Assembly (NCBI RefSeq): GCF_004368405.1
Contig: NZ_SBJH01000080.1
Span: 1-55,079 of the forward strand
Direction of reading: 5' to 3'
Origin: Olivibacter sp. XZL3
Lineage (GTDB): Bacteria > Bacteroidota > Bacteroidia > Sphingobacteriales > Sphingobacteriaceae
Length of the DNA: 55,079 bases
Below the pieces are notes generated by a model. It had not been told where the DNA came from, did not search any database, and saw only the letters and a list, made by a program, of their open reading frames with translations. Both the position numbers and the translations under genes were made by a program. Positions 1 to 55,079 of this stretch are shown in pieces; the stretch's first letter is position 1, and each line of letters opens with the position of its first letter.

Positions 1-1
1 T

Positions 2-352
2 AAAAACATAAAAGATCTGTATCCGCAGAACTATAAACAAATTATGCTCAAATCAAACACGTAGTCCATAGGACGGATACATATCAATGTGTATCCCCAG
101 ATTGGGAATACTGATGTGTTTCACCATGACTCTACTTATTTTATGGGAGCAGATTTGACAATTGATTGGTACCGAAGAAATATCTTGATTTATTCAAAAA
201 TATTAGCTCAACTAGACTATAAAGAGGACGCTTTGTTTCTTGTTATCGGGAATGACCATGTTCCTATTTTGAAACAATTGTTTAATGATAATCCATACTT
301 TGAGGTCGTTGAAACAGAGAAGTGGCTTGGGAAAAGTAAAATAAAAAAATAA
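2..352 (+). pseudogene. C-terminal remnant of a DUF5694 protein
   Basis: The reading frame from base 2 is open on both sides of one in-frame TAG at 62-64. The part after the stop (from a GTG at 89) gives 87 residues resembling the end of DUF5694 proteins: ADLTIDWYRRN, then a hydrophobic strand leading to IGNDHVPIL, then a short acidic tail. The family is usually about 250 residues or more, so at most the last third is present. The sequence before the TAG (LYPQNYKQIM) also looks like protein, which suggests a nonsense mutation rather than a short gene starting at 89. The 5' part lies outside the window. The function of DUF5694 is not established; it resembles TraB/ChaN-like folds. The family call is from memory of its motifs. 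Confidence 0.5.
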
Positions 353-797
353 TGGCAAGTTCTTTTTTTTTATCCCGCTAGATATCCATAATTGCCTGGC
401 TGATCTTTTCTATATAGTTAATGAGCATACTTAAATTCTTTATTCAAATCTATTTGGCCACTTCCATACGAGCTTCGGAATATTCATAAATATTTTTAGG
501 TTAACTACTATAGTCGAAAACTGTGTGTTTTATTCCTGCTGTAAGCTAATTTCGAACAACACACTGCCGTAAGAATATCATGTTAATAAGTCCAATGTAG
601 TTTTTCGTAATTGGTTGATTTCGGTTATCCGACTATGCCCTAAACACATTTTCGGCCTGCGGAGCGCCTTCGCCCGCTTACCAAACGCTGTCCCGCTCTT
701 TTGCTTTTACGGAATAAAACTACTTCTCTTGCTACCTTAGCCTACAAACCTAAGATTCTCGCCGTTATCGGTTCAATGCGACAAAGATCATTCGCGT
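353..797. other. Intergenic stretch without a recognised gene
   Basis: This 445-bp stretch separates the DUF5694 remnant from the convergent DUF6922 gene. I see no convincing coding frame. The left half is AT-rich. A short GC-rich patch at about 650-705 differs sharply in composition from its flanks and could be a scar of mobile DNA, an end of the element whose recombinase lies to the right, or part of a transcript end. I looked for a copy of the tRNA-Glu 3' end here as a possible attachment site and did not see one. Confidence 0.5.
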
Positions 798-1133
798 CTA
801 TATCCAATGATAGGGTTTGTCCTTTCTGTTCAGATAACAGTACATCTGTTCCTTTTTCAGCTCCGGAAAGAATTCGATGGCTCGGTCAATGGCATAGTCT
901 GGCAGGAAATAAATATCATTGCGCAATGCGCTGATCACTTTTTCATAACCGTAAAATCGCACCAGTTCGTCCACCTCTTCCTGGTCACCACGCTCTATGA
1001 TCCGTCCGATAACTGTCTTATAGGCTTTATCCCAGTCCATCGTCTTCAGATCGAACTCCCAAAAGAACATCGGATCAATGTTCGGTACCTGCCGTTTTTT
1101 TCTCACTGCCCCCATAAGTGTAAAGTTAACCAT
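798..1133 (-). CDS. DUF6922-type small protein, partner of AbiEii gene
   Basis: This predicts 111 residues from an ATG preceded by GGGGAACAGGGA; an in-frame TTG 18 bp earlier gives a longer but less likely form. The sequence has the DPMFFWEFD pattern, then a helical segment (WDKAYKTVIGRIIERG) and DYAIDRAIEFFPEL near the end. This matches small Bacteroidota proteins (DUF6922) that are often found next to nucleotidyltransferase AbiEii genes. It starts 23 bp after the AbiEii stop on the same strand and is almost surely cotranscribed. By position it may be the antitoxin or a regulator of the nucleotidyltransferase, but this is inference. The order toxin-like gene first is the reverse of classical abiEi-abiEii. 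Confidence 0.65.
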   Translation of the reverse strand: MVNFTLMGAVRKKRQVPNIDPMFFWEFDLKTMDWDKAYKTVIGRIIERGDQEEVDELVRFYGYEKVISALRNDIYFLPDYAIDRAIEFFPELKKEQMYCYLNRKDKPYHWI

Positions 1134-1156
1134 ATTCCCTGTTCCCCGCAACCACT

Positions 1157-1858
1157 TTAACGGCCATATCCTTTTCCCCTGTCCATTTTGGAACCTTGTT
1201 CAATTTTGTTTCTTTTATCCTCTGTGAATTTCTGGTAGGGGCTGATTACAGCCTGCCTCAATCTATTCGCGACATCATCCCATGCAATCCTTCTATTTAC
1301 CAGAAGATCTACTTTTTCATCAAAATCGATATTCTGATGATAGGTCAATCCAAGTTGTGCAATGTAGGCGTTGGTATTGGGATATTTATTTTCGTAAGCG
1401 TTCATAAAAGCTATAAGTGGCAATTGTTCCAAGAGGAAAAACATATCTATAAAGTCCTTTAGCCTACTACCGCTCTGGACAATGGCATGGAGTTTCATCG
1501 CACCTATATCCTCATTGGAAGCCATACGGATGCCTTCAATAGTTTCGATGGGTTTCTGAAACGGATATTGGTGAGAGACAATATCCACCTTGACCCTGTT
1601 TATGAAACTGAATACCGAATTCCTAAGATACCTGCCCCTTTCAGCTCCATAATGCTCTTCAAGATGCTCCAATATGGACGGTGCATCAAAGTCCCTATCA
1701 GTGAAAAGGTCAATATCAATGGATTTACGATGGCCCATTTTTAGGGAAAGGGCCGTACCGCCCACTAGTACAAAATCTTTCAGCGCTTCATCCGCCATCA
1801 GTTGCTGTAGCAGGGACCACATGTCCCTGCTTATTGTTTCTCTGTGCAGCCTATCCAT
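1157..1858 (-). CDS. Nucleotidyltransferase of AbiEii/AbiGii toxin family
   Basis: This is a 233-residue protein with a minimal nucleotidyltransferase core: LVGGTALSLK at about 31-40 and the paired aspartates of SIDIDLF (D48, D50), which bind metal and nucleotide in this superfamily. AbiEii proteins are the toxin half of type IV toxin-antitoxin and phage abortive infection systems; related enzymes transfer nucleotides to tRNA ends. A conserved EDIGAMKLHAI helix and RLKDFIDMFFLLE follow, as is typical. The ATG overlaps the recombinase stop by 8 bp and has a strong GGAGGAAG ribosome site inside the recombinase gene, so the two are translationally linked. No AbiEi-type winged-helix antitoxin is visible; the only partner is the DUF6922 gene downstream. 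Domain call is firm, toxic activity is not shown. Confidence 0.85.
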   Translation of the reverse strand: MDRLHRETISRDMWSLLQQLMADEALKDFVLVGGTALSLKMGHRKSIDIDLFTDRDFDAPSILEHLEEHYGAERGRYLRNSVFSFINRVKVDIVSHQYPFQKPIETIEGIRMASNEDIGAMKLHAIVQSGSRLKDFIDMFFLLEQLPLIAFMNAYENKYPNTNAYIAQLGLTYHQNIDFDEKVDLLVNRRIAWDDVANRLRQAVISPYQKFTEDKRNKIEQGSKMDRGKGYGR

Positions 1859-3185
1859 ATACTTCCTCCCAAAGAACCGGTTCCGTATTTCCTGTTTTCA
1901 GCGAGGGCAGGCGTACCGGTAAGCTGAGAAGGCTCCGGTTATTTTCTGCTGTAAAATTTCCGATCTGCCCCGGAGCTGCTATTTTTCTTTGCAACCGGTC
2001 CATATCATTACTTACCTTGGTATCAAGCAGTTTTGCATAGTGCTGGGTGGTCTTGATATTGGTGTGGCCGAGCATCTTGGATACGGTTTCAATGGGCACA
2101 TCGTTACTTAGGGTGACCGTAGTGGCAAAGGTGTGTCGAGCAATATGGAAAGTCAGCTTTTTGGTAATCCCGCACAGGTCAGCAATCTCTTTCAGATAGC
2201 TGTTCATCTTCTGGTTGCTCAATACCGGAAGAGCAAGCCCTTTTGCCACGCATGGCGGATAATCGGCATAACGTCTCAGGATTTCCAGTGCCTGTGGCAG
2301 CAGGGGAATGTTCGAGGTAGTTTCCGTCTTTTCACGGCTGGTCAGTATCCACAGTCTGCCGTGGGTCCCTCTGGCAATATCAGAAATACGCAGTTTCTTT
2401 ACATCTGCATAGGAGAGGCCCGTATAACAGCAGAACACAAAGATGTCACGGACGTGGGCCAGCCTTGGAATGCTGAACTTCTTCTGCATGACCCTATCCA
2501 GCTCATCCTGTGTGAGAAACTCTTTCTCTTTAGCCTTTGCCGTATTTTTATATAGGACAAAGGGATTTTCGGTAATCCAGCGGTGGGCAAGGCACAGATT
2601 GACGATCTTCCTCAGGTGCTTCATGTACTTGGCCACAGAAACGGGACTGCACCCCTTTTCCGAGCGTAGGAAAAACTCGTAATCCGTAATAAAAGCATGG
2701 TCAATTTTCTGAATATCTATGTCGGTATCCCGGTAATACTTCAACAGGTAGGAGTTAAGGTGCAGAACCGATGTGTTATACCCTTTGAGCGTATTGGACT
2801 TAAATCCTTTACCCAACAGCGCCTCCATCTTCGTGTTATGGTCAAGGAAGATCTCCATCAGGAAATGCTGTTTTATGCCCTTTCCCAGAAAGTGCATTTT
2901 GAGCTGCTCGGCAGTTACCGCTACCCCGTCTTTGATAAGCAGCGTATGGCTGTTTTCCATCTTCCGCACCAGCGCATCAAGATGGCTGTTCAGCGTTCTG
3001 GATTCTTCTTTCGTGCCGCTGGCACGGTTGGCTTTTGCCTTCCAACGGGAGGGATCGCAGGATCTTCCGGTAGAAATTTCTTTTGGGATACCATCTACAG
3101 TGATACGCATGTACACCGGAACCGGCCCTTTCACATAGTTTTTTGGCTTTCTCAGATAGAAAAGCAAGGAATAATTTGTACCCAT
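1851..3185 (-). CDS. Tyrosine recombinase/integrase, IntDOT-like
   Basis: This is a 444-residue site-specific recombinase of the Bacteroidota type. It shows an N-terminal arm-binding domain (VPVYMRITVDGIPKEIS at about 25-45), a SAM-like core-binding domain (about 110-210) and a C-terminal catalytic domain with HIARHTFAT (H-x-x-R), LGHTNIKTTQHYA and the nucleophilic tyrosine in its last part. In CYTGLSYADV the usual first catalytic arginine is replaced by serine, as known for IntDOT and relatives. I chose the ATG at 3185; an in-frame TTG at 3209 would add eight unlikely residues. Its position about 250 bp from the 3' end of tRNA-Glu, reading away from it, fits an integrated element using the tRNA region as target. 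It overlaps the AbiEii gene, so the element carries its own accessory cargo in the integrase operon. Confidence 0.92.
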   Translation of the reverse strand: MGTNYSLLFYLRKPKNYVKGPVPVYMRITVDGIPKEISTGRSCDPSRWKAKANRASGTKEESRTLNSHLDALVRKMENSHTLLIKDGVAVTAEQLKMHFLGKGIKQHFLMEIFLDHNTKMEALLGKGFKSNTLKGYNTSVLHLNSYLLKYYRDTDIDIQKIDHAFITDYEFFLRSEKGCSPVSVAKYMKHLRKIVNLCLAHRWITENPFVLYKNTAKAKEKEFLTQDELDRVMQKKFSIPRLAHVRDIFVFCCYTGLSYADVKKLRISDIARGTHGRLWILTSREKTETTSNIPLLPQALEILRRYADYPPCVAKGLALPVLSNQKMNSYLKEIADLCGITKKLTFHIARHTFATTVTLSNDVPIETVSKMLGHTNIKTTQHYAKLLDTKVSNDMDRLQRKIAAPGQIGNFTAENNRSLLSLPVRLPSLKTGNTEPVLWEEVYG

Positions 3186-3245
3186 GAGTAACTCATTTAA
3201 GTGAAACAAAGTAAGCCTTGCAGCTATAATAAATCAAGATGTTCA

Positions 3246-3332
3246 GTTATTGAACCAGTTGAATATCAATAACTTAAATCACTTCCAGTGAGTAAGTGAA
3301 GGAGGGGGAACTGACTCACCGAATCACTCACT
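3246..3332. repeat. Inverted repeats between integrase and tRNA-Glu
   Basis: Two perfect inverted repeats lie in the 250 bp before the recombinase gene: GTTATTGA at 3246-3253 with TCAATAAC at 3266-3273, and AGTGAGT at 3287-3293 with ACTCACT at 3326-3332. The second is followed by seven T on the plus strand. These could be recombinase arm or core sites, an operator of the integrase operon, or a weak terminator. Nothing in the sequence alone decides between these. Confidence 0.35.
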
Positions 3333-3378
3333 TTTTTTATGCGAAAAATTGAATAATTCAGGGGATTTGTAAAAAACA

Positions 3379-3411
3379 AAAAGCCTGCAATCATTTGATT
3401 TGCAGGCTTTT
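3379..3411 (-). terminator. Terminator after tRNA-Glu, likely bidirectional
   Basis: A perfect 12-bp stem (AAAAGCCTGCAA with TTGCAGGCTTTT) has a 9-nt loop and T-runs on both strands. It lies 24 bp past the tRNA-Glu 3' end. Confidence 0.9.
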
Positions 3412-3434
3412 GTATGTTTTGACATGAAGATGTG

Positions 3435-3506
3435 TAGCCCGTAGGGGAATCGAACCCCTGTTTCAAGAATGAAAATCTTGCGTCCTAACCCCTAGACGAA
3501 CGGGCC
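3435..3506 (-). tRNA. tRNA-Glu (anticodon UUC)
   Basis: The 72-nt gene folds as a cloverleaf. The acceptor arm starts GGCCCGT and ends ACGGGCT with discriminator A; the anticodon stem CAAGA/TCTTG encloses the loop TTTTCAT with anticodon TTC; the T arm has CAGGGGTTCGATTCCCCT. CCA is not encoded (CAC follows the discriminator). It has its own promoter about 30 bp upstream and its own terminator downstream. The tyrosine recombinase gene lies beyond the 3' end, the usual arrangement when a tRNA gene serves as integration site. Confidence 0.96.
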
Positions 3507-3533
3507 ATTGTTACTCTTTCCGTTTCGGGACTG

Positions 3534-3563
3534 CAAAAATACATCTAAGATTTATAATTCAAA
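3534..3563 (-). promoter_or_regulatory. Promoter of tRNA-Glu
   Basis: On the minus strand TTTG at 3563-3560 and TATTTTTG at 3541-3534 are separated by 18 bp, the Bacteroidota -33/-7 form. Transcription would start about 20 bp before the tRNA. Confidence 0.65.
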
Positions 3564-3654
3564 AGAAAATTTAAAATATTTCATCCAAAACGAAATACAC
3601 GCCTTAGTATCAGTAAATTAATTTTTCTCCAGCCAACCTCATTGCTGCCTCGTG

Positions 3655-6600
3655 CTACCTGCCATAGAACTTACTTTGTTCCTTGAGCCATGTAATATGT
3701 TTTTCATTAAACTCATTAGGAAGCAATCGCCACTTCCAGTTTACATCGGTAGTTGCCGGCGTATTCATCCTAGCTTCTTTACCTAAGCCGATTACATCTT
3801 GCATAGGAATAATAGCTAATTGCGCCACCGAGCCATAGGCCATTTTGATCATATCTTTATGAATGTTTGCCCCTCTCGTTTTTCGCCCCAGATAGCGTTT
3901 CAAATGTTCCTTTCCGCTTTTGTCAAGCTCTTCGTCATACCAGCCGACAATCGTATTATTATCGTGCGTACCGGTATAGACTACGCTATTTAACACATAT
4001 TGATGGGGTATATGGAGCGACTGTGCCATATCGTCGCCAAAGGCGAACTGCAATACCCGCATGCCCGGCAGTCCTAAACGGTCGCGCAACTCGTAAACAC
4101 CGCCGCTAATATCGCCTAAATCCTCGGCTATCAGCGGTAAATGCCCAATTTCGGTTTTCAGACTTTGGAAGAGCTCATCCTTCGGACCTGGCTTCCAAGA
4201 GCCATTGATGGCATTTTCTTCCTGCGCGGACACTTCCCAATAATCGTAAAAAGCTCTAAAATGATCTAAGCGTACCAGATGATACCATTCAAGGTTTTTC
4301 TTGAGTCTCGCTACCCACCATGCATAATTGTCTTTTTTGTGTTCGCTCCAGTCGAACGTAGGCATGCCCCATAACTGCCCGTCGGCGTTGAAATAATCCG
4401 GCGGAACCCCAGCTACACCGCGCATATTTCCGTCGTCGTCGAGATTAAACAGTCGCCTGTTAATCCAAACATCCGCAGAATCGTAATTAACATAAATGGG
4501 AATATCGCCTAAAAGGCGAATCGACAGCGTTTCGCAATATGTTTTTAATGCCCTCCACTCGCTAAAAAACTCGTACTGCTGCCATTTTATTTCTAATAAA
4601 TCCTCTTTATACTTCTTTGCAACAGCCGCCACGGCTTGCTTATCCCTCAATTTCAATTTCGTTGGCCATTGATACCAAGCTTTGCCTTGCTGCTCTTTCT
4701 TTATAACGAGATAGAGAGCAAAATCGTCCAGCCAGTCTTTTTCAGCTTGCATAAACTGTTCAAAATCCGCGTAGCTATCGTTGCTTTTGTCGGTAATGAA
4801 TCGCCTAAATGCAAGGCGAAGAAGCTGCTGCTTGGCAGTGCTAACCTCGTCGTACAGAATTTGCGATTGTGCTGCTATCTTCGACTCGTTCAGCTCATGA
4901 ACAGTGATCAGGCTCTTCCTTGCCAGTATTTCCGGACTGATCAAAAGCGGGTTACCCGCAAAGACGGAGTACGCACTATACGGCGAATAATGCTCTTTGG
5001 CTCCAGTTGGATTGAGCGGAAGCAATTGCCAATAGCGCTGACCGGCAGCGGCGAGCTGTGAGGCAAACAGTTGCGCCTGCGGACCCAAATCTCCTATTCC
5101 GAATGCAGATGGCAAGGAACTTAGCGGCATCAGGATCCCAGCTGCGCGCTTTTTTTCTTTTTCCTTTATATGCAAGACGGTCAAAGGCAAACCTGAGGCA
5201 AATAATTCAGCCATATAAAGGGCTGTATTGACTTTCCCCCGGTTATCGTTCAGCACATCTTGAAACTCTTCCGGAATATCATCGGGCCAATCGATACGGG
5301 TGTCTTTCCAATTGATGTTTTCAATTTCACATCCTTGATCGGCACACAATTCGGCCAAACACAAGGGAATAAGTGCAATACTCCAATCCTCACGGTATCT
5401 GCGGTAAAAGGCCAACACGTGTTTTCGATACCGCCCACGTACCTTTAACGGCTTGTATATTCCCTTTTCAAACAGCTCTGAATATTGAGATCGATAGTGA
5501 AGCAGTTTGGCAATAAGCGCAAGCTTCACTCTCCCGTCTTGCCGCTCGCGCCAATAATCTCCTATATCGACCGTGTTCTCTTTTACGGACTGGATTGATT
5601 CTTCAAGGAATTTATAATCTACAGCGCGTCTGTTATCAGGATCAACGAAACTCAAGTCCCAAAACTCGGTTCCCTGATAGAAATCGGGAATGCCCGGCAC
5701 CAATGTTTTTAACAATACTTGCGCCAGGGAATTGAACATGCCTTGTTTGTTCAATTCTTCCAAAAGCGGCATCCATAAAGACCAGAAATCACCTTCTCTG
5801 TCGAGCATCGAAAAGGCGAAATCAATGCATTTCTTTTCGTATGCCTCGTTAGGCTCTACCCAATTGCTGTTGACCTTGGCTTCTCGTAGCGCTTTTTCAA
5901 GATAGGCTGCCAGCCGTTCCCGATAGGTTGATGCCCCCTCTTGTCCTACCGGATAAGTGCCTAGTATGGTTTGATAGATGAAATAGCGATCATTAACGCT
6001 TGGGATCTGCTGCGGATCGGCTGATTCTGCGATGCGTTCAAGATCATTAACGATAGCCTTCCACCTTTTAGGAAGGCAGCTTAACGCCTGCAGCCTTGCC
6101 CTCACGTCTTCCCCCCTTTTTGTGTCGTGCGTGGCTGTTCCGCTCATGGCCAGTGGCCAATATCGCTGCCTTTCTTCCATAGCCGCATGGAAGTCCTTCT
6201 TCGACAAGCCAAAAGTGGCGGGTGAATCTCCCACTTCGTTGTGACCAATAAACCGATTATAGGTATACATAAGCGTGTCTTCCACCCCTTTTGCCATAAG
6301 CGGCCCAGAAAACTGCATCAGTCGCTGATAAAAATACAGCAACTGTTCTTTAAACCGTTTACTTGGCGCTTGTGATGCCCCCAACAACAAATCTTCCAAT
6401 ATAGAAAGGGCATTGTTGATTGTGGGCCTACTGCGCCGAATGCCATCAAAAAGCTGTTTTAATTTCTGCTCCTCTCCCGACTGCAGCGGAAATTCGTTAC
6501 CATAAAACCGGTAGACCGGACAAAAAATCAACACCGACACGATGGCTTCTTTTAAGGAAGCGGCGTCTACAGAGCTCGTATCTGTTTTAGATAAAAAATT

Positions 6601-7887
6601 TGAACGCTTAAAAAAGTTATAAAGATTCTCGGCTTCGCCTTGCATATGTTGTTCGAGGATGAGGCGCTTCTTTTCTAAGATTTGTCGTTCCACATCTTCG
6701 CCCGCGCCAATCAACTGTCGATAAAGTTTATCAAATGTTCGTTCACTTTCGAGACGGGAGAACAGCTTATTGGCGTGTGCCAGATAGTCATATCCAGATG
6801 TACCCTGGACGGGCCACTTGATGGGTAAACGCTCTTCTTTTTCGAGGATTTTTTCAACGACTATATATACGTCTCTGCCAACAAGCGACCTTAAATCATC
6901 GAGGTATTTTTTAGGATCAAACAATCCATCAATGTGATCTATCCGCAATCCCTGAAAGCAGCCTTCATCGATCATTTGCTTAATAAATTGATGGGTCAGG
7001 CTAAATACTTCATCTTTTTGGGTTTGCAGACAGATTAAGCTATTTACAGTAAAAAAACGCCGATAGTTGATTCTTTTGTCTGTCTCCTTCCAACTACATA
7101 AGCGGTAATATTGTTGGTCACAAAGCTGAAGAAGCGCCGCTTTGTTCTTGTTTAGTTGACCAACTAAGCGCTTCAATATGTTTTCTGTTTCTTTCAGCCC
7201 TATATATTGATACCATGCTTCTAAAAAGCTTGTCCATTGTGGTTCAAACGCCTTCACCTGTTCTATGGACGATTGTTCCACTTTTTCGAGGGCACCTTTT
7301 ACCGCAGCCGCTCCACCGTCTTCCGCTTTTTCGGTCAAGCGGCGCAATATTTCCTTATATCCGAAAACATTTACCGGATAGAACTGATCGTAATACTGCA
7401 AGCAAAGCTTTTTGTCTTTCAATGAAAGTTTGATTTCTTTTTGGTCGACCGCCTCTTTTAAGTCTGTACCTAAAAAAGGCACCATGATGGCGCCCTGAAA
7501 AAAAGCGTTGCCCCAAGCCGTATCAAATACCGCCGCATATGCAGAAGCTTTACCTTTTTCCAAGACGTCCATAAGCCACTGGTTGTTCGGATGAAAAGCC
7601 ATGTGGTTTGGAACGATATCCTGTATCCAGGAAAGCTGGTGTTCTTTGCATGTTGCTATTAACTTTCGGAATTCATCCAAGGTTCCGAGCTCCGGATTTA
7701 CACGAAGCGGATTCGTTACATCATAGCCATGCATACTCCCTGGAACTGCTTCAAAAATCGGCGATGCATATAAGCTTTTTATTCCCAAAGCCTGCCAATA
7801 CGGAACCAACCGCTGCGCATCTGCAAACGTAAATTCTTTATGAAACTGAATACGATAGCTTGCTACCGGATTGAATACATTAGCCAT
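3655..7887 (-). CDS. TreY-MalQ fusion: maltooligosyl trehalose synthase plus 4-alpha-glucanotransferase
   Basis: This is a 1410-residue cytoplasmic enzyme with two complete GH domains. Residues 1 to about 900 are TreY (GH13): DIVPNH at 90-95, GLRIDHIDG at 313-321 with nucleophile D317, acid E345, and THD at 586-588. TreY converts the reducing-end glucose of maltodextrin to an alpha,alpha-1,1 linkage. Residues from about 914 to the end are MalQ (GH77): GILMPLSSLPS at 917-927, nucleophile D1208 in VRLDHF, acid E1255 in LIAEDLGD, and THDNNT near 1307. MalQ rearranges maltodextrins, which could rebuild chains long enough for TreY from short leftovers. It starts one base after the treZ stop, so it is the last gene of the trehalose operon. 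All catalytic residues seem present in both halves. Fusions of these two activities are known, with MalQ usually first as far as I recall; here TreY leads. Confidence 0.95.
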   Translation of the reverse strand: MANVFNPVASYRIQFHKEFTFADAQRLVPYWQALGIKSLYASPIFEAVPGSMHGYDVTNPLRVNPELGTLDEFRKLIATCKEHQLSWIQDIVPNHMAFHPNNQWLMDVLEKGKASAYAAVFDTAWGNAFFQGAIMVPFLGTDLKEAVDQKEIKLSLKDKKLCLQYYDQFYPVNVFGYKEILRRLTEKAEDGGAAAVKGALEKVEQSSIEQVKAFEPQWTSFLEAWYQYIGLKETENILKRLVGQLNKNKAALLQLCDQQYYRLCSWKETDKRINYRRFFTVNSLICLQTQKDEVFSLTHQFIKQMIDEGCFQGLRIDHIDGLFDPKKYLDDLRSLVGRDVYIVVEKILEKEERLPIKWPVQGTSGYDYLAHANKLFSRLESERTFDKLYRQLIGAGEDVERQILEKKRLILEQHMQGEAENLYNFFKRSNFLSKTDTSSVDAASLKEAIVSVLIFCPVYRFYGNEFPLQSGEEQKLKQLFDGIRRSRPTINNALSILEDLLLGASQAPSKRFKEQLLYFYQRLMQFSGPLMAKGVEDTLMYTYNRFIGHNEVGDSPATFGLSKKDFHAAMEERQRYWPLAMSGTATHDTKRGEDVRARLQALSCLPKRWKAIVNDLERIAESADPQQIPSVNDRYFIYQTILGTYPVGQEGASTYRERLAAYLEKALREAKVNSNWVEPNEAYEKKCIDFAFSMLDREGDFWSLWMPLLEELNKQGMFNSLAQVLLKTLVPGIPDFYQGTEFWDLSFVDPDNRRAVDYKFLEESIQSVKENTVDIGDYWRERQDGRVKLALIAKLLHYRSQYSELFEKGIYKPLKVRGRYRKHVLAFYRRYREDWSIALIPLCLAELCADQGCEIENINWKDTRIDWPDDIPEEFQDVLNDNRGKVNTALYMAELFASGLPLTVLHIKEKEKKRAAGILMPLSSLPSAFGIGDLGPQAQLFASQLAAAGQRYWQLLPLNPTGAKEHYSPYSAYSVFAGNPLLISPEILARKSLITVHELNESKIAAQSQILYDEVSTAKQQLLRLAFRRFITDKSNDSYADFEQFMQAEKDWLDDFALYLVIKKEQQGKAWYQWPTKLKLRDKQAVAAVAKKYKEDLLEIKWQQYEFFSEWRALKTYCETLSIRLLGDIPIYVNYDSADVWINRRLFNLDDDGNMRGVAGVPPDYFNADGQLWGMPTFDWSEHKKDNYAWWVARLKKNLEWYHLVRLDHFRAFYDYWEVSAQEENAINGSWKPGPKDELFQSLKTEIGHLPLIAEDLGDISGGVYELRDRLGLPGMRVLQFAFGDDMAQSLHIPHQYVLNSVVYTGTHDNNTIVGWYDEELDKSGKEHLKRYLGRKTRGANIHKDMIKMAYGSVAQLAIIPMQDVIGLGKEARMNTPATTDVNWKWRLLPNEFNEKHITWLKEQSKFYGR

Positions 7888-7888
7888 A

Positions 7889-9727
7889 TCACTGGGTTAA
7901 TAATTGATAAATAGACGCACTCTGTGGAGCTAATTTTAATACGGGATCGGCAGGAAGCGTAAAGTTTTCCGCTAAAAAACGGGTATCGGACGTATCAAAA
8001 ATCTTCAGGGCACGGTCGGTGGAAAAGCTGGCGGTCCTTTCCTGCCGCTGATCGCTAAAATTGAAATAGAAAAAGAGAGATTCCTCTTCGTCCCATCTAT
8101 GTAAAAGCAACACCTGTTCCTCTTTCCAAACATGGATCTCCACTCGGGAACGGTCTAAATGCCTCCAAGCCGAATGCGTTTTTCTTAGTGTAATAAGTTG
8201 TTTGTACAATTGGAAGGTTTCTCGGTGAGCAGGCTGCTCAATTAACGACCAATTGAGTTTTGAGCGCTCAAAGGTACTGACAGCCATTGGATCGGGCGTA
8301 TCGTCCCCGCCATGAAAATCTTTGAACTCTTGCTTGCGCCCCTTTCGAACCGCCTCGGCGAGCTCCTCATCGGTATGACTTACAAAATATTGGAAAGGTT
8401 GCTTTTCTGCATATTCCTCGCCCATAAACAGAAAGGGTAAATAAGGTGCGGCCAATACCGCTGCAGCCATCACCCTTTGCAAGCCTTCACTGTAAAGAAC
8501 GCTGCTCCGTTCGCCCAACATACGATTGCCCACCTGATCATGGTTTTGCGAGAAGACGACAAACTGCTTACCTTCTGCTATGGAGGCGCTGTTTCCAAAA
8601 ATTTTCTTCCGATGTGGAGAATAAACTCCATCGTAAACGTATGCGTCGGTAAACGATTTCGCTAAGTGAACGAGCGGTTCGAAATCGGAATAATAGCCGT
8701 TTCGCGGCTCGCCTGCGCTTACGCGTAAGGCGTGATGAAATTCGTCGATCCATTGTGCATGCAGGCCATAACCGCCTTTCTCCACCGGGCTTATATAACG
8801 GGCATCGTTTAAGTCACATTCGCCAATGAGGTAATAGGGTCTTCCGCTCGAATCAGATAGCTCGTCTAGCTTCATTCGCATCGCGGCTAAAATGTGTTCT
8901 GCGCTATAATCTTTTATTGCATGTACTGCATCTAACCGGAGGGCGTCGATATGAAAATCGCGAAACCACATCAACATGTTCTCCAGAATAAAGGTCCTTA
9001 CCCCATCGCAGTAAGCGTCGTCGACATTGACGGCCTTACCCCAAGGGGTATGGTATTTATCGGTGAAGAAGGGGCCATAAGACTCCAAGTAGTTTCCTTC
9101 TGGCCCCAGATGATTATAAACTACATCTAAAACAACAGCTATCCCTTTGTTATGGCATGCCTCAACCAAGCTTTGCAAAGCTGCTGGACCGCCATAACTG
9201 GCTTGAACGGCAAATGGAAATACCCCATCATAACCCCAATTCCTTTCACCGGGAAACTGTGCTACCGGCATGATTTCTATTGCGTTTATTCCCAGGTCTA
9301 CAAGATAATCGAGTTTTTCCACCACGGCGTCAAAAGTGCCGGCCGGCGTAAACGTTCCGATGTGCAGCTCATAAATGATATAGCTTTCCAAAGGTAAATT
9401 CCGCCATTCGAGATCGGTCCAGGAATGCTTGTTTAAATTCACTACCTGGGAATAACCGTGTACACCCTGAGGTTGAAAACGGGAGGCTGGGTCGGGCATT
9501 GGCTGTTTGTCGTCCAATAACACTTTATATAAATCGCCTTCATTAATCTTATTGGTTTCGGCAGACCAAAAGCCTAACGATCTTTTCTCCAATTCGATTT
9601 GGGTCCCTGCATTCGTAACAAGGCGCACGTGCTTACTATTCGGCGCCCATACTCCTATCGTCGCCTTGCCTGATTCGACGTGTATTCCAAAGGCCTTGCC
9701 TGAAAAAAAAGAATGTAACTGACTCAT
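7889..9727 (-). CDS. treZ: Malto-oligosyltrehalose trehalohydrolase
   Basis: This 612-residue GH13 enzyme cuts the alpha-1,4 bond next to the trehalosyl end made by TreY and releases free trehalose in the cytoplasm. An N-terminal E-set (CBM48-like) domain covers about 1-95 (IGVWAPNSKHVRLV). The barrel shows DVVYNHLGPEGNY at 201-213, LRLDAVHAIKD with nucleophile D266, acid E303 in IGECDLND, and SQNHDQVGN at 393-401. Length is normal for the family. It sits 15 bp after the debranching enzyme and one base before TreY-MalQ, so the three steps debranch, isomerise and hydrolyse are made from one transcript. Confidence 0.96.
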   Translation of the reverse strand: MSQLHSFFSGKAFGIHVESGKATIGVWAPNSKHVRLVTNAGTQIELEKRSLGFWSAETNKINEGDLYKVLLDDKQPMPDPASRFQPQGVHGYSQVVNLNKHSWTDLEWRNLPLESYIIYELHIGTFTPAGTFDAVVEKLDYLVDLGINAIEIMPVAQFPGERNWGYDGVFPFAVQASYGGPAALQSLVEACHNKGIAVVLDVVYNHLGPEGNYLESYGPFFTDKYHTPWGKAVNVDDAYCDGVRTFILENMLMWFRDFHIDALRLDAVHAIKDYSAEHILAAMRMKLDELSDSSGRPYYLIGECDLNDARYISPVEKGGYGLHAQWIDEFHHALRVSAGEPRNGYYSDFEPLVHLAKSFTDAYVYDGVYSPHRKKIFGNSASIAEGKQFVVFSQNHDQVGNRMLGERSSVLYSEGLQRVMAAAVLAAPYLPFLFMGEEYAEKQPFQYFVSHTDEELAEAVRKGRKQEFKDFHGGDDTPDPMAVSTFERSKLNWSLIEQPAHRETFQLYKQLITLRKTHSAWRHLDRSRVEIHVWKEEQVLLLHRWDEEESLFFYFNFSDQRQERTASFSTDRALKIFDTSDTRFLAENFTLPADPVLKLAPQSASIYQLLTQ

Positions 9728-9742
9728 AATACAATCAAAAAA

Positions 9743-11869
9743 CTATTCTTCTAACGGGGCATAGAACAGCACGACGGAACGACCGGCCACCTTGACAATA
9801 TCTCCCGGTTTATAACCATTCTGGTCCTCCACCTGTGCCTCCTCCGTGTCTAATACCTTTGTCCATCTACTTCCATATTTTTTATTAGGAAGCTTGTAAT
9901 CGATCGGTTCGTGATGTGCATTAAAGATTACATAAAAGTGGTCGTCATAAACCTTGTTGCCTTCGGGGTCTACCGACCGAATACCCCTTCCGTCCAAATA
10001 AACCGCCAGCGATTTGGCCGCATCATTGGCCCAAGCTTCATCAGGCATAATAAGCCCTTCTGGTAAAAACCAAACGATGTCCTCAACGCCTGCACCTTTT
10101 ATCTTTTGTCCCATAAACCATTTTCGGCGGCAGAATGTGGGATGATCCTTACGCAGACGGATCAGCTTTTTAGTAAAGGCTAAAAGATCCTGATCTGCAT
10201 CTTTCCAATTGTACCATGAAAGCTCATTGTCTTGGCAATAGCCATTGTTGTTTCCCTGTTGCGTACGGCCAATTTCGTCTCCACCTAATAACATTGGGAT
10301 TCCCTGTGAGAGGAATAAGGTGGTTAAAAAATTGCGCTTCTGCTTACTTCGTAAAAGTTGAATGTCGGCATTATCCGTAGGCCCCTCTTCTCCACAATTC
10401 CAAGAGCGATTGTGGCTTTCGCCATCCTTATTATCTTCGCCATTTGCTTCATTGTGCTTTTCGTTGTAAGAGACAAGGTCGTTCAAGGTAAAACCGTCAT
10501 GCGCTGTTATGAAATTAACACTCGCTGTAGGGGTTCTATAATCGTCACTATACAAGTCGGAACTACCTGTAAATCGCGAAGCAAATTCACCTAGTTTGCT
10601 ATCTTCTCCTCGCCAAAAATCACGTATACAGTCTCGGTATTTACCATTCCACTCTACCCAACCGGCAGGAAAATTGCCGACCTGATAACCGCCTTCACCG
10701 ATATCCCAAGGTTCTGCAATTAACTTAACCTGTGAAATAGTCGGATCCTGATGGATGATATCGAAGAAAGCACTGAGCTTATTAACGTCGTGAAATTCGC
10801 GTGCTAATGTCGATGCCAAATCGAACCTGAATCCATCAACGTGCATGTCCACAATCCAATAACGAAGACTATCCATAATAAGCTGAAGCACATTAGGAAG
10901 ATTAGCGTTCAAGGTATTGCCGGTTCCGGTATAATCCACGTAGTAACGACCGTCTTCGGTAAGCCGGTAATAAGAAGAATTATCAATACCCCGGAAGCTT
11001 AAGGTAGGCCCCAGTTCATTCCCTTCGGCTGTATGGTTGTAAACGACGTCTAAAATCACCTCTATGCCTGCCTCATGCAAATTCTTCACCATTTGCTTAA
11101 ATTCGGTTACCTGCTCGCCGTTCAAACCGCTCGAACTATATTTCACATCGGGAGCAAAAAAACCAATCGTGTTATAGCCCCAGTAGTTGCTTAATCCTAG
11201 GTCTTGCAAATGCCAATCGTTCACAAAATGGTGGATAGGCAAAAGTTCAATTGCTGTAACTCCTAAATCTTTCAGATATTGAATAGTTGCCGGATGACCG
11301 ATAGCCTGATAGCTTCCCCGGATATCCTCTGGAATATCGGGATGCGTAAAAGTAAAACCCTTGACGTGCGCTTCGTAAATGATAGATTGATGATACATGA
11401 TGTTTGGTCTCTTGTCGGAACCCCAATCGAAGGAGTTATCTATAACGACTGATTTAGGCACGTAAGGCGCGCTATCTTGCTCATTATAACTCAGATCTTT
11501 ATCTTCATCATCAATATTATACCCAAATATGGATTGATGCCATTTAATCACACCCGCTATCGCCTTGGCGTAAGGATCCATTAACAGCTTATTTGGGTTG
11601 AAACGATGCCCTTCTTCGGGTTTATAAGGACCGTACACACGGTATCCGTATTTTTGTCCGGGTTGTATATCGGGCAGGTAAATATGCCAGATGTCATGGG
11701 TACGTTCTTTTATCGGAATGCGCTCTTCTTTTGCGTCGGACTTGTCTGAATCAAAAAGGCAAAGCTCAACGCCTTCTGCGTTTCTGGCAAACAAAGCGAA
11801 ATTCGTCCCCTTGCCATCATATGTGGCGCCCTGGGGATAAGGGCTACCGGGGTAAATTTTTCGTTTCAT
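9743..11869 (-). CDS. glgX: Glycogen debranching enzyme (GlgX/TreX, isoamylase type)
   Basis: This 708-residue GH13 enzyme hydrolyses alpha-1,6 branches of glycogen or maltodextrin and so feeds linear chains to TreY. It has an N-terminal CBM48 domain (GTNFALFARNAEGVELCLFD), then the barrel motifs DVVYNHTAEGN at 274-284, GFRFDLAST with nucleophile D350, acid E386 in LIAEPWD, and FITAHDG at 453-459. PWD after the acid and the NGYCQDNELSWYNW segment are typical of GlgX/TreX. It is the first gene of the operon. The 300 bp before it (11870-12167) hold the terminator of the neighbouring peptidase and no clear TAnnTTTG box. Context favours the TreX role over general glycogen breakdown, since no glgP, glgB or glgA lies here. 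Confidence 0.95.
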   Translation of the reverse strand: MKRKIYPGSPYPQGATYDGKGTNFALFARNAEGVELCLFDSDKSDAKEERIPIKERTHDIWHIYLPDIQPGQKYGYRVYGPYKPEEGHRFNPNKLLMDPYAKAIAGVIKWHQSIFGYNIDDEDKDLSYNEQDSAPYVPKSVVIDNSFDWGSDKRPNIMYHQSIIYEAHVKGFTFTHPDIPEDIRGSYQAIGHPATIQYLKDLGVTAIELLPIHHFVNDWHLQDLGLSNYWGYNTIGFFAPDVKYSSSGLNGEQVTEFKQMVKNLHEAGIEVILDVVYNHTAEGNELGPTLSFRGIDNSSYYRLTEDGRYYVDYTGTGNTLNANLPNVLQLIMDSLRYWIVDMHVDGFRFDLASTLAREFHDVNKLSAFFDIIHQDPTISQVKLIAEPWDIGEGGYQVGNFPAGWVEWNGKYRDCIRDFWRGEDSKLGEFASRFTGSSDLYSDDYRTPTASVNFITAHDGFTLNDLVSYNEKHNEANGEDNKDGESHNRSWNCGEEGPTDNADIQLLRSKQKRNFLTTLFLSQGIPMLLGGDEIGRTQQGNNNGYCQDNELSWYNWKDADQDLLAFTKKLIRLRKDHPTFCRRKWFMGQKIKGAGVEDIVWFLPEGLIMPDEAWANDAAKSLAVYLDGRGIRSVDPEGNKVYDDHFYVIFNAHHEPIDYKLPNKKYGSRWTKVLDTEEAQVEDQNGYKPGDIVKVAGRSVVLFYAPLEE

Positions 11870-12115
11870 ACGTTTTCACTATCATTGTAATTGTCAACAG
11901 GAAGTTCACACAAGGCATTAACCTAATCTCATGCCGATTTATGGTCGCTGCGGCGATGCCTGCCTTGGGATGTCGGTTGCTATTAACCAACTATTGAACA
12001 AGCGGAGCACGCTTTTGTTTAACCGGAAATACTTAATAAAGAAAAGCGTTCTCTGTCTCTATCAGACATCGATGACAGCAATGGGAGGCAGCATAAAGTC
12101 GCCACTGGAAACAGA

Positions 12116-12141
12116 AAAAGCCCGGAAGTCTCCAGGCTTTT
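12116..12141 (-). terminator. Terminator of the S10 peptidase gene
   Basis: AAAAGCC at 12116-12122 pairs with GGCTTTT at 12135-12141 and the loop can extend the stem (GGA with TCC). T-runs on both strands allow bidirectional use. It lies 27 bp after the peptidase stop. Confidence 0.75.
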
Positions 12142-12167
12142 GTATTGTTATTTCTTTTGTTGTACAA

Positions 12168-13646
12168 TCAGTATTTGGCCGACACGCCTTTTTTAACCGT
12201 TGAGCTACGAATAAAATCACGCAGATCATCGTTGGCCTGTTCCAGATCCACTTGTCGCATATAAATCATATGCCCTGTCCGATAGCCTTTAAAGGACATT
12301 CTATCCTGAAATTTCCCGGCCGGATCCATCTGCCATAAGTTGTATTGCGCATTGAAGTAGTCGCAGGCACCGTCATAATAGCCTGATTGTACCATCACAT
12401 GAAGGTAGGGGTTCTCGGCCATAGCTTGCTGGAGGTCGCTACCGGTATGATCATTACGACGATCCCAGGGATGCACCGAACCGAACACATTATATTTTAC
12501 GTCCGTTTTAAAGTTAAGTTCATTGGCGATGTAATTATTGATCGCGGGCGTAAAGGAGTGCATCCAAGAGCTGAGCTCTGCATTATAATCCGGTCTTTCT
12601 CCCGCATCTTTTTTGTCCTTTCCAAGATAACGGGAATCCAGTCGCCCGATAGTAAATCCGTTCTCCCGTAACAATTCTTTCCAAAAGAACTGTGTAGATA
12701 TATCGAAATTATGCTGCAAGATCAGCTTTTCTGAAATCCCGGCGTACTGGGCCATCTTTGCTGCTATGCGTTGCTTTTCGGCAACAGGCAATGAACCGCC
12801 TTTCGTTACAGCCGGCAACAATTCGTTCAATGTGAAGGCCTCTACTTCTGGCAGCAATTGATCCAAATCCTTTTGCTGTAGATCACTCCCAAGCGCTTTA
12901 TGATACCAGGCTGTCGCTGCGAAATAAGGGAGTCGCAAAGCAACTTCTACGGGCCCCTCTCGCTTCAAACCCAAATCGGTTGGGGAAACCAACACCACGC
13001 CATTCAAATACATCCATTGTGCATCTTGAAGCGCTAGCGCTAAACCCGATACGCGAGTGGTTCCATAGCTCTCGCCGATCAAGTACTTAGGCGACTGCCA
13101 CCGGTTGATTCGGGTCACAAAGGTATTCAGCCAAGCCGCTAAATACTTAATATCGGCGTTAACACCGAAGAACATTGATTTATCAGCTTTCTTATCTAGA
13201 ATCCTGGAGTATCCTGTATTTACAGGGTTGACATATACAATATCTGCCACATCCAAAATGGAATAGGGATTGTCGCGCATCTCGCCGTAAGGCTGAACAG
13301 GATACCCTTCATCATCAAGCGTCAATATCCGTGGTCCGGTATATCCGATCTCCATCCATAAAGAGGCGGATCCCGGGCCACCGTTAAACGAAATAACTAA
13401 GGGCCGGCTTTTTTTATCGCTCACGTCTGAGCGTTCGTAGTACGTGTAATTAACCGTAGCAACGGCCTTACCCTCTTCATCCCATACCGGCTGCATGCCG
13501 ATAGTTGCATTATAGGAAATCCTGTTCCCTTTGATAACGGTTGTATGTTTGGTTGAGATGACGGTATCTGCGGGCGGATCTGTCTGGGCAAATAGGTTGT
13601 TCAAGAATAAGCATGAAAGTAGGGAAAGCAGATAAAATTTGTTCAT
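12168..13646 (-). CDS. Secreted S10 family serine carboxypeptidase
   Basis: This is a 492-residue protein with a cleavable signal peptide (hydrophobic core YLLSLLSCLFLNNLF, then AQ at 20-21), so it acts in the periplasm or outside. The alpha/beta hydrolase core shows the S10 oxyanion motif NGGPGSAS at 88-95, the nucleophile S193 in GESYGTTR, the acid within YYDGACD at about 423-429, and the histidine H459 in GYRTGHMIY. S10 enzymes remove C-terminal amino acids from peptides; bacterial members are often annotated only as peptidase S10. It is a single-gene unit with its own terminator. Substrate cannot be told from sequence. Confidence 0.92.
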   Translation of the reverse strand: MNKFYLLSLLSCLFLNNLFAQTDPPADTVISTKHTTVIKGNRISYNATIGMQPVWDEEGKAVATVNYTYYERSDVSDKKSRPLVISFNGGPGSASLWMEIGYTGPRILTLDDEGYPVQPYGEMRDNPYSILDVADIVYVNPVNTGYSRILDKKADKSMFFGVNADIKYLAAWLNTFVTRINRWQSPKYLIGESYGTTRVSGLALALQDAQWMYLNGVVLVSPTDLGLKREGPVEVALRLPYFAATAWYHKALGSDLQQKDLDQLLPEVEAFTLNELLPAVTKGGSLPVAEKQRIAAKMAQYAGISEKLILQHNFDISTQFFWKELLRENGFTIGRLDSRYLGKDKKDAGERPDYNAELSSWMHSFTPAINNYIANELNFKTDVKYNVFGSVHPWDRRNDHTGSDLQQAMAENPYLHVMVQSGYYDGACDYFNAQYNLWQMDPAGKFQDRMSFKGYRTGHMIYMRQVDLEQANDDLRDFIRSSTVKKGVSAKY

Positions 13647-13699
13647 TGTTTACTTTTTTTGTTTAGTTGTTGGGCGCCTGCTTATGCAGGCGTACTTGA

Positions 13700-14515
13700 T
13701 TAATATTGCTCTTGCTCGTTTGGAAAGTCGCTCGACTTGACATCGGCAACGTATTGTTGAACCGCTGTCGTGATCAATTCATCGAGCTGTAGGTATTGCC
13801 GTACAAACTTTGGTTTAAAACTTTTATTAAATCCCAATAGATCATGAATAACCAAAACCTGTCCATCTGTATCAGCTCCGGCGCCTATGCCAATCGTTGG
13901 TATACGTAAGTGATCCGTTACTTCTTTAGCCAGCTTTGCCGGAATCTTTTCCAAGACAACAGCAAAGCAGCCCAATTCGTGCAGGAGTTGTGCATCCGTA
14001 TTGAGTTTATGTGCTTCCTGCACACCCGTTGCCCGCAAGCCATAGCCACCGTATGTATTAATCGATTGTGGCATGAGCCCGAGATGTCCCATAACCGGTA
14101 TACCGGCGTTGACAATCAATTTGACCGCGTCTTTGATTTCGACCCCGCCTTCAAGTTTAAGCGCCTGTGCGCCCGTCTCCTTCATTACCCTTATGGCCGC
14201 ATTGAGTGCATCGTAAGGATTTCCCTGGTAGGTACCGAAAGGCAAATCCACTACTAATAACGCCCTTTTAACCGCGCGGGAAACGGCCGCAGCGTGGTAT
14301 ATCATTTGATCTAAAGTTATAGGAAGTGTAGTACCGTAGCCGGCCATTACGTTCGCTGCTGAGTCTCCTACTAAAATCACATCCACACCTGCAGCATCCA
14401 AGATGCTGGCCATGGTATAATCATAAGCAGTTAATACCGAAATTTTTTCACCGGTAGCCTTCATCTCTAAGATGCTGTTTACCGTAACTTTTTTAACTTC
14501 TTTATGTATCGACAT
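13700..14515 (-). CDS. panB: 3-methyl-2-oxobutanoate hydroxymethyltransferase
   Basis: PanB transfers a hydroxymethyl group from 5,10-methylenetetrahydrofolate to alpha-ketoisovalerate to make ketopantoate, the first committed step to pantothenate and CoA. The 271-residue protein shows [12 protein letters not shown], the metal-binding [26 protein letters not shown] and [11 protein letters not shown], all standard for the family. I chose the ATG at 14515 because the longer frame adds residues unlike the family and because a TACCTTTG box ends four bases before this ATG. It is divergent from the DtxR-type regulator with 58 bp between starts. Full length, with no sign of damage. Confidence 0.97.
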
Positions 14516-14519
14516 ATAG

Positions 14520-14527
14520 CAAAGGTA
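14520..14527 (-). promoter_or_regulatory. panB -7 box directly at the start codon
   Basis: TACCTTTG on the minus strand ends four bases before the panB ATG at 14515. With transcription beginning a few bases past the box, the mRNA would be leaderless or nearly so. No good TTTG at the -33 position is visible. Confidence 0.55.
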
Positions 14528-14560
14528 ATAATCGGTGGGTATAGTTGACCACTTTTTCTT

Positions 14561-14568
14561 TACCTTTG
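14561..14568 (+). promoter_or_regulatory. DtxR-family gene -7 box directly at the start codon
   Basis: TACCTTTG ends five bases before the ATG at 14574, mirroring the panB side. The upstream TTG at 14545 is only 13 bp away, short for this promoter class. Confidence 0.55.
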
Positions 14569-14573
14569 CCCCT

Positions 14574-15230
14574 ATGTTATCCATTACTGAAGAGAATTAT
14601 CTGAAAGTATTACTGCAAATTGCAGAAGAAAGCACTAGTCAACAAGAAGCGGGCACCAATCAAATTGCCTCACAGCTCCATGTGAGACCTGCTACGGCGA
14701 CGGACATGTTAAAGAAATTAAAGGAAAAGGGCTTAGTAGATCACCAGAAATACGGCAAGATTTCCCTAACGGAGCAGGGGCGCATCCATGCAATAGCGGT
14801 AATAAGAAAACATCGACTTTGGGAGACCTTTCTGTTTGACAAATTAGGCTTCAGCTGGGACGAAGTACACGAAGTTGCGGAACAACTGGAACATATTAAG
14901 TCTGAAAAGCTGGTTGAACGGTTGGACCGCTACCTTGGTTACCCCCAATTTGACCCCCATGGCGATGCGATCCCTTCAGCGAAGGGGATATTACTTACGG
15001 AAAAAAGAAAGACATTGGCGGAGGCAACTTTAGGCACCAAGAAGAAGGTAAATGCGGTGAAGGATAACAGTCCGGAATTTTTGCAATATGTCTCTCAACT
15101 CGGAATAGCTATCGGGAATCCTGTCTTAGTCAAGAACCGATTCGACTTTGACGGATCAATGGAAATAGAAGTCGATGGCAAAAGCGCCACCATTTCGCAA
15201 AAGGTAGCTGAAAATATTTTTATTAAATAG
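14574..15230 (+). CDS. DtxR/MntR family metal-dependent regulator
   Basis: This 218-residue regulator has an N-terminal winged helix (about 20-65: [33 protein letters not shown] in pieces), the dimerisation and metal-binding domain with [30 protein letters not shown], and a C-terminal FeoA/SH3-like domain (about 145-218). DtxR/MntR proteins bind Fe(II) or Mn(II) and repress uptake genes. The start at 14574 gives [11 protein letters not shown], the usual family N-terminus; a longer frame overlaps the panB promoter. No metal transporter gene lies next to it, so the target must be elsewhere or is the regulator itself. Whether it is Fe- or Mn-responsive cannot be decided here. Confidence 0.9.
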
Positions 15231-15252
15231 TTTTTGAATTAAAAGGAGGGAT

Positions 15253-15702
15253 ATGTCTAACGACATTAATATACGAAATAAGAAGGCTCACTACGAATAC
15301 CATATTCTTGAAAAGTACATCGCGGGTATTCAATTGCTGGGAACTGAAATTAAGTCCATTAGGCAGTCCAAAGCGAACATCGGCGATGCTTTCTGTGCAT
15401 TCTTAAATGACGGCCTTTATATACGGAATATGCATATCGCTGAATATTCCCATGGCTCTTTTTATAACCACGAGTCGAAGCGAGACAGAAAGCTTCTACT
15501 AACAAAAAAAGAACTGAGCAAATTGAAAGTTAAAGGCGAAGAGAAAGGGTTTACCATCATTCCCTTGAAGATATTTGTCAACGAGCGCGGTTACGCAAAA
15601 GTGGAAATCGCCCTTGCTCAGGGCAAGAAAGATTATGATAAACGGGAAAGCATTAAGGAGCGAGACACGAAACGGGAATTATCGCGCGCATTTAAGCTGT
15701 AA
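15253..15702 (+). CDS. smpB: SsrA-binding protein SmpB
   Basis: SmpB binds tmRNA and brings it to stalled ribosomes for trans-translation. The 149-residue protein shows the family landmarks NKKAHYEYHILEKYIAGI, GTEIKSIR, ANIGDAF and the basic tail (KDYDKRESIKERDTKRE) that enters the mRNA channel. It starts 22 bp after the regulator gene and has an unusually strong ribosome site for this phylum (AAAAGGAGGGA, three bases before ATG), so it may be cotranscribed with the regulator and be well translated. It is convergent with pcm; 68 bp lie between them. The tmRNA gene itself is not in the window. Confidence 0.97.
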   Translation: MSNDINIRNKKAHYEYHILEKYIAGIQLLGTEIKSIRQSKANIGDAFCAFLNDGLYIRNMHIAEYSHGSFYNHESKRDRKLLLTKKELSKLKVKGEEKGFTIIPLKIFVNERGYAKVEIALAQGKKDYDKRESIKERDTKRELSRAFKL

Positions 15703-15770
15703 GTTGCTGGCTCTATTTGCGAGCTGGCCAAACAACCGGCAACAAATAACGAACAAGCAATAACGAACGG

Positions 15771-16427
15771 CTACCAAGCTTGGTCGCCTACCAAAGGAAC
15801 AAATCGAAAAGTATCGAGCTCAATTTTTTCAAAATCGTGTTCACCGGTACGAATAACCGTTACCATTTTTTGTGTGTTTTCGTTCCCTACAGGAATGACT
15901 AAGATGCCGCCAACCGTGAGTTGTTTCAGCATAATTTCGGGCACGAAGGGAGCACCTGCAGTAACAATGATTTTATGGTAAGGCGCATACTGCGGCAGGC
16001 CCCTCGAACCATCGCCTAAAAAGAAGTGCGGTTGATAGCCCATATACGGAAGCACCTTAACCGTTCTATTATACAGGTTAGGCTGCCGCTCAATGGTAAA
16101 GACATCCGCTCCCAATTCCAACAAAATGCAGGTTTGATAGCCCGAGCCTGTTCCAATTTCCAGCACCTTATCACCCGGCCGGATGTGCAGCAATTCGGTT
16201 TGATAAGCAACGGTATAGGGCTGTGAAATTGTCTGACCATCGCCAATTGGAAAGGCAATATCTTTGTATGCCTGTGTCCAAAAAGTTTCGTCGAAAAAGA
16301 AATGACGAGGCACTTTACCCACGGCCCTTAATACAGCCTCGTCGGCAATACCTCTTTTTCTTAATATTTCGACCAGTTGCTTTCTAGCACCCTTTTCGCG
16401 ATAATTATCTACAAATTTATAAGCCAT
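15771..16427 (-). CDS. pcm: Protein-L-isoaspartate O-methyltransferase
   Basis: Pcm uses S-adenosylmethionine to methylate isoaspartyl residues in aged proteins and starts their repair. The 218-residue protein has VPRHFFF, GQTISQPYTVAYQTELL, the SAM-binding motif VLEIGTGSGYQTCILLEL and IIVTAGAPFVPE, all typical. Length is normal. It has no obvious operon partner; 189 bp upstream, before priA ends, contain a 7-bp inverted repeat (TGTAAGC with GCTTACA) but no T-run that would make it a terminator. Confidence 0.95.
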   Translation of the reverse strand: MAYKFVDNYREKGARKQLVEILRKRGIADEAVLRAVGKVPRHFFFDETFWTQAYKDIAFPIGDGQTISQPYTVAYQTELLHIRPGDKVLEIGTGSGYQTCILLELGADVFTIERQPNLYNRTVKVLPYMGYQPHFFLGDGSRGLPQYAPYHKIIVTAGAPFVPEIMLKQLTVGGILVIPVGNENTQKMVTVIRTGEHDFEKIELDTFRFVPLVGDQAW

Positions 16428-16616
16428 TACTAGCTCAAAAATACGGTTGTTTTGGCACTTAAAGAAGCTTTTCGCATTAACCAGACGCTAATTAACTAAG
16501 AATTTGCACATTATTTTTTTGCGATGTAAGCTCAACCGATAAAAAGGGGGCTTACAGCGGGGCCTTATTTACATAGCTTAATCGAATTAGTTCTCTTTAG
16601 CCATTATTTACACCAT

Positions 16617-19106
16617 TTAATAAGGATCAATATCCAACTGCACATATACGCCTTTGTTCGCTTTATTGCTATCAAAATTAAGGAGAATCTGTTGGAGAGC
16701 TTTTTTAACCTTTTGTATACTTGCCCCATCACGTTCTATCTTAATGAGCACGGTGTTTATAAAATAGTTTCGAATACGCGAAATCAGTGGGGTTTCTGGT
16801 CCTAAGACACGGTTCCCGAACGCTTCCTTCAACAAAAGTCCAAGTCGTTGAGCTGCACCATACGCTTCATTTTGGTCTTTGTGCTTTACATCGATTTTTA
16901 TTAGTCGGCAAAATGGTGGGTAAAAATAGTGCTTCCGTTCCTGAACCTCTACCATAAACATGCCTTCATAATCATGATTGACAACTTGCTCCAATACGCG
17001 GTGCTGCGTAGCATACGCTTGAATAATGACTTTACCTGCTATATCCCGCCTTCCCGCTCGGCCACTTACTTGTGATAGTAAAGAGAAACTACGCTCAAAT
17101 GCCCGAAAGTCGGGATAATTTATCAACGTATCAGCGTTAATAATGCCGATAACGGTGACTTTGCCGAAATCCAAGCCTTTAGCTACCATCTGCGTACCAA
17201 CCAGCACATTAAACCTCTGCTCATCGAAATCGCTGATAATACGTTCAAAGCTGTCCTTACCTCGCGTTGAATCCAGGTCTAAGCGACCTATCTTCGCCTC
17301 TGGAATGAGTATAGACAACTCCTCTTCGATCCGTTCGGTTCCAAAGCCCTTATTCTCGATATGGGTTGACCCGCAAGCGGGGCACACTTGAATGATGTCT
17401 TCTTTAAAACCACAATAATGGCAATGTAATTTACCTGTGCTTTTATGGAAGGTTAAACTTACATCGCAATTCGTACACTTAGGTGTATGTCCACAGGTAC
17501 GGCAAAGTAGCATAGGTGTATAGCCTCTCCGGTTCTGAAAGAGAATGACCTGCTCTTTATTGTGGATAGCTTGCTTAATATCGTTTAATAACACTTCACT
17601 AAAATACGATTGGGTACGCTTGCCACTCCCCTCCTCTTTTAGGCTCACAATCTGAATAACAGGAAGCTTAGATTCGCCGTAACGTTGCGTCAGCGTTACC
17701 AGTCCGTATTTGTTCGATTTTGCATTATAATAGGTCTCAATGGAAGGCGTTGCTGATCCCAGCAATATCTTCGCCCCGTGTAAATAGCCAAGGTATATGG
17801 CCGTGTCTCTTGCGTGATAACGAGGGGCAGGATCGAATTGCTTAAAAGAAACTTCATGTTCTTCGTCTACTATTACCAAGCGCAGATTTTGGAAAGGCAA
17901 AAAAACGGCCGATCTAGCGCCCAATATCACCTTGATCTCGCCTTGCAAAACCTTTTGCCACACTTCTGCACGTTCGTTATCATTGAACCTCGAGTGATAA
18001 ACGCCTACTTCTTGCCCGAAATGGAGTCTTAGCCGCTCTACGATCTGTGAAGTTAAAGCGATTTCGGGCAACAGATACAGAACGGTATTTCCCTTGGCCA
18101 GCGCTTCACTGATTAAGCGTATGTATATCTGGGTTTTGCCGGAAGCGGTAACACCATGGAGCAAAACCACGTCTTTTTCCGAAAATTGCTTTTGTATGTT
18201 TTCAACCACCTCCTGCTGTGTCTCACTTAAACGAAAGGTCGCCTCGGTTGCAATCTCTTCTCCATACAGCCTACTTACCACACGTTCTTCAAGTCGAAAA
18301 ACATCTTTATCTATTAGCGATTTTAAGGCCGATTGCCCACAACCACTCACTTCCAGCAACTCACTTTTCGCGATGCTCGTCTGCTTTTTGCTTAACTGCA
18401 AATAGGCCAACACTGCATCTTGCTGTTTTGGCGCCCGTTCCAAGCTGTCGAGCAGTAACCGTCGCTCTTCGTTGCTTTCAAAAAGGCTGTTTAACAGAAT
18501 AAATGCTTTCTTTTTGGGCTTGTAACGCTCGTGCAATTCCTCTGATATAACGATGGCGTCTTTGCGGAATAAGCTTTTCAATATAGGGAACACCGTCTTT
18601 TGTCCCAGCAATTTCGTGATGTCACTTACCTTTAATTCGCCTGCCACATCAAGGGCATCCAATACGAGGTATTCCTTGTCGCTTAAAGAAGCTCTATCTA
18701 TTGAGGAAATATTGACCGAGGCTGTTATTCTCGTTTCAGAGGCTAACTTAAAGACGGCTGGCATAGCGGCCTGCATTACATCTCCGATATGACACATATA
18801 ATAGTCGCTAACCCAATCCCACAGTTTTAACTGATTGTGGGTAACTACCGGCGCGTCATCTAACACTTCTAATAAATACTTTGCTTCGTATCGCTCGGGA
18901 GCCTTTGTTGAGATGGCGTAAATGATTGCCGCATATATTTTGGCTTTTCCGAACTGCACCACAACTCGTTTGCCAACGGCTACGGCATCTGCTAATTCAT
19001 GCGGAACGCGGTAAGTATATTTTTTCGGAATGGCTAATGGCAGCACCACGTCAACAAATTTGGTAATTCGCTCTTGTTGATGCCCCTCAGCCTGAAGTTC
19101 TAACAT
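16617..19106 (-). CDS. priA: Primosomal protein N' (replication restart helicase)
   Basis: PriA recognises stalled forks and loads the replicative helicase. The 829-residue protein has the N-terminal 3'-end-binding region (VVLPLAIPKKYTYRVP at about 20-35), Walker A GVTASGKT at 318-325, DEEH at 414-417, the zinc-binding cysteine cluster (CRTCG, CTNC, CHYCG, CPACGS at about 520-570) and the helicase C-terminal motifs QMVAKGLDF and SQVSGRAGR. Length is normal. A few residues at the start are not conserved, so the true start could be slightly downstream. The DUF423 gene lies just upstream on the same strand with 33 bp between, so they may share a transcript. Confidence 0.96.
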   Translation of the reverse strand: MLELQAEGHQQERITKFVDVVLPLAIPKKYTYRVPHELADAVAVGKRVVVQFGKAKIYAAIIYAISTKAPERYEAKYLLEVLDDAPVVTHNQLKLWDWVSDYYMCHIGDVMQAAMPAVFKLASETRITASVNISSIDRASLSDKEYLVLDALDVAGELKVSDITKLLGQKTVFPILKSLFRKDAIVISEELHERYKPKKKAFILLNSLFESNEERRLLLDSLERAPKQQDAVLAYLQLSKKQTSIAKSELLEVSGCGQSALKSLIDKDVFRLEERVVSRLYGEEIATEATFRLSETQQEVVENIQKQFSEKDVVLLHGVTASGKTQIYIRLISEALAKGNTVLYLLPEIALTSQIVERLRLHFGQEVGVYHSRFNDNERAEVWQKVLQGEIKVILGARSAVFLPFQNLRLVIVDEEHEVSFKQFDPAPRYHARDTAIYLGYLHGAKILLGSATPSIETYYNAKSNKYGLVTLTQRYGESKLPVIQIVSLKEEGSGKRTQSYFSEVLLNDIKQAIHNKEQVILFQNRRGYTPMLLCRTCGHTPKCTNCDVSLTFHKSTGKLHCHYCGFKEDIIQVCPACGSTHIENKGFGTERIEEELSILIPEAKIGRLDLDSTRGKDSFERIISDFDEQRFNVLVGTQMVAKGLDFGKVTVIGIINADTLINYPDFRAFERSFSLLSQVSGRAGRRDIAGKVIIQAYATQHRVLEQVVNHDYEGMFMVEVQERKHYFYPPFCRLIKIDVKHKDQNEAYGAAQRLGLLLKEAFGNRVLGPETPLISRIRNYFINTVLIKIERDGASIQKVKKALQQILLNFDSNKANKGVYVQLDIDPY

Positions 19107-19139
19107 AAGTAATATGCTTATAAATAGTTACAGAGCTAA

Positions 19140-19526
19140 TCATCTACCTTTCAAAGTAGCCAGAAACAAACTAGCCCAACCTAATACGAAGGCCAGTCCG
19201 CCAAGTGGCGTAATCGGCCCCAGAATATGGGTCGCACCTATGCCCGTCAGCTCACGGGTAGACAATAAGTATAAAGAACCTGAAAAAAACAATATGCCGA
19301 CGGTAAAGGCAATATACGAGAGATTGATCAGTATATTTTTGGCACGTGAAAAGGTAGCCAGAAAAAGCAGCGCCAGCGTGTGATAAAATTGGCAATTAAC
19401 AGCTGTATGCCAATTATCCAGACTTTGTTCATTTATTCGACCCGCAAGTCCGTGTGCGCCAAATGCCCCCAAAACAACTGCTATCATCCCAAGAAATGCA
19501 GCCGTAAGAATAATACGTTTATTCAT
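19140..19526 (-). CDS. DUF423 small integral membrane protein (YgdD-like)
   Basis: This 128-residue protein has four predicted membrane helices, with the conserved GAFGAHGL near 21-28 and the HILGPITPLGGLAFVLGW stretch near the end that define DUF423. The function is not known. It starts divergently from the beta-propeller gene and ends 33 bp before priA. The motif match makes the family call firm. Confidence 0.92.
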   Translation of the reverse strand: MNKRIILTAAFLGMIAVVLGAFGAHGLAGRINEQSLDNWHTAVNCQFYHTLALLFLATFSRAKNILINLSYIAFTVGILFFSGSLYLLSTRELTGIGATHILGPITPLGGLAFVLGWASLFLATLKGR

Positions 19527-19597
19527 TCAGTCCGTTCAGTTTTATCCGCTAATTTAATAAACCTATTACATATTCGCTCCGTGCGGGCTTAATTTTT

Positions 19598-19605
19598 TAA
19601 CTTTG
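19598..19605 (+). promoter_or_regulatory. -7 box of the anchored beta-propeller gene
   Basis: TAACTTTG ends ten bases before the ATG at 19616, predicting a very short 5' leader. Confidence 0.5.
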
Positions 19606-19615
19606 CTTGTATCGC

Positions 19616-22270
19616 ATGAGAAAGCTAATAATAATAACCAGCATATTATTCGTCGCCGTCGTCGCTGCAGCTGTATTGTATTTTACAAGCCTACAGAACA
19701 ACAGCCGTACACAAAGCAATTCACTGACGTACATCCCTTCGGATGCTGCCTTTCTGATCTCTTTTCAAAACGACAAGTCCTTTTACGACATATTCAGCGA
19801 CTTTAAACCCTTTGAAGCCATTCTCGGAAAGGAAATACAGCACGAGCTCGCCTATTTACAAAAGCAGTTTTTAAAGAGCCCCAGCTTTGCCGAGTTTACC
19901 GATAAACAGACACTCTATTTTTCTTTTCATCCCGAAAAAGATCAGGTCAGCTGGCTACTGACCATTCCTTTTAACACTAAATTAAAAGCGGAAGACGCTG
20001 CCGCGATGTTGCAAAAGAACCTGGAAGATGCCGGAACGATCGCTAAGGACAGTACCTTTCCTGGTTTATATCATGTGAAAATCAATGATCTTAACAAGCC
20101 GTTTCACATCGCTTTCAAATCAAACGTAGCTTTTTTTAGCTTTCAGGCTGATTTGATTCAAAAAGCAATAGATGATAAAACGGCACATCTATCTACACAC
20201 TTTCTTCAGGAACTGGCTAAAAATCGGCACAAAAACGACAATTCCATCCTCAATTTACATTTGAATCACAGCGAATTGTTCAAATTCGTCAATAACCTGA
20301 TCCGCACGAAGCCTGGAAACAACCTTCAATTATTGGAGGGATTAAAGGGGATGTCTTCCTTAAACATGAATTTCAAAAGCGATGCACTCATGTTTAGTGG
20401 ATTGAGTACCCTCGATCAAGCCACCGCAAAAGGAAATTATTTATCCCTCTATGCTAAACAAGAAGCTGTTGAAAACGAGCTGAAGCGGATGTTCCCCACT
20501 AATACGGCGGCTTATGCCTCTTTTGCGCTTTCGGATTACAACAGCTTTCACCGAGACTTAACAGGATTGCTCGGCAAACGCAATCAGCTTAACAGGATCA
20601 ATGATCAGCTAGCACTTATACGCTCTTCTAAGGGAATGGATTTAGATACGGCGCTGCTCAACCAGTGGGGTAATGAGTTTGCATCTATTGAACTGAATAC
20701 GAGAGAAACACTCGGAATCGTCAAGCTGAAAGACTCATTGAGCTTTGAACAAACGATGGCCGGTATTACCACATCGGTCGCCGAAAACGTGCGTAGATTT
20801 GACAATTCAAACCTATTGTACTACTCATTCGGAGACCCCATGCTTCCTTTTAGACGCCCTTATTTTACCATTGTAAACAATTATCTAATCTGCGCTAACA
20901 CCATCAGTACGCTGCAGCAATTTAGAAAGCAATATACTGAAAAACAACTGCTAATAAACACCATTCCTTTCATAGAATTTAGCCAGCTTCAGGCCAACAA
21001 ATCAAATATCACCTTCTTTATCGATAATAAAAATGCAAAACTGAATATCAAGCGTCTGTTAAAACCTGCTTTTGAAAAAGCGTACGCCGACACCTCGAAC
21101 TTCAACTTTAACGATTTTCAGGCGTTTTCATTTCAACTGAGTGGATATAACGGAGATTTTTACAGCAATTTAAGTGCTAAATACATCTCTATGGAAGAGA
21201 CGGGCTTGGAAGTAGTGTGGACGGCTGACCTAAGCAGCGAGATTGCCTATCCACCGGGAGTTTGGAAATATAATGACAGCACCAACGTCATTATTACCCA
21301 AGATAAAAGCAACAGGCTATACGGCTTCTCGACTGAAGGCCGTGAATTATGGAGAACATCCTTGTCGGGCCCCGTCCTCGGATCGATTCAACAATTGCCG
21401 GATAACAGTCTCTTGTTCAATACCGCCGAAAAACTATATAGATTTTCTCCCGATGGCTCGCCGGTTTTTGGTTTCCCAATTACACTTAAGCAAAAAGCAA
21501 GCTTCGGTATGACCCGCTTTCCCGTTAATGAAAACTATGAAAAAGTGTTTATTCCTGCGGGACAACGAATTTTGGGATACGACAATAATGGAAAAGAATT
21601 ACCCGAGTGGAACAACAAAACCGTTAAAGGTACGATCCTTTTTGATTTAAAAACTGCACTGCTTGACGACTTCAACTATGTTATTGCGCTTACTGGTAAC
21701 GGACAGGTCTATTTGTTTAACCATAACGGTAATTTGGTGTCTTTAATGGAATCCGAAGAGGCCGCAGTCCTTCAGCACGATTTCGGCATTGAAGCCGTAC
21801 CGGAAATGCCTGAAGATTCACGAATCGTAACCGTTGATACAAGCGGTACACTCCTCAGTTGGTATTTTGATAAAAGACAAAGCACTACAAAGCTTGGAAA
21901 CTGGACTAAAAACCTCCATTTCACGACTAAAAACGTACAGGGCGACAGCATTCCCGAACTAATCTTTACAGATGAGCAACAACTTTATGTCTACTCAAGC
22001 AAGGATAGCGTCTTGTTATTTAATCACAATTTTAATACGGAAATAGCAGGATCACCTCTATTTTTTCCGGGCATAAACAACACCTATACCATCGGAATCG
22101 CCAGTAGAGCCAAGCTGTTGTATGCCTTTGAAGATGACGGCTCAGTTAGTAAAGGCTTTCCAATAGAAGGATATCCGTCCTTCTACTTCGGTCGAATTAA
22201 AAATGATGGGCACCGCTATGCTTTAATAAGCAAAGATGGTCGTAAACTAACGGCCTACAAATTAGATTGA
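19616..22270 (+). CDS. Anchored envelope protein: DUF3352-like region plus PQQ-like beta-propeller
   Basis: This is an 884-residue protein of unknown role. An uncleaved or signal-type helix at about 4-26 (LIIITSILFVAVVAAAVLYF) anchors or exports it. Residues about 40-520 resemble DUF3352-type proteins (IPSDAAFLISFQN; two long repeats about errors, fluxes of 'FSGLSTLD' and 'YFTIVNNYLICAN' type), with no catalytic motif that I recognise. From about 530 onward come beta-propeller blades with PQQ-like strands: GRELWRTSLSGPVLGS, LYRFSPDGSPVFGFPI, GQVYLFNHNGNLV, LYAFEDDGSVSKGFPI. I chose the ATG at 19616; a TTG nine bases earlier is less likely. The 3' end overlaps the convergent tsaB by 16 bp. A scaffold or binding protein in the periplasm is plausible, but no function is claimed. 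Confidence 0.75.
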   Translation: MRKLIIITSILFVAVVAAAVLYFTSLQNNSRTQSNSLTYIPSDAAFLISFQNDKSFYDIFSDFKPFEAILGKEIQHELAYLQKQFLKSPSFAEFTDKQTLYFSFHPEKDQVSWLLTIPFNTKLKAEDAAAMLQKNLEDAGTIAKDSTFPGLYHVKINDLNKPFHIAFKSNVAFFSFQADLIQKAIDDKTAHLSTHFLQELAKNRHKNDNSILNLHLNHSELFKFVNNLIRTKPGNNLQLLEGLKGMSSLNMNFKSDALMFSGLSTLDQATAKGNYLSLYAKQEAVENELKRMFPTNTAAYASFALSDYNSFHRDLTGLLGKRNQLNRINDQLALIRSSKGMDLDTALLNQWGNEFASIELNTRETLGIVKLKDSLSFEQTMAGITTSVAENVRRFDNSNLLYYSFGDPMLPFRRPYFTIVNNYLICANTISTLQQFRKQYTEKQLLINTIPFIEFSQLQANKSNITFFIDNKNAKLNIKRLLKPAFEKAYADTSNFNFNDFQAFSFQLSGYNGDFYSNLSAKYISMEETGLEVVWTADLSSEIAYPPGVWKYNDSTNVIITQDKSNRLYGFSTEGRELWRTSLSGPVLGSIQQLPDNSLLFNTAEKLYRFSPDGSPVFGFPITLKQKASFGMTRFPVNENYEKVFIPAGQRILGYDNNGKELPEWNNKTVKGTILFDLKTALLDDFNYVIALTGNGQVYLFNHNGNLVSLMESEEAAVLQHDFGIEAVPEMPEDSRIVTVDTSGTLLSWYFDKRQSTTKLGNWTKNLHFTTKNVQGDSIPELIFTDEQQLYVYSSKDSVLLFNHNFNTEIAGSPLFFPGINNTYTIGIASRAKLLYAFEDDGSVSKGFPIEGYPSFYFGRIKNDGHRYALISKDGRKLTAYKLD

Positions 22271-22971
22271 GTTTGTATCCGCCGCTTTGGAGTGGTAGGA
22301 ACAAAATCCTTCAGATAAAAAGGTTCGAAATAAGCTACGTTTTCAAATTGCTTCTGCTGAAATTTTACATTGGCCTCATTTATGAGGAACCTCGACGAAT
22401 TTAAAAATCCATTAACGACTTCGACCTGTGCATTTTTTTCAAACAGCGATGAAAATTTATCGGCCCCGTCACCAAAAAGCAATACCTTTTGACCGTTTTC
22501 TGTGAGCGGATCAAATGAATGCGCATCAATAATCCGCGCATCAACCGGTTTTATCTGTTCTTTACCGGCATTGTAAATAGCAGAATAGACTTCCATTCGT
22601 CTCGCATCAATCATGGGACAAAAAAGCTGGTTTGTTTCGGCTCCTTGGTTGAAGTCCGATAGGAAGCCTGTACACATGGCGTCTAATGTGTCGATAGAAA
22701 TTAACGGGATATCAAGCGCAAAACAAATGCCCTTTGCAGCCGATACACCTATACGCAAACCGGTATATGAGCCTGGTCCTTTGCTAATTGCTATGGCATC
22801 CAAGTCTTCCATTTTACAGTTTGCCTGGCTCAAAATATCACTTATAAAAACGGTCAACTTTGAAGCATGGATATTAGGCTCATGCTGATCGATATAAGTG
22901 CGTAATACACCATCAATACTCAAAGCCACGGAACACACGGATGTGGCAGTTTCAATATGTAAAATATTCAT
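22255..22971 (-). CDS. tsaB: tRNA threonylcarbamoyladenosine biosynthesis protein TsaB
   Basis: TsaB is the inactive ASKHA partner that supports TsaD in making t6A at position 37 of ANN-decoding tRNAs. The 238-residue protein has ILHIETATSVCSVAL at the N-terminus and ISKGPGSYTGLRIGVSAAKGICFAL, both diagnostic. I chose ATG 22971 (MNILHIET); an upstream in-frame start is less conserved. Its 3' end overlaps the convergent propeller gene by 16 bp. The partner genes tsaC, tsaD and tsaE are not in the window. Confidence 0.95.
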   Translation of the reverse strand: MNILHIETATSVCSVALSIDGVLRTYIDQHEPNIHASKLTVFISDILSQANCKMEDLDAIAISKGPGSYTGLRIGVSAAKGICFALDIPLISIDTLDAMCTGFLSDFNQGAETNQLFCPMIDARRMEVYSAIYNAGKEQIKPVDARIIDAHSFDPLTENGQKVLLFGDGADKFSSLFEKNAQVEVVNGFLNSSRFLINEANVKFQQKQFENVAYFEPFYLKDFVPTTPKRRIQTQSNL

Positions 22972-23035
22972 AGCTCTTAACAATATCTAATACAAAGATC
23001 TATATCCCTTTGAATTCCCAAGCCTCCGCATTTCG

Positions 23036-23290
23036 TCAAGGCACCGGATCATGCCCATGCCCTCCCCATGGATGACATCGCCCTATCCGTTTTAACGTGA
23101 GCCAGCCACCTTTGAATGGGCCGTACTTTTTTATCGCTTCTATACCGTATTGCGAACAAGTAGGTGTATACCGGCACGCCCCAGGAAATAAGGGAGAAAT
23201 GAATAACTGGTAAGCCTTAATTACGATCAAAAAGAAGAAACCAAAGGCGGCTTTAATCCCCCGTTGCCATATGATACGTATTATATTCAT
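23036..23290 (-). CDS. yidD: Membrane protein insertion efficiency factor YidD
   Basis: This 84-residue protein has an N-terminal amphipathic/hydrophobic stretch, then [36 protein letters not shown] (in parts) and the final [12 protein letters not shown], the YidD signature including three conserved cysteines. It helps YidC insert inner-membrane proteins. Its start lies inside the 3' end of rnpA (38-bp overlap), so the two are cotranscribed in the usual rpmH-rnpA-yidD order. Confidence 0.96.
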
Positions 23291-23657
23291 GCTGAATTCT
23301 TGTTAAGGCAATGCCCATTCGCTTATGAATAGTTTGATAATCGGCAATTTCTTTACCTATGTACTGAAAGGCCACTAGCAGCTGTACATTCTTATCCAGG
23401 GCAAAAGTGTATAGCGCATGTTTTTGTAATCGATACGCCTCTCTTATTCTACGCTTCAAAAGATTCCTGTCAACCGCTTTCTTAAAGCGGCGTTTCGGAA
23501 CGGAGATCACAACCTGAACAGCGCTTGGAAGATTCCCACTTTCCAGAAGGGAGACTCTATATGGGTATAAAATAAAAGAAGAACCACTTTGAAAAAGATC
23601 TGTTAAAAGTCTTTTATTGCAAAGTCGTTCTTCTTTTTTGAATGTGTATCTCACCAT
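23253..23657 (-). CDS. rnpA: Ribonuclease P protein component
   Basis: RnpA binds the RNase P RNA and aids 5' processing of pre-tRNA. The 134-residue protein carries the RNR box region [25 protein letters not shown] (in parts) and a typical basic N-terminus, [17 protein letters not shown]. The ATG at 23657 fits the family; a GTG nine bases earlier is in frame. It lies 79 bp after rpmH and overlaps yidD. Confidence 0.96.
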
Positions 23658-23736
23658 AAATACCACATGCTATCTATTATACATCGAAACCGGTGCTGGC
23701 TTCGGCATAAAAAAGCAAGGTACCGGAGAAATAAGC

Positions 23737-23895
23737 TTATGCTTTGTGGCGACGTTCGTCTGAAACAGTTAGTCTTTTTCTGCCTTTTGCTCTTCTAGAA
23801 GCTAATACTCTACGGCCATTCGCAGTAGCCATACGCTCCCTAAAACCATGTTTATTTCTTCTTTTACGTTGCGAAGGTTGAAATGTTCTTTTCAT
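23737..23895 (-). CDS. rpmH: 50S ribosomal protein L34
   Basis: This 52-residue gene reads [20 protein letters not shown], then [20 protein letters not shown] and [11 protein letters not shown], the complete L34 sequence pattern, including FRxRMxTxxGRxVLxxRRxKGR. It is too short for a length-filtered gene caller and easy to miss. It heads the rpmH-rnpA-yidD cluster and is preceded by a canonical promoter at 23983-24014. dnaA is not next to it here, unlike in many Proteobacteria and Firmicutes. Confidence 0.98.
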
Positions 23896-23982
23896 TACTC
23901 TTAATTTTATATTTTGCTAAGCTGCTCCCATTAACCTTGGTATAGCATCCCGTATCTATCTTCCGTCTTAAAAACAAGAACG

Positions 23983-24014
23983 CAAAGGTAAAGCTTATTC
24001 CTTAATATTTCAAA
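23983..24014 (-). promoter_or_regulatory. Promoter of the rpmH-rnpA-yidD operon
   Basis: On the minus strand TTTG (24014-24011), 20 bp, TACCTTTG (23990-23983): a near-ideal Bacteroidota promoter. The predicted leader is about 80 nt. Confidence 0.8.
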
Positions 24015-24084
24015 CCTAAATAAATTTATTTTACACAAAACAACCGCTTCCCTGTATAGAACAAGCTTTTCTCGCTCGTATTAG

Positions 24085-24249
24085 CTATTTAAAGATATTT
24101 ATAGTCAAGTAAATCTTAGAATAGACAGGAAGCAACTTGATCGACAAACCGTCTAAATCATTCACAAACCAGTTGACGTTATCCAATGGCGTATTAAAAG
24201 AGCCGTCCTTCAAACGGCCGACAACCACGTTCGATGCACCGTTCAGTTG
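24085..24249 (-). pseudogene. Possible 3' remnant of an unidentified gene, downstream of mscL
   Basis: Between mscL and the rpmH promoter an open frame of 54 codons runs from just after an in-frame TAG to a TAG at 24087. It has no ATG; a GTG about eight codons in could start it. The translation looks protein-like: GRLKDGSFNTPLDNVNW, then LDGLSIKLLPVYSKIYLTI, with alternating hydrophobic residues and a final FK. I do not recognise the family. It could be the tail of a decayed gene or a genuine short gene. The rest of the 367-bp gap between rpmH and mscL contains the rpmH promoter and nothing else that I can see. Confidence 0.3.
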
Positions 24250-24262
24250 CTAATGCTAAAAA

Positions 24263-24652
24263 TCAATTCTTGGTTCTTAGTATATCTCTAATCTCGGTCA
24301 AAAGAACTTCTTCCTTAGTAGGTACAGGAGGGGCGCTTGGAGCCAATTCTTCTTTTTTCTTCATCGAATTGATCCCCTTAATAATCAAAAAAAGCGCAAA
24401 CGCTACAATAAGAAAAGAAATCACCTGCGATAAAAAATTACCATATTTAATGGCTGTACCCGGAATAACCAACTCTGCGAGATCCTTCAAATTTGCAGCC
24501 TCGAGGGCGGGGGTCAATAAAGCCGGGGTAATGATATCTTCAACCAAAGAAGTAACGATCCTCCCAAAGGCACCTCCGATGATGACACCGACAGCTAAAT
24601 CAACGACATTGCCACGCATGGCAAATTCTTTAAATTCTTTTGCGAAACTCAT
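24263..24652 (-). CDS. mscL: Large-conductance mechanosensitive channel
   Basis: MscL opens under membrane tension and releases solutes during osmotic downshock. The 129-residue protein has [24 protein letters not shown] at 10-33 (pore helix TM1), the periplasmic loop, TM2 with [16 protein letters not shown], and a charged C-terminal helix ([14 protein letters not shown]). Length and motifs are normal. A single-gene unit by context. Confidence 0.97.
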
Positions 24653-24779
24653 ATTCTTATTTTTTGTTAAATAGTTTGTGCAACGCTAAAGTAAATATTT
24701 TTGTTTATTCAAATAAAAAAACCGGCGAATAAATAGCATTTTAATACCAAAGACGTAAGCTTAACGTTTAAAAAATCTG

Positions 24780-24787
24780 TACTTTTG
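24780..24787 (+). promoter_or_regulatory. -7 box before rpoN
   Basis: TACTTTTG lies 52 bp before the rpoN ATG; a good TTTG at the -33 position is missing (GTTTA at about 24765). Confidence 0.5.
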
Positions 24788-24806
24788 CACCCGAGGGTGC
24801 TTTTTT
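24787..24806 (+). terminator. Terminator-like hairpin at the rpoN transcription start
   Basis: GCACCC at 24787-24792 pairs with GGGTGC at 24795-24800 and is followed by six T. If the TACTTTTG box is used, the hairpin overlaps the start site, so it may act on read-through from upstream rather than on the rpoN transcript itself. Confidence 0.4.
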
Positions 24807-24839
24807 CTAAAATGTAATCAGTGTACCCATTAATTCGAT

Positions 24840-26312
24840 ATGCTAAAACAAAGTTTACAGCAAAAATTACTTCAAAAATTATCCCCACAGCAGATTCAAT
24901 TCATTAAGCTGCTGCAGGTGCCTACAGTAGCATTGGATGCGCGGATCAAGGAAGAGCTCGAAGAAAACCCGGCCTTGGAAGATCTGAGTCTGGCGAATAT
25001 GAACGAGCCGGCAGAAGAATATCCCGATAAAGATCCGGAGGACAGCTTTAATGATGAGGAACAGGGCAGCGAAGGCGACGAGTTTAATGTGGACGATTAC
25101 CTACAAGACGAAGACGTCAACGATTATGGCAGCAACTTAAACAATAGCAGCGATGACGAGGAGGATCGAAAAGAGATGCCTATTGCTATCCAAAACTCTT
25201 TTTTCGAAAACCTTCAACAACAGCTTGATTTACTTGCTCTTAATGACAAGGATTTTTTAATAGGCCAGCAGATCATTGGCAGTTTAGACGATGACGGATA
25301 CCTCAGAAGACCTATCCTATCACTTATAGACGATCTTGCCTTTTCACAGAACGTAATAGCCACGGAAGAGGAAGTAGAAGACATCTTAAAAATTATCCAG
25401 GGCTTCGACCCTCCCGGAGTAGGCGCACGCGATTTACAGGAATGTTTACTTATCCAACTTCGGAAAAAAGATCAAGATAATGCCGTGGTGAGAGAAGCCG
25501 TCTTAGTGGTCGAAAATTATTTGGAAGAATTTACCAGAAAACATTACGACAAACTCGAGAAAGCCTTAAATATCAACTCCGACGAACTTAAAAAGATCGT
25601 GGATGAGATTCTGAAACTGAACCCAAAACCGGGTGATGCAGGATCGACTTCTGAGAAACAGCTTCATATTATACCTGACTTCCATATCACCAACAATGAC
25701 GGCGTGCTTATACTGACTTTAAATGCGCAAAACGCACCCGAGTTACGGGTAAGCCGATCCTATCAAGAGATGTTTGAGCATTACGACAAAGCAGCTCAGA
25801 AGGATAAAAAAATGAAGGAGGCAGTTCAGTTTGTGAAGCAAAAGCTCGATTCGGCCAAGTGGTTTATAGATGCTATAAAACAACGTCAACAAACGCTGTT
25901 GAAAACGATGAATGCCATCATGAATTACCAATATAGCTACTTCCTGACCGGAGATGAAAGAAATCTCAGGCCAATGATATTAAAAGATATTGCCGATAAG
26001 ATCGATATGGACATCTCAACCGTATCAAGGGTAGCTAATTCTAAATATGTTCAAACCGAATTTGGCACCTTCCTATTGAAATCCTTCTTTTCGGAAGCGA
26101 TACAAACTGATAGCGGAGAAGAAGTTTCTAATAAGGAGGTGAAGAAAATCCTCGAAGAATGTATTGCAAACGAAGACAAAAGAAAGCCTTTAGCAGATGA
26201 AAAGCTGACAGAAATTTTGAAAGAAAAAGGCTATACTATTGCTCGCCGAACCGTAGCGAAATACCGTGAGGCGATGAATATTCCAGTAGCGAGACTACGT
26301 AAAAAACTGTAA
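24840..26312 (+). CDS. rpoN: RNA polymerase sigma-54 factor
   Basis: This is a 490-residue sigma-54. Region I is Q- and L-rich (SLQQKLLQKLSPQQIQFIKLLQ) and followed by a strongly acidic linker (about 60-110). Then come the core-binding region and, near the end, the RpoN box ARRTVAKYRE at about 468-477, which reads the -24 element. Sigma-54 promoters need AAA+ activators; none is encoded in the window. Length is normal. The gene has a -7 box and a hairpin in front of it. Confidence 0.97.
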   Translation: MLKQSLQQKLLQKLSPQQIQFIKLLQVPTVALDARIKEELEENPALEDLSLANMNEPAEEYPDKDPEDSFNDEEQGSEGDEFNVDDYLQDEDVNDYGSNLNNSSDDEEDRKEMPIAIQNSFFENLQQQLDLLALNDKDFLIGQQIIGSLDDDGYLRRPILSLIDDLAFSQNVIATEEEVEDILKIIQGFDPPGVGARDLQECLLIQLRKKDQDNAVVREAVLVVENYLEEFTRKHYDKLEKALNINSDELKKIVDEILKLNPKPGDAGSTSEKQLHIIPDFHITNNDGVLILTLNAQNAPELRVSRSYQEMFEHYDKAAQKDKKMKEAVQFVKQKLDSAKWFIDAIKQRQQTLLKTMNAIMNYQYSYFLTGDERNLRPMILKDIADKIDMDISTVSRVANSKYVQTEFGTFLLKSFFSEAIQTDSGEEVSNKEVKKILEECIANEDKRKPLADEKLTEILKEKGYTIARRTVAKYREAMNIPVARLRKKL

Positions 26313-26422
26313 ACAAGATATTAAACAACCAAGTTCAAAATACGTGATCGTGTATCGATCTTCGCCTTATCGGCGGCTATTGAACAGCACGCGTATTCAT
26401 AAGAATTCAAAACATTCAATAC

Positions 26423-27295
26423 ATGTCTACTAAGGTTAAAATAGGAACCGTTCAGATGAGCTGTGTAGCAGATAAGGCTACAAACCTAGCAAAGGCCATT
26501 GAACAGGTAAAGGTCGCAGCAAAAAAAGGAGCACAGATTGTGTGTTTACAGGAGTTATTTACATCGCTTTACTTTTGCGATGAAGAAAACTACGACAACT
26601 TTGCATTAGCGGAAGCTATTCCCGGACCATCAACCGATGCCCTGAGCAAAGTGGCAGCTGAACATAATGTGGTTGTTATTGCTTCCCTGTTCGAGAAAAG
26701 AGCTCAAGGACTTTACCATAATACAACAGCGGTTATTGATGCTGACGGAACCTATTTAGGCAAATACCGTAAAATGCATATTCCGGACGATCCTGGTTTC
26801 TATGAAAAGTTCTATTTTACACCAGGCGATCTGGGCTATAAAGTTTTCAAAACAAAGTTTGCAACCATCGGTGTGTTAATCTGCTGGGATCAGTGGTATC
26901 CAGAGGCTGCCAGAATCACAGCATTAATGGGAGCCGACTTACTTTTTTATCCAACAGCTATAGGCTGGGCGCTTAGCCAAGATGCCGGCACTAACGAAGA
27001 ACAATATAATGCATGGCAAACCATTCAGCGCTCGCATGCTGTGGCTAATGGTATCCCCGTAGTCTCCGTTAACCGCGTAGGAATAGAAGCCGGTGTCCGT
27101 TTCTGGGGAGGCTCTTTTATTGCAAATCCTTTTGGAGCTTTAGTTTACAAAGCTTCTCATGAAGATGAAGAAACCGTTGTAACGGAAGTCGATCTCGGTC
27201 AATCCGATTACTATCGATCACATTGGCCGTTTTTACGCGATAGAAGGATCGACAGCTATAAGCCCATAACAAAAAGATTTATTGACACGGAATAA
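26423..27295 (+). CDS. aguB: N-carbamoylputrescine amidohydrolase
   Basis: This 290-residue nitrilase-superfamily enzyme hydrolyses N-carbamoylputrescine to putrescine, CO2 and ammonia in the agmatine pathway. The catalytic triad is visible as E44 (LQELF), K117 (YRKMHIP) and C154 (GVLICWDQWYPE). The phrase FYEKFYFTPGD is typical of AguB. It ends one base before aguA, which makes its substrate, so the assignment as AguB rather than another nitrilase is well supported by context. Confidence 0.95.
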   Translation: MSTKVKIGTVQMSCVADKATNLAKAIEQVKVAAKKGAQIVCLQELFTSLYFCDEENYDNFALAEAIPGPSTDALSKVAAEHNVVVIASLFEKRAQGLYHNTTAVIDADGTYLGKYRKMHIPDDPGFYEKFYFTPGDLGYKVFKTKFATIGVLICWDQWYPEAARITALMGADLLFYPTAIGWALSQDAGTNEEQYNAWQTIQRSHAVANGIPVVSVNRVGIEAGVRFWGGSFIANPFGALVYKASHEDEETVVTEVDLGQSDYYRSHWPFLRDRRIDSYKPITKRFIDTE

Positions 27296-27296
27296 A

Positions 27297-28337
27297 ATGA
27301 ATTTCCCTAAAGATAACGGTTATTTCTTTCCCGCCGAATGGCACCAACACCGCGCAACTTGGTTAAGCTGGCCGCACAAAGAAGCAAGCTGGCCTGGAAA
27401 AATAGAAACGGTATATAAACCCTATTGCCAATTTATCAAGGCGGTATCGGCAGGAGAATTGGTCTGTATCAATGTCGGAAGTGAACAACTGAAGCAGGAG
27501 GCGACTGAACATCTCGCCAAAGAGGGGGTAGACCTAAGTAAGGTCCTGTTTTTTGACCACCCCACGAACGATGCTTGGTGCCGGGACCATGGCCCAGCTT
27601 TCCTGATTAATCCACATGCTGATATTCCCAAAATCATCGTCGACTGGGGATATAATGCCTGGGGCGGGAAATATCCGCCATTTGAATTGGATGATGTTAT
27701 ACCAACATTGGTCGGCAAAGCCTTAAACCTCCCCGTTGTGCACCCCGGGATTGTCATGGAAGGGGGCTCGGTAGATTTTAACGGCACAGGCACCTTATTA
27801 ACCACTACGTCTTGCTTATTAAATCCGAATCGAAACCCGCATTTAAATCAACACGAAATAGAAACATATCTTTATCGGTATTACGGTGTGGAGCAAGTAC
27901 TATGGTTGGGTGACGGTATCGCAGGAGATGATACAGATGGACATATTGACGATATAACCCGCTTTGTAAATGATAGCACGGTGGTCACCGTGATAGAAGA
28001 GAATAAAGCAGACGAAAACTATGAGCCTTTACAAGACAACTTGAACCTGCTGAAGGAAATGCGCTTACTCAACGGAAAACAGCTGGATATTGTCGAGTTA
28101 CCCATGCCTTCGGCCGTTATTCACGAAGACCAAAGGCTACCAGCCTCTTATGCCAATTTTTATATCAGCAATGCTGCCGTCGTCGTTCCTACTTATCGCG
28201 ATAAGAATGATCAAAGAGCACTCGACATCTTAACGGATTGCTTTCCGAACCATGAAGTGATAGGAATTGACAGTACCGACGTGATTTGGGGGCTCGGAAG
28301 CTGGCACTGCTTGAGCCAACAAGAGCCTGCGGTTTAA
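27297..28337 (+). CDS. aguA: Agmatine deiminase
   Basis: AguA converts agmatine to N-carbamoylputrescine and ammonia; it belongs to the guanidine-modifying pentein fold. The 346-residue protein has PAEWHQHRATWLSWPH, the active-site WCRDHGPAF, the DDTDGHIDDITRF motif, and the catalytic cysteine in SWHCLSQQEPA near the C-terminus. I chose ATG 27297, one base after the aguB stop; a start 15 bp earlier would overlap aguB. With aguB it forms the two-gene route to putrescine. An 8-bp inverted repeat (28322-28351) surrounds the stop codon but lacks a T-run. Confidence 0.96.
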   Translation: MNFPKDNGYFFPAEWHQHRATWLSWPHKEASWPGKIETVYKPYCQFIKAVSAGELVCINVGSEQLKQEATEHLAKEGVDLSKVLFFDHPTNDAWCRDHGPAFLINPHADIPKIIVDWGYNAWGGKYPPFELDDVIPTLVGKALNLPVVHPGIVMEGGSVDFNGTGTLLTTTSCLLNPNRNPHLNQHEIETYLYRYYGVEQVLWLGDGIAGDDTDGHIDDITRFVNDSTVVTVIEENKADENYEPLQDNLNLLKEMRLLNGKQLDIVELPMPSAVIHEDQRLPASYANFYISNAAVVVPTYRDKNDQRALDILTDCFPNHEVIGIDSTDVIWGLGSWHCLSQQEPAV

Positions 28338-28441
28338 AAAAACAGCAGGCTCCGCACCAGCATAGACAGGGATAAGAGCGAGAAGCCAGCGCTGCGGTAC
28401 AACGCATGACGTATAAACTAACAATTTATATTCTATAAATA

Positions 28442-28867
28442 ATGAAAAGGCGATTCTTCATCAAAAACTCATCAGCTTTGCTGGCAGCAGTAGCTGTATC
28501 ACCTATCCTGGCGCAAGCCGGCATTAATAACCCTATCCGTAATAGCATGAACAAACAGGAAATCATCACCCACTATGTTTTATTTTGGTTAAAAAAAGGA
28601 TTATCTGAAAAAGAGATAAACGACTTTACCGGCTTCTTTGAGGAGCTTAGAAAAGTACCAAACATTAAGTCGCTTTACTACGGCAGACCGGCAAAAAGCA
28701 CTCCGCGCGATGTGGTGGACAATAGTTTTACCTACAATCTATTGGTTCACTTTGACACATTGGAAGATTTAGAGGTTTACGGCACACACCCCATTCATTT
28801 AAAAGCTATTGAGCAATACAGCCAATATTGGGAAAAGGTGGTCGTGCACGATTCATCCCTTAAATAG
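28442..28867 (+). CDS. Secreted Dabb (stress-responsive A/B barrel) domain protein
   Basis: The 141-residue protein begins MKRRFFIKNSSALLAAVAVS, a signal sequence with a Tat-like double arginine. The rest is one Dabb domain: ITHYVLFWLKKGLSEKEIND, LYYGRPA, FTYNLLVHFDTLEDLEVYGTHPIH in parts, and the final Y..YW pattern. Dabb proteins form dimeric barrels; roles vary and many are unknown. It stands alone between aguA and the carA leader. No catalytic claim is made. Confidence 0.85.
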   Translation: MKRRFFIKNSSALLAAVAVSPILAQAGINNPIRNSMNKQEIITHYVLFWLKKGLSEKEINDFTGFFEELRKVPNIKSLYYGRPAKSTPRDVVDNSFTYNLLVHFDTLEDLEVYGTHPIHLKAIEQYSQYWEKVVVHDSSLK

Positions 28868-28878
28868 CTTTTTATTTT

Positions 28879-28912
28879 TTTGTTATGTTACGATAAATTT
28901 TGTGTAACTTTG
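28879..28912 (+). promoter_or_regulatory. carA promoter
   Basis: TTTG at 28879-28882, 22 bp, TAACTTTG at 28905-28912: a standard Bacteroidota promoter. It gives a carA leader of about 165 nt. Confidence 0.75.
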
Positions 28913-28918
28913 TCCTTT

Positions 28919-29092
28919 GTGAAAATTGAAGTAAAGAGCTTCATATACCTATCGACATTAACCGGATTTATTCCGGCACACCCATTATTTTTTATTCGTG
29001 TTAAAAGATTATCGGCCTTTAAAGGCCGTTCTTTTTATATGGAGAAACGGACAGGAACAAAAAACACAAATCAGTATATTAAAAATGAGTAA
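28919..29092 (+). CDS. Possible carA leader peptide
   Basis: A GTG seven bases after the -7 box opens a 57-codon frame (start KIEVKSFIYLSTLTGF) that passes through a U-rich tract (28985-28996) and the terminator-like hairpin (29013-29036) and stops eight bases into carA. This is the arrangement of the enterobacterial pyrBI leader, where ribosome position relative to RNA polymerase, set by UTP, decides termination. There is no Shine-Dalgarno site and no protein family match. Treat as a hypothesis. Confidence 0.3.
   Translation: MKIEVKSFIYLSTLTGFIPAHPLFFIRVKRLSAFKGRSFYMEKRTGTKNTNQYIKNE
29013..29036 (+). terminator. Attenuator-like terminator in the carA leader
   Basis: The palindrome CGGCCTTTAAAGGCCG at 29013-29028 is followed by TTCTTTTT. 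It lies between the carA promoter and the carA start, so it would stop transcription early. It is too far from the preceding gene (145 bp, with a promoter in between) to be that gene's own terminator. Confidence 0.65.
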
Positions 29093-30188
29093 CTACACTA
29101 AACTGCCTGCAATTTTACTTTTAGAAGATGGCACAGTTTACCATGGTAAAGCTGCCGGAAAAATTGGAACCACTACCGGAGAAATCTGTTTCAATACAGG
29201 GATGACAGGTTACCAGGAAATTTTTACAGACCCATCTTATTTTGGTCAGATTATGGTTACCACCAATGCACATATTGGTAATTACGGAACTTCCGGAGAG
29301 GAAATTGAATCGGATCAAATACAGATTGCGGGGCTTGTTTGTAAAAACTACAGCGTGCCCTTTAGTCGGAAACTAGCTGACGAGTCTATACAGGGCTATT
29401 TTCAAGATGGAAACCTCGTTGGGATTTCTGACGTTGACACCCGTGCCTTGGTAAGACATATCAGAAACAAGGGCGCGATGAACGCGATTATCTCTTCTGA
29501 AATATTAGATATTGACGTCCTTAAAGCTAAATTGAAAGAAGTGCCATCCATGGAAGGACTGGAACTTTCCACCCAGGTTTCTACAAAAGAACCGTATTAT
29601 TGCGGCAATGAGGATGCTCAACATAGAGTGGCCGTACTGGATTTGGGCGTAAAGAAAAACATCTTACGTAATTTCTGTGATAGAGACGTATACGTAAAAG
29701 TATTTCCAGCAAAAGCTTCTTTTGCCGAAATGGAAAGCTGGGCACCAGATGGCTATTTTATTTCCAATGGCCCCGGCGACCCGGCTGCTATGCCCTACGC
29801 GCTAGAGACCGTTAAAGAAATCTTGAATGCCGACAAGCCCCTTTTTGGGATCTGCTTGGGACACCAACTGCTCGCACTGGCCAACGGCATCAGAACGGAA
29901 AAAATGTTTAATGGTCATCGAGGCATCAATCATCCGGTAAAAAACATCATCGCAGATCGCTGTGAAATCACTAGCCAAAACCACGGCTTCGGCGTCGTAG
30001 CCGATGATCTGAAAAACTCGGATCGTGTCGAAATCACCCATATTAATCTGAACGACAAGTCGATCGAAGGCATACGCGTAAAAGGGAAAAGAGCATTTTC
30101 GGTACAATATCACCCAGAGTCCTCTCCCGGTCCGCACGATTCAAGATATCTTTTCGACGATTTCGCTGCTATGTTAACACATAATTAA
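29085..30188 (+). CDS. carA: Carbamoyl-phosphate synthase small subunit
   Basis: CarA is the glutaminase subunit that passes ammonia to CarB for carbamoyl phosphate, needed for pyrimidines and arginine. The 367-residue protein has the N-terminal CPSase domain (LLLEDGTVYHGKAAG, FNTGMTGYQEIFTDPSY) and the class I amidotransferase domain with the nucleophilic cysteine in FGICLGHQLLALA and the His-Glu pair in QYHPESSPGPHDS. ATG 29085 gives MSNYTKLP; a longer frame runs back through the attenuator and is unlikely. carB is not adjacent. The leader suggests attenuation control. Confidence 0.97.
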   Translation: MSNYTKLPAILLLEDGTVYHGKAAGKIGTTTGEICFNTGMTGYQEIFTDPSYFGQIMVTTNAHIGNYGTSGEEIESDQIQIAGLVCKNYSVPFSRKLADESIQGYFQDGNLVGISDVDTRALVRHIRNKGAMNAIISSEILDIDVLKAKLKEVPSMEGLELSTQVSTKEPYYCGNEDAQHRVAVLDLGVKKNILRNFCDRDVYVKVFPAKASFAEMESWAPDGYFISNGPGDPAAMPYALETVKEILNADKPLFGICLGHQLLALANGIRTEKMFNGHRGINHPVKNIIADRCEITSQNHGFGVVADDLKNSDRVEITHINLNDKSIEGIRVKGKRAFSVQYHPESSPGPHDSRYLFDDFAAMLTHN

Positions 30189-30197
30189 ACGGTTTAA

Positions 30198-30229
30198 TTT
30201 GCTTATTAAGCTGTAAAGGAATATATTTG
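30198..30229 (+). promoter_or_regulatory. eno promoter
   Basis: TTTG at 30198-30201, 20 bp, TATATTTG at 30222-30229: close to ideal. The leader would be about 60 nt and starts just before a strong hairpin. Confidence 0.8.
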
Positions 30230-30240
30230 AAAGAGAATTT

Positions 30241-30265
30241 GCTTCGTGTAAAAAAGACACGAAGC
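30241..30265 (+). other. Hairpin in the eno leader
   Basis: A perfect 9-bp stem, GCTTCGTGT with ACACGAAGC, has a 7-nt A-rich loop and lies near the 5' end of the predicted eno mRNA. There is no T-run, so it is not an intrinsic terminator of either strand. A 5' stabiliser is one possibility. Confidence 0.6.
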
Positions 30266-30284
30266 TTACTCAAACCCATATTAA

Positions 30285-31589
<1,305 letters not shown>

Positions 31590-31606
31590 TCTTGGTTACA
31601 CCAAGG

Positions 31607-31644
31607 AAAGTCCTGTTGTATGTTTGATCAACAGGACTTTTTTA
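31607..31644 (+). terminator. eno terminator
   Basis: AAAGTCCTGTTG (31607-31618) pairs perfectly with CAACAGGACTTT (31629-31640), followed by TTTATT. The 12-bp stem lies 18 bp after eno. Confidence 0.95.
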
Positions 31645-31660
31645 TTGTAAAATTTATGCT

Positions 31661-31668
31661 TAGGTTTG
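31661..31668 (+). promoter_or_regulatory. -7 box of the FtsB-like gene
   Basis: TAGGTTTG ends 20 bp before the ATG at 31689, just past the eno terminator; no clear -33 TTTG. Confidence 0.45.
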
Positions 31669-31688
31669 CAGAAGAAGGGAACAGCCAG

Positions 31689-31982
31689 ATGAGATACTTA
31701 ATCAATATCGCCAAAAATAAATATCTGATTGCGACGATTGCTTTTGTCGTTTGGATGCTCTTTTTTGATCGAAATGACATTGCCTCTCAGTATAAATACC
31801 GTTCGCAATTGAAAGGTCTGAAGACCGAAAAGGAATTCTACATCAACGAAATTGCTATTGTGAAAAAGGATTTAGAAGAACTCACGTCGAACCTAACAAG
31901 ACTTCAGAAATTCGCGCGCGAAAAGTACCTGATGAAGAAAGATAATGAAGATATCTTTATTATTGAAAATAGTAAGCCTTAA
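31689..31982 (+). CDS. FtsB/DivIC-like septum formation initiator family protein
   Basis: This 97-residue bitopic protein has a short cytoplasmic start, one membrane helix (YLIATIAFVVWMLFF at about 11-25) and a periplasmic coiled coil (SQLKGLKTEKEFYINEIAIVKKDLEELTSNLTRL in heptads), ending in FAREKYLMKKDNEDIFII, the family's conserved tail. FtsB-like proteins bind FtsL and FtsQ at the division septum. I rejected an earlier in-frame start at 31620 because it lies inside the eno terminator. Placement after eno is the same as in many bacteria (eno-ftsB). Confidence 0.88.
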   Translation: MRYLINIAKNKYLIATIAFVVWMLFFDRNDIASQYKYRSQLKGLKTEKEFYINEIAIVKKDLEELTSNLTRLQKFAREKYLMKKDNEDIFIIENSKP

Positions 31983-32014
31983 GAAAAAAGCTCACTATTT
32001 CCAGTTCTTACCAT

Positions 32015-32758
32015 TTATAACATACCTCCGCAAACCGAAAGCACCTGGCCATTAACGTAAGAAGATAGATCTGATGCTAAAAATAAGCATGCGTTCGCAA
32101 CGTCTTCCGTTTCCCCTGCCCGTTTTAACGGTATATTGGCTTCCCAGCCTGCTACTACTTTTGGATCCAAAATCTCGGTCATTTCTGTACGGATAAAACC
32201 GGGTGCAATTACATTAGTTCGTATATTGCGCGATCCCAATTCCTTGGCAATCGATTTTGAGAATCCGATAATCCCGGCTTTCGAAGCAGCATAGTTTGCC
32301 TGCCCGGCATTTCCCTGTACACCAACCACCGAACTCATATTAATAATCGACCCGCTCCTCGCTTTCATCATGACCTTCGAAGCAGCCTTCGTTACATTGA
32401 ATACAGATTTTAGGTTCACATCCATCACCTCGTCCCAGTTCTCCTCTGTCATCCGCATCAATAAACCGTCTTTGGTTATCCCTGCATTATTCACAACGAT
32501 GTCTATGGTGCCAAACTCTTTGGCAATAGCCGTTATAAGGTCTTCTGCCTCGCTAAATTTAGAAGCGTCAGAACGGTATCCTTTCACTTTAGTTCCGTAG
32601 GATTGCAATGCTTGCTCTAAGGCCTCGCCCTTTTCGACTGACGACAAATATGTAAAAGCTACATTAGCACCATGTTCGGCAAACTTCTCAGCAATTTTCC
32701 GGCCTATCCCTTTTGACGCACCGGTTACCAATGCTGTTTTTCCTTCGAGTAATTTCAT
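32015..32758 (-). CDS. fabG: 3-oxoacyl-[acyl-carrier-protein] reductase
   Basis: FabG uses NADPH to reduce 3-oxoacyl-ACP in fatty acid elongation. The 247-residue short-chain dehydrogenase shows the nucleotide motif TGASKGIGRKIA, the NNAG motif at about 88-91, S in MSSVVG, and YAASK with catalytic Y and K at about 155-159. The C-terminal end (SYVNGQVLSVCGGML) is typical of FabG rather than of other SDRs. It is convergent with the FtsB-like gene with 32 bp between. Other fab genes are not next to it. Confidence 0.93.
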   Translation of the reverse strand: MKLLEGKTALVTGASKGIGRKIAEKFAEHGANVAFTYLSSVEKGEALEQALQSYGTKVKGYRSDASKFSEAEDLITAIAKEFGTIDIVVNNAGITKDGLLMRMTEENWDEVMDVNLKSVFNVTKAASKVMMKARSGSIINMSSVVGVQGNAGQANYAASKAGIIGFSKSIAKELGSRNIRTNVIAPGFIRTEMTEILDPKVVAGWEANIPLKRAGETEDVANACLFLASDLSSYVNGQVLSVCGGML

Positions 32759-32918
32759 TCGTTATTTTTCTTAAAATTTCAGACGCTAAAAATAAGCATT
32801 CTCGGGAACTTTGGAACTAAAACAGCAAATTGCTGTGATCCGCTCTTGAATTCTAAATGCAGTCCCTTAAACACAACCAAGCTTTTAAACACAACCAAAC
32901 TTCCCCGGAGAATTAACA

Positions 32919-33833
32919 TCACCAACTAATAGCTTGATAGGCTCCCGGCGTTATGCCTTCGTACTTCTTGAAAACCCGGCAAAAATAATGCAAGCTATTG
33001 AACCCGGCTTCAAAACAAGCCTCTTTAATAGAACTGTCGGGTGTGGTCAAGAACTTTTTGGCTAAGCGGATTCGCTCACGAATAACAAACTCGACGGGAC
33101 TTAATCCTAGCTCTTTTTTGAAAGCCCTGAAAAACACCGACTTACTCATTCCCACCTTCGAACACAAATCGTCAATATGTAACTGATCCGCAAGGTGCGA
33201 TCGTATATACTCAACAACAAAGCTAATCTTTCCGCCGCCGTTCAACCTGGGCTCTTTGTCAAGTAAAGCCAATTGCTGTGTTTGCATTATCCGGATCAAT
33301 AACTCCTTTAAGGTAAGATCAGCTAAAACATCCTTATGAATCTCATCGCTTGTTCCGATCGCTATGAGTCTGTTGATGGAGGCCGACAATGCTACATTAT
33401 TAATAAAATGATAGTTCCCGAAATCCAGATTCCATTGCCGATGTCCTCCCAGTGGATGCTGTTCGTTTAAATAATCGATTGTTTGTATAATTTGCTGCCT
33501 ATCAATAGCCAAGGCCGTGCATTGTGTGGGTTCTTCCATACTAGCCGTGGGAAAATCGATTAACATCCGAACATTCGGTGGAACGATCACCGTTTCCCCA
33601 GGCAGATAATCAAATCCGGGCTGGTTAAAAAGATGCATTACTTTCTTACCTCTCAACATACTGGTAATAACCAGGTCGCTAAACTGCAGCGACACACTAT
33701 GGCTTGTCTGGTAAGTTTCGAAGACATTTAACTCGCAATTATTCATCGTATAAGCCCGCCTATTCTCGACACTGGCTTTTAGCTCGCTCTCCGAACTCAA
33801 ACGCATGGGATGTAACGACTGCTTTTTTTGCAT
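32919..33833 (-). CDS. AraC family transcriptional regulator
   Basis: This 304-residue regulator has an N-terminal AraC_N-type domain (DYLPGETVIVPPNVRMLIDFP) and a C-terminal double HTH from about 205: LHIDDLCSKVGMSKSVFFRAFKKELGLSP and the second helix pair ending FEAGFNSLHYFCRVFKKYEGITP in parts. It is divergent from the aldehyde dehydrogenase gene. The same trio (AraC, aldehyde dehydrogenase, DUF779) occurs in other bacteria, so it probably controls the dehydrogenase in response to an aldehyde or its precursor. The effector is unknown. Confidence 0.9.
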   Translation of the reverse strand: MQKKQSLHPMRLSSESELKASVENRRAYTMNNCELNVFETYQTSHSVSLQFSDLVITSMLRGKKVMHLFNQPGFDYLPGETVIVPPNVRMLIDFPTASMEEPTQCTALAIDRQQIIQTIDYLNEQHPLGGHRQWNLDFGNYHFINNVALSASINRLIAIGTSDEIHKDVLADLTLKELLIRIMQTQQLALLDKEPRLNGGGKISFVVEYIRSHLADQLHIDDLCSKVGMSKSVFFRAFKKELGLSPVEFVIRERIRLAKKFLTTPDSSIKEACFEAGFNSLHYFCRVFKKYEGITPGAYQAISW

Positions 33834-33925
33834 AACATTATAATTGGGTGCTATTCAAACTTACGGATTTCCTGCGACTTCGCAAATTGCTAATAAGCGC
33901 TCGCAGGTTTTGCGCTTTTAAAAAA

Positions 33926-34333
33926 GGAACATTTTTCTTAACAGTTTTTCAATTTGTGTTACTTTCTTCCGCAGAAAGTAACCAAAGACTCATCGCTTGG
34001 AACTTTGCTACGATGGAAGTGCTTCAACTTGCATGCCGCAAACTTCCTAGGCGATATTTTAGCGGAACGGAGAGTTCTTACTTTTAACCGGACGTATTAG
34101 CTCTAGCTTTAACTATGGGCCTGTGTGGGGGAAAAATGGGCCTTGGAGGATATCGAAGCAACGAGCAGCAAAGCATTTGCACGTATGTTCCTATTGCAGT
34201 ATCGAAGCGGATTGAGGAAGTGAAACGGCTCCAATACGCGCCATGAATGCTTTGCCATCAGGTGCAAGGTAGCCTACACCGCCTTAATTTTGCTCAACTT
34301 TTATCAAGAAAAGTTGATTAGGAAAAATGTTCC
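33926..34333. mobile_element. MITE-like palindromic element between AraC and aldehyde dehydrogenase genes
   Basis: The 667-bp gap holds a 408-bp block bounded by a perfect 12-bp inverted repeat (GGAACATTTTTC at 33926-33937, GAAAAATGTTCC at 34322-34333), with weaker similarity inward for about 14 more bases. Inside each end is a hairpin: a 10-bp stem at 33958-33982 (GTTACTTTCT/AGAAAGTAAC, 5-nt loop) and an 8-bp stem at 34295-34316 (CAACTTTT/AAAAGTTG). A further perfect 10-bp pair, GCAAAGCATT at 34168-34177 and AATGCTTTGC at 34246-34255, lies in the centre. No gene is seen inside. This is the build of a non-autonomous interspersed repeat. A target duplication is not evident, so age and family remain open. 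The last 160 bp before the dehydrogenase carry its promoter. Confidence 0.6.
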
Positions 34334-34450
34334 CTTAATATAAACATCTTGGTATGTTAAAGCAAAATCCCTGTAGGCACTCGCAGATGTGATGACAGGA
34401 TTGTTCAACAGTAAGAGAACATAATGCAATAGAAACCCGATTGCTGTACT

Positions 34451-34458
34451 TAACTTTG
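34451..34458 (+). promoter_or_regulatory. -7 box of the aldehyde dehydrogenase gene
   Basis: TAACTTTG lies 42 bp before the ATG; no TTTG at -33, fitting a gene that needs an activator such as the divergent AraC protein. Confidence 0.5.
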
Positions 34459-34500
34459 ATCAGCTAACTGAATCGAAAATCCTTTTAAATATAAATTGAT

Positions 34501-36003
34501 ATGGCGCGTGTTGAAAAACCTACATTCAAAGAGCGATACGATAATTTCATCGACGGTAAATTCGTTCCACCCGTGCAGGGAAAATATTTTGACAATATTT
34601 CGCCGATAGACGGCAAGGTGTTTACGCAGGCGGCACGGTCCTCCAAAGAAGACGTAGAACTCGCTTTGGACGCGGCCCATAAAGCCTTCAAAACCTGGAG
34701 CAAGACTTCTGCTGCCGAACGCAGTAATATCCTATTGAAAGTTGCTCAAAAAATAGAAGACAACTTACCGTACCTGGCTGCGGTAGAGACGATCGATAAC
34801 GGAAAAGCGATCCGCGAAACACTTAATGCCGACCTCCCCTTAGTGGTTGATCACTTCAGATATTTTGCCGCAGCAATACGTGCTGATGAAGGCACCATAT
34901 CCGAGCATGACGAAAACACGGTTAGTATTAACCTCCATGAACCAATCGGCGTTGTTGGACAAATTATTCCTTGGAATTTTCCCCTCTTGATGGCAACATG
35001 GAAAATCGCACCGGCTTTAGCTGCAGGCTGCTGTACGGTGGTTAAGCCGGCCGAACAGACACCGGCGTCCATTATGGTTTTAATGGAATTAATAGGCGAT
35101 CTGATCCCGCCGGGCGTATTAAACGTTGTAAACGGATATGGAATTGAGGTCGGAAAGCCATTAGCTTCCTCGCCAAGAATATCGAAGGTAGCCTTTACCG
35201 GAAGTACTACATCAGGTAGGCTGATTATGCAATACGCAGCAGAAAACATTATTCCTTCTACCATGGAGTTAGGAGGAAAGTCGCCCAATATATTCTTCAA
35301 ATCGGTGACAGATGCCGATGACGACTATCTCGACAAAGCGATAGAAGGGGCGGTTCTATTTGCCTTAAATCAAGGTGAGGTCTGTACCTGCCCATCGCGG
35401 ATTTTGATACAAGAAGATATTTACGACACGCTGATGCCTAAGATCATCGAGCGCACGAAAGCCATAAAAATCGGTCATCCATTAGATACGGATAGCATGA
35501 TGGGCGCACAAGCTTCTAATGAACAATTTGAAAAAATCAAATCCTACCTAGAAATAGGTAAAAGCGAGGGTGCAGAAGTGATTGTAGGTGGCAATGTAAA
35601 CAAGCTTGCAGACGGCTTGGAAGAAGGTTATTATATAGAGCCAACCATTTTTAAGGGACATAATAAAATGCGGATTTTCCAAGAAGAGATATTCGGGCCT
35701 GTTGTATGCGTCACCACATTCAAAACCGTAGAAGAAGCTATTGAAATTGCGAACGATACACTATACGGCCTGGGTGCCGGCGTCTGGACGCGGGATGCTC
35801 ACGAGCTTTACCAAGTCCCGAGGGCGATACAAGCAGGAAGGGTTTGGGTTAACCAATACCATGCCTACCCCGCCCACGCACCATTTGGAGGCTATAAAAA
35901 GTCCGGATTTGGTCGCGAAAACCACAAAATGATGCTCGACCATTATCGACAAACAAAGAATATGCTTATATCTTATAGCAAACAAAAATTAGGCTTCTTT
36001 TAA
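34501..36003 (+). CDS. NAD(P)-dependent aldehyde dehydrogenase
   Basis: This 500-residue cytoplasmic enzyme oxidises aldehydes to acids. It has the ALDH landmarks [20 protein letters not shown] at 157-176, FTGSTTSGR at 232-240, the general base E256 in MELGGKSP and the nucleophile C295 in [10 protein letters not shown]. The pattern fits the AldB/ExaC-like group that acts on acetaldehyde or similar small aldehydes. It is followed 55 bp later by a DUF779 gene and faces an AraC regulator; the three are a known association. An 8-bp GC-rich hairpin (GGGCGGGA/TCCCGCCC, 36024-36042) lies between it and the DUF779 gene. Confidence 0.94.
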
Positions 36004-36058
36004 TTTTCTGATTCATATTTTGGGCGGGACTTTCCCGCCCTTCCAAACCCTGAAAGCC

Positions 36059-36421
36059 ATGGTAGCACGTGTTCTCATTACAGATAAGGCTAAGACTGTT
36101 GTCGAACAATTAAAAAAAGAGTACGGAGAACTAATCTTTCACCAAAGTGGAGGTTGTTGTGAAGGCTCCTATCCACATTGCTTTCAGAAAAACGAATTCC
36201 TCATTGGTCAAAGTGACGTTTGCTTAGGCGAAATAGCCGGTTGCAAATTCTATATTGCGAAAGATCAATTTGAATACTGGAAACATACGCAGTTGACTTT
36301 AGATGTTATCAACGGTCGGGGTGCATCTTTTTCGCTTGAAAGCACACTCGATATGGGGTTTATCATCCGGTCGCGACTATTTACTGACGAGGAGCTTCAA
36401 AAGCTGACTCCAGTAGCTTAG
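36059..36421 (+). CDS. DUF779 protein, aldehyde dehydrogenase partner
   Basis: The 120-residue protein has HQSGGCCEGSYPHCF at about 27-41 and LGEIAGCKFYIAKDQFEYWKHTQ in parts, ending with SLESTLDMGFIIRSRLF; these define DUF779. The cysteine-rich CC motif suggests metal or thiol chemistry, but the activity is not established. It is nearly always next to an ExaC-type aldehyde dehydrogenase, as here. ATG 36059 matches the family start; a longer frame begins inside the GC-rich hairpin. Confidence 0.9.
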   Translation: MVARVLITDKAKTVVEQLKKEYGELIFHQSGGCCEGSYPHCFQKNEFLIGQSDVCLGEIAGCKFYIAKDQFEYWKHTQLTLDVINGRGASFSLESTLDMGFIIRSRLFTDEELQKLTPVA

Positions 36422-36465
36422 CGGTCCCAGCTTATTTGCCTTGTTGAGCTTCAGGCCTAAGACCG

Positions 36466-36855
36466 CTATTCGTCTAGAACAGGAATCGGATTTTTGTTTT
36501 GATCAATAGCCACAAAAGTAAAGGTGCCTCTTATTGCAAGCTCTCTATGCTCGTCATACATTTGCTCTACAAAAATCTCCACACTTATCTTTAGACTTGT
36601 TCGGCCGACGTGATCTATTTTTCCAATTAACTCTACAATCGAACCCGCCGGAATCGGCTTCGTAAAGTCGATTCGATCGGATGAAACCGTTACTAAACGT
36701 TTTCTGCAAAATCTGGTTCCTGTAATAAACGCCACTTCGTCCATTAAGGCCATAGCCGTCCCGCCATAAAGGGTGTCATAATGGTTAGTCGTGTTAGGAA
36801 AAACGGCTTTAAAAATGCTCGTCTCCGCCTGTTTTATTTTTTCTTCTAAAGTCAT
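36466..36855 (-). CDS. Acyl-CoA thioesterase, hotdog fold (YciA-like)
   Basis: This is a 129-residue single-hotdog protein with FPNTTNHYDTLYGGTAMALMDEVAF at 19-43, where N and the D of MDE form the usual active site of this family, and FTKPIPAGSIVELIGKI. It hydrolyses acyl-CoA thioesters in the cytoplasm; chain-length range is not clear from sequence. It starts eight bp after the CWC gene, so the two are probably cotranscribed. Confidence 0.9.
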   Translation of the reverse strand: MTLEEKIKQAETSIFKAVFPNTTNHYDTLYGGTAMALMDEVAFITGTRFCRKRLVTVSSDRIDFTKPIPAGSIVELIGKIDHVGRTSLKISVEIFVEQMYDEHRELAIRGTFTFVAIDQNKNPIPVLDE

Positions 36856-36863
36856 TTCATCAA

Positions 36864-37070
36864 TTATCCGCCTCTATACACCCCCTGCAATTCTAATAAG
36901 CAGGCTGCACAAAGACAATTATCATATAATTCGCTTATATACTGCACTTCATTGACAGAAAGCTGTACGGCACTACATTGGCATTTTGAATACGCATTTG
37001 CGCGACATTCAATAGACGTGCCGCAGCGCTCACATGCTACAATCTCATGCTTTATAAAAGTTGATTTCAC
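36864..37070 (-). CDS. Cysteine-rich CWC family protein
   Basis: The short protein has paired cysteines, ACERCGTSIEC near the start, KCQCSAVQLS, then NCLCAACLLEL at the end, the layout of the Cysteine-rich_CWC family, probably a zinc-binding fold of unknown role. I chose the GTG at 37070 (VKSTFIKHEI) because a TAAGTTTG box ends seven bases before it; an in-frame ATG at 37100 would start upstream of that box and add ten residues unlike the family. Likely cotranscribed with the thioesterase. Confidence 0.75.
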   Translation of the reverse strand: MKSTFIKHEIVACERCGTSIECRANAYSKCQCSAVQLSVNEVQYISELYDNCLCAACLLELQGVYRGG

Positions 37071-37300
37071 AGTACTCAAACTTAGGCAAATTCTCCTCAA
37101 CCGCCAAGCCTATTTTATAACGGAACCGTCCATGTTTAAAATTTCATTTATTCATATAAGGAAATGTACATTTATTCAACTTCAAATATTGAATTGGTGT
37201 TCATGAGCCTTTCGGCGTTTAAACGTGGTAAGCTACCTACCGGCAGGCAGGAATCCAACCAAAAAGGAAAAATGATTTACTACGAATGATATTTAACTAA

Positions 37301-37334
37301 AAAACTCCCACGAACCAATCGTGGAAGCTTTTTA
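37301..37334 (-). terminator. nrdA terminator
   Basis: CCACGA at 37308-37313 pairs with TCGTGG at 37319-37324, extended by AAAA..TTTT ends. It lies about 35 bp after the nrdA stop. Confidence 0.8.
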
Positions 37335-37367
37335 GTCTTTAAATTACGTTGACTCGGCCTTCTACTG

Positions 37368-39746
37368 CTAAGAGCCACAGGTTATACAGCCTTCCTCCAT
37401 GGAACATACTGCACCGGTAGGAATATCATCAGGCACCGGCTCGATCTTGGCTGGTATAACAGGTTCCATGTTCCGACCCCCCTGATTTTCGACCGTAAAT
37501 TTAACGGCTTGCGTGGCCGCCTGTGTACGTAAATAATACATGCCGGTTTTAAGGCCTTTCTTCCACGCATAGAAATGCATTGAAGTAAGTTTTGCCGTTG
37601 TCGGCGCATTGACAAACAAGTTCAGCGACTGCGACTGACAAATAAATGCACCCCTATCAGCAGCCATGTCTATAATATTCCGCATCTTTATTTCCCAAAC
37701 GGTCTTATACAGTTCTTTAATATCCGCCGGAATTTCGTTTATGTCCTGTATAGATCCGTTGGCAGCGATGATACGGTTTTTCATTTCGTTATTCCACAAT
37801 CCCAGTTCAACCAAGTCGCGCAAAAGATGCTTGTTTACGATAACAAACTCGCCACTCAACACCCGCCGTGTGTATATATTTGACGTATACGGCTCAAAAC
37901 ATTCGTTATTCCCTAATATTTGTGAAGTGGAAGCCGTTGGCATTGGCGCAACCAATAATGAGTTTCGCACCCCATACTTTTTGACTTCCTTACGCAAATC
38001 TTCCCAGTTCCACCTACCGCTATCAGGTTTCACGTTCCACAAATCAAATTGAAACTTACCTTGCGAAAGCGGCGAGCCCTGAAAGCTCTCGTAAGCGCCC
38101 TCTTTTATAGCCAGATCCTTTGAAGCAGTCATCGCAGCAAAATAAATGGTTTCAAAGATATCCTTATTAAGCTGTTTAGCGGCCTCACTTTCAAAAGGCA
38201 TGCGCAACAATATAAAGGTATCAGCCAAACCTTGTACGCCAAGCCCTATCGGGCGATGACGAAGATTAGAATTCCGTGCCTCTTCAACAGGATAATAATT
38301 GTTGTCGATAATACGATTCAGATTAATTGTCACCTGATACGTAATGTCAAATAGCTTTTGATGATCGAACTCACCGTTGTCTATATACCGGGGTAGTGCC
38401 AGAGAAGCCAGGTTACAAACAGCCACTTCATCCGCGGATGTATATTCAATGATCTCCGTACAAAGATTAGAACTTTTTATTGTACCGAGGTTCTGTTGAT
38501 TTGATTTACCGTTCGCAGCGTCTTTGTAGAGCAGATAAGGAGTTCCGGTTTCGATCTGTGCATCTAGGATAGCAAACCAAAGATCTTGTGCTTTTACAGT
38601 CTTCCTCGCCCTTCCCTCATTCTCATACTGTACGTACAATTTTTCGAAGGCCTCCCCATGGCATTCCGCTAATCCGGGAGCTTCATCAGGCGAGAACAGG
38701 CTCCATTCACCATTCTCCTCCACACGCTTCATGAATAAATCGCATACCCAAAGCGCCAAAAACAAATCGCGCGCTCTTAGCTCCTCTTTGCCATGATTCT
38801 TCCGTAAGTCGATAAAATCATATACATCGGCATGCCACGGCTCCAAATAAATGGCAAAAGCACCCTTGCGTTTGCCTCCCCCCTGATCAACATATCTTGC
38901 CGTATCGTTGAATACCCGTAACATCGGGATGATGCCATTGCTGGTACCATTGGTGCCGCTGATGTAGGCCCCAGTGGCCCGCACATTATGGATGCTCAAG
39001 CCGATTCCCCCTGCACTTTGCGAAATTTTCGCAGTCTGCTTAAGGGTATCGTATATGCCGTCAATACTATCGTCTTTCATGGTCAACAAAAAACAGGAAG
39101 ACATTTGCGGTTTCGGGGTACCGGCATTAAACAAAGTGGGCGTAGCATGGGTAAACCACCGCTCGCTGAGTAAATCGTAGGTCTTAATAACGCTTTCAAT
39201 ATCTTCTTTATGGATACCCACTGCCACCCGCATAAATAGGTGCTGTGGCCGCTCAGCTATCTTTCCGTTCAGCTTCAAAAGATAAGACTTTTCAAGTGTC
39301 TTAAACCCAAAGTAATCGAAACTGAAATCACGATCGTAAATAATATGGCTATCCAATTCAATGGCATTTGCCTGTATCACTTCGTAAACATCATCCGCAA
39401 TTAAAGGGGCTGGCTTCCCTGTCTTTGGATCGATATAATGATACAATAAGCTCATCGTTTCGGAAAACGATTTGACGGTATTCTTATGTAAGTTTGAGAC
39501 GGCAATTCTAGAAGCTAACAGGGCATAATCCGGATGCTTTGTGGTTAATGAAGCCGCCGTTTCCGCTGCTAAATTGTCGAGTTCAGACGTTGTAACGCCA
39601 TCATATAAACCCTCTATTACTTTTCGTGCAACATCTATCGGATCTACTAGATCGGGATTTAGCCCATAGCACAATTTTTCTATGCGCGCTGTTATTTTGT
39701 CAAATTTTACGGACTCCGAACGTCCGTCTCGCTTAATTACATACAT
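37368..39746 (-). CDS. nrdA: Ribonucleoside-diphosphate reductase alpha subunit (class Ia)
   Basis: This 792-residue catalytic subunit reduces ribonucleotides to deoxyribonucleotides. It starts with an ATP-cone ([16 protein letters not shown]), the allosteric activity site. The core shows [36 protein letters not shown] and [19 protein letters not shown]. The C-terminal EEGCITCGS holds the redox cysteine pair that passes electrons in. It has a very strong ribosome site, AAGGAGGAAA, before the ATG. nrdB lies upstream with 169 bp between; both are probably one operon. Confidence 0.97.
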
Positions 39747-39915
39747 ATTTTCCTCCTTTATTAGCCTGTTTGCTTTCAGTATTTAGTCATTAGCTTTCTT
39801 TTTTAGCATCATGACTATGGGGTCAAGTATCAAGACGAGGAATCTATGACTACAACTTATCAAGCACTACTTAAATGTCTCGCTACTTAGGTGTTTCAAT
39901 TTGGTATCTCTTCCG

Positions 39916-40887
39916 CTAAAAATCCTCATCTAAAGAAAAGCTGGCCTTTCCTTTTTCTCCTGTTACTCCGCTTTTCTGATAGTCACCCACGCGTTTCTCG
40001 AAGAAATTCGTCTTGCCCTGCAAGGAAATCAACTCCATAAAATCGAATGGGTTTGTTGCATTGTAGTACTTGTTATTACCTAGTTCAACCAACCATCTGT
40101 CGGCCACAAATTCAATATATTGCTTCATTAAATCGGCGTTCATTCCTATCAATTTAACAGGTAACGCATCGGTTATGAATTCTTTCTCGATCTCTACGGC
40201 ATCCACAATGATTTCCTGCACACGCTCTTTTGAAAGTTTACCGCTTAGCATGCTATACAACAAACAGGCGAATTCGCAATGCAAGCCCTCATCCCGTGAA
40301 ATTAATTCGTTGCTAAACGTTAAACCAGGCATTAAACCTCTTTTTTTCAACCAAAAAATGGAACAAAAGCTTCCAGAAAAAAAGATACCTTCCACGGCCG
40401 CAAAAGCAACTAAACGCTCAGCAAACGAGCCATTCTCGATCCAACGCAAAGCCCATTCCGCTTTCTTCTTTACACAGGGAACAGTTTCTATTGCATGAAA
40501 TAACCGATCTTTTTCGACCGGATCCTTTACATAGGTATCAATGAGTAGCGCATAGGTTTCGGAATGGATATTTTCCATCGCAATCTGAAACCCATAAAAA
40601 CTTCTTGCTTCCGGCAATTGCACCTCACTCATAAAGTTAATGGCTAAATTCTCATTTACTATTCCGTCACTTGCCGCAAAAAAAGCCAAAACATGTGATA
40701 TAAAGTGCCGTTCGCCATCGTTTAAATTAGCCCAATCCTTTAAATCACCCGATAAATCAATCTCTTCCGCCGTCCAGAAACTAGCTTCATGCTTTTTGTA
40801 CATATCCCAAATGGCGGGATAGTTAATTGGAAGGATTACGAATCGATCTTTATTTTCTCTTAATAATACTTCATTTTCTTGGCTCAT
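39916..40887 (-). CDS. nrdB: Ribonucleoside-diphosphate reductase beta subunit
   Basis: This 323-residue subunit houses the di-iron site and tyrosyl radical that start catalysis in NrdA. Visible ligands and radical region are [28 protein letters not shown] and [16 protein letters not shown] chose ATG 40887 (MSQENEVLL); a longer frame adds 25 residues unlike the family. It lies upstream of nrdA on the same strand, the reverse of the usual nrdAB order. Conserved end [23 protein letters not shown] in parts is normal for the NrdA-binding tail. Confidence 0.96.
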
Positions 40888-40990
40888 AGTCTTATTTTTT
40901 ACGTACAGGCGTTTATAAAAGATAATTGTCCCACGGTAATCCCTTGACAAAGAAACCGTCAATTAAAATAATAGTAGAACGTGATGATTA

Positions 40991-41158
40991 CTTATTTAGC
41001 AGCGATAATGCTGAACGACTTTTCAAAATACTTACGGCAAGGAAACACAGTGCATAATACAAGCCAATGCTTTGTATAACTTCAGTAACAATATAATCGC
41101 TAAATAAGCATTTCAAAGAACACATCGTTTGATCCTCTAACAAAGATAGTCTTTGAAA
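40991..41158. repeat. Nested inverted repeats upstream of nrdB
   Basis: The 330-bp gap between nrdB and the MutS-like gene has two perfect inverted repeats: CTTATTTAGC (40991-41000) with GCTAAATAAG (41099-41108), and TTTCAAAGA (41111-41119) with TCTTTGAAA (41150-41158). A TATCTTTG box on the minus strand (41148-41141) lies inside the second. They could be operators of nrdBA or a short repeat element. No gene is seen here. Confidence 0.4.
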
Positions 41159-41218
41159 GCTCCGAGCGTTAATCTAGTTTTACACACTATGTGAGTTATT
41201 CACAATTTTGACACAATT

Positions 41219-43036
41219 CTACACTGAAATATCGATGCCAATCTTTTTGAGCAACATCGACGCGTTAAAGATTTTACAAGCGCCTTCCTTTAATTTATAA
41301 TCAAAAACCATATCCCCATCTACTACTTGTATGTCGAAATGATAGTTTTTTAAATAGCCGGGATATTGCTCTTCCAGCTTGGCAAGTTGTAAATCATGCG
41401 TAGCGACCATGCCTACCCCATTGTCTTGTATCAGCTTTTCTATAACAGCTTTTGAACCGAGATACTTATCAACTGAATTGGTCCCACGTAACATCTCGTC
41501 AACTAAAAAGAAGGTGTTTTCCTGTTTACCAACCACTTTCAGGATCATATCCAAGCGATCTAGTTCCGCTTTAAAAGTCGATGTGCTTTCGTTGAGCGAG
41601 TCCCGAATACGCATATATGTAACGACGTGCATTACCGAAGTTTCAAAGCGTTGTGCACAAACGGGAGCTCCGCTGAGCGCCAACACCACATTAGCACCGA
41701 CTGTCCGAAGGAAGGTGCTCTTCCCAGCCATATTAGATCCGGTTATCAAAGCGAGGCGGTGCGCTTCTAAATGGTAGCTATTCGGCACAGAACTCGCAGA
41801 CGGAATAAGTGGGTGCTTGAGGCCTGCTGCGCGTAAAACAGGAAAATCAGTTACCGAAATCTGCGGATAAGTCCAGGATGGATCATTTATTCTGATAAAA
41901 GCAAAGCTGACGAGTGCTTCCATGCCAGCCAGATCATCAAACAACTGTTCCATCTCGTACCGATGATTTTTTCGCCAATCCAAGATTGCAAAAACCTGTT
42001 TGAAGTCCCACAGGAAGATACCATTCAGAAAGGTTCCCACAAAAACATTTAAGCGATAGTCGAGCTTATTTATCAAAGCGCCTAATTCACCAATACTTTG
42101 AGACAAAGGGGGGTCATTATCGTTTGCACTCTTCGCCAGCAAACTGTTTTTCACTAGGTCGGCCTGCCACTTTCTACGTTCCATGCCCTCAAATACTTTA
42201 CCAAAACGCCCCAATAGACTGCCCATTCGGCCAATGCCGGCAGCAACCTGTGAAACCTTCCCTCCGTAAGCCATTGTTAACAAGATATTGAACACGAACG
42301 AAACCAAAGCTATATGTGTATATGGCCGCCCATAAAAAAATGATAAAAAGACAAGCAATAACAGAACATAAGGCGCTGCCTTCGTATAAAACCGCAGTAA
42401 CCCCGTTCTAAAGTCGTCATACGGCTTATTCAAATAACTTACAAGCACTTCTTTGAAGTTCTCTCGGGCCTTCAACGAAAACACAAGTCGAGCCAAGAAA
42501 TCCAAACACCAGGACGGATCACTTTCAAGTTCCTTCACTGCAAACTGGCGATCGATAATCTCTTTTTCGCTTGCCGGAGCCGACAACCAGCCTGCCAGCA
42601 CATTCTTCCCGCCAGCCGTTGATGCACGATTGATCTTATGATAAATAGAGTTCGAACCGAAAACATCTAAATCGCCGGTATATCGATGTTTATCATCAAT
42701 AAACTCAGCGCCGTCGCTATAAAAGTTTCTTTCGCCAGTCAAACAGTTAAGTTCGTTTTCCACGATCAACAAATCGTCTTCCGCCTCTTCCTTACTTTGC
42801 GTTAGTTTGCTCTGTTTGGCCACAAGCCATATAAAGATTAAGAGAATGAGGAGAGAGCACACCAAGGTTAACCACACGCTCTCCGCTTGAACCGCGTTGA
42901 AGACAATGGCTCCGCCCACAAGAATCAAAGCCAACCGAGCGAAGGATAGCCTGTTAATACCGCGGTTTAGGTGTGTTAATCTATCTTGCGTTAACTGACG
43001 TCTTTCTTGATAAAAAGTAGTAATAGGCATACTCAT
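41219..43036 (-). CDS. Membrane-anchored MutS-like ATPase
   Basis: The 605-residue protein is a MutS-family ATPase without the mismatch-recognition domains. The C-terminal third has Walker A TGSNMAGKSTFLRT (about 432-445), Walker B FFLVDEMLRGTNS (about 509-521) and the ATHD loop (about 545-548). The N-terminal half instead carries four predicted membrane helices, two near 32-72 and two near 222-256. Such proteins are common in Bacteroidota and labelled MutS-related; a role in canonical mismatch repair is unlikely. A GTG six bases earlier could also start it. It is the first gene after the DUF3078 terminator and reads as a single-gene unit. Confidence 0.85.
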   Translation of the reverse strand: MSMPITTFYQERRQLTQDRLTHLNRGINRLSFARLALILVGGAIVFNAVQAESVWLTLVCSLLILLIFIWLVAKQSKLTQSKEEAEDDLLIVENELNCLTGERNFYSDGAEFIDDKHRYTGDLDVFGSNSIYHKINRASTAGGKNVLAGWLSAPASEKEIIDRQFAVKELESDPSWCLDFLARLVFSLKARENFKEVLVSYLNKPYDDFRTGLLRFYTKAAPYVLLLLVFLSFFYGRPYTHIALVSFVFNILLTMAYGGKVSQVAAGIGRMGSLLGRFGKVFEGMERRKWQADLVKNSLLAKSANDNDPPLSQSIGELGALINKLDYRLNVFVGTFLNGIFLWDFKQVFAILDWRKNHRYEMEQLFDDLAGMEALVSFAFIRINDPSWTYPQISVTDFPVLRAAGLKHPLIPSASSVPNSYHLEAHRLALITGSNMAGKSTFLRTVGANVVLALSGAPVCAQRFETSVMHVVTYMRIRDSLNESTSTFKAELDRLDMILKVVGKQENTFFLVDEMLRGTNSVDKYLGSKAVIEKLIQDNGVGMVATHDLQLAKLEEQYPGYLKNYHFDIQVVDGDMVFDYKLKEGACKIFNASMLLKKIGIDISV

Positions 43037-43084
43037 AGCCACCTAAGATAAGGCTTAAAATTGAATTTACAGAAAAGGGACATA

Positions 43085-43117
43085 AAAAATCCCGAACAGA
43101 TCGGTACCGTTCGGGAT
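43085..43117 (-). terminator. Terminator after the DUF3078 gene
   Basis: ATCCCGAAC (43089-43097) pairs with GTTCGGGAT (43109-43117); on the minus strand it is followed by six T. Confidence 0.85.
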
Positions 43118-43146
43118 CGAAAATTCGTTAGGAAAAAGGTCTATTA

Positions 43147-44037
43147 CTAAAACTTGTAGGTGAAACCAGCGCCAAAAATCTGCTTAACCTGTAAGCCTTT
43201 TCCCTTATAATTAACGCCATCTCTTTCCTTTGGAACGTCGGTGTTATCATCATAAATCATTTGAACACCGGCATTCACCGAAACGAAGCGATTAACCTTC
43301 ATAAAAATATTTAGCGTATAATCTAGGTCTACATTCTTTGGGTCTTCTAAATAATTGGAATATAAGCGTAAAATGTTCTCTATCCCAATATTCTCCATAA
43401 TGTTCGCGCGATAGTATGCGTCAAACGAGGCACCGAATTCGAACCGTGTTTTCTTCCCCGGATCTACGCCAAAAGCGCCTTGCGCAGACAGAGAATCGTT
43501 CATAACAAAGACAAAACGTGGTGATGCTGGCGACAAATTGAAACGAAAATTATCTGATTCTTTGAATGCGATTCCAGGTCCAAAACTCAAATAAGCAGGG
43601 GCTAACCCAGCAGAAATCAAATCACCTCGGCTACCATCAGCATTGTAATTGTACCCCTTTGCAAATTGCGAATTAAAATTCATAAAAAAGGTATACAGCC
43701 ACTTCGGAGCGGCTTCGTAACCTAATAAACTGTTTAATAATACACGGTCATCATTTTTTCGCCATCCTAAATTTTTTTGTTTCGTCAAACCATAAGCCGC
43801 TAATACCTTATTATCCCAACTCCATTTATCTTTCTTGTAGTTAAAATCATAATTGAGCACCAAATTTGCCGATAGCGAATTGATACCACCGGCAGCCCAG
43901 TTTGAGAAAGTACTTTGATTGATAAGAAAAGTATTCTCACCATGAATCTTCCAAGCAGAATCAAGACCTGTTTCCTGCGCGCGGAGGCTTCCTAGTAACG
44001 ACACAAAAAGAAATGTTAGTAATACGATTTTTTTCAT
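43147..44037 (-). CDS. DUF3078 outer membrane protein
   Basis: The 296-residue protein has a signal peptide (MKKIVLLTFLFVSLLGSLRAQ) and a beta-barrel-like sequence of alternating aromatic strands ending in F, the outer-membrane C-terminal signature. FLINQSTFSNWAAGGINSLSANL at about 35-57 is the DUF3078 hallmark. The function is unknown. It has its own terminator. A 323-bp gap follows upstream (44038-44360), AT-rich next to the gene and with a nested inverted repeat at 44230-44330. Confidence 0.88.
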   Translation of the reverse strand: MKKIVLLTFLFVSLLGSLRAQETGLDSAWKIHGENTFLINQSTFSNWAAGGINSLSANLVLNYDFNYKKDKWSWDNKVLAAYGLTKQKNLGWRKNDDRVLLNSLLGYEAAPKWLYTFFMNFNSQFAKGYNYNADGSRGDLISAGLAPAYLSFGPGIAFKESDNFRFNLSPASPRFVFVMNDSLSAQGAFGVDPGKKTRFEFGASFDAYYRANIMENIGIENILRLYSNYLEDPKNVDLDYTLNIFMKVNRFVSVNAGVQMIYDDNTDVPKERDGVNYKGKGLQVKQIFGAGFTYKF

Positions 44038-44229
44038 TCGAATGATCTTTAGGCACCTTTTGGATCAGTACCTTATAAAACAATTGTAAAAGTTCCGAGG
44101 AACGAAACCACGGACCTTATTACCTTAATTAACTTTCCACAAAGTTAAAAAATAACTACATTTATCTTTTATTACCATAATATTTGTGTATCAATACCCT
44201 TTTTTGTACATTAAAATTCGATTGAAGAG

Positions 44230-44330
44230 GTGTCTAACGAGTAGTCTTTTCAACGTCACAATCTCTTCCCTGCCTATCGTAGACAGGCACTACAGCCAAG
44301 GTGACGTGGTCGGACCACCGTTTTAGACAC
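44230..44330. repeat. Nested inverted repeats before rlmH
   Basis: Three concentric pairs occur: GTGTCTAA (44230-44237) with TTAGACAC (44323-44330); ACGTCAC (44253-44259) with GTGACGT (44301-44307); TGCCT (44271-44275) with AGGCA (44285-44289), extended by TC/GA. A local GTGGTC/GACCAC hairpin sits on the right arm. This could be a structured RNA, a cruciform-forming operator or an element end. The surrounding 44038-44360 has no gene that I can see. Confidence 0.45.
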
Positions 44331-44360
44331 TTTTGTGTCACCTTAAAATAATTTCTACGA

Positions 44361-44837
44361 ATGAAAATCACCTTGCTCTGCATTGGAAAAACGGACGAGT
44401 CTTATTTAAATATCGGAATTGAGAAATACCAGCAAAGACTTAAACACTACATCAATTTTACGCTAAACATTATTCCCGATATTAAGAACACCAAGCACTT
44501 GTCGACCGATCAGCAAAAGGCAAAGGAGGCTGAGTTGATTCTTAAACAGTTGAATCCTACCGACACCATTGTGCTGCTGGATGAGAAAGGAATGGCGCCC
44601 AGATCAATTGATTTTGCGAAGGTTCTAGAACGGCATATGTTAAGTGGAACCCAACATCTCGTGTTTATTATTGGCGGCCCTTACGGTTTTGACAATAGTC
44701 TATATGCCCGGGCTCAAAAAAACAAACTTTCTCTGTCCAACATGACCTTCTCTCATCAGATGATCCGCCTGTTTTTTGTCGAACAATTATACAGGGCTTT
44801 TAGCATTCTGAAAGGTGAACCCTATCATCACGAATAA
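44361..44837 (+). CDS. rlmH: 23S rRNA (pseudouridine-1915-N3) methyltransferase
   Basis: RlmH is a small SPOUT methyltransferase that methylates pseudouridine 1915 in helix 69 of 23S rRNA. The 158-residue protein shows KITLLCIGKTDE at the start, the SAM-knot motif FIIGGPYGFDNSLYARA and the conserved end LSNMTFSHQMIRLFFVEQLYRAFSILKGEPYHHE in parts. It is complete and has a terminator 70 bp downstream. Confidence 0.97.
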   Translation: MKITLLCIGKTDESYLNIGIEKYQQRLKHYINFTLNIIPDIKNTKHLSTDQQKAKEAELILKQLNPTDTIVLLDEKGMAPRSIDFAKVLERHMLSGTQHLVFIIGGPYGFDNSLYARAQKNKLSLSNMTFSHQMIRLFFVEQLYRAFSILKGEPYHHE

Positions 44838-44907
44838 TCTTTATGGAATTTTCGGCAAATTGTCATCAAACAAATAGGAAAGCAAAATACTTATGTTAAT
44901 AAATCCG

Positions 44908-44927
44908 CCTAACTCGGTTAGGTTTTT
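44908..44927 (+). terminator. rlmH terminator
   Basis: CCTAAC (44908-44913), loop TCG, GTTAGG (44917-44922), then five T. Short but clean. Confidence 0.75.
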
Positions 44928-44954
44928 GTATACCATTATTCAAGGAGGGGCCTC

Positions 44955-45080
44955 ATGAAATTACCAAGCACTAGAAAATACCGCTATAAAGGAACAAACA
45001 CCAGTAAAGAAAGCCGAAATATGTGGATTATGATTGTGATCGGCATCGCAATCGCCGCTCTGGTCATCTTCGTTTTGTAA
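44955..45080 (+). CDS. 41-residue single-pass membrane protein
   Basis: A very good ribosome site (CAAGGAGGGG, four bases before the ATG) starts a 41-codon frame. The protein has a basic N-terminus (MKLPSTRKYRYKGTNTSKES) and a final membrane helix (MWIMIVIGIAIAALVIFVL), with no other motif. The site, the composition and a terminator on each side argue that it is a real gene too short for standard callers. I do not recognise the family. It sits alone between the rlmH terminator and a convergent terminator. Confidence 0.65.
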   Translation: MKLPSTRKYRYKGTNTSKESRNMWIMIVIGIAIAALVIFVL

Positions 45081-45135
45081 ACCGGATCAAGCCTACGAAA
45101 TAATCACCCTTTTTTATTGAAAAAAACGGCCATAA

Positions 45136-45177
45136 TAAAACCGGCAAAGGGATAAATCTCTTTGCCGGTTTTATTTT
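45136..45177 (+). terminator. Convergent terminator, small membrane gene and DUF5606
   Basis: TAAAACCGGCAAAG (45136-45149) pairs perfectly with CTTTGCCGGTTTTA (45160-45173), a 14-bp stem with T-runs on both strands. Confidence 0.95.
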
Positions 45178-45195
45178 AACTCATTAAGAAATCCG

Positions 45196-45645
45196 CTATT
45201 TTGCCGTTTCTTGCACAGGATTTTCGGCTCCTTCGCCTCCACCCGTTACAGGAGCAGGTGCTTCCTCATTAAACAAGGGCAATTCCTTCAATATATTAAA
45301 CCAGTTAATGATTTTCTTAATATCAGAAGAGTATACCCGTTCTTGGTCGTGGTCAGGAGCAACTTCATTGAAAAATGCACGCAGCTTCTCTCCACTGTCT
45401 TTCTTGGCATCGGGTAGGGAAGGCATTTCCTTCATTTTTTCAAAAATATCAATAAGTTTAATATCCTCTTCTGATCCAAAAATGGTTATATCCTCCAATG
45501 AGGCCATTTTTGCGGTGGAAATGTTCACAACAATCTTTACGCGTTTTTCATCTAGGCTTTCCAAAATGAAGCCTGTCTTGTTCTGGCCAATCAGCTTAAA
45601 CAAACCTGGTCGCCCTGTAACGGAAACTATTCCTCTTAAATTCAT
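45196..45645 (-). CDS. DUF5606 protein
   Basis: The 149-residue protein begins MNLRGIVSVTGRPGLFKLIG and continues GFILESLDEKRVKIVV, the DUF5606 pattern, found mainly in Bacteroidota. The N-terminal half is probably a small beta domain; the C-terminal part has a helical region and an acidic, P- and G-rich tail from about 125. The function is unknown. It follows the cyclophilin gene by 31 bp and is likely cotranscribed with it. Confidence 0.88.
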   Translation of the reverse strand: MNLRGIVSVTGRPGLFKLIGQNKTGFILESLDEKRVKIVVNISTAKMASLEDITIFGSEEDIKLIDIFEKMKEMPSLPDAKKDSGEKLRAFFNEVAPDHDQERVYSSDIKKIINWFNILKELPLFNEEAPAPVTGGGEGAENPVQETAK

Positions 45646-45676
45646 CTCTATCCCTTTTAAACTTTAACAATCTCGC

Positions 45677-46114
45677 TTATTCCTCTATCACTTCAATGCT
45701 TAAAATTTTATCGCCTTGCCGGATGTCATCGATTACATCAACGTTTTCAACGACCTTACCAAAGCAGGTATGGTTGCGATCTAAATGAGCTGTATTATTT
45801 CTACTGTGGCAAATAAAGAACTGTGAGCCACCGGTATTTCTTCCGCGGTGTGCCATAGATAATACACCTCGATCGTGGTATTGGTTCTCGCCGTCTAATT
45901 CGCAGTCAATTGTATATCCTGGGCCACCAGCCCCTGTTCCTGTCGGATCGCCCCCTTGAATTACAAAATCAGGAATAACACGGTGAAAAACCGTACCATC
46001 ATAAAAGCCAGATTTTGCAAGTTTGATAAAATTTGCCACGTGACCTGGTGCATCTTTTTCATAAAACTGCACGGTCATATCACCTTTCTCAGTTTTTATA
46101 ATTGCTTTACTCAT
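45677..46114 (-). CDS. Cyclophilin-type peptidyl-prolyl cis-trans isomerase
   Basis: The 145-residue enzyme speeds proline cis-trans isomerisation during folding. It has the catalytic FHRVIPDFVIQGGDPTGTGAGGPGY in parts, with the arginine of FHRV, then MAHRGRNTGGSQFFI. No signal peptide is present, so it is cytoplasmic. The ATG at 46114 gives MSKAII; a TTG six bases earlier is less likely. It has its own TACCTTTG box at 46134-46141. Confidence 0.95.
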   Translation of the reverse strand: MSKAIIKTEKGDMTVQFYEKDAPGHVANFIKLAKSGFYDGTVFHRVIPDFVIQGGDPTGTGAGGPGYTIDCELDGENQYHDRGVLSMAHRGRNTGGSQFFICHSRNNTAHLDRNHTCFGKVVENVDVIDDIRQGDKILSIEVIEE

Positions 46115-46133
46115 ATTCAATTTCGTTAATTGG

Positions 46134-46141
46134 CAAAGGTA
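46134..46141 (-). promoter_or_regulatory. -7 box of the cyclophilin gene
   Basis: TACCTTTG on the minus strand ends 19 bp before the ATG. Confidence 0.6.
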
Positions 46142-46213
46142 ATGATTTGATTCTTTCCCCGCCGCTTATTTTATTTATTTATTGTTCTTACTAGACAAGA
46201 ACATACTCCATAA

Positions 46214-48274
46214 TTAATCAAAAAACTTCCAGCTAATACCGAACCGCATACCTGCGGGAGCCATTGGATAACGCCGTACCGTATAATATCCGCGTGAAAA
46301 GAGTCCTTGGTTTGCGTGGTCATACCGTAAAAAGAAATTGGTTCTTTTCAGTGTTGCTGTGACCCAAACGTCCACAATCGGATAAGACGAAAATTCAATC
46401 GGGACAATCGCATTGCCTTCATTATCCACACCCCCATAATATGGGCGATAAAACTGCCCCAAGTTAATAGCATAGGAAGGGGCTACGTATGGCGTATTGA
46501 ACCGGACATCAAATCCCATATTAAGATTAATTACCTTTACAAGGGTTGTGTTATAATAAAAGCTATGCCAGGTATAAAACTCGGGTGTCATCAAAATGTC
46601 GTTGTAATCAGACTTTTGATATACGACATAATTGTCGAAATGCCATTTCTCGAAAAAAGTGAAATCTTTACCTAAGGTCAGTTTCAGCAAATTGATGGCC
46701 GATCCGTGTTGAGCCACCTCTATCACCCGTAATAATTCCGCACGATGATCGGGATTATCCACCTCCTTATAATACGTGTAATTGTTTATTAGGTTATACT
46801 CCGCTTTTGCAGTAATCCGAAATCTTGGATTCTCATAGGTAGCGGACAAATGTGTGGTCTTGATCTTATCTAATCGATCGCTATTATCCCATTTATGGTA
46901 AGTGTAATTCACAGATTCGGCTAAATGCTCTGGCGACTGGTTTTGAAAATAACCGGCAAGTACCAACCGCCCTACCGTATTATTGTAAAGCAGGTTAGCC
47001 TGCGCGCCATAGTGGAAATCGCCAAAATTTCGCCCCGCGACAATTTGCCTAAAATCGGTTGTGATGTTCACGCGGTCGCTAAAACGATAAGCCAGCCCAG
47101 CCTTCAGGGTAATGTTTTGAAAAGACATATCGCTGGAGACATTTGTATCCTGATTGTTTATAGAGTCTCTTCCCTGTTTATAAAACATCAAGTCATGTTG
47201 TAAGCCCAGATCGAGTTTCACTTCATTCTTTATAAATGAAACAGATTTCCCCCTCAGAGAAAAACTATAGCCAAAATCATTACTAATGGTGGTCAATAAG
47301 GTTGAATCATTGGTCAAGGTCGACTCCCCAAAAGGGAGGGCGCCATAAGGATCGGCTTCATTTTTAAAAAACTTATATTTTTTCCGATTGATTCTCAAGC
47401 TATGGGCAATTGCCATAGTCGGCAATACTTGCTGCTCTTGCGTTCCTTTGTTGAGCGTATCCAGTCGACCAATAAACATACTTTGTCGTAAAAAAAAACT
47501 ATGGTCTGTCCACGTATTTCTAGGTCGCTGTTCCCGTTGCTGACTTAAGCGGACCTGAAAGGATTCCGGGCTGGAGTTTTCGGGTTGCACGCTAAATATA
47601 CTATCATTCAGAATCGATCCATTTTCGGTGGCTACCAGCGTGTTAAAAATCAAGGCCGACTGCAAATTGTAGCGTAAACTGGGTGATTCATACCAACTGT
47701 AAATAGCTGGCTGAATATCATTATAACGTTGGTTTTGATAAAATCCGCGGGCTAACGAAGCGTTGAAATTAGCTCCTATGCTCCAATTGGGTTTTATATT
47801 CTGCCCGATTTTCGCGCTGAACACCTGATCGCCCGTCACGAAATACAGTTCCGAATAGGGGGATCGCGCTCGATAAAACCGGATGGAATCAAGCGTCAAC
47901 AAATAGCGGTCCATGGCCGAAAAGCCTGTTCTGAAACCAATTTCCGTCGACGGTGTAAATAATAGATCGCGCGTTGCCAACCCGTAATTACCGAGGTTCA
48001 TTGTTGGGTTCTTAGGCTTTGTTTGCGGATTATAGTATTGAAACCCTTTTAATGTTGTATCCAGTGGAACGGTGTACGTCCCCTGCTTTAAACGATCCAG
48101 CGTAGTATATCTTATATACGACGCATTATAGATGATAGAATCCTGCTGTGCCTCTTCCGCTCGACGGAGTGAGTCAAGATCGGTTCCCCATTCCTCCTGC
48201 TCTTGGGCTAAGCTGAGGCTGGCCAAACTACACAAAAAACAAACGAGAAAACAGGCGCGCAAATGCTTGATCAT
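46214..48274 (-). CDS. Putative porin (Porin_10 family)
   Basis: The 686-residue protein has a signal peptide (ending SLSLAQ at about 23) and long beta-barrel sequence with many aromatic-alternating strands, ending GMRFGISWKFFD. It fits the Bacteroidota Porin_10 family (putative porin), an outer-membrane protein of unknown cargo. Its ATG overlaps the stop of the purine phosphorylase gene by four bases (ATGA), so translation is coupled. The link of lipid A kinase, nucleoside phosphorylase and outer-membrane barrel in one operon is notable but its meaning is unknown. Confidence 0.85.
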   Translation of the reverse strand: MIKHLRACFLVCFLCSLASLSLAQEQEEWGTDLDSLRRAEEAQQDSIIYNASYIRYTTLDRLKQGTYTVPLDTTLKGFQYYNPQTKPKNPTMNLGNYGLATRDLLFTPSTEIGFRTGFSAMDRYLLTLDSIRFYRARSPYSELYFVTGDQVFSAKIGQNIKPNWSIGANFNASLARGFYQNQRYNDIQPAIYSWYESPSLRYNLQSALIFNTLVATENGSILNDSIFSVQPENSSPESFQVRLSQQREQRPRNTWTDHSFFLRQSMFIGRLDTLNKGTQEQQVLPTMAIAHSLRINRKKYKFFKNEADPYGALPFGESTLTNDSTLLTTISNDFGYSFSLRGKSVSFIKNEVKLDLGLQHDLMFYKQGRDSINNQDTNVSSDMSFQNITLKAGLAYRFSDRVNITTDFRQIVAGRNFGDFHYGAQANLLYNNTVGRLVLAGYFQNQSPEHLAESVNYTYHKWDNSDRLDKIKTTHLSATYENPRFRITAKAEYNLINNYTYYKEVDNPDHRAELLRVIEVAQHGSAINLLKLTLGKDFTFFEKWHFDNYVVYQKSDYNDILMTPEFYTWHSFYYNTTLVKVINLNMGFDVRFNTPYVAPSYAINLGQFYRPYYGGVDNEGNAIVPIEFSSYPIVDVWVTATLKRTNFFLRYDHANQGLFSRGYYTVRRYPMAPAGMRFGISWKFFD

Positions 48275-49089
48275 TGAGGCAAAGCTAGTAATTCTTTTAA
48301 AATAAAAGTCATCTTTGGTTCAGCAGCGTTCGCCACCGCTATAATATCTTCTAGAGATACCACTTCCAGATCTTCATGAAAACCTTCATCGGTAACTACC
48401 GACACGGCAAACACCGGCAAGCCCATATGATTGGCAACGATCACTTCCGGAACCGTACTCATCCCTACAATATCGCCACCAATTAAACGCATATACTTAT
48501 ATTCCGCACGGGTCTCCAAGTTAGGGCCAGCGGTAGAAACATAAACGCCTTTGTGCGCCCGGATGGTATGGCTCTCCGCAATTTTTAACGCTTTTTCTAT
48601 CAGCTCTCGGTTATAGGGCCGACTCATATCCGGAAAGCGCGGGCCTAAGTCATCGTAATTAGGTCCGCGGAGCGGACTTTCCGGTAAAAGACTAATGTGA
48701 TCTTCTATAAATACCAGATCGCCTTTCTTAATAGCCGGGTTTAATGACCCTGAAGCATTTGATACAAACAATTTTTGTATACCGAGCAGTTTGAGAACCC
48801 GCACCGGAAACGTGATCTCTTGCATGCTGTATCCTTCATAGTAATGAAGCCGACCTTGCATGGCTACCACCTTTCGCCCATTTAAGGTGCCGAATATTAG
48901 TTTTCCAGAATGAAATTCAAGCGTTGAAACGGGAAAGTTAGGTATATGTGTATACATGAGCTGATGCTCAACTTCGATATCTTTAACGAGGCCCCCTAGT
49001 CCTGTGCCTAGAATGATTCCGACTTCCGGTTGGAAGTCTCCTATTCTTTGTTGAATATAACTAACCGTTTCTCCTAGTGATCTATACAT
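48271..49089 (-). CDS. punA: Purine-nucleoside phosphorylase
   Basis: The 272-residue enzyme splits purine nucleosides with phosphate to free base and ribose-1-phosphate. It has GIILGTGLGGLV near 24-35, the phosphate-binding GRLHYYEGYSM, VSNASGSLNP, AGPNLETRAEY and MSTVPEVIVANHMG. It is of the trimeric, PNP family 2 type. It follows lpxK by about 35 bp and overlaps the porin gene. Confidence 0.94.
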   Translation of the reverse strand: MYRSLGETVSYIQQRIGDFQPEVGIILGTGLGGLVKDIEVEHQLMYTHIPNFPVSTLEFHSGKLIFGTLNGRKVVAMQGRLHYYEGYSMQEITFPVRVLKLLGIQKLFVSNASGSLNPAIKKGDLVFIEDHISLLPESPLRGPNYDDLGPRFPDMSRPYNRELIEKALKIAESHTIRAHKGVYVSTAGPNLETRAEYKYMRLIGGDIVGMSTVPEVIVANHMGLPVFAVSVVTDEGFHEDLEVVSLEDIIAVANAAEPKMTFILKELLALPQ

Positions 49090-49124
49090 ATAAAAGTTTC
49101 TTTTTTGCTATACAATTTACTATT

Positions 49125-50168
49125 TTAAGAGACATCCTTGAGCACTTTTTCTTTAATTAAGGTGTCAAAAGGCAGCTCATCCCCTTCCATATGAAATTTT
49201 ATTTCAATGGGAATATAATATACAGGTAATCCGCTCAACTGCGAAACCACCTCCGGGCTTTGCAAACGCATCGCATCTTTTTCAGTGGTAATGATAAGAC
49301 AGTCGGGCAATGATTGCGCATATTTCCTTATGTTTCGCAGATCGTTCGTTGAAAATTGATGATGATCGGGAAAGTTCATCTCTTTTAGTATTTCGCCCTT
49401 GGTATTTAGATAATCGGAAAGCGGTTTAGGGTTTGCAATACCGGTTACGAGCATAAACTTAGCTCCAACGGGAAAAGGCACACGCTCATCAGTTGTCAAA
49501 CTGCTTAAATGCCCATACTCGATGTAAGTAAAAAATACCGGAACTTCCTTTTTCAGTCGTAGCAACTGTTTCGCACCTTGCTTTTCCTCCGCTGTAATCA
49601 ATTTTGGGGCTTTAGTAATGACGATAATATCGGCAAAATTTCGCCGCAGAAACAAGTCTCGGTAATCACCCGCTGGCAGCAGGAATTTGTTTCTTTTTAG
49701 GCTATCAAAATCAAATAATAAAATACTGACACCCGGCTGTAACCTACGGTGCTGAAAGGCATCATCTAATATAAAAATTTCATGCTGCGGCATGAGACGT
49801 TTTAGTCCTTCAACTCTATCTTCACAATCGGCAACCGTAACCCAAGGAAATTTCCTTTTTACCTGCAAAGGCTCATCTCCCACCTCCGCAGCGGTGCTAT
49901 CCGCCTGCACTTCTAAATAGCCTTTGCTCTTTCTCCCATATCCCCTACTCAGCGTCGCTACCCGTGTGCGTGTTGACAACAAGCGTAAAAGATACTCCGT
50001 CATCGGACTTTTGCCCGCACCACCAACCACCAGATTGCCAACAACAAGCACCGGCTTCTCAAAACTATAACGAGTATACAAGCCTCTATCGTAAAAAAAA
50101 TGTCTCAGAAATAAGACCGCACCGTAAAGCCATGAGAAAGGGAGTAATAAAAGACGCAATCGTTTCAT
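49125..50168 (-). CDS. lpxK: Tetraacyldisaccharide 4'-kinase
   Basis: LpxK adds the 4'-phosphate in lipid A synthesis at the inner membrane. The 347-residue protein has an N-terminal hydrophobic anchor (LRLLLLPFSWLYGAVLFL), the P-loop GNLVVGGAGKSPMTEYL, LSRGYGRKSKG, DDAFQHRRL and VVTGIANP-like MLVTGIANPKPL. I chose ATG 50168; a TTG one codon earlier is in frame. It is the first gene of lpxK-punA-porin, with a TACCTTTG box upstream. Confidence 0.95.
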   Translation of the reverse strand: MKRLRLLLLPFSWLYGAVLFLRHFFYDRGLYTRYSFEKPVLVVGNLVVGGAGKSPMTEYLLRLLSTRTRVATLSRGYGRKSKGYLEVQADSTAAEVGDEPLQVKRKFPWVTVADCEDRVEGLKRLMPQHEIFILDDAFQHRRLQPGVSILLFDFDSLKRNKFLLPAGDYRDLFLRRNFADIIVITKAPKLITAEEKQGAKQLLRLKKEVPVFFTYIEYGHLSSLTTDERVPFPVGAKFMLVTGIANPKPLSDYLNTKGEILKEMNFPDHHQFSTNDLRNIRKYAQSLPDCLIITTEKDAMRLQSPEVVSQLSGLPVYYIPIEIKFHMEGDELPFDTLIKEKVLKDVS

Positions 50169-50191
50169 CAACTTTTTTCAATACCAGGTAA

Positions 50192-50199
50192 CAAAGGTA
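50192..50199 (-). promoter_or_regulatory. -7 box of the lpxK operon
   Basis: TACCTTTG on the minus strand ends 23 bp before the lpxK ATG; no clear -33. Confidence 0.55.
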
Positions 50200-50228
50200 A
50201 TAAACAAAGCGCTAAATACCGATTTCAA

Positions 50229-50259
50229 TTGCACAGCTATCAGGCTTTTGGTACCTTTG
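50229..50259 (+). promoter_or_regulatory. pruA promoter
   Basis: TTG at 50229-50231, 20 bp, TACCTTTG at 50252-50259, with the ATG 29 bp further on. Divergent from the lpxK box. Confidence 0.65.
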
Positions 50260-50288
50260 CAAGATATTATACAAAATAGAATCATATT

Positions 50289-51920
50289 ATGTTAAAAGGA
50301 TTTTTCAGTGTCCCGACTCCCCTAAACGAACCGGTATATTCCTATGCTCCGGGCAGTAAGGAACGCGCCTTATTACAAGAAGCATTACGTTCGGCGAGAT
50401 CCCAAGAAGCGGACATACCGATGTTTATAGGCGGCCAAGAAATACGGACCGGAAATAAAGGAGAATTAAGACCTCCGCATGACCATAAACACCTATTGGG
50501 ATATTATCATAAAGGCGACAAGAACCATGTAACAGACGCCATTGAGGCTGCGTTGGCAGCAAAAAAAGACTGGGAGGATTTGCCATGGGAACACCGTGCC
50601 GCGATCTTTTTAAAGACCGCTGATTTAATAGCCGGAAAATACCGCTATAAACTGAATGCGGCAACCATGCTGGGGCAATCTAAAAATGCGTACCAAGCAG
50701 AGATCGACTCGGCTTGCGAAATTGTAGATTTCCTTCGGTTTAACGTTAAGTATATGAGCGAAATCTATGCGCAACAGCCTCCTATTTCACCCGATGGCGT
50801 ATGGAACCGGGTAGAGCAGCGGCCATTAGAAGGATTTGTTTTCGCTTTAACACCCTTCAACTTTACGGCAATCGCAGGAAACCTACCTAGCTGTGTCGCC
50901 ATGATGGGAAATGTTGTTGTATGGAAGCCCGCTGACACGCAAATCTATGCGGCGCATTTGCTGATGGAAATCTTCCACGAAGCAGGTGTTCCCGCCGGAG
51001 TAATTAACCTGATTTATGCGCACGGGCCAGACGTAGGCGAAGTGGTTTTCAATCACCCGGATTTTGCAGGAATTCATTTTACTGGATCAACCGCCGTTTT
51101 TCAGGAAATTTGGAAAACAATCGGCAATAACATCCACAAATATAAAAGCTATCCACGCATCGTGGGAGAAACCGGGGGTAAAGACTTTATACTACTGCAT
51201 CCCTCCGCCGATGTAAAGGCGGCAAATACGGCCATCGTTCGCGGAGCATTCGAATATCAAGGACAAAAATGTTCAGCCGCTTCCCGCGTTTACGTCCCTA
51301 AATCTCTTTGGCCTGCGCTAAGAGAACTGATGACTAAAGACATTGACTCCTTTAAAGTTGGGCCTACCGAGGACTTTTCTAACTTTGTCAACGCTGTTAT
51401 TGATGAAAAATCTTTCGACAAGCTGGCAAGATACATCGATCAAGCGAAAGCCGATGAAGACGCTGAAGTCATCATAGGGGGCGACTATGACAAAAGCGTA
51501 GGCTACTTTATAAAGCCGACGGTAATCCTCGCGAAAAAAGCAGATTATGTAACCATGAGGGAGGAGCTGTTTGGACCGGTTTTGACAGTCTTTGTATACG
51601 ATGACGAAAAGTGGGAAGAAACGCTGAAACTGATAGATGAAACCTCCATATACGCGCTTACCGGCTCGGTCATTGCGCAAGATCGTTATGCCATCGCCCA
51701 GGCAGCAGATGCTTTAAAAAATGCGGCAGGTAACTTCTATATAAACGACAAGTGTACCGGTGCCGTTGTGGGCCAGCAGCCTTTCGGTGGCGCCAGAGGT
51801 TCCGGCACAAATGATAAAGCAGGTTCTATGATCAACTTGTTACGTTGGGTTTCTCCTCGGACTATCAAGGAGACATTCAATCCACCAACAGATTATCGCT
51901 ACCCGTTCTTAGAGGAATAA
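50289..51920 (+). CDS. pruA: L-glutamate gamma-semialdehyde dehydrogenase
   Basis: This enzyme oxidises L-glutamate gamma-semialdehyde (P5C) to glutamate, the second step of proline breakdown. The 543-residue ALDH has TPFNFTAIAGNLP, FTGSTAVF, the base E294 in IVGETGGKDF and the nucleophile C328 in YQGQKCSAASR, which with the GETGGKDF phrase marks the P5C group. No PutA-type proline dehydrogenase domain is fused; a separate one should exist elsewhere. A strong terminator follows. Confidence 0.96.
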   Translation: MLKGFFSVPTPLNEPVYSYAPGSKERALLQEALRSARSQEADIPMFIGGQEIRTGNKGELRPPHDHKHLLGYYHKGDKNHVTDAIEAALAAKKDWEDLPWEHRAAIFLKTADLIAGKYRYKLNAATMLGQSKNAYQAEIDSACEIVDFLRFNVKYMSEIYAQQPPISPDGVWNRVEQRPLEGFVFALTPFNFTAIAGNLPSCVAMMGNVVVWKPADTQIYAAHLLMEIFHEAGVPAGVINLIYAHGPDVGEVVFNHPDFAGIHFTGSTAVFQEIWKTIGNNIHKYKSYPRIVGETGGKDFILLHPSADVKAANTAIVRGAFEYQGQKCSAASRVYVPKSLWPALRELMTKDIDSFKVGPTEDFSNFVNAVIDEKSFDKLARYIDQAKADEDAEVIIGGDYDKSVGYFIKPTVILAKKADYVTMREELFGPVLTVFVYDDEKWEETLKLIDETSIYALTGSVIAQDRYAIAQAADALKNAAGNFYINDKCTGAVVGQQPFGGARGSGTNDKAGSMINLLRWVSPRTIKETFNPPTDYRYPFLEE

Positions 51921-51932
51921 GACAACCTATAG

Positions 51933-51967
51933 TTCGAAGGGAACGGCAGGCTGTTCCCTTCGAATTT
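51933..51967 (+). terminator. Convergent terminator of pruA and the porin gene
   Basis: TTCGAAGGGAAC (51933-51944) pairs with GTTCCCTTCGAA (51953-51964), a perfect 12-bp stem followed by TTTAT; it can serve both strands. Confidence 0.9.
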
Positions 51968-51979
51968 ATCATTGTACCG

Positions 51980-53221
51980 CTAAAAATTAATCTGCGCCTG
52001 TATTCTCAATAAGTTACCCCTTTGAAGGTTATCCTGTAGTTTGAAATCTTCGAACCTTCTGGATGACAAGGTATACTGACACACGAGTTCAAATTGTTTT
52101 ACGGGCTGCCATTCGACACCTATTTCAAGCTCCTTAACCTCATACTTTCTTGCATCAAGTTCGTGCTTCTTGCCCCCATCGTAGTAGTGAAGTCTTGCAA
52201 ACGGAATAAAAGTTTGATCGTTGATGAGCTTCCTGTAAGAGAAGGTAACGTATCCGCCTTGCAGCTTTTCAGATCGGATGGAATCCGTCTCTTTGTCAAA
52301 AGCAGGGCCGCGGCCTACATTGTATTCTGCCTGAATCCCGAAAGGCTTCGGATACAATACAACACTAGCCGCTATTCTTTCATCGATATATGTCTTATCC
52401 GAAGCCGTCTTTACCCCTTCACTTAACTGGGCATCAAAAAGCTGGTAGCGTCCAGTATACGCCTGAATACCCGGTTCTATAAATTGATTGCCGACAGCTA
52501 AAGGGTACGAAATACGCGTTACTATATGTTTATTTTTATTTAGTTCTGGCTTATTCGCTCCTTGTCCATTAAAAAAACCTAATCCAAACACACCGAAATC
52601 CCCAGAGCCTTTTAAGCCCTCGTTTACGAGCAGAGAAAACCGTTCCCGTATCCGCTTCGGAGCCCAATAAAAGAAAACCCCTAAATCGCGCTCGTTCACA
52701 AAGGAACTATTGGTACCATCCGCCCGATCCAAAGGCAACCTATTCGAACTGGATTGCATATTCTCAAAACCGAAAGGAATCTTACTCTGTCCAATTCGGA
52801 AACGAAACTCGTTATCATCATCCAACCCCAGGTCGAAATAGGCGTCCCTTATCTGTCCAAAATGCAAATTGTCAGTACTAATAGAGCTCGCAAAATCCGG
52901 TTGAATATAAAAGAAAACGCGTTCGCTGATTTGTCCCGAAAAGACCAACCGTACACGTCTGATAAATAAACCTCCGCCGTCCCCCCAGCTCTTATCCCCT
53001 TGTTCGTTTTTCAAAAGTGGGTTGGTTTCTAACAAACGATTGTAACGAAGCTGCGCATAACCCCGTAAATTAATCCGGTCATACCATTTATTCTGCTCTG
53101 TACCGACGCTTGTGCTTAGGTCGGATTGTGCCATCGCGCTATTGAAAATCGTCATTAACCCAACGAAAAGAAGGATTACGCTCCGATGAAAGTTAAGATA
53201 AAAAGAACCTAATATGTACAT
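51980..53221 (-). CDS. Phosphate-selective porin (OprO/OprP family)
   Basis: The 413-residue protein has a signal peptide (SVILLFVGLMTIFNSAMAQ) and barrel strands such as LRGYAQLRYNRLLE, SWGDGGGLFIRRVRLVFSG, FRIGQSKIPFGFENMQSS and ending RIQAQINF. This fits the OprO/OprP family, trimeric outer-membrane channels, some of them selective for phosphate or polyphosphate. Length is normal. Two TTAACA-N5-TTAACA-like pairs lie upstream, similar to the PhoP box of Bacillus subtilis, which supports phosphate control. Confidence 0.88.
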   Translation of the reverse strand: MYILGSFYLNFHRSVILLFVGLMTIFNSAMAQSDLSTSVGTEQNKWYDRINLRGYAQLRYNRLLETNPLLKNEQGDKSWGDGGGLFIRRVRLVFSGQISERVFFYIQPDFASSISTDNLHFGQIRDAYFDLGLDDDNEFRFRIGQSKIPFGFENMQSSSNRLPLDRADGTNSSFVNERDLGVFFYWAPKRIRERFSLLVNEGLKGSGDFGVFGLGFFNGQGANKPELNKNKHIVTRISYPLAVGNQFIEPGIQAYTGRYQLFDAQLSEGVKTASDKTYIDERIAASVVLYPKPFGIQAEYNVGRGPAFDKETDSIRSEKLQGGYVTFSYRKLINDQTFIPFARLHYYDGGKKHELDARKYEVKELEIGVEWQPVKQFELVCQYTLSSRRFEDFKLQDNLQRGNLLRIQAQINF

Positions 53222-53223
53222 TT

Positions 53224-53302
53224 AGTTAAGCTATTGTTAAGTGTTGCAAAAGTGTTAAGTTCATATTACTACTATATGTGTTTAATGTTAATTCATTGTT
53301 AA
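53224..53302 (-). promoter_or_regulatory. PhoP-box-like repeats before the porin gene
   Basis: On the minus strand TTAACA (53302-53297), 5 bp, TTAACA (53291-53286) forms a perfect direct repeat of 11-bp period. A second pair, TTAACA (53240-53235), 5 bp, TTAACT (53229-53224), lies next to the ATG, and a single TTAACA is at 53258-53253. CACTTTTG (53254-53247) resembles a -7 box, which would put the first pair about 50 bp before the transcription start. Confidence 0.45.
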
Positions 53303-53434
53303 GTATTTCAGTTCATTATTGAACCGCCCTTTTCCTGACGTCAATTGAACCGCGGCGTATACAGCTAATACACATTTTCTCAACAAAACGGACTGACAGC
53401 CTCTTTGAATAGCAATATTTCACCTTAAAAAATG

Positions 53435-53442
53435 TACTTTTG
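53435..53442 (+). promoter_or_regulatory. -7 box before the structured region
   Basis: TACTTTTG; the closest TTTG is 27 bp upstream, too far for a good -33. It points into the structured stretch and the 53697 gene. Confidence 0.45.
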
Positions 53443-53449
53443 CTGGAAT

Positions 53450-53625
53450 TTTCCATCTGACACATAATGTCGCATATTGAGCGAATAGCGCCTTTGGCTG
53501 CCGGACAACTAGGTAAAGAAGTCCTTCGCCCGAGTCATTTCATTACGTCGATGATATCGGACGCGCAGTGTCGGATAAGGTCTCGCTGCCGGGTTAGAGC
53601 AGCGACGCTCTATAAAGAGCAGGTT
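53450..53625 (+). ncRNA. Candidate structured RNA or long leader
   Basis: The 475-bp gap between the divergent porin and the 53697 gene has a promoter box followed by dense hairpins. GCGAA (53481-53485) can pair with TTCGC (53525-53529), enclosing GCGCC-TTT-GGCTGC (53488-53500) and GGAC...GTCC (53503-53524), like a three-way junction. Then CGAT-GAT-ATCG (53549-53559), a 7-bp stem TCGCTGC/GCAGCGA (53583-53605) and GCTCT/AGAGC (53607-53620). No T-run ends it, so it may be a 5' leader rather than a free RNA. It does not match tmRNA, SRP RNA, RNase P RNA or any riboswitch that I know by eye; 6S RNA is possible. A 70-codon open frame at 53467 overlaps it but is not protein-like. Confidence 0.4.
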
Positions 53626-53696
53626 TTAAGACGGAAAAAATTAAATGAAACTTTTTGCTTACTTAATCGACTTTTATAACAATCAACCACAATAAA

Positions 53697-54317
53697 ATGG
53701 CTAGGAAATTTTTATTAGTATCTCTATTCTTTCTTTTCTCAATCAAGGTATTCGGACAAAAGGTGTTGGTTTGGTGCCCTCCTGCGGTTGAGATAGGCGC
53801 AGCCAGCGACAAGCTGCAGGGAGTCCATTTAGACATCGTCTTTTCTGATTTAAGAAATATTGCAGATACGAGCCGTATCGAGTGTTCGTCACAGGACCTA
53901 ATCGAGCATATAGCACAAGGCATCACCACGTCATTTCCAAGGGCTATTATTAACGTATTGGATACAAGCGAATTCCGTTCTGCAGCGAAGAAAAACAGAG
54001 TGACTGTTCGTGTGGCCATTTCGGCTTACCATTCTGCCTCCGGCACAGACGCCTCCGCAGCGATTGGATCTGACCAAGGAGATTTCAGCTGGGGGGCCTT
54101 ACCTAAAAATAAATGGAATTCAGTTGCGGGGTTTCATGTCGTCATAGAAGATAGTAGAACGGAAAACCTCAAAACACTTACACGTAATATTGCAAATATT
54201 GTTTCAAGGCCTAATATCGGCGGATCGCTTACCGCTAAAAAGGCCCTATACGAAGCCTACAATGAAGCAAATCGCGAACTGCTTTATTTTATTGAAAGCA
54301 CAATCCAACGCGATTAA
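53697..54317 (+). CDS. Secreted hypothetical protein
   Basis: The 206-residue protein has a clear signal peptide (MARKFLLVSLFFLFSIKVFGQ). The mature part shows a predicted alpha/beta pattern: LDIVFSDLRNI, then IECSSQDLIEHIAQGITTSF and NRVTVRVAISAYHSA, and later NSVAGFHVVIEDSR. No catalytic motif is visible; two cysteines could form a disulphide (WC near 26, EC near 62). I do not recognise the family. It starts after the structured region and ends 56 bp before the SRPBCC gene. Confidence 0.75.
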   Translation: MARKFLLVSLFFLFSIKVFGQKVLVWCPPAVEIGAASDKLQGVHLDIVFSDLRNIADTSRIECSSQDLIEHIAQGITTSFPRAIINVLDTSEFRSAAKKNRVTVRVAISAYHSASGTDASAAIGSDQGDFSWGALPKNKWNSVAGFHVVIEDSRTENLKTLTRNIANIVSRPNIGGSLTAKKALYEAYNEANRELLYFIESTIQRD

Positions 54318-54373
54318 CGGGACCATAAGAATAGGATATCCAGCCGGTTAATCGTTGAAGCTATGTTTCTACC

Positions 54374-54757
54374 ATGAAAGATTTTAAGAAATATTTTATT
54401 ATTCCATCGAGTCCCGAGGAAGTTTACCTCGCCTTAACAGTCGAACAAGCTATTAGATTGTGGACGGGTGACGAGGTGAGTATGCCTAACAAGCCGAACT
54501 CGGAATTCTCCTTATGGGATGGAAACATCGTCGGAAAAAACCTACTCTTCGAGGAAGGAAAAAAGATAGTCCAACAATGGTACTTTGGCGACCAGGCGGA
54601 GCCTTCAATAGTAACTATGAAACTCCACCCCCACAAAAAGGGAACCTCCTTGGAGCTTTCACACACAAATATACCAGAAACCGATTACGACGACATTATA
54701 GAAGGTTGGCAAGACGTCTATATGGCTTCGCTCATTGACTTCTTTGAAGGCGAATAG
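54374..54757 (+). CDS. SRPBCC/START-like domain protein
   Basis: The 127-residue cytoplasmic protein is one START-like domain: FIIPSSPEEVYLALTVEQAIRLWTGDE in parts, FSLWDGNIVGKNLLFEEGKKIVQQWYF, then LELSHTNIPETDYDDIIEGWQDVY and a final helix. This is the AHSA1-like pattern (ligand-binding or Hsp90 activator fold). The ligand is unknown. Followed by simple repeats and then the rRNA operon end. Confidence 0.85.
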   Translation: MKDFKKYFIIPSSPEEVYLALTVEQAIRLWTGDEVSMPNKPNSEFSLWDGNIVGKNLLFEEGKKIVQQWYFGDQAEPSIVTMKLHPHKKGTSLELSHTNIPETDYDDIIEGWQDVYMASLIDFFEGE

Positions 54758-54788
54758 CCCGGCTTCCAAGCGTAGTAGGAAGTAGTTA

Positions 54789-54846
54789 GTAGGCAATGGG
54801 CTATAGGCTATAGGCGGTAGGCTGTATGCTTTACGCTTTAGGTTAT
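54789..54846. repeat. Degenerate tandem repeat, CTATAGGC-like
   Basis: A run of 6-8 bp units based on TATAGGC and GTAGGC (for example GGCTATAGGCTATAGGCGG) fills the start of the gap between the SRPBCC gene and the rRNA operon. Confidence 0.7.
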
Positions 54847-54934
54847 AGGCGACAACAATTGGGACGCCCGGCAGGCTTTTTAATTATTGATATCTTATCT
54901 GGTTTTTTAAGGCATCAATGAACCCTTCGGGGTT

Positions 54935-54993
54935 TTGACTTTTGACTTTTTAATTTTGACTTTTCACTTTTGACTTATGACTTTTGACTTTAA
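54935..54993. repeat. Degenerate tandem repeat, TTTTGACT-like
   Basis: About seven copies of a TTTTGACT/TTTTCACT unit, with minor changes, follow one another. It probably grew by slippage. The 54758-55002 gap otherwise has no gene that I can see. Confidence 0.75.
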
Positions 54994-55002
54994 TATAAAA
55001 AA

Positions 55003-55032
55003 AAAGGCCGCCGTGCATCTGCACAGCGGCCT
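55003..55032 (-). terminator. rRNA operon terminator
   Basis: AAGGCCGC pairs with GCGGCCTT and, after one mismatch, GTGCA with TGCAC; on the minus strand nine T follow. It lies just past the 5S 3' end. Confidence 0.92.
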
Positions 55033-55045
55033 TATCAAATAAAAA

Positions 55046-55079
55046 TCGGCACCGACCTACTCTCCCACATGTTACTGCA
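55046..55079 (-). rRNA. rrf: 5S ribosomal RNA, 3' end only
   Basis: The minus-strand sequence TGCAGTAACATGTGGGAGAG, then TAGGTCGGTGCCGA, is the conserved 3' part of bacterial 5S rRNA. Only about 34 of roughly 110 nt lie in the window; the rest of the rRNA operon should follow to the right. The exact 3' end is uncertain by a few bases. Confidence 0.92.

Follow-up and report, generated by a model that had tools for sequence, protein, structure and literature searches.

The intergenic element and its parts

The window analysed here is a stretch of 55,079 nucleotides from the soil bacterium Olivibacter sp. XZL3 (contig NZ_SBJH01000080.1). The element described below lies in it between two divergent genes, named from the reading of their translations: an AraC-type regulator on the left (32919-33833, minus strand) and an aldehyde dehydrogenase on the right (34501-36003, plus strand). 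The list of open reading frames of at least 80 amino acids holds none within the element, in agreement with the preliminary description, which had seen no gene inside. That description had also placed the element between divergent promoters; the divergence of the neighbouring genes stands, but a scan of this region for sigma-70-type promoters returned one site against 1.7 expected in shuffles, the promoters of Bacteroidota being of another type. From the outside inwards, the order is an outer hairpin repeat, here called O, whose two arms differ in length, then the 12-bp terminal repeats, a module L, a linker and a module R. The terminal inverted repeats GGAACATTTTTC (33926-33937, plus strand) and GAAAAATGTTCC (34322-34333, minus strand) match each other perfectly over their 12 bp and are enclosed by wider inverted arms of 26 nt (33916-33941 and 34318-34343, 81% identity). 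Repeat O, which is absent from the preliminary description, borders the inverted ends on their outer sides, left and right: its short arm (TTTTGCGCTTTTAA), followed by an A-run, occupies 33908-33925 on the left and recurs beside other copies, and its long arm (CTTAATATAAACATCTTGGTATGTTAAAGCAAAATCCC) occupies 34334-34371 on the right.

The L module (33958-34085, plus strand) consists of a hairpin with a TCCGC loop, then ACTC, then a long stem-loop. The arms of its terminal hairpin (33958-33982) lie at 33958-33967 and 33973-33982 and form 10 of 10 pairs around a 5-nt loop, and the long stem-loop (33992-34055), which holds helices 3 and 4 of the L alignment, is closed by ATCGC (33992-33996) and GCGAT (34051-34055). 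The linker from L to R (34086-34139) is the gap between the two covariance-model matches. The R module (34140-34317, plus strand) comprises a multi-helix domain, an upstream motif and a terminal hairpin. Its central helix, formed by GCAAAGCATT (34168-34177) and AATGCTTTGC (34246-34255) with 10 of 10 pairs, is helix 3 of the unfitted R alignment and spans 34168-34255 together with the part that it encloses. The terminal hairpin (34294-34317) has arms at 34294-34302 and 34309-34317 with 9 of 9 pairs and a 6-nt loop, ATCAAG (34303-34308), whose partner is the upstream motif, CTTAAT in the window (34283-34288), helix 6 of the R alignments; here five of the six loop-motif pairs can form, the remaining one being a mismatch of A34286 with C34305. 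The covariance models match the window at 33958-34085 for L (model R1, E 3.5e-26) and at 34140-34317 for R (model R2, E 1.1e-45), values which are approximate after a brief calibration and which concern a copy that is itself one of the 40 rows of R1 and one of the 38 rows of R2. The palindromes first reported, namely the 12-bp ends, both hairpins and the central 10-bp pair, are all present, and the folding of the stretch is stronger than that of dinucleotide shuffles as RNA of the plus strand (z -4.56), as DNA of the plus strand (z -2.96) and as RNA of the minus strand (z -3.75), with none of 100 shuffles as good in each of the three tests. What the preliminary description missed is the larger context, in which the hairpins are pieces of two bigger folded modules.

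Copies, ends and exchange of modules

The element is repeated within its genus. BLAST returned 14 matches in its own genome (G000), the window copy and fragments included, and 48, 26, 2 and 0 matches in the four other Olivibacter genomes (G002, which is O. jilunii, G001, G004 and G003, respectively), while a 32-base element pattern was found in 22 stretches of genome contigs, 21 from O. jilunii P8502 and one from O. domesticus DSM 18733. Within 400 kb of O. jilunii chosen regardless of content, the L model matches strongly at five places (E of 2e-16 or lower), which are those of the five strong BLAST copies; a further four, weak L matches (E 0.018 to 0.18) overlap or adjoin these. At the window site, the same divergent gene pair is found in G003 and G004 with no element between the genes; the flanking genes have no match in G001 and G002, so the comparison covers two of the four congeners. 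The distance from start codon to start codon, with starts read by eye, is 667 bp in the window, 183 bp in G004 and about 320 bp in G003, and both element-free relatives have retained a block that precedes the dehydrogenase gene at about 34398-34435. L022 and L109 form a second pair of presence and absence. G226 is without the R element that G307 carries at the orthologous place, in a spacer too diverged for the junction to be read. The element is thus not a single copy conserved at one site, because it is multi-copy and its site is element-free in two of four congeners. The many copies, the empty sites, the lack of an internal open reading frame and the insertion in either orientation between genes bear out the earlier proposal of a non-autonomous interspersed repeat.

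When read from the inside to the outside, L and R follow a common plan, in which a domain is followed by a hairpin and then by the terminal repeat. The modules are paired as L with R in the window, as R with R' in L171 and as L with L' in L024 and L052, and insertion occurs in either orientation. The terminal sequence varies among copies, yet both ends covary: in 30 copies, chosen by eye for two legible ends, the match between a copy's own left and right ends was 6.93 of 8, against 6.03 when permuted (p 5e-5), although the two ends of many copies do not fully match. End hairpins are exchanged whole, and so are module types. Copies L009 and L023 share 96.8% identity over 316 bp, but their right hairpins and terminal repeats differ, and in all four pairs of orthologous sites inspected between O. 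domesticus and O. jilunii the modules are different; in one of these pairs (L016 and L052) the element is inverted and the junction on one side is identical.

Both the element's ends and its targets consist of A and T runs, with no clear target duplication. Repeat O was found in two of the five Olivibacter genomes, G000 (3 matches) and G002 (23 matches), and the inner element sits after CTTTTAA of O, in either orientation. At two loci of G002 (L147 and L167), O stands without the inner element and forms a hairpin that has TTTTAA at the end of its stem, where the inner element is located in other cases. Several copies within O have TTAA on both flanks and others lack it (read by eye), a pattern indistinguishable from blunt insertion into TTTT/AA.

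Smaller elements were also seen in and around these copies. Inserts of about 50 nt, which belong to one family (CC-hairpin-...TCATGAACACCTTTAAAAATAAACAA..GTGAATAA), occupy A-runs within L and R modules and point either way, with hosts that include L036, L041, L013, L034, L038 and L040 (G001 and G002); in the 400-kb sample, three of the four matches to their profile fell within elements. Targeting of hairpin tips by these nested inserts was considered and rejected: targeting of A-tracts explains them equally well, since, as read by eye, the inserts meet their hosts at A-runs of the insert's own strand. L007 and L008 (contigs C88 and C114 of G000) contain a different small palindromic element, which has the ends ATGACTATCGG and CCGATAGTCAT and encloses an L-type hairpin. 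A composite transposon was likewise rejected, as neighbouring inverted copies flank apparently ordinary host genes. At L101 (2654-3001 and 6517-6864), 115-aa open frames with FLRKKVTK-like tails cross elements, and gene callers may therefore report spurious small proteins at such places.

Covariation and range of the modules

The pairing of the R module is retained while its letters change. A pattern search yielded 51 R modules, and 38 of them were used; truncated and duplicate modules were set aside, as were those in which an insert separates the motif from the hairpin. In their alignment by MAFFT, which is blind to structure (A1), 94.0% of the cells pair and both partners change at 20 of the 47 R pairs; the covariation score of 0.279 compares with 0.103 for shuffled alignments (0 of 500 as high as the real one) and with a maximum of 0.080 when the structure is slid. 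A cross-genus alignment fitted to the model (A3; 46 rows, five from Olivibacter and genus g4, some weak) gave 93.3% pairing, changes on both sides at 42 of 47 R pairs and a score of 0.581 against 0.148 when shuffled (0 of 500) and a maximum of 0.106 when slid. The letters of the R terminal hairpin are almost wholly replaced between copies and the pairing is retained. The six-base loop of this hairpin is complementary to six bases directly upstream, most commonly as CTTGAT with ATCAAG, and motif and loop variants change together (CTTGAA/TTCAAG, CTTGAC/GTTAAG, CTTGAC/GTCAAG, CTTGGC/GCCAAG), with at least one broken loop pair each in L032, L039, L040 and others of the 38 rows of A1. Nine R modules from eight genomes of other families in the class follow the same rule, eight with 6 of 6 loop pairs and one (L276) with 5 of 6. 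To judge from the geometry, the loop pairing and the hairpin stem may not coexist, because no bases lie between them, and the loop-motif pairing would thus likely represent either two exclusive states or a kissing contact between copies.

The evidence for L is of the same kind. The alignment of 40 of the 43 L modules found (A2) has changes on both sides at 15 of 27 L pairs and a covariation score of 0.253, against 0.133 when shuffled (0 of 500) and a maximum of 0.126 when slid; for one of the five measures applied, further pair types, the shuffles did as well (233 of 500). The TCCGC loop of L is constant and has no upstream partner of the R kind. A pairing of this loop with a downstream GCGGA fits the window and fails in other copies, and was rejected.

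Both modules extend beyond the genus. Model R2 found R in 173 of 300 order genomes, in 11 of 17 genera, and in 74 of 235 genomes of the class, seven of the 74 being of the own family; 127 of the 300 order genomes had no match at the threshold used, and G003, of the own genus, had neither an R nor an L match. L was found in 143 of the 300 genomes of the order and in 5 of 395 genomes of a sample of the phylum, all five of the own family. With 8 to 11 candidates scored per genome, copy numbers in these searches are lower bounds. Tandem arrays occur for R (starts at 27331, 27675, 28019 and 28385 on G314:C37 and at 60599, 60985 and 61366 on G017:C7) and for L (starts at 237806, 238012 and 238218 on G068:C19); the latter locus (L071, G068:C19:237806-238348) carries three tandem L modules 206 bp apart, then an R module. 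Searches of phages and plasmids gave no match.

Rfam release 15 returned for the window region only three vertebrate or plant microRNA models, all under the gathering threshold (E 0.052 to 0.99), and no family on any module of 16 further loci at E 0.1. A match to Flavo-1 (RF01705; 51.7 bits, gathering 42) lies at 915-1002 of L190, with an R module some 500 bp away. Flavo-1 and Pedo-repair (RF01715) are structured RNA candidates described from Bacteroidetes (PMC2864571), and the element shares with them the phylum and the structured character; it differs in that no Rfam family matched the modules. A literature search, with thin coverage of subscription journals, found no repeats of this description in Sphingobacteriaceae.

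The nature of the element

We interpret the window stretch as a non-autonomous interspersed element of two foldable modules, placed tail-outwards between complementary ends and defined by its fold, a reading that we favour at somewhat better than even odds (a probability of roughly 0.55). The folded form, whether single-stranded DNA or RNA, would be what is recognised during spread, and the enzyme would act in trans, encoded outside the element; if the folded form is recognised, selection would therefore retain the pairing and not the sequence. The conserved, covarying fold is the main feature of the element and is foreign to the definition of a MITE. In plan the element is like a REPIN, but it lies outside the REPINs by its tag and its enzyme, and a place among the MITEs in the strict sense is not supported.

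The preliminary description had called the element MITE-like, and the label holds in that the element is short, non-coding, dispersed and inverted-ended; it does not hold for the ends, which are not one fixed sequence and change together. A classical MITE would have arisen by deletion from a DDE insertion sequence, whose transposase would move it via its terminal inverted repeats, with the folds as by-products. The length, the inverted ends, the many copies and the A/T-rich targets agree with such an origin, and the TTAA flanks of several copies within O, seen by eye, could be a 4-bp duplication, which would look the same as a blunt insertion into TTTT/AA. Bacteroidota also offer precedents that share with the element the short, non-coding, inverted-ended and multi-copy form: a MITE of Cardinium derived from IS982, its known parental insertion sequence (PMC9769881), and a MITE in Porphyromonas (PMC4596501). 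Where the MITEs of Bacteroidota have a known parental insertion sequence, however, none was met for the element in the loci read, and it is the fold that is conserved instead of the end sequence. As for the transposase with the same ends that the preliminary description had looked towards, the intervals read between two pairs of neighbouring copies held no open reading frame bearing these ends. Since the terminal sequence is variable and covaries between the ends, and since covariation extends deep into both modules, we consider a classical MITE unlikely.

The element may instead be compared with REPINs, which are described as extragenic, dispersed, inverted doublets of hairpin units, also found in tandem and thought to move as a folded strand (PMC3116915). 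Inverted doublets of hairpin modules, extragenic position, dispersal and tandem arrays are common to both, and would be accounted for if the element were moved by a REP-associated Y1 transposase (RAYT). The units differ, being about 130-180 nt with several helices and, in R, a pairing of the loop with an upstream motif, against hairpins of 20-40 nt in a REPIN, and the GT[AG]G or CGTC-type foot is missing at both terminal hairpins of the window copy. Among the 300 order genomes, R and Y1 occur together in 133, R only in 40, Y1 only in 33 and neither in 94, a co-occurrence which is confounded by genus and could be attributable to genus alone. Against such a partner, Y1 (PF01797), the transposase family searched genome-wide, has no match in G000, G001, G002 and G004 and a single match in G003, so that no enzyme could be linked to the element; the copy-rich Olivibacter genomes (G000, G001 and G002) have no Y1 and hence no RAYT gene. 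A Y1/IS200 partner was therefore rejected for present-day Olivibacter, and an IS200/IS605-derived (PATE-like) element likewise lacks its Y1 transposase in these copy-rich genomes. No module lies within 1.5 kb of the 20 best Y1 genes, though all 20 are class-1-like and none has the REP-type signature. Among the Y1 loci scanned for that signature, only L124 was positive (G003:C15:28486-28725; NHVH ... YLHQNP), a REP-type gene in an Olivibacter genome without L or R. An ad hoc Y1 profile found nothing in other loci but also missed the known gene of L124 and is thus insensitive. The TnpAREP genes of subclass 2.6 in Bacteroidetes are described as flanked by atypical secondary structures that are copied elsewhere in the genome (PMC6006769); by description, the element resembles these structures in phylum, in genome copies and in the lack of GT[AG]G, and the one REP-type gene met is unlike that neighbourhood in that its genome carries neither module. 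Movement by a RAYT is, on these grounds, quite improbable.

The modules might also be a structured RNA family with a cellular role, as a small RNA or a cis-element, which has been duplicated and for which mobility is secondary. R is conserved across the class, and in its inner helices G-U exceeds A-C on the plus strand. The unfitted A1 has 27 to 6, a bias of the kind that selection of the plus strand as RNA would leave; the fitted alignments point the same way (36 to 2 in A3, with 9 of 46 rows dropped, and 10 to 1 in A4), although fitting favours G-U. The R terminal hairpin (11 to 9) and the pairing of its loop (4 to 5) are without such an excess, and in L the bias is either reversed or lacking (5 to 13 in the long stem, 17 to 21 in the hairpin). 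An RNA form of the plus strand is therefore suggested only for the inner part of R, because the excess is confined there. The position relative to genes speaks against a cellular role. Among the Olivibacter copies, 53 of 58 were classified: 17 stand in tandem with the sense of the element, 15 in tandem against it, 16 between divergent and 5 between convergent genes. For 25 R modules of other genera, the counts are 8 in tandem with, 8 convergent, 5 in tandem against, 2 divergent and 2 unclassified, and the upstream gene has the same sense in 16 of the 23 classified. This lack of an orientation rule toward genes does not suggest a terminator or leader role, which was rejected. With no promoter or terminator found, and with the family absent from G003 and from the 127 order genomes at the threshold used, we regard a primarily cellular RNA as unlikely.

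Extended beyond the window, the reading of an element defined by its fold becomes more tentative. R and L, domains of about 180 nt and 130 nt that end in a hairpin, may possibly constitute an undescribed, class-wide repeat family, in which any two modules set tail-outwards would form a mobile unit with ends recognised by shape; recognition by shape would let the letters drift while the pairing stays. On this view the G-U excess of R on the plus strand would point to an RNA step, in which a transcript may, for example, guide or template its own spread. If this were true, a large share of the scattered intergenic repeats of Bacteroidia would be one fold-defined family that is missing from Rfam. 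The pairing of R would be directly testable by mutation, recognition of shape would be separable from recognition of sequence in bacterial repeats, and the covariance model would provide the means to seek the responsible enzyme by co-occurrence and neighbourhood.
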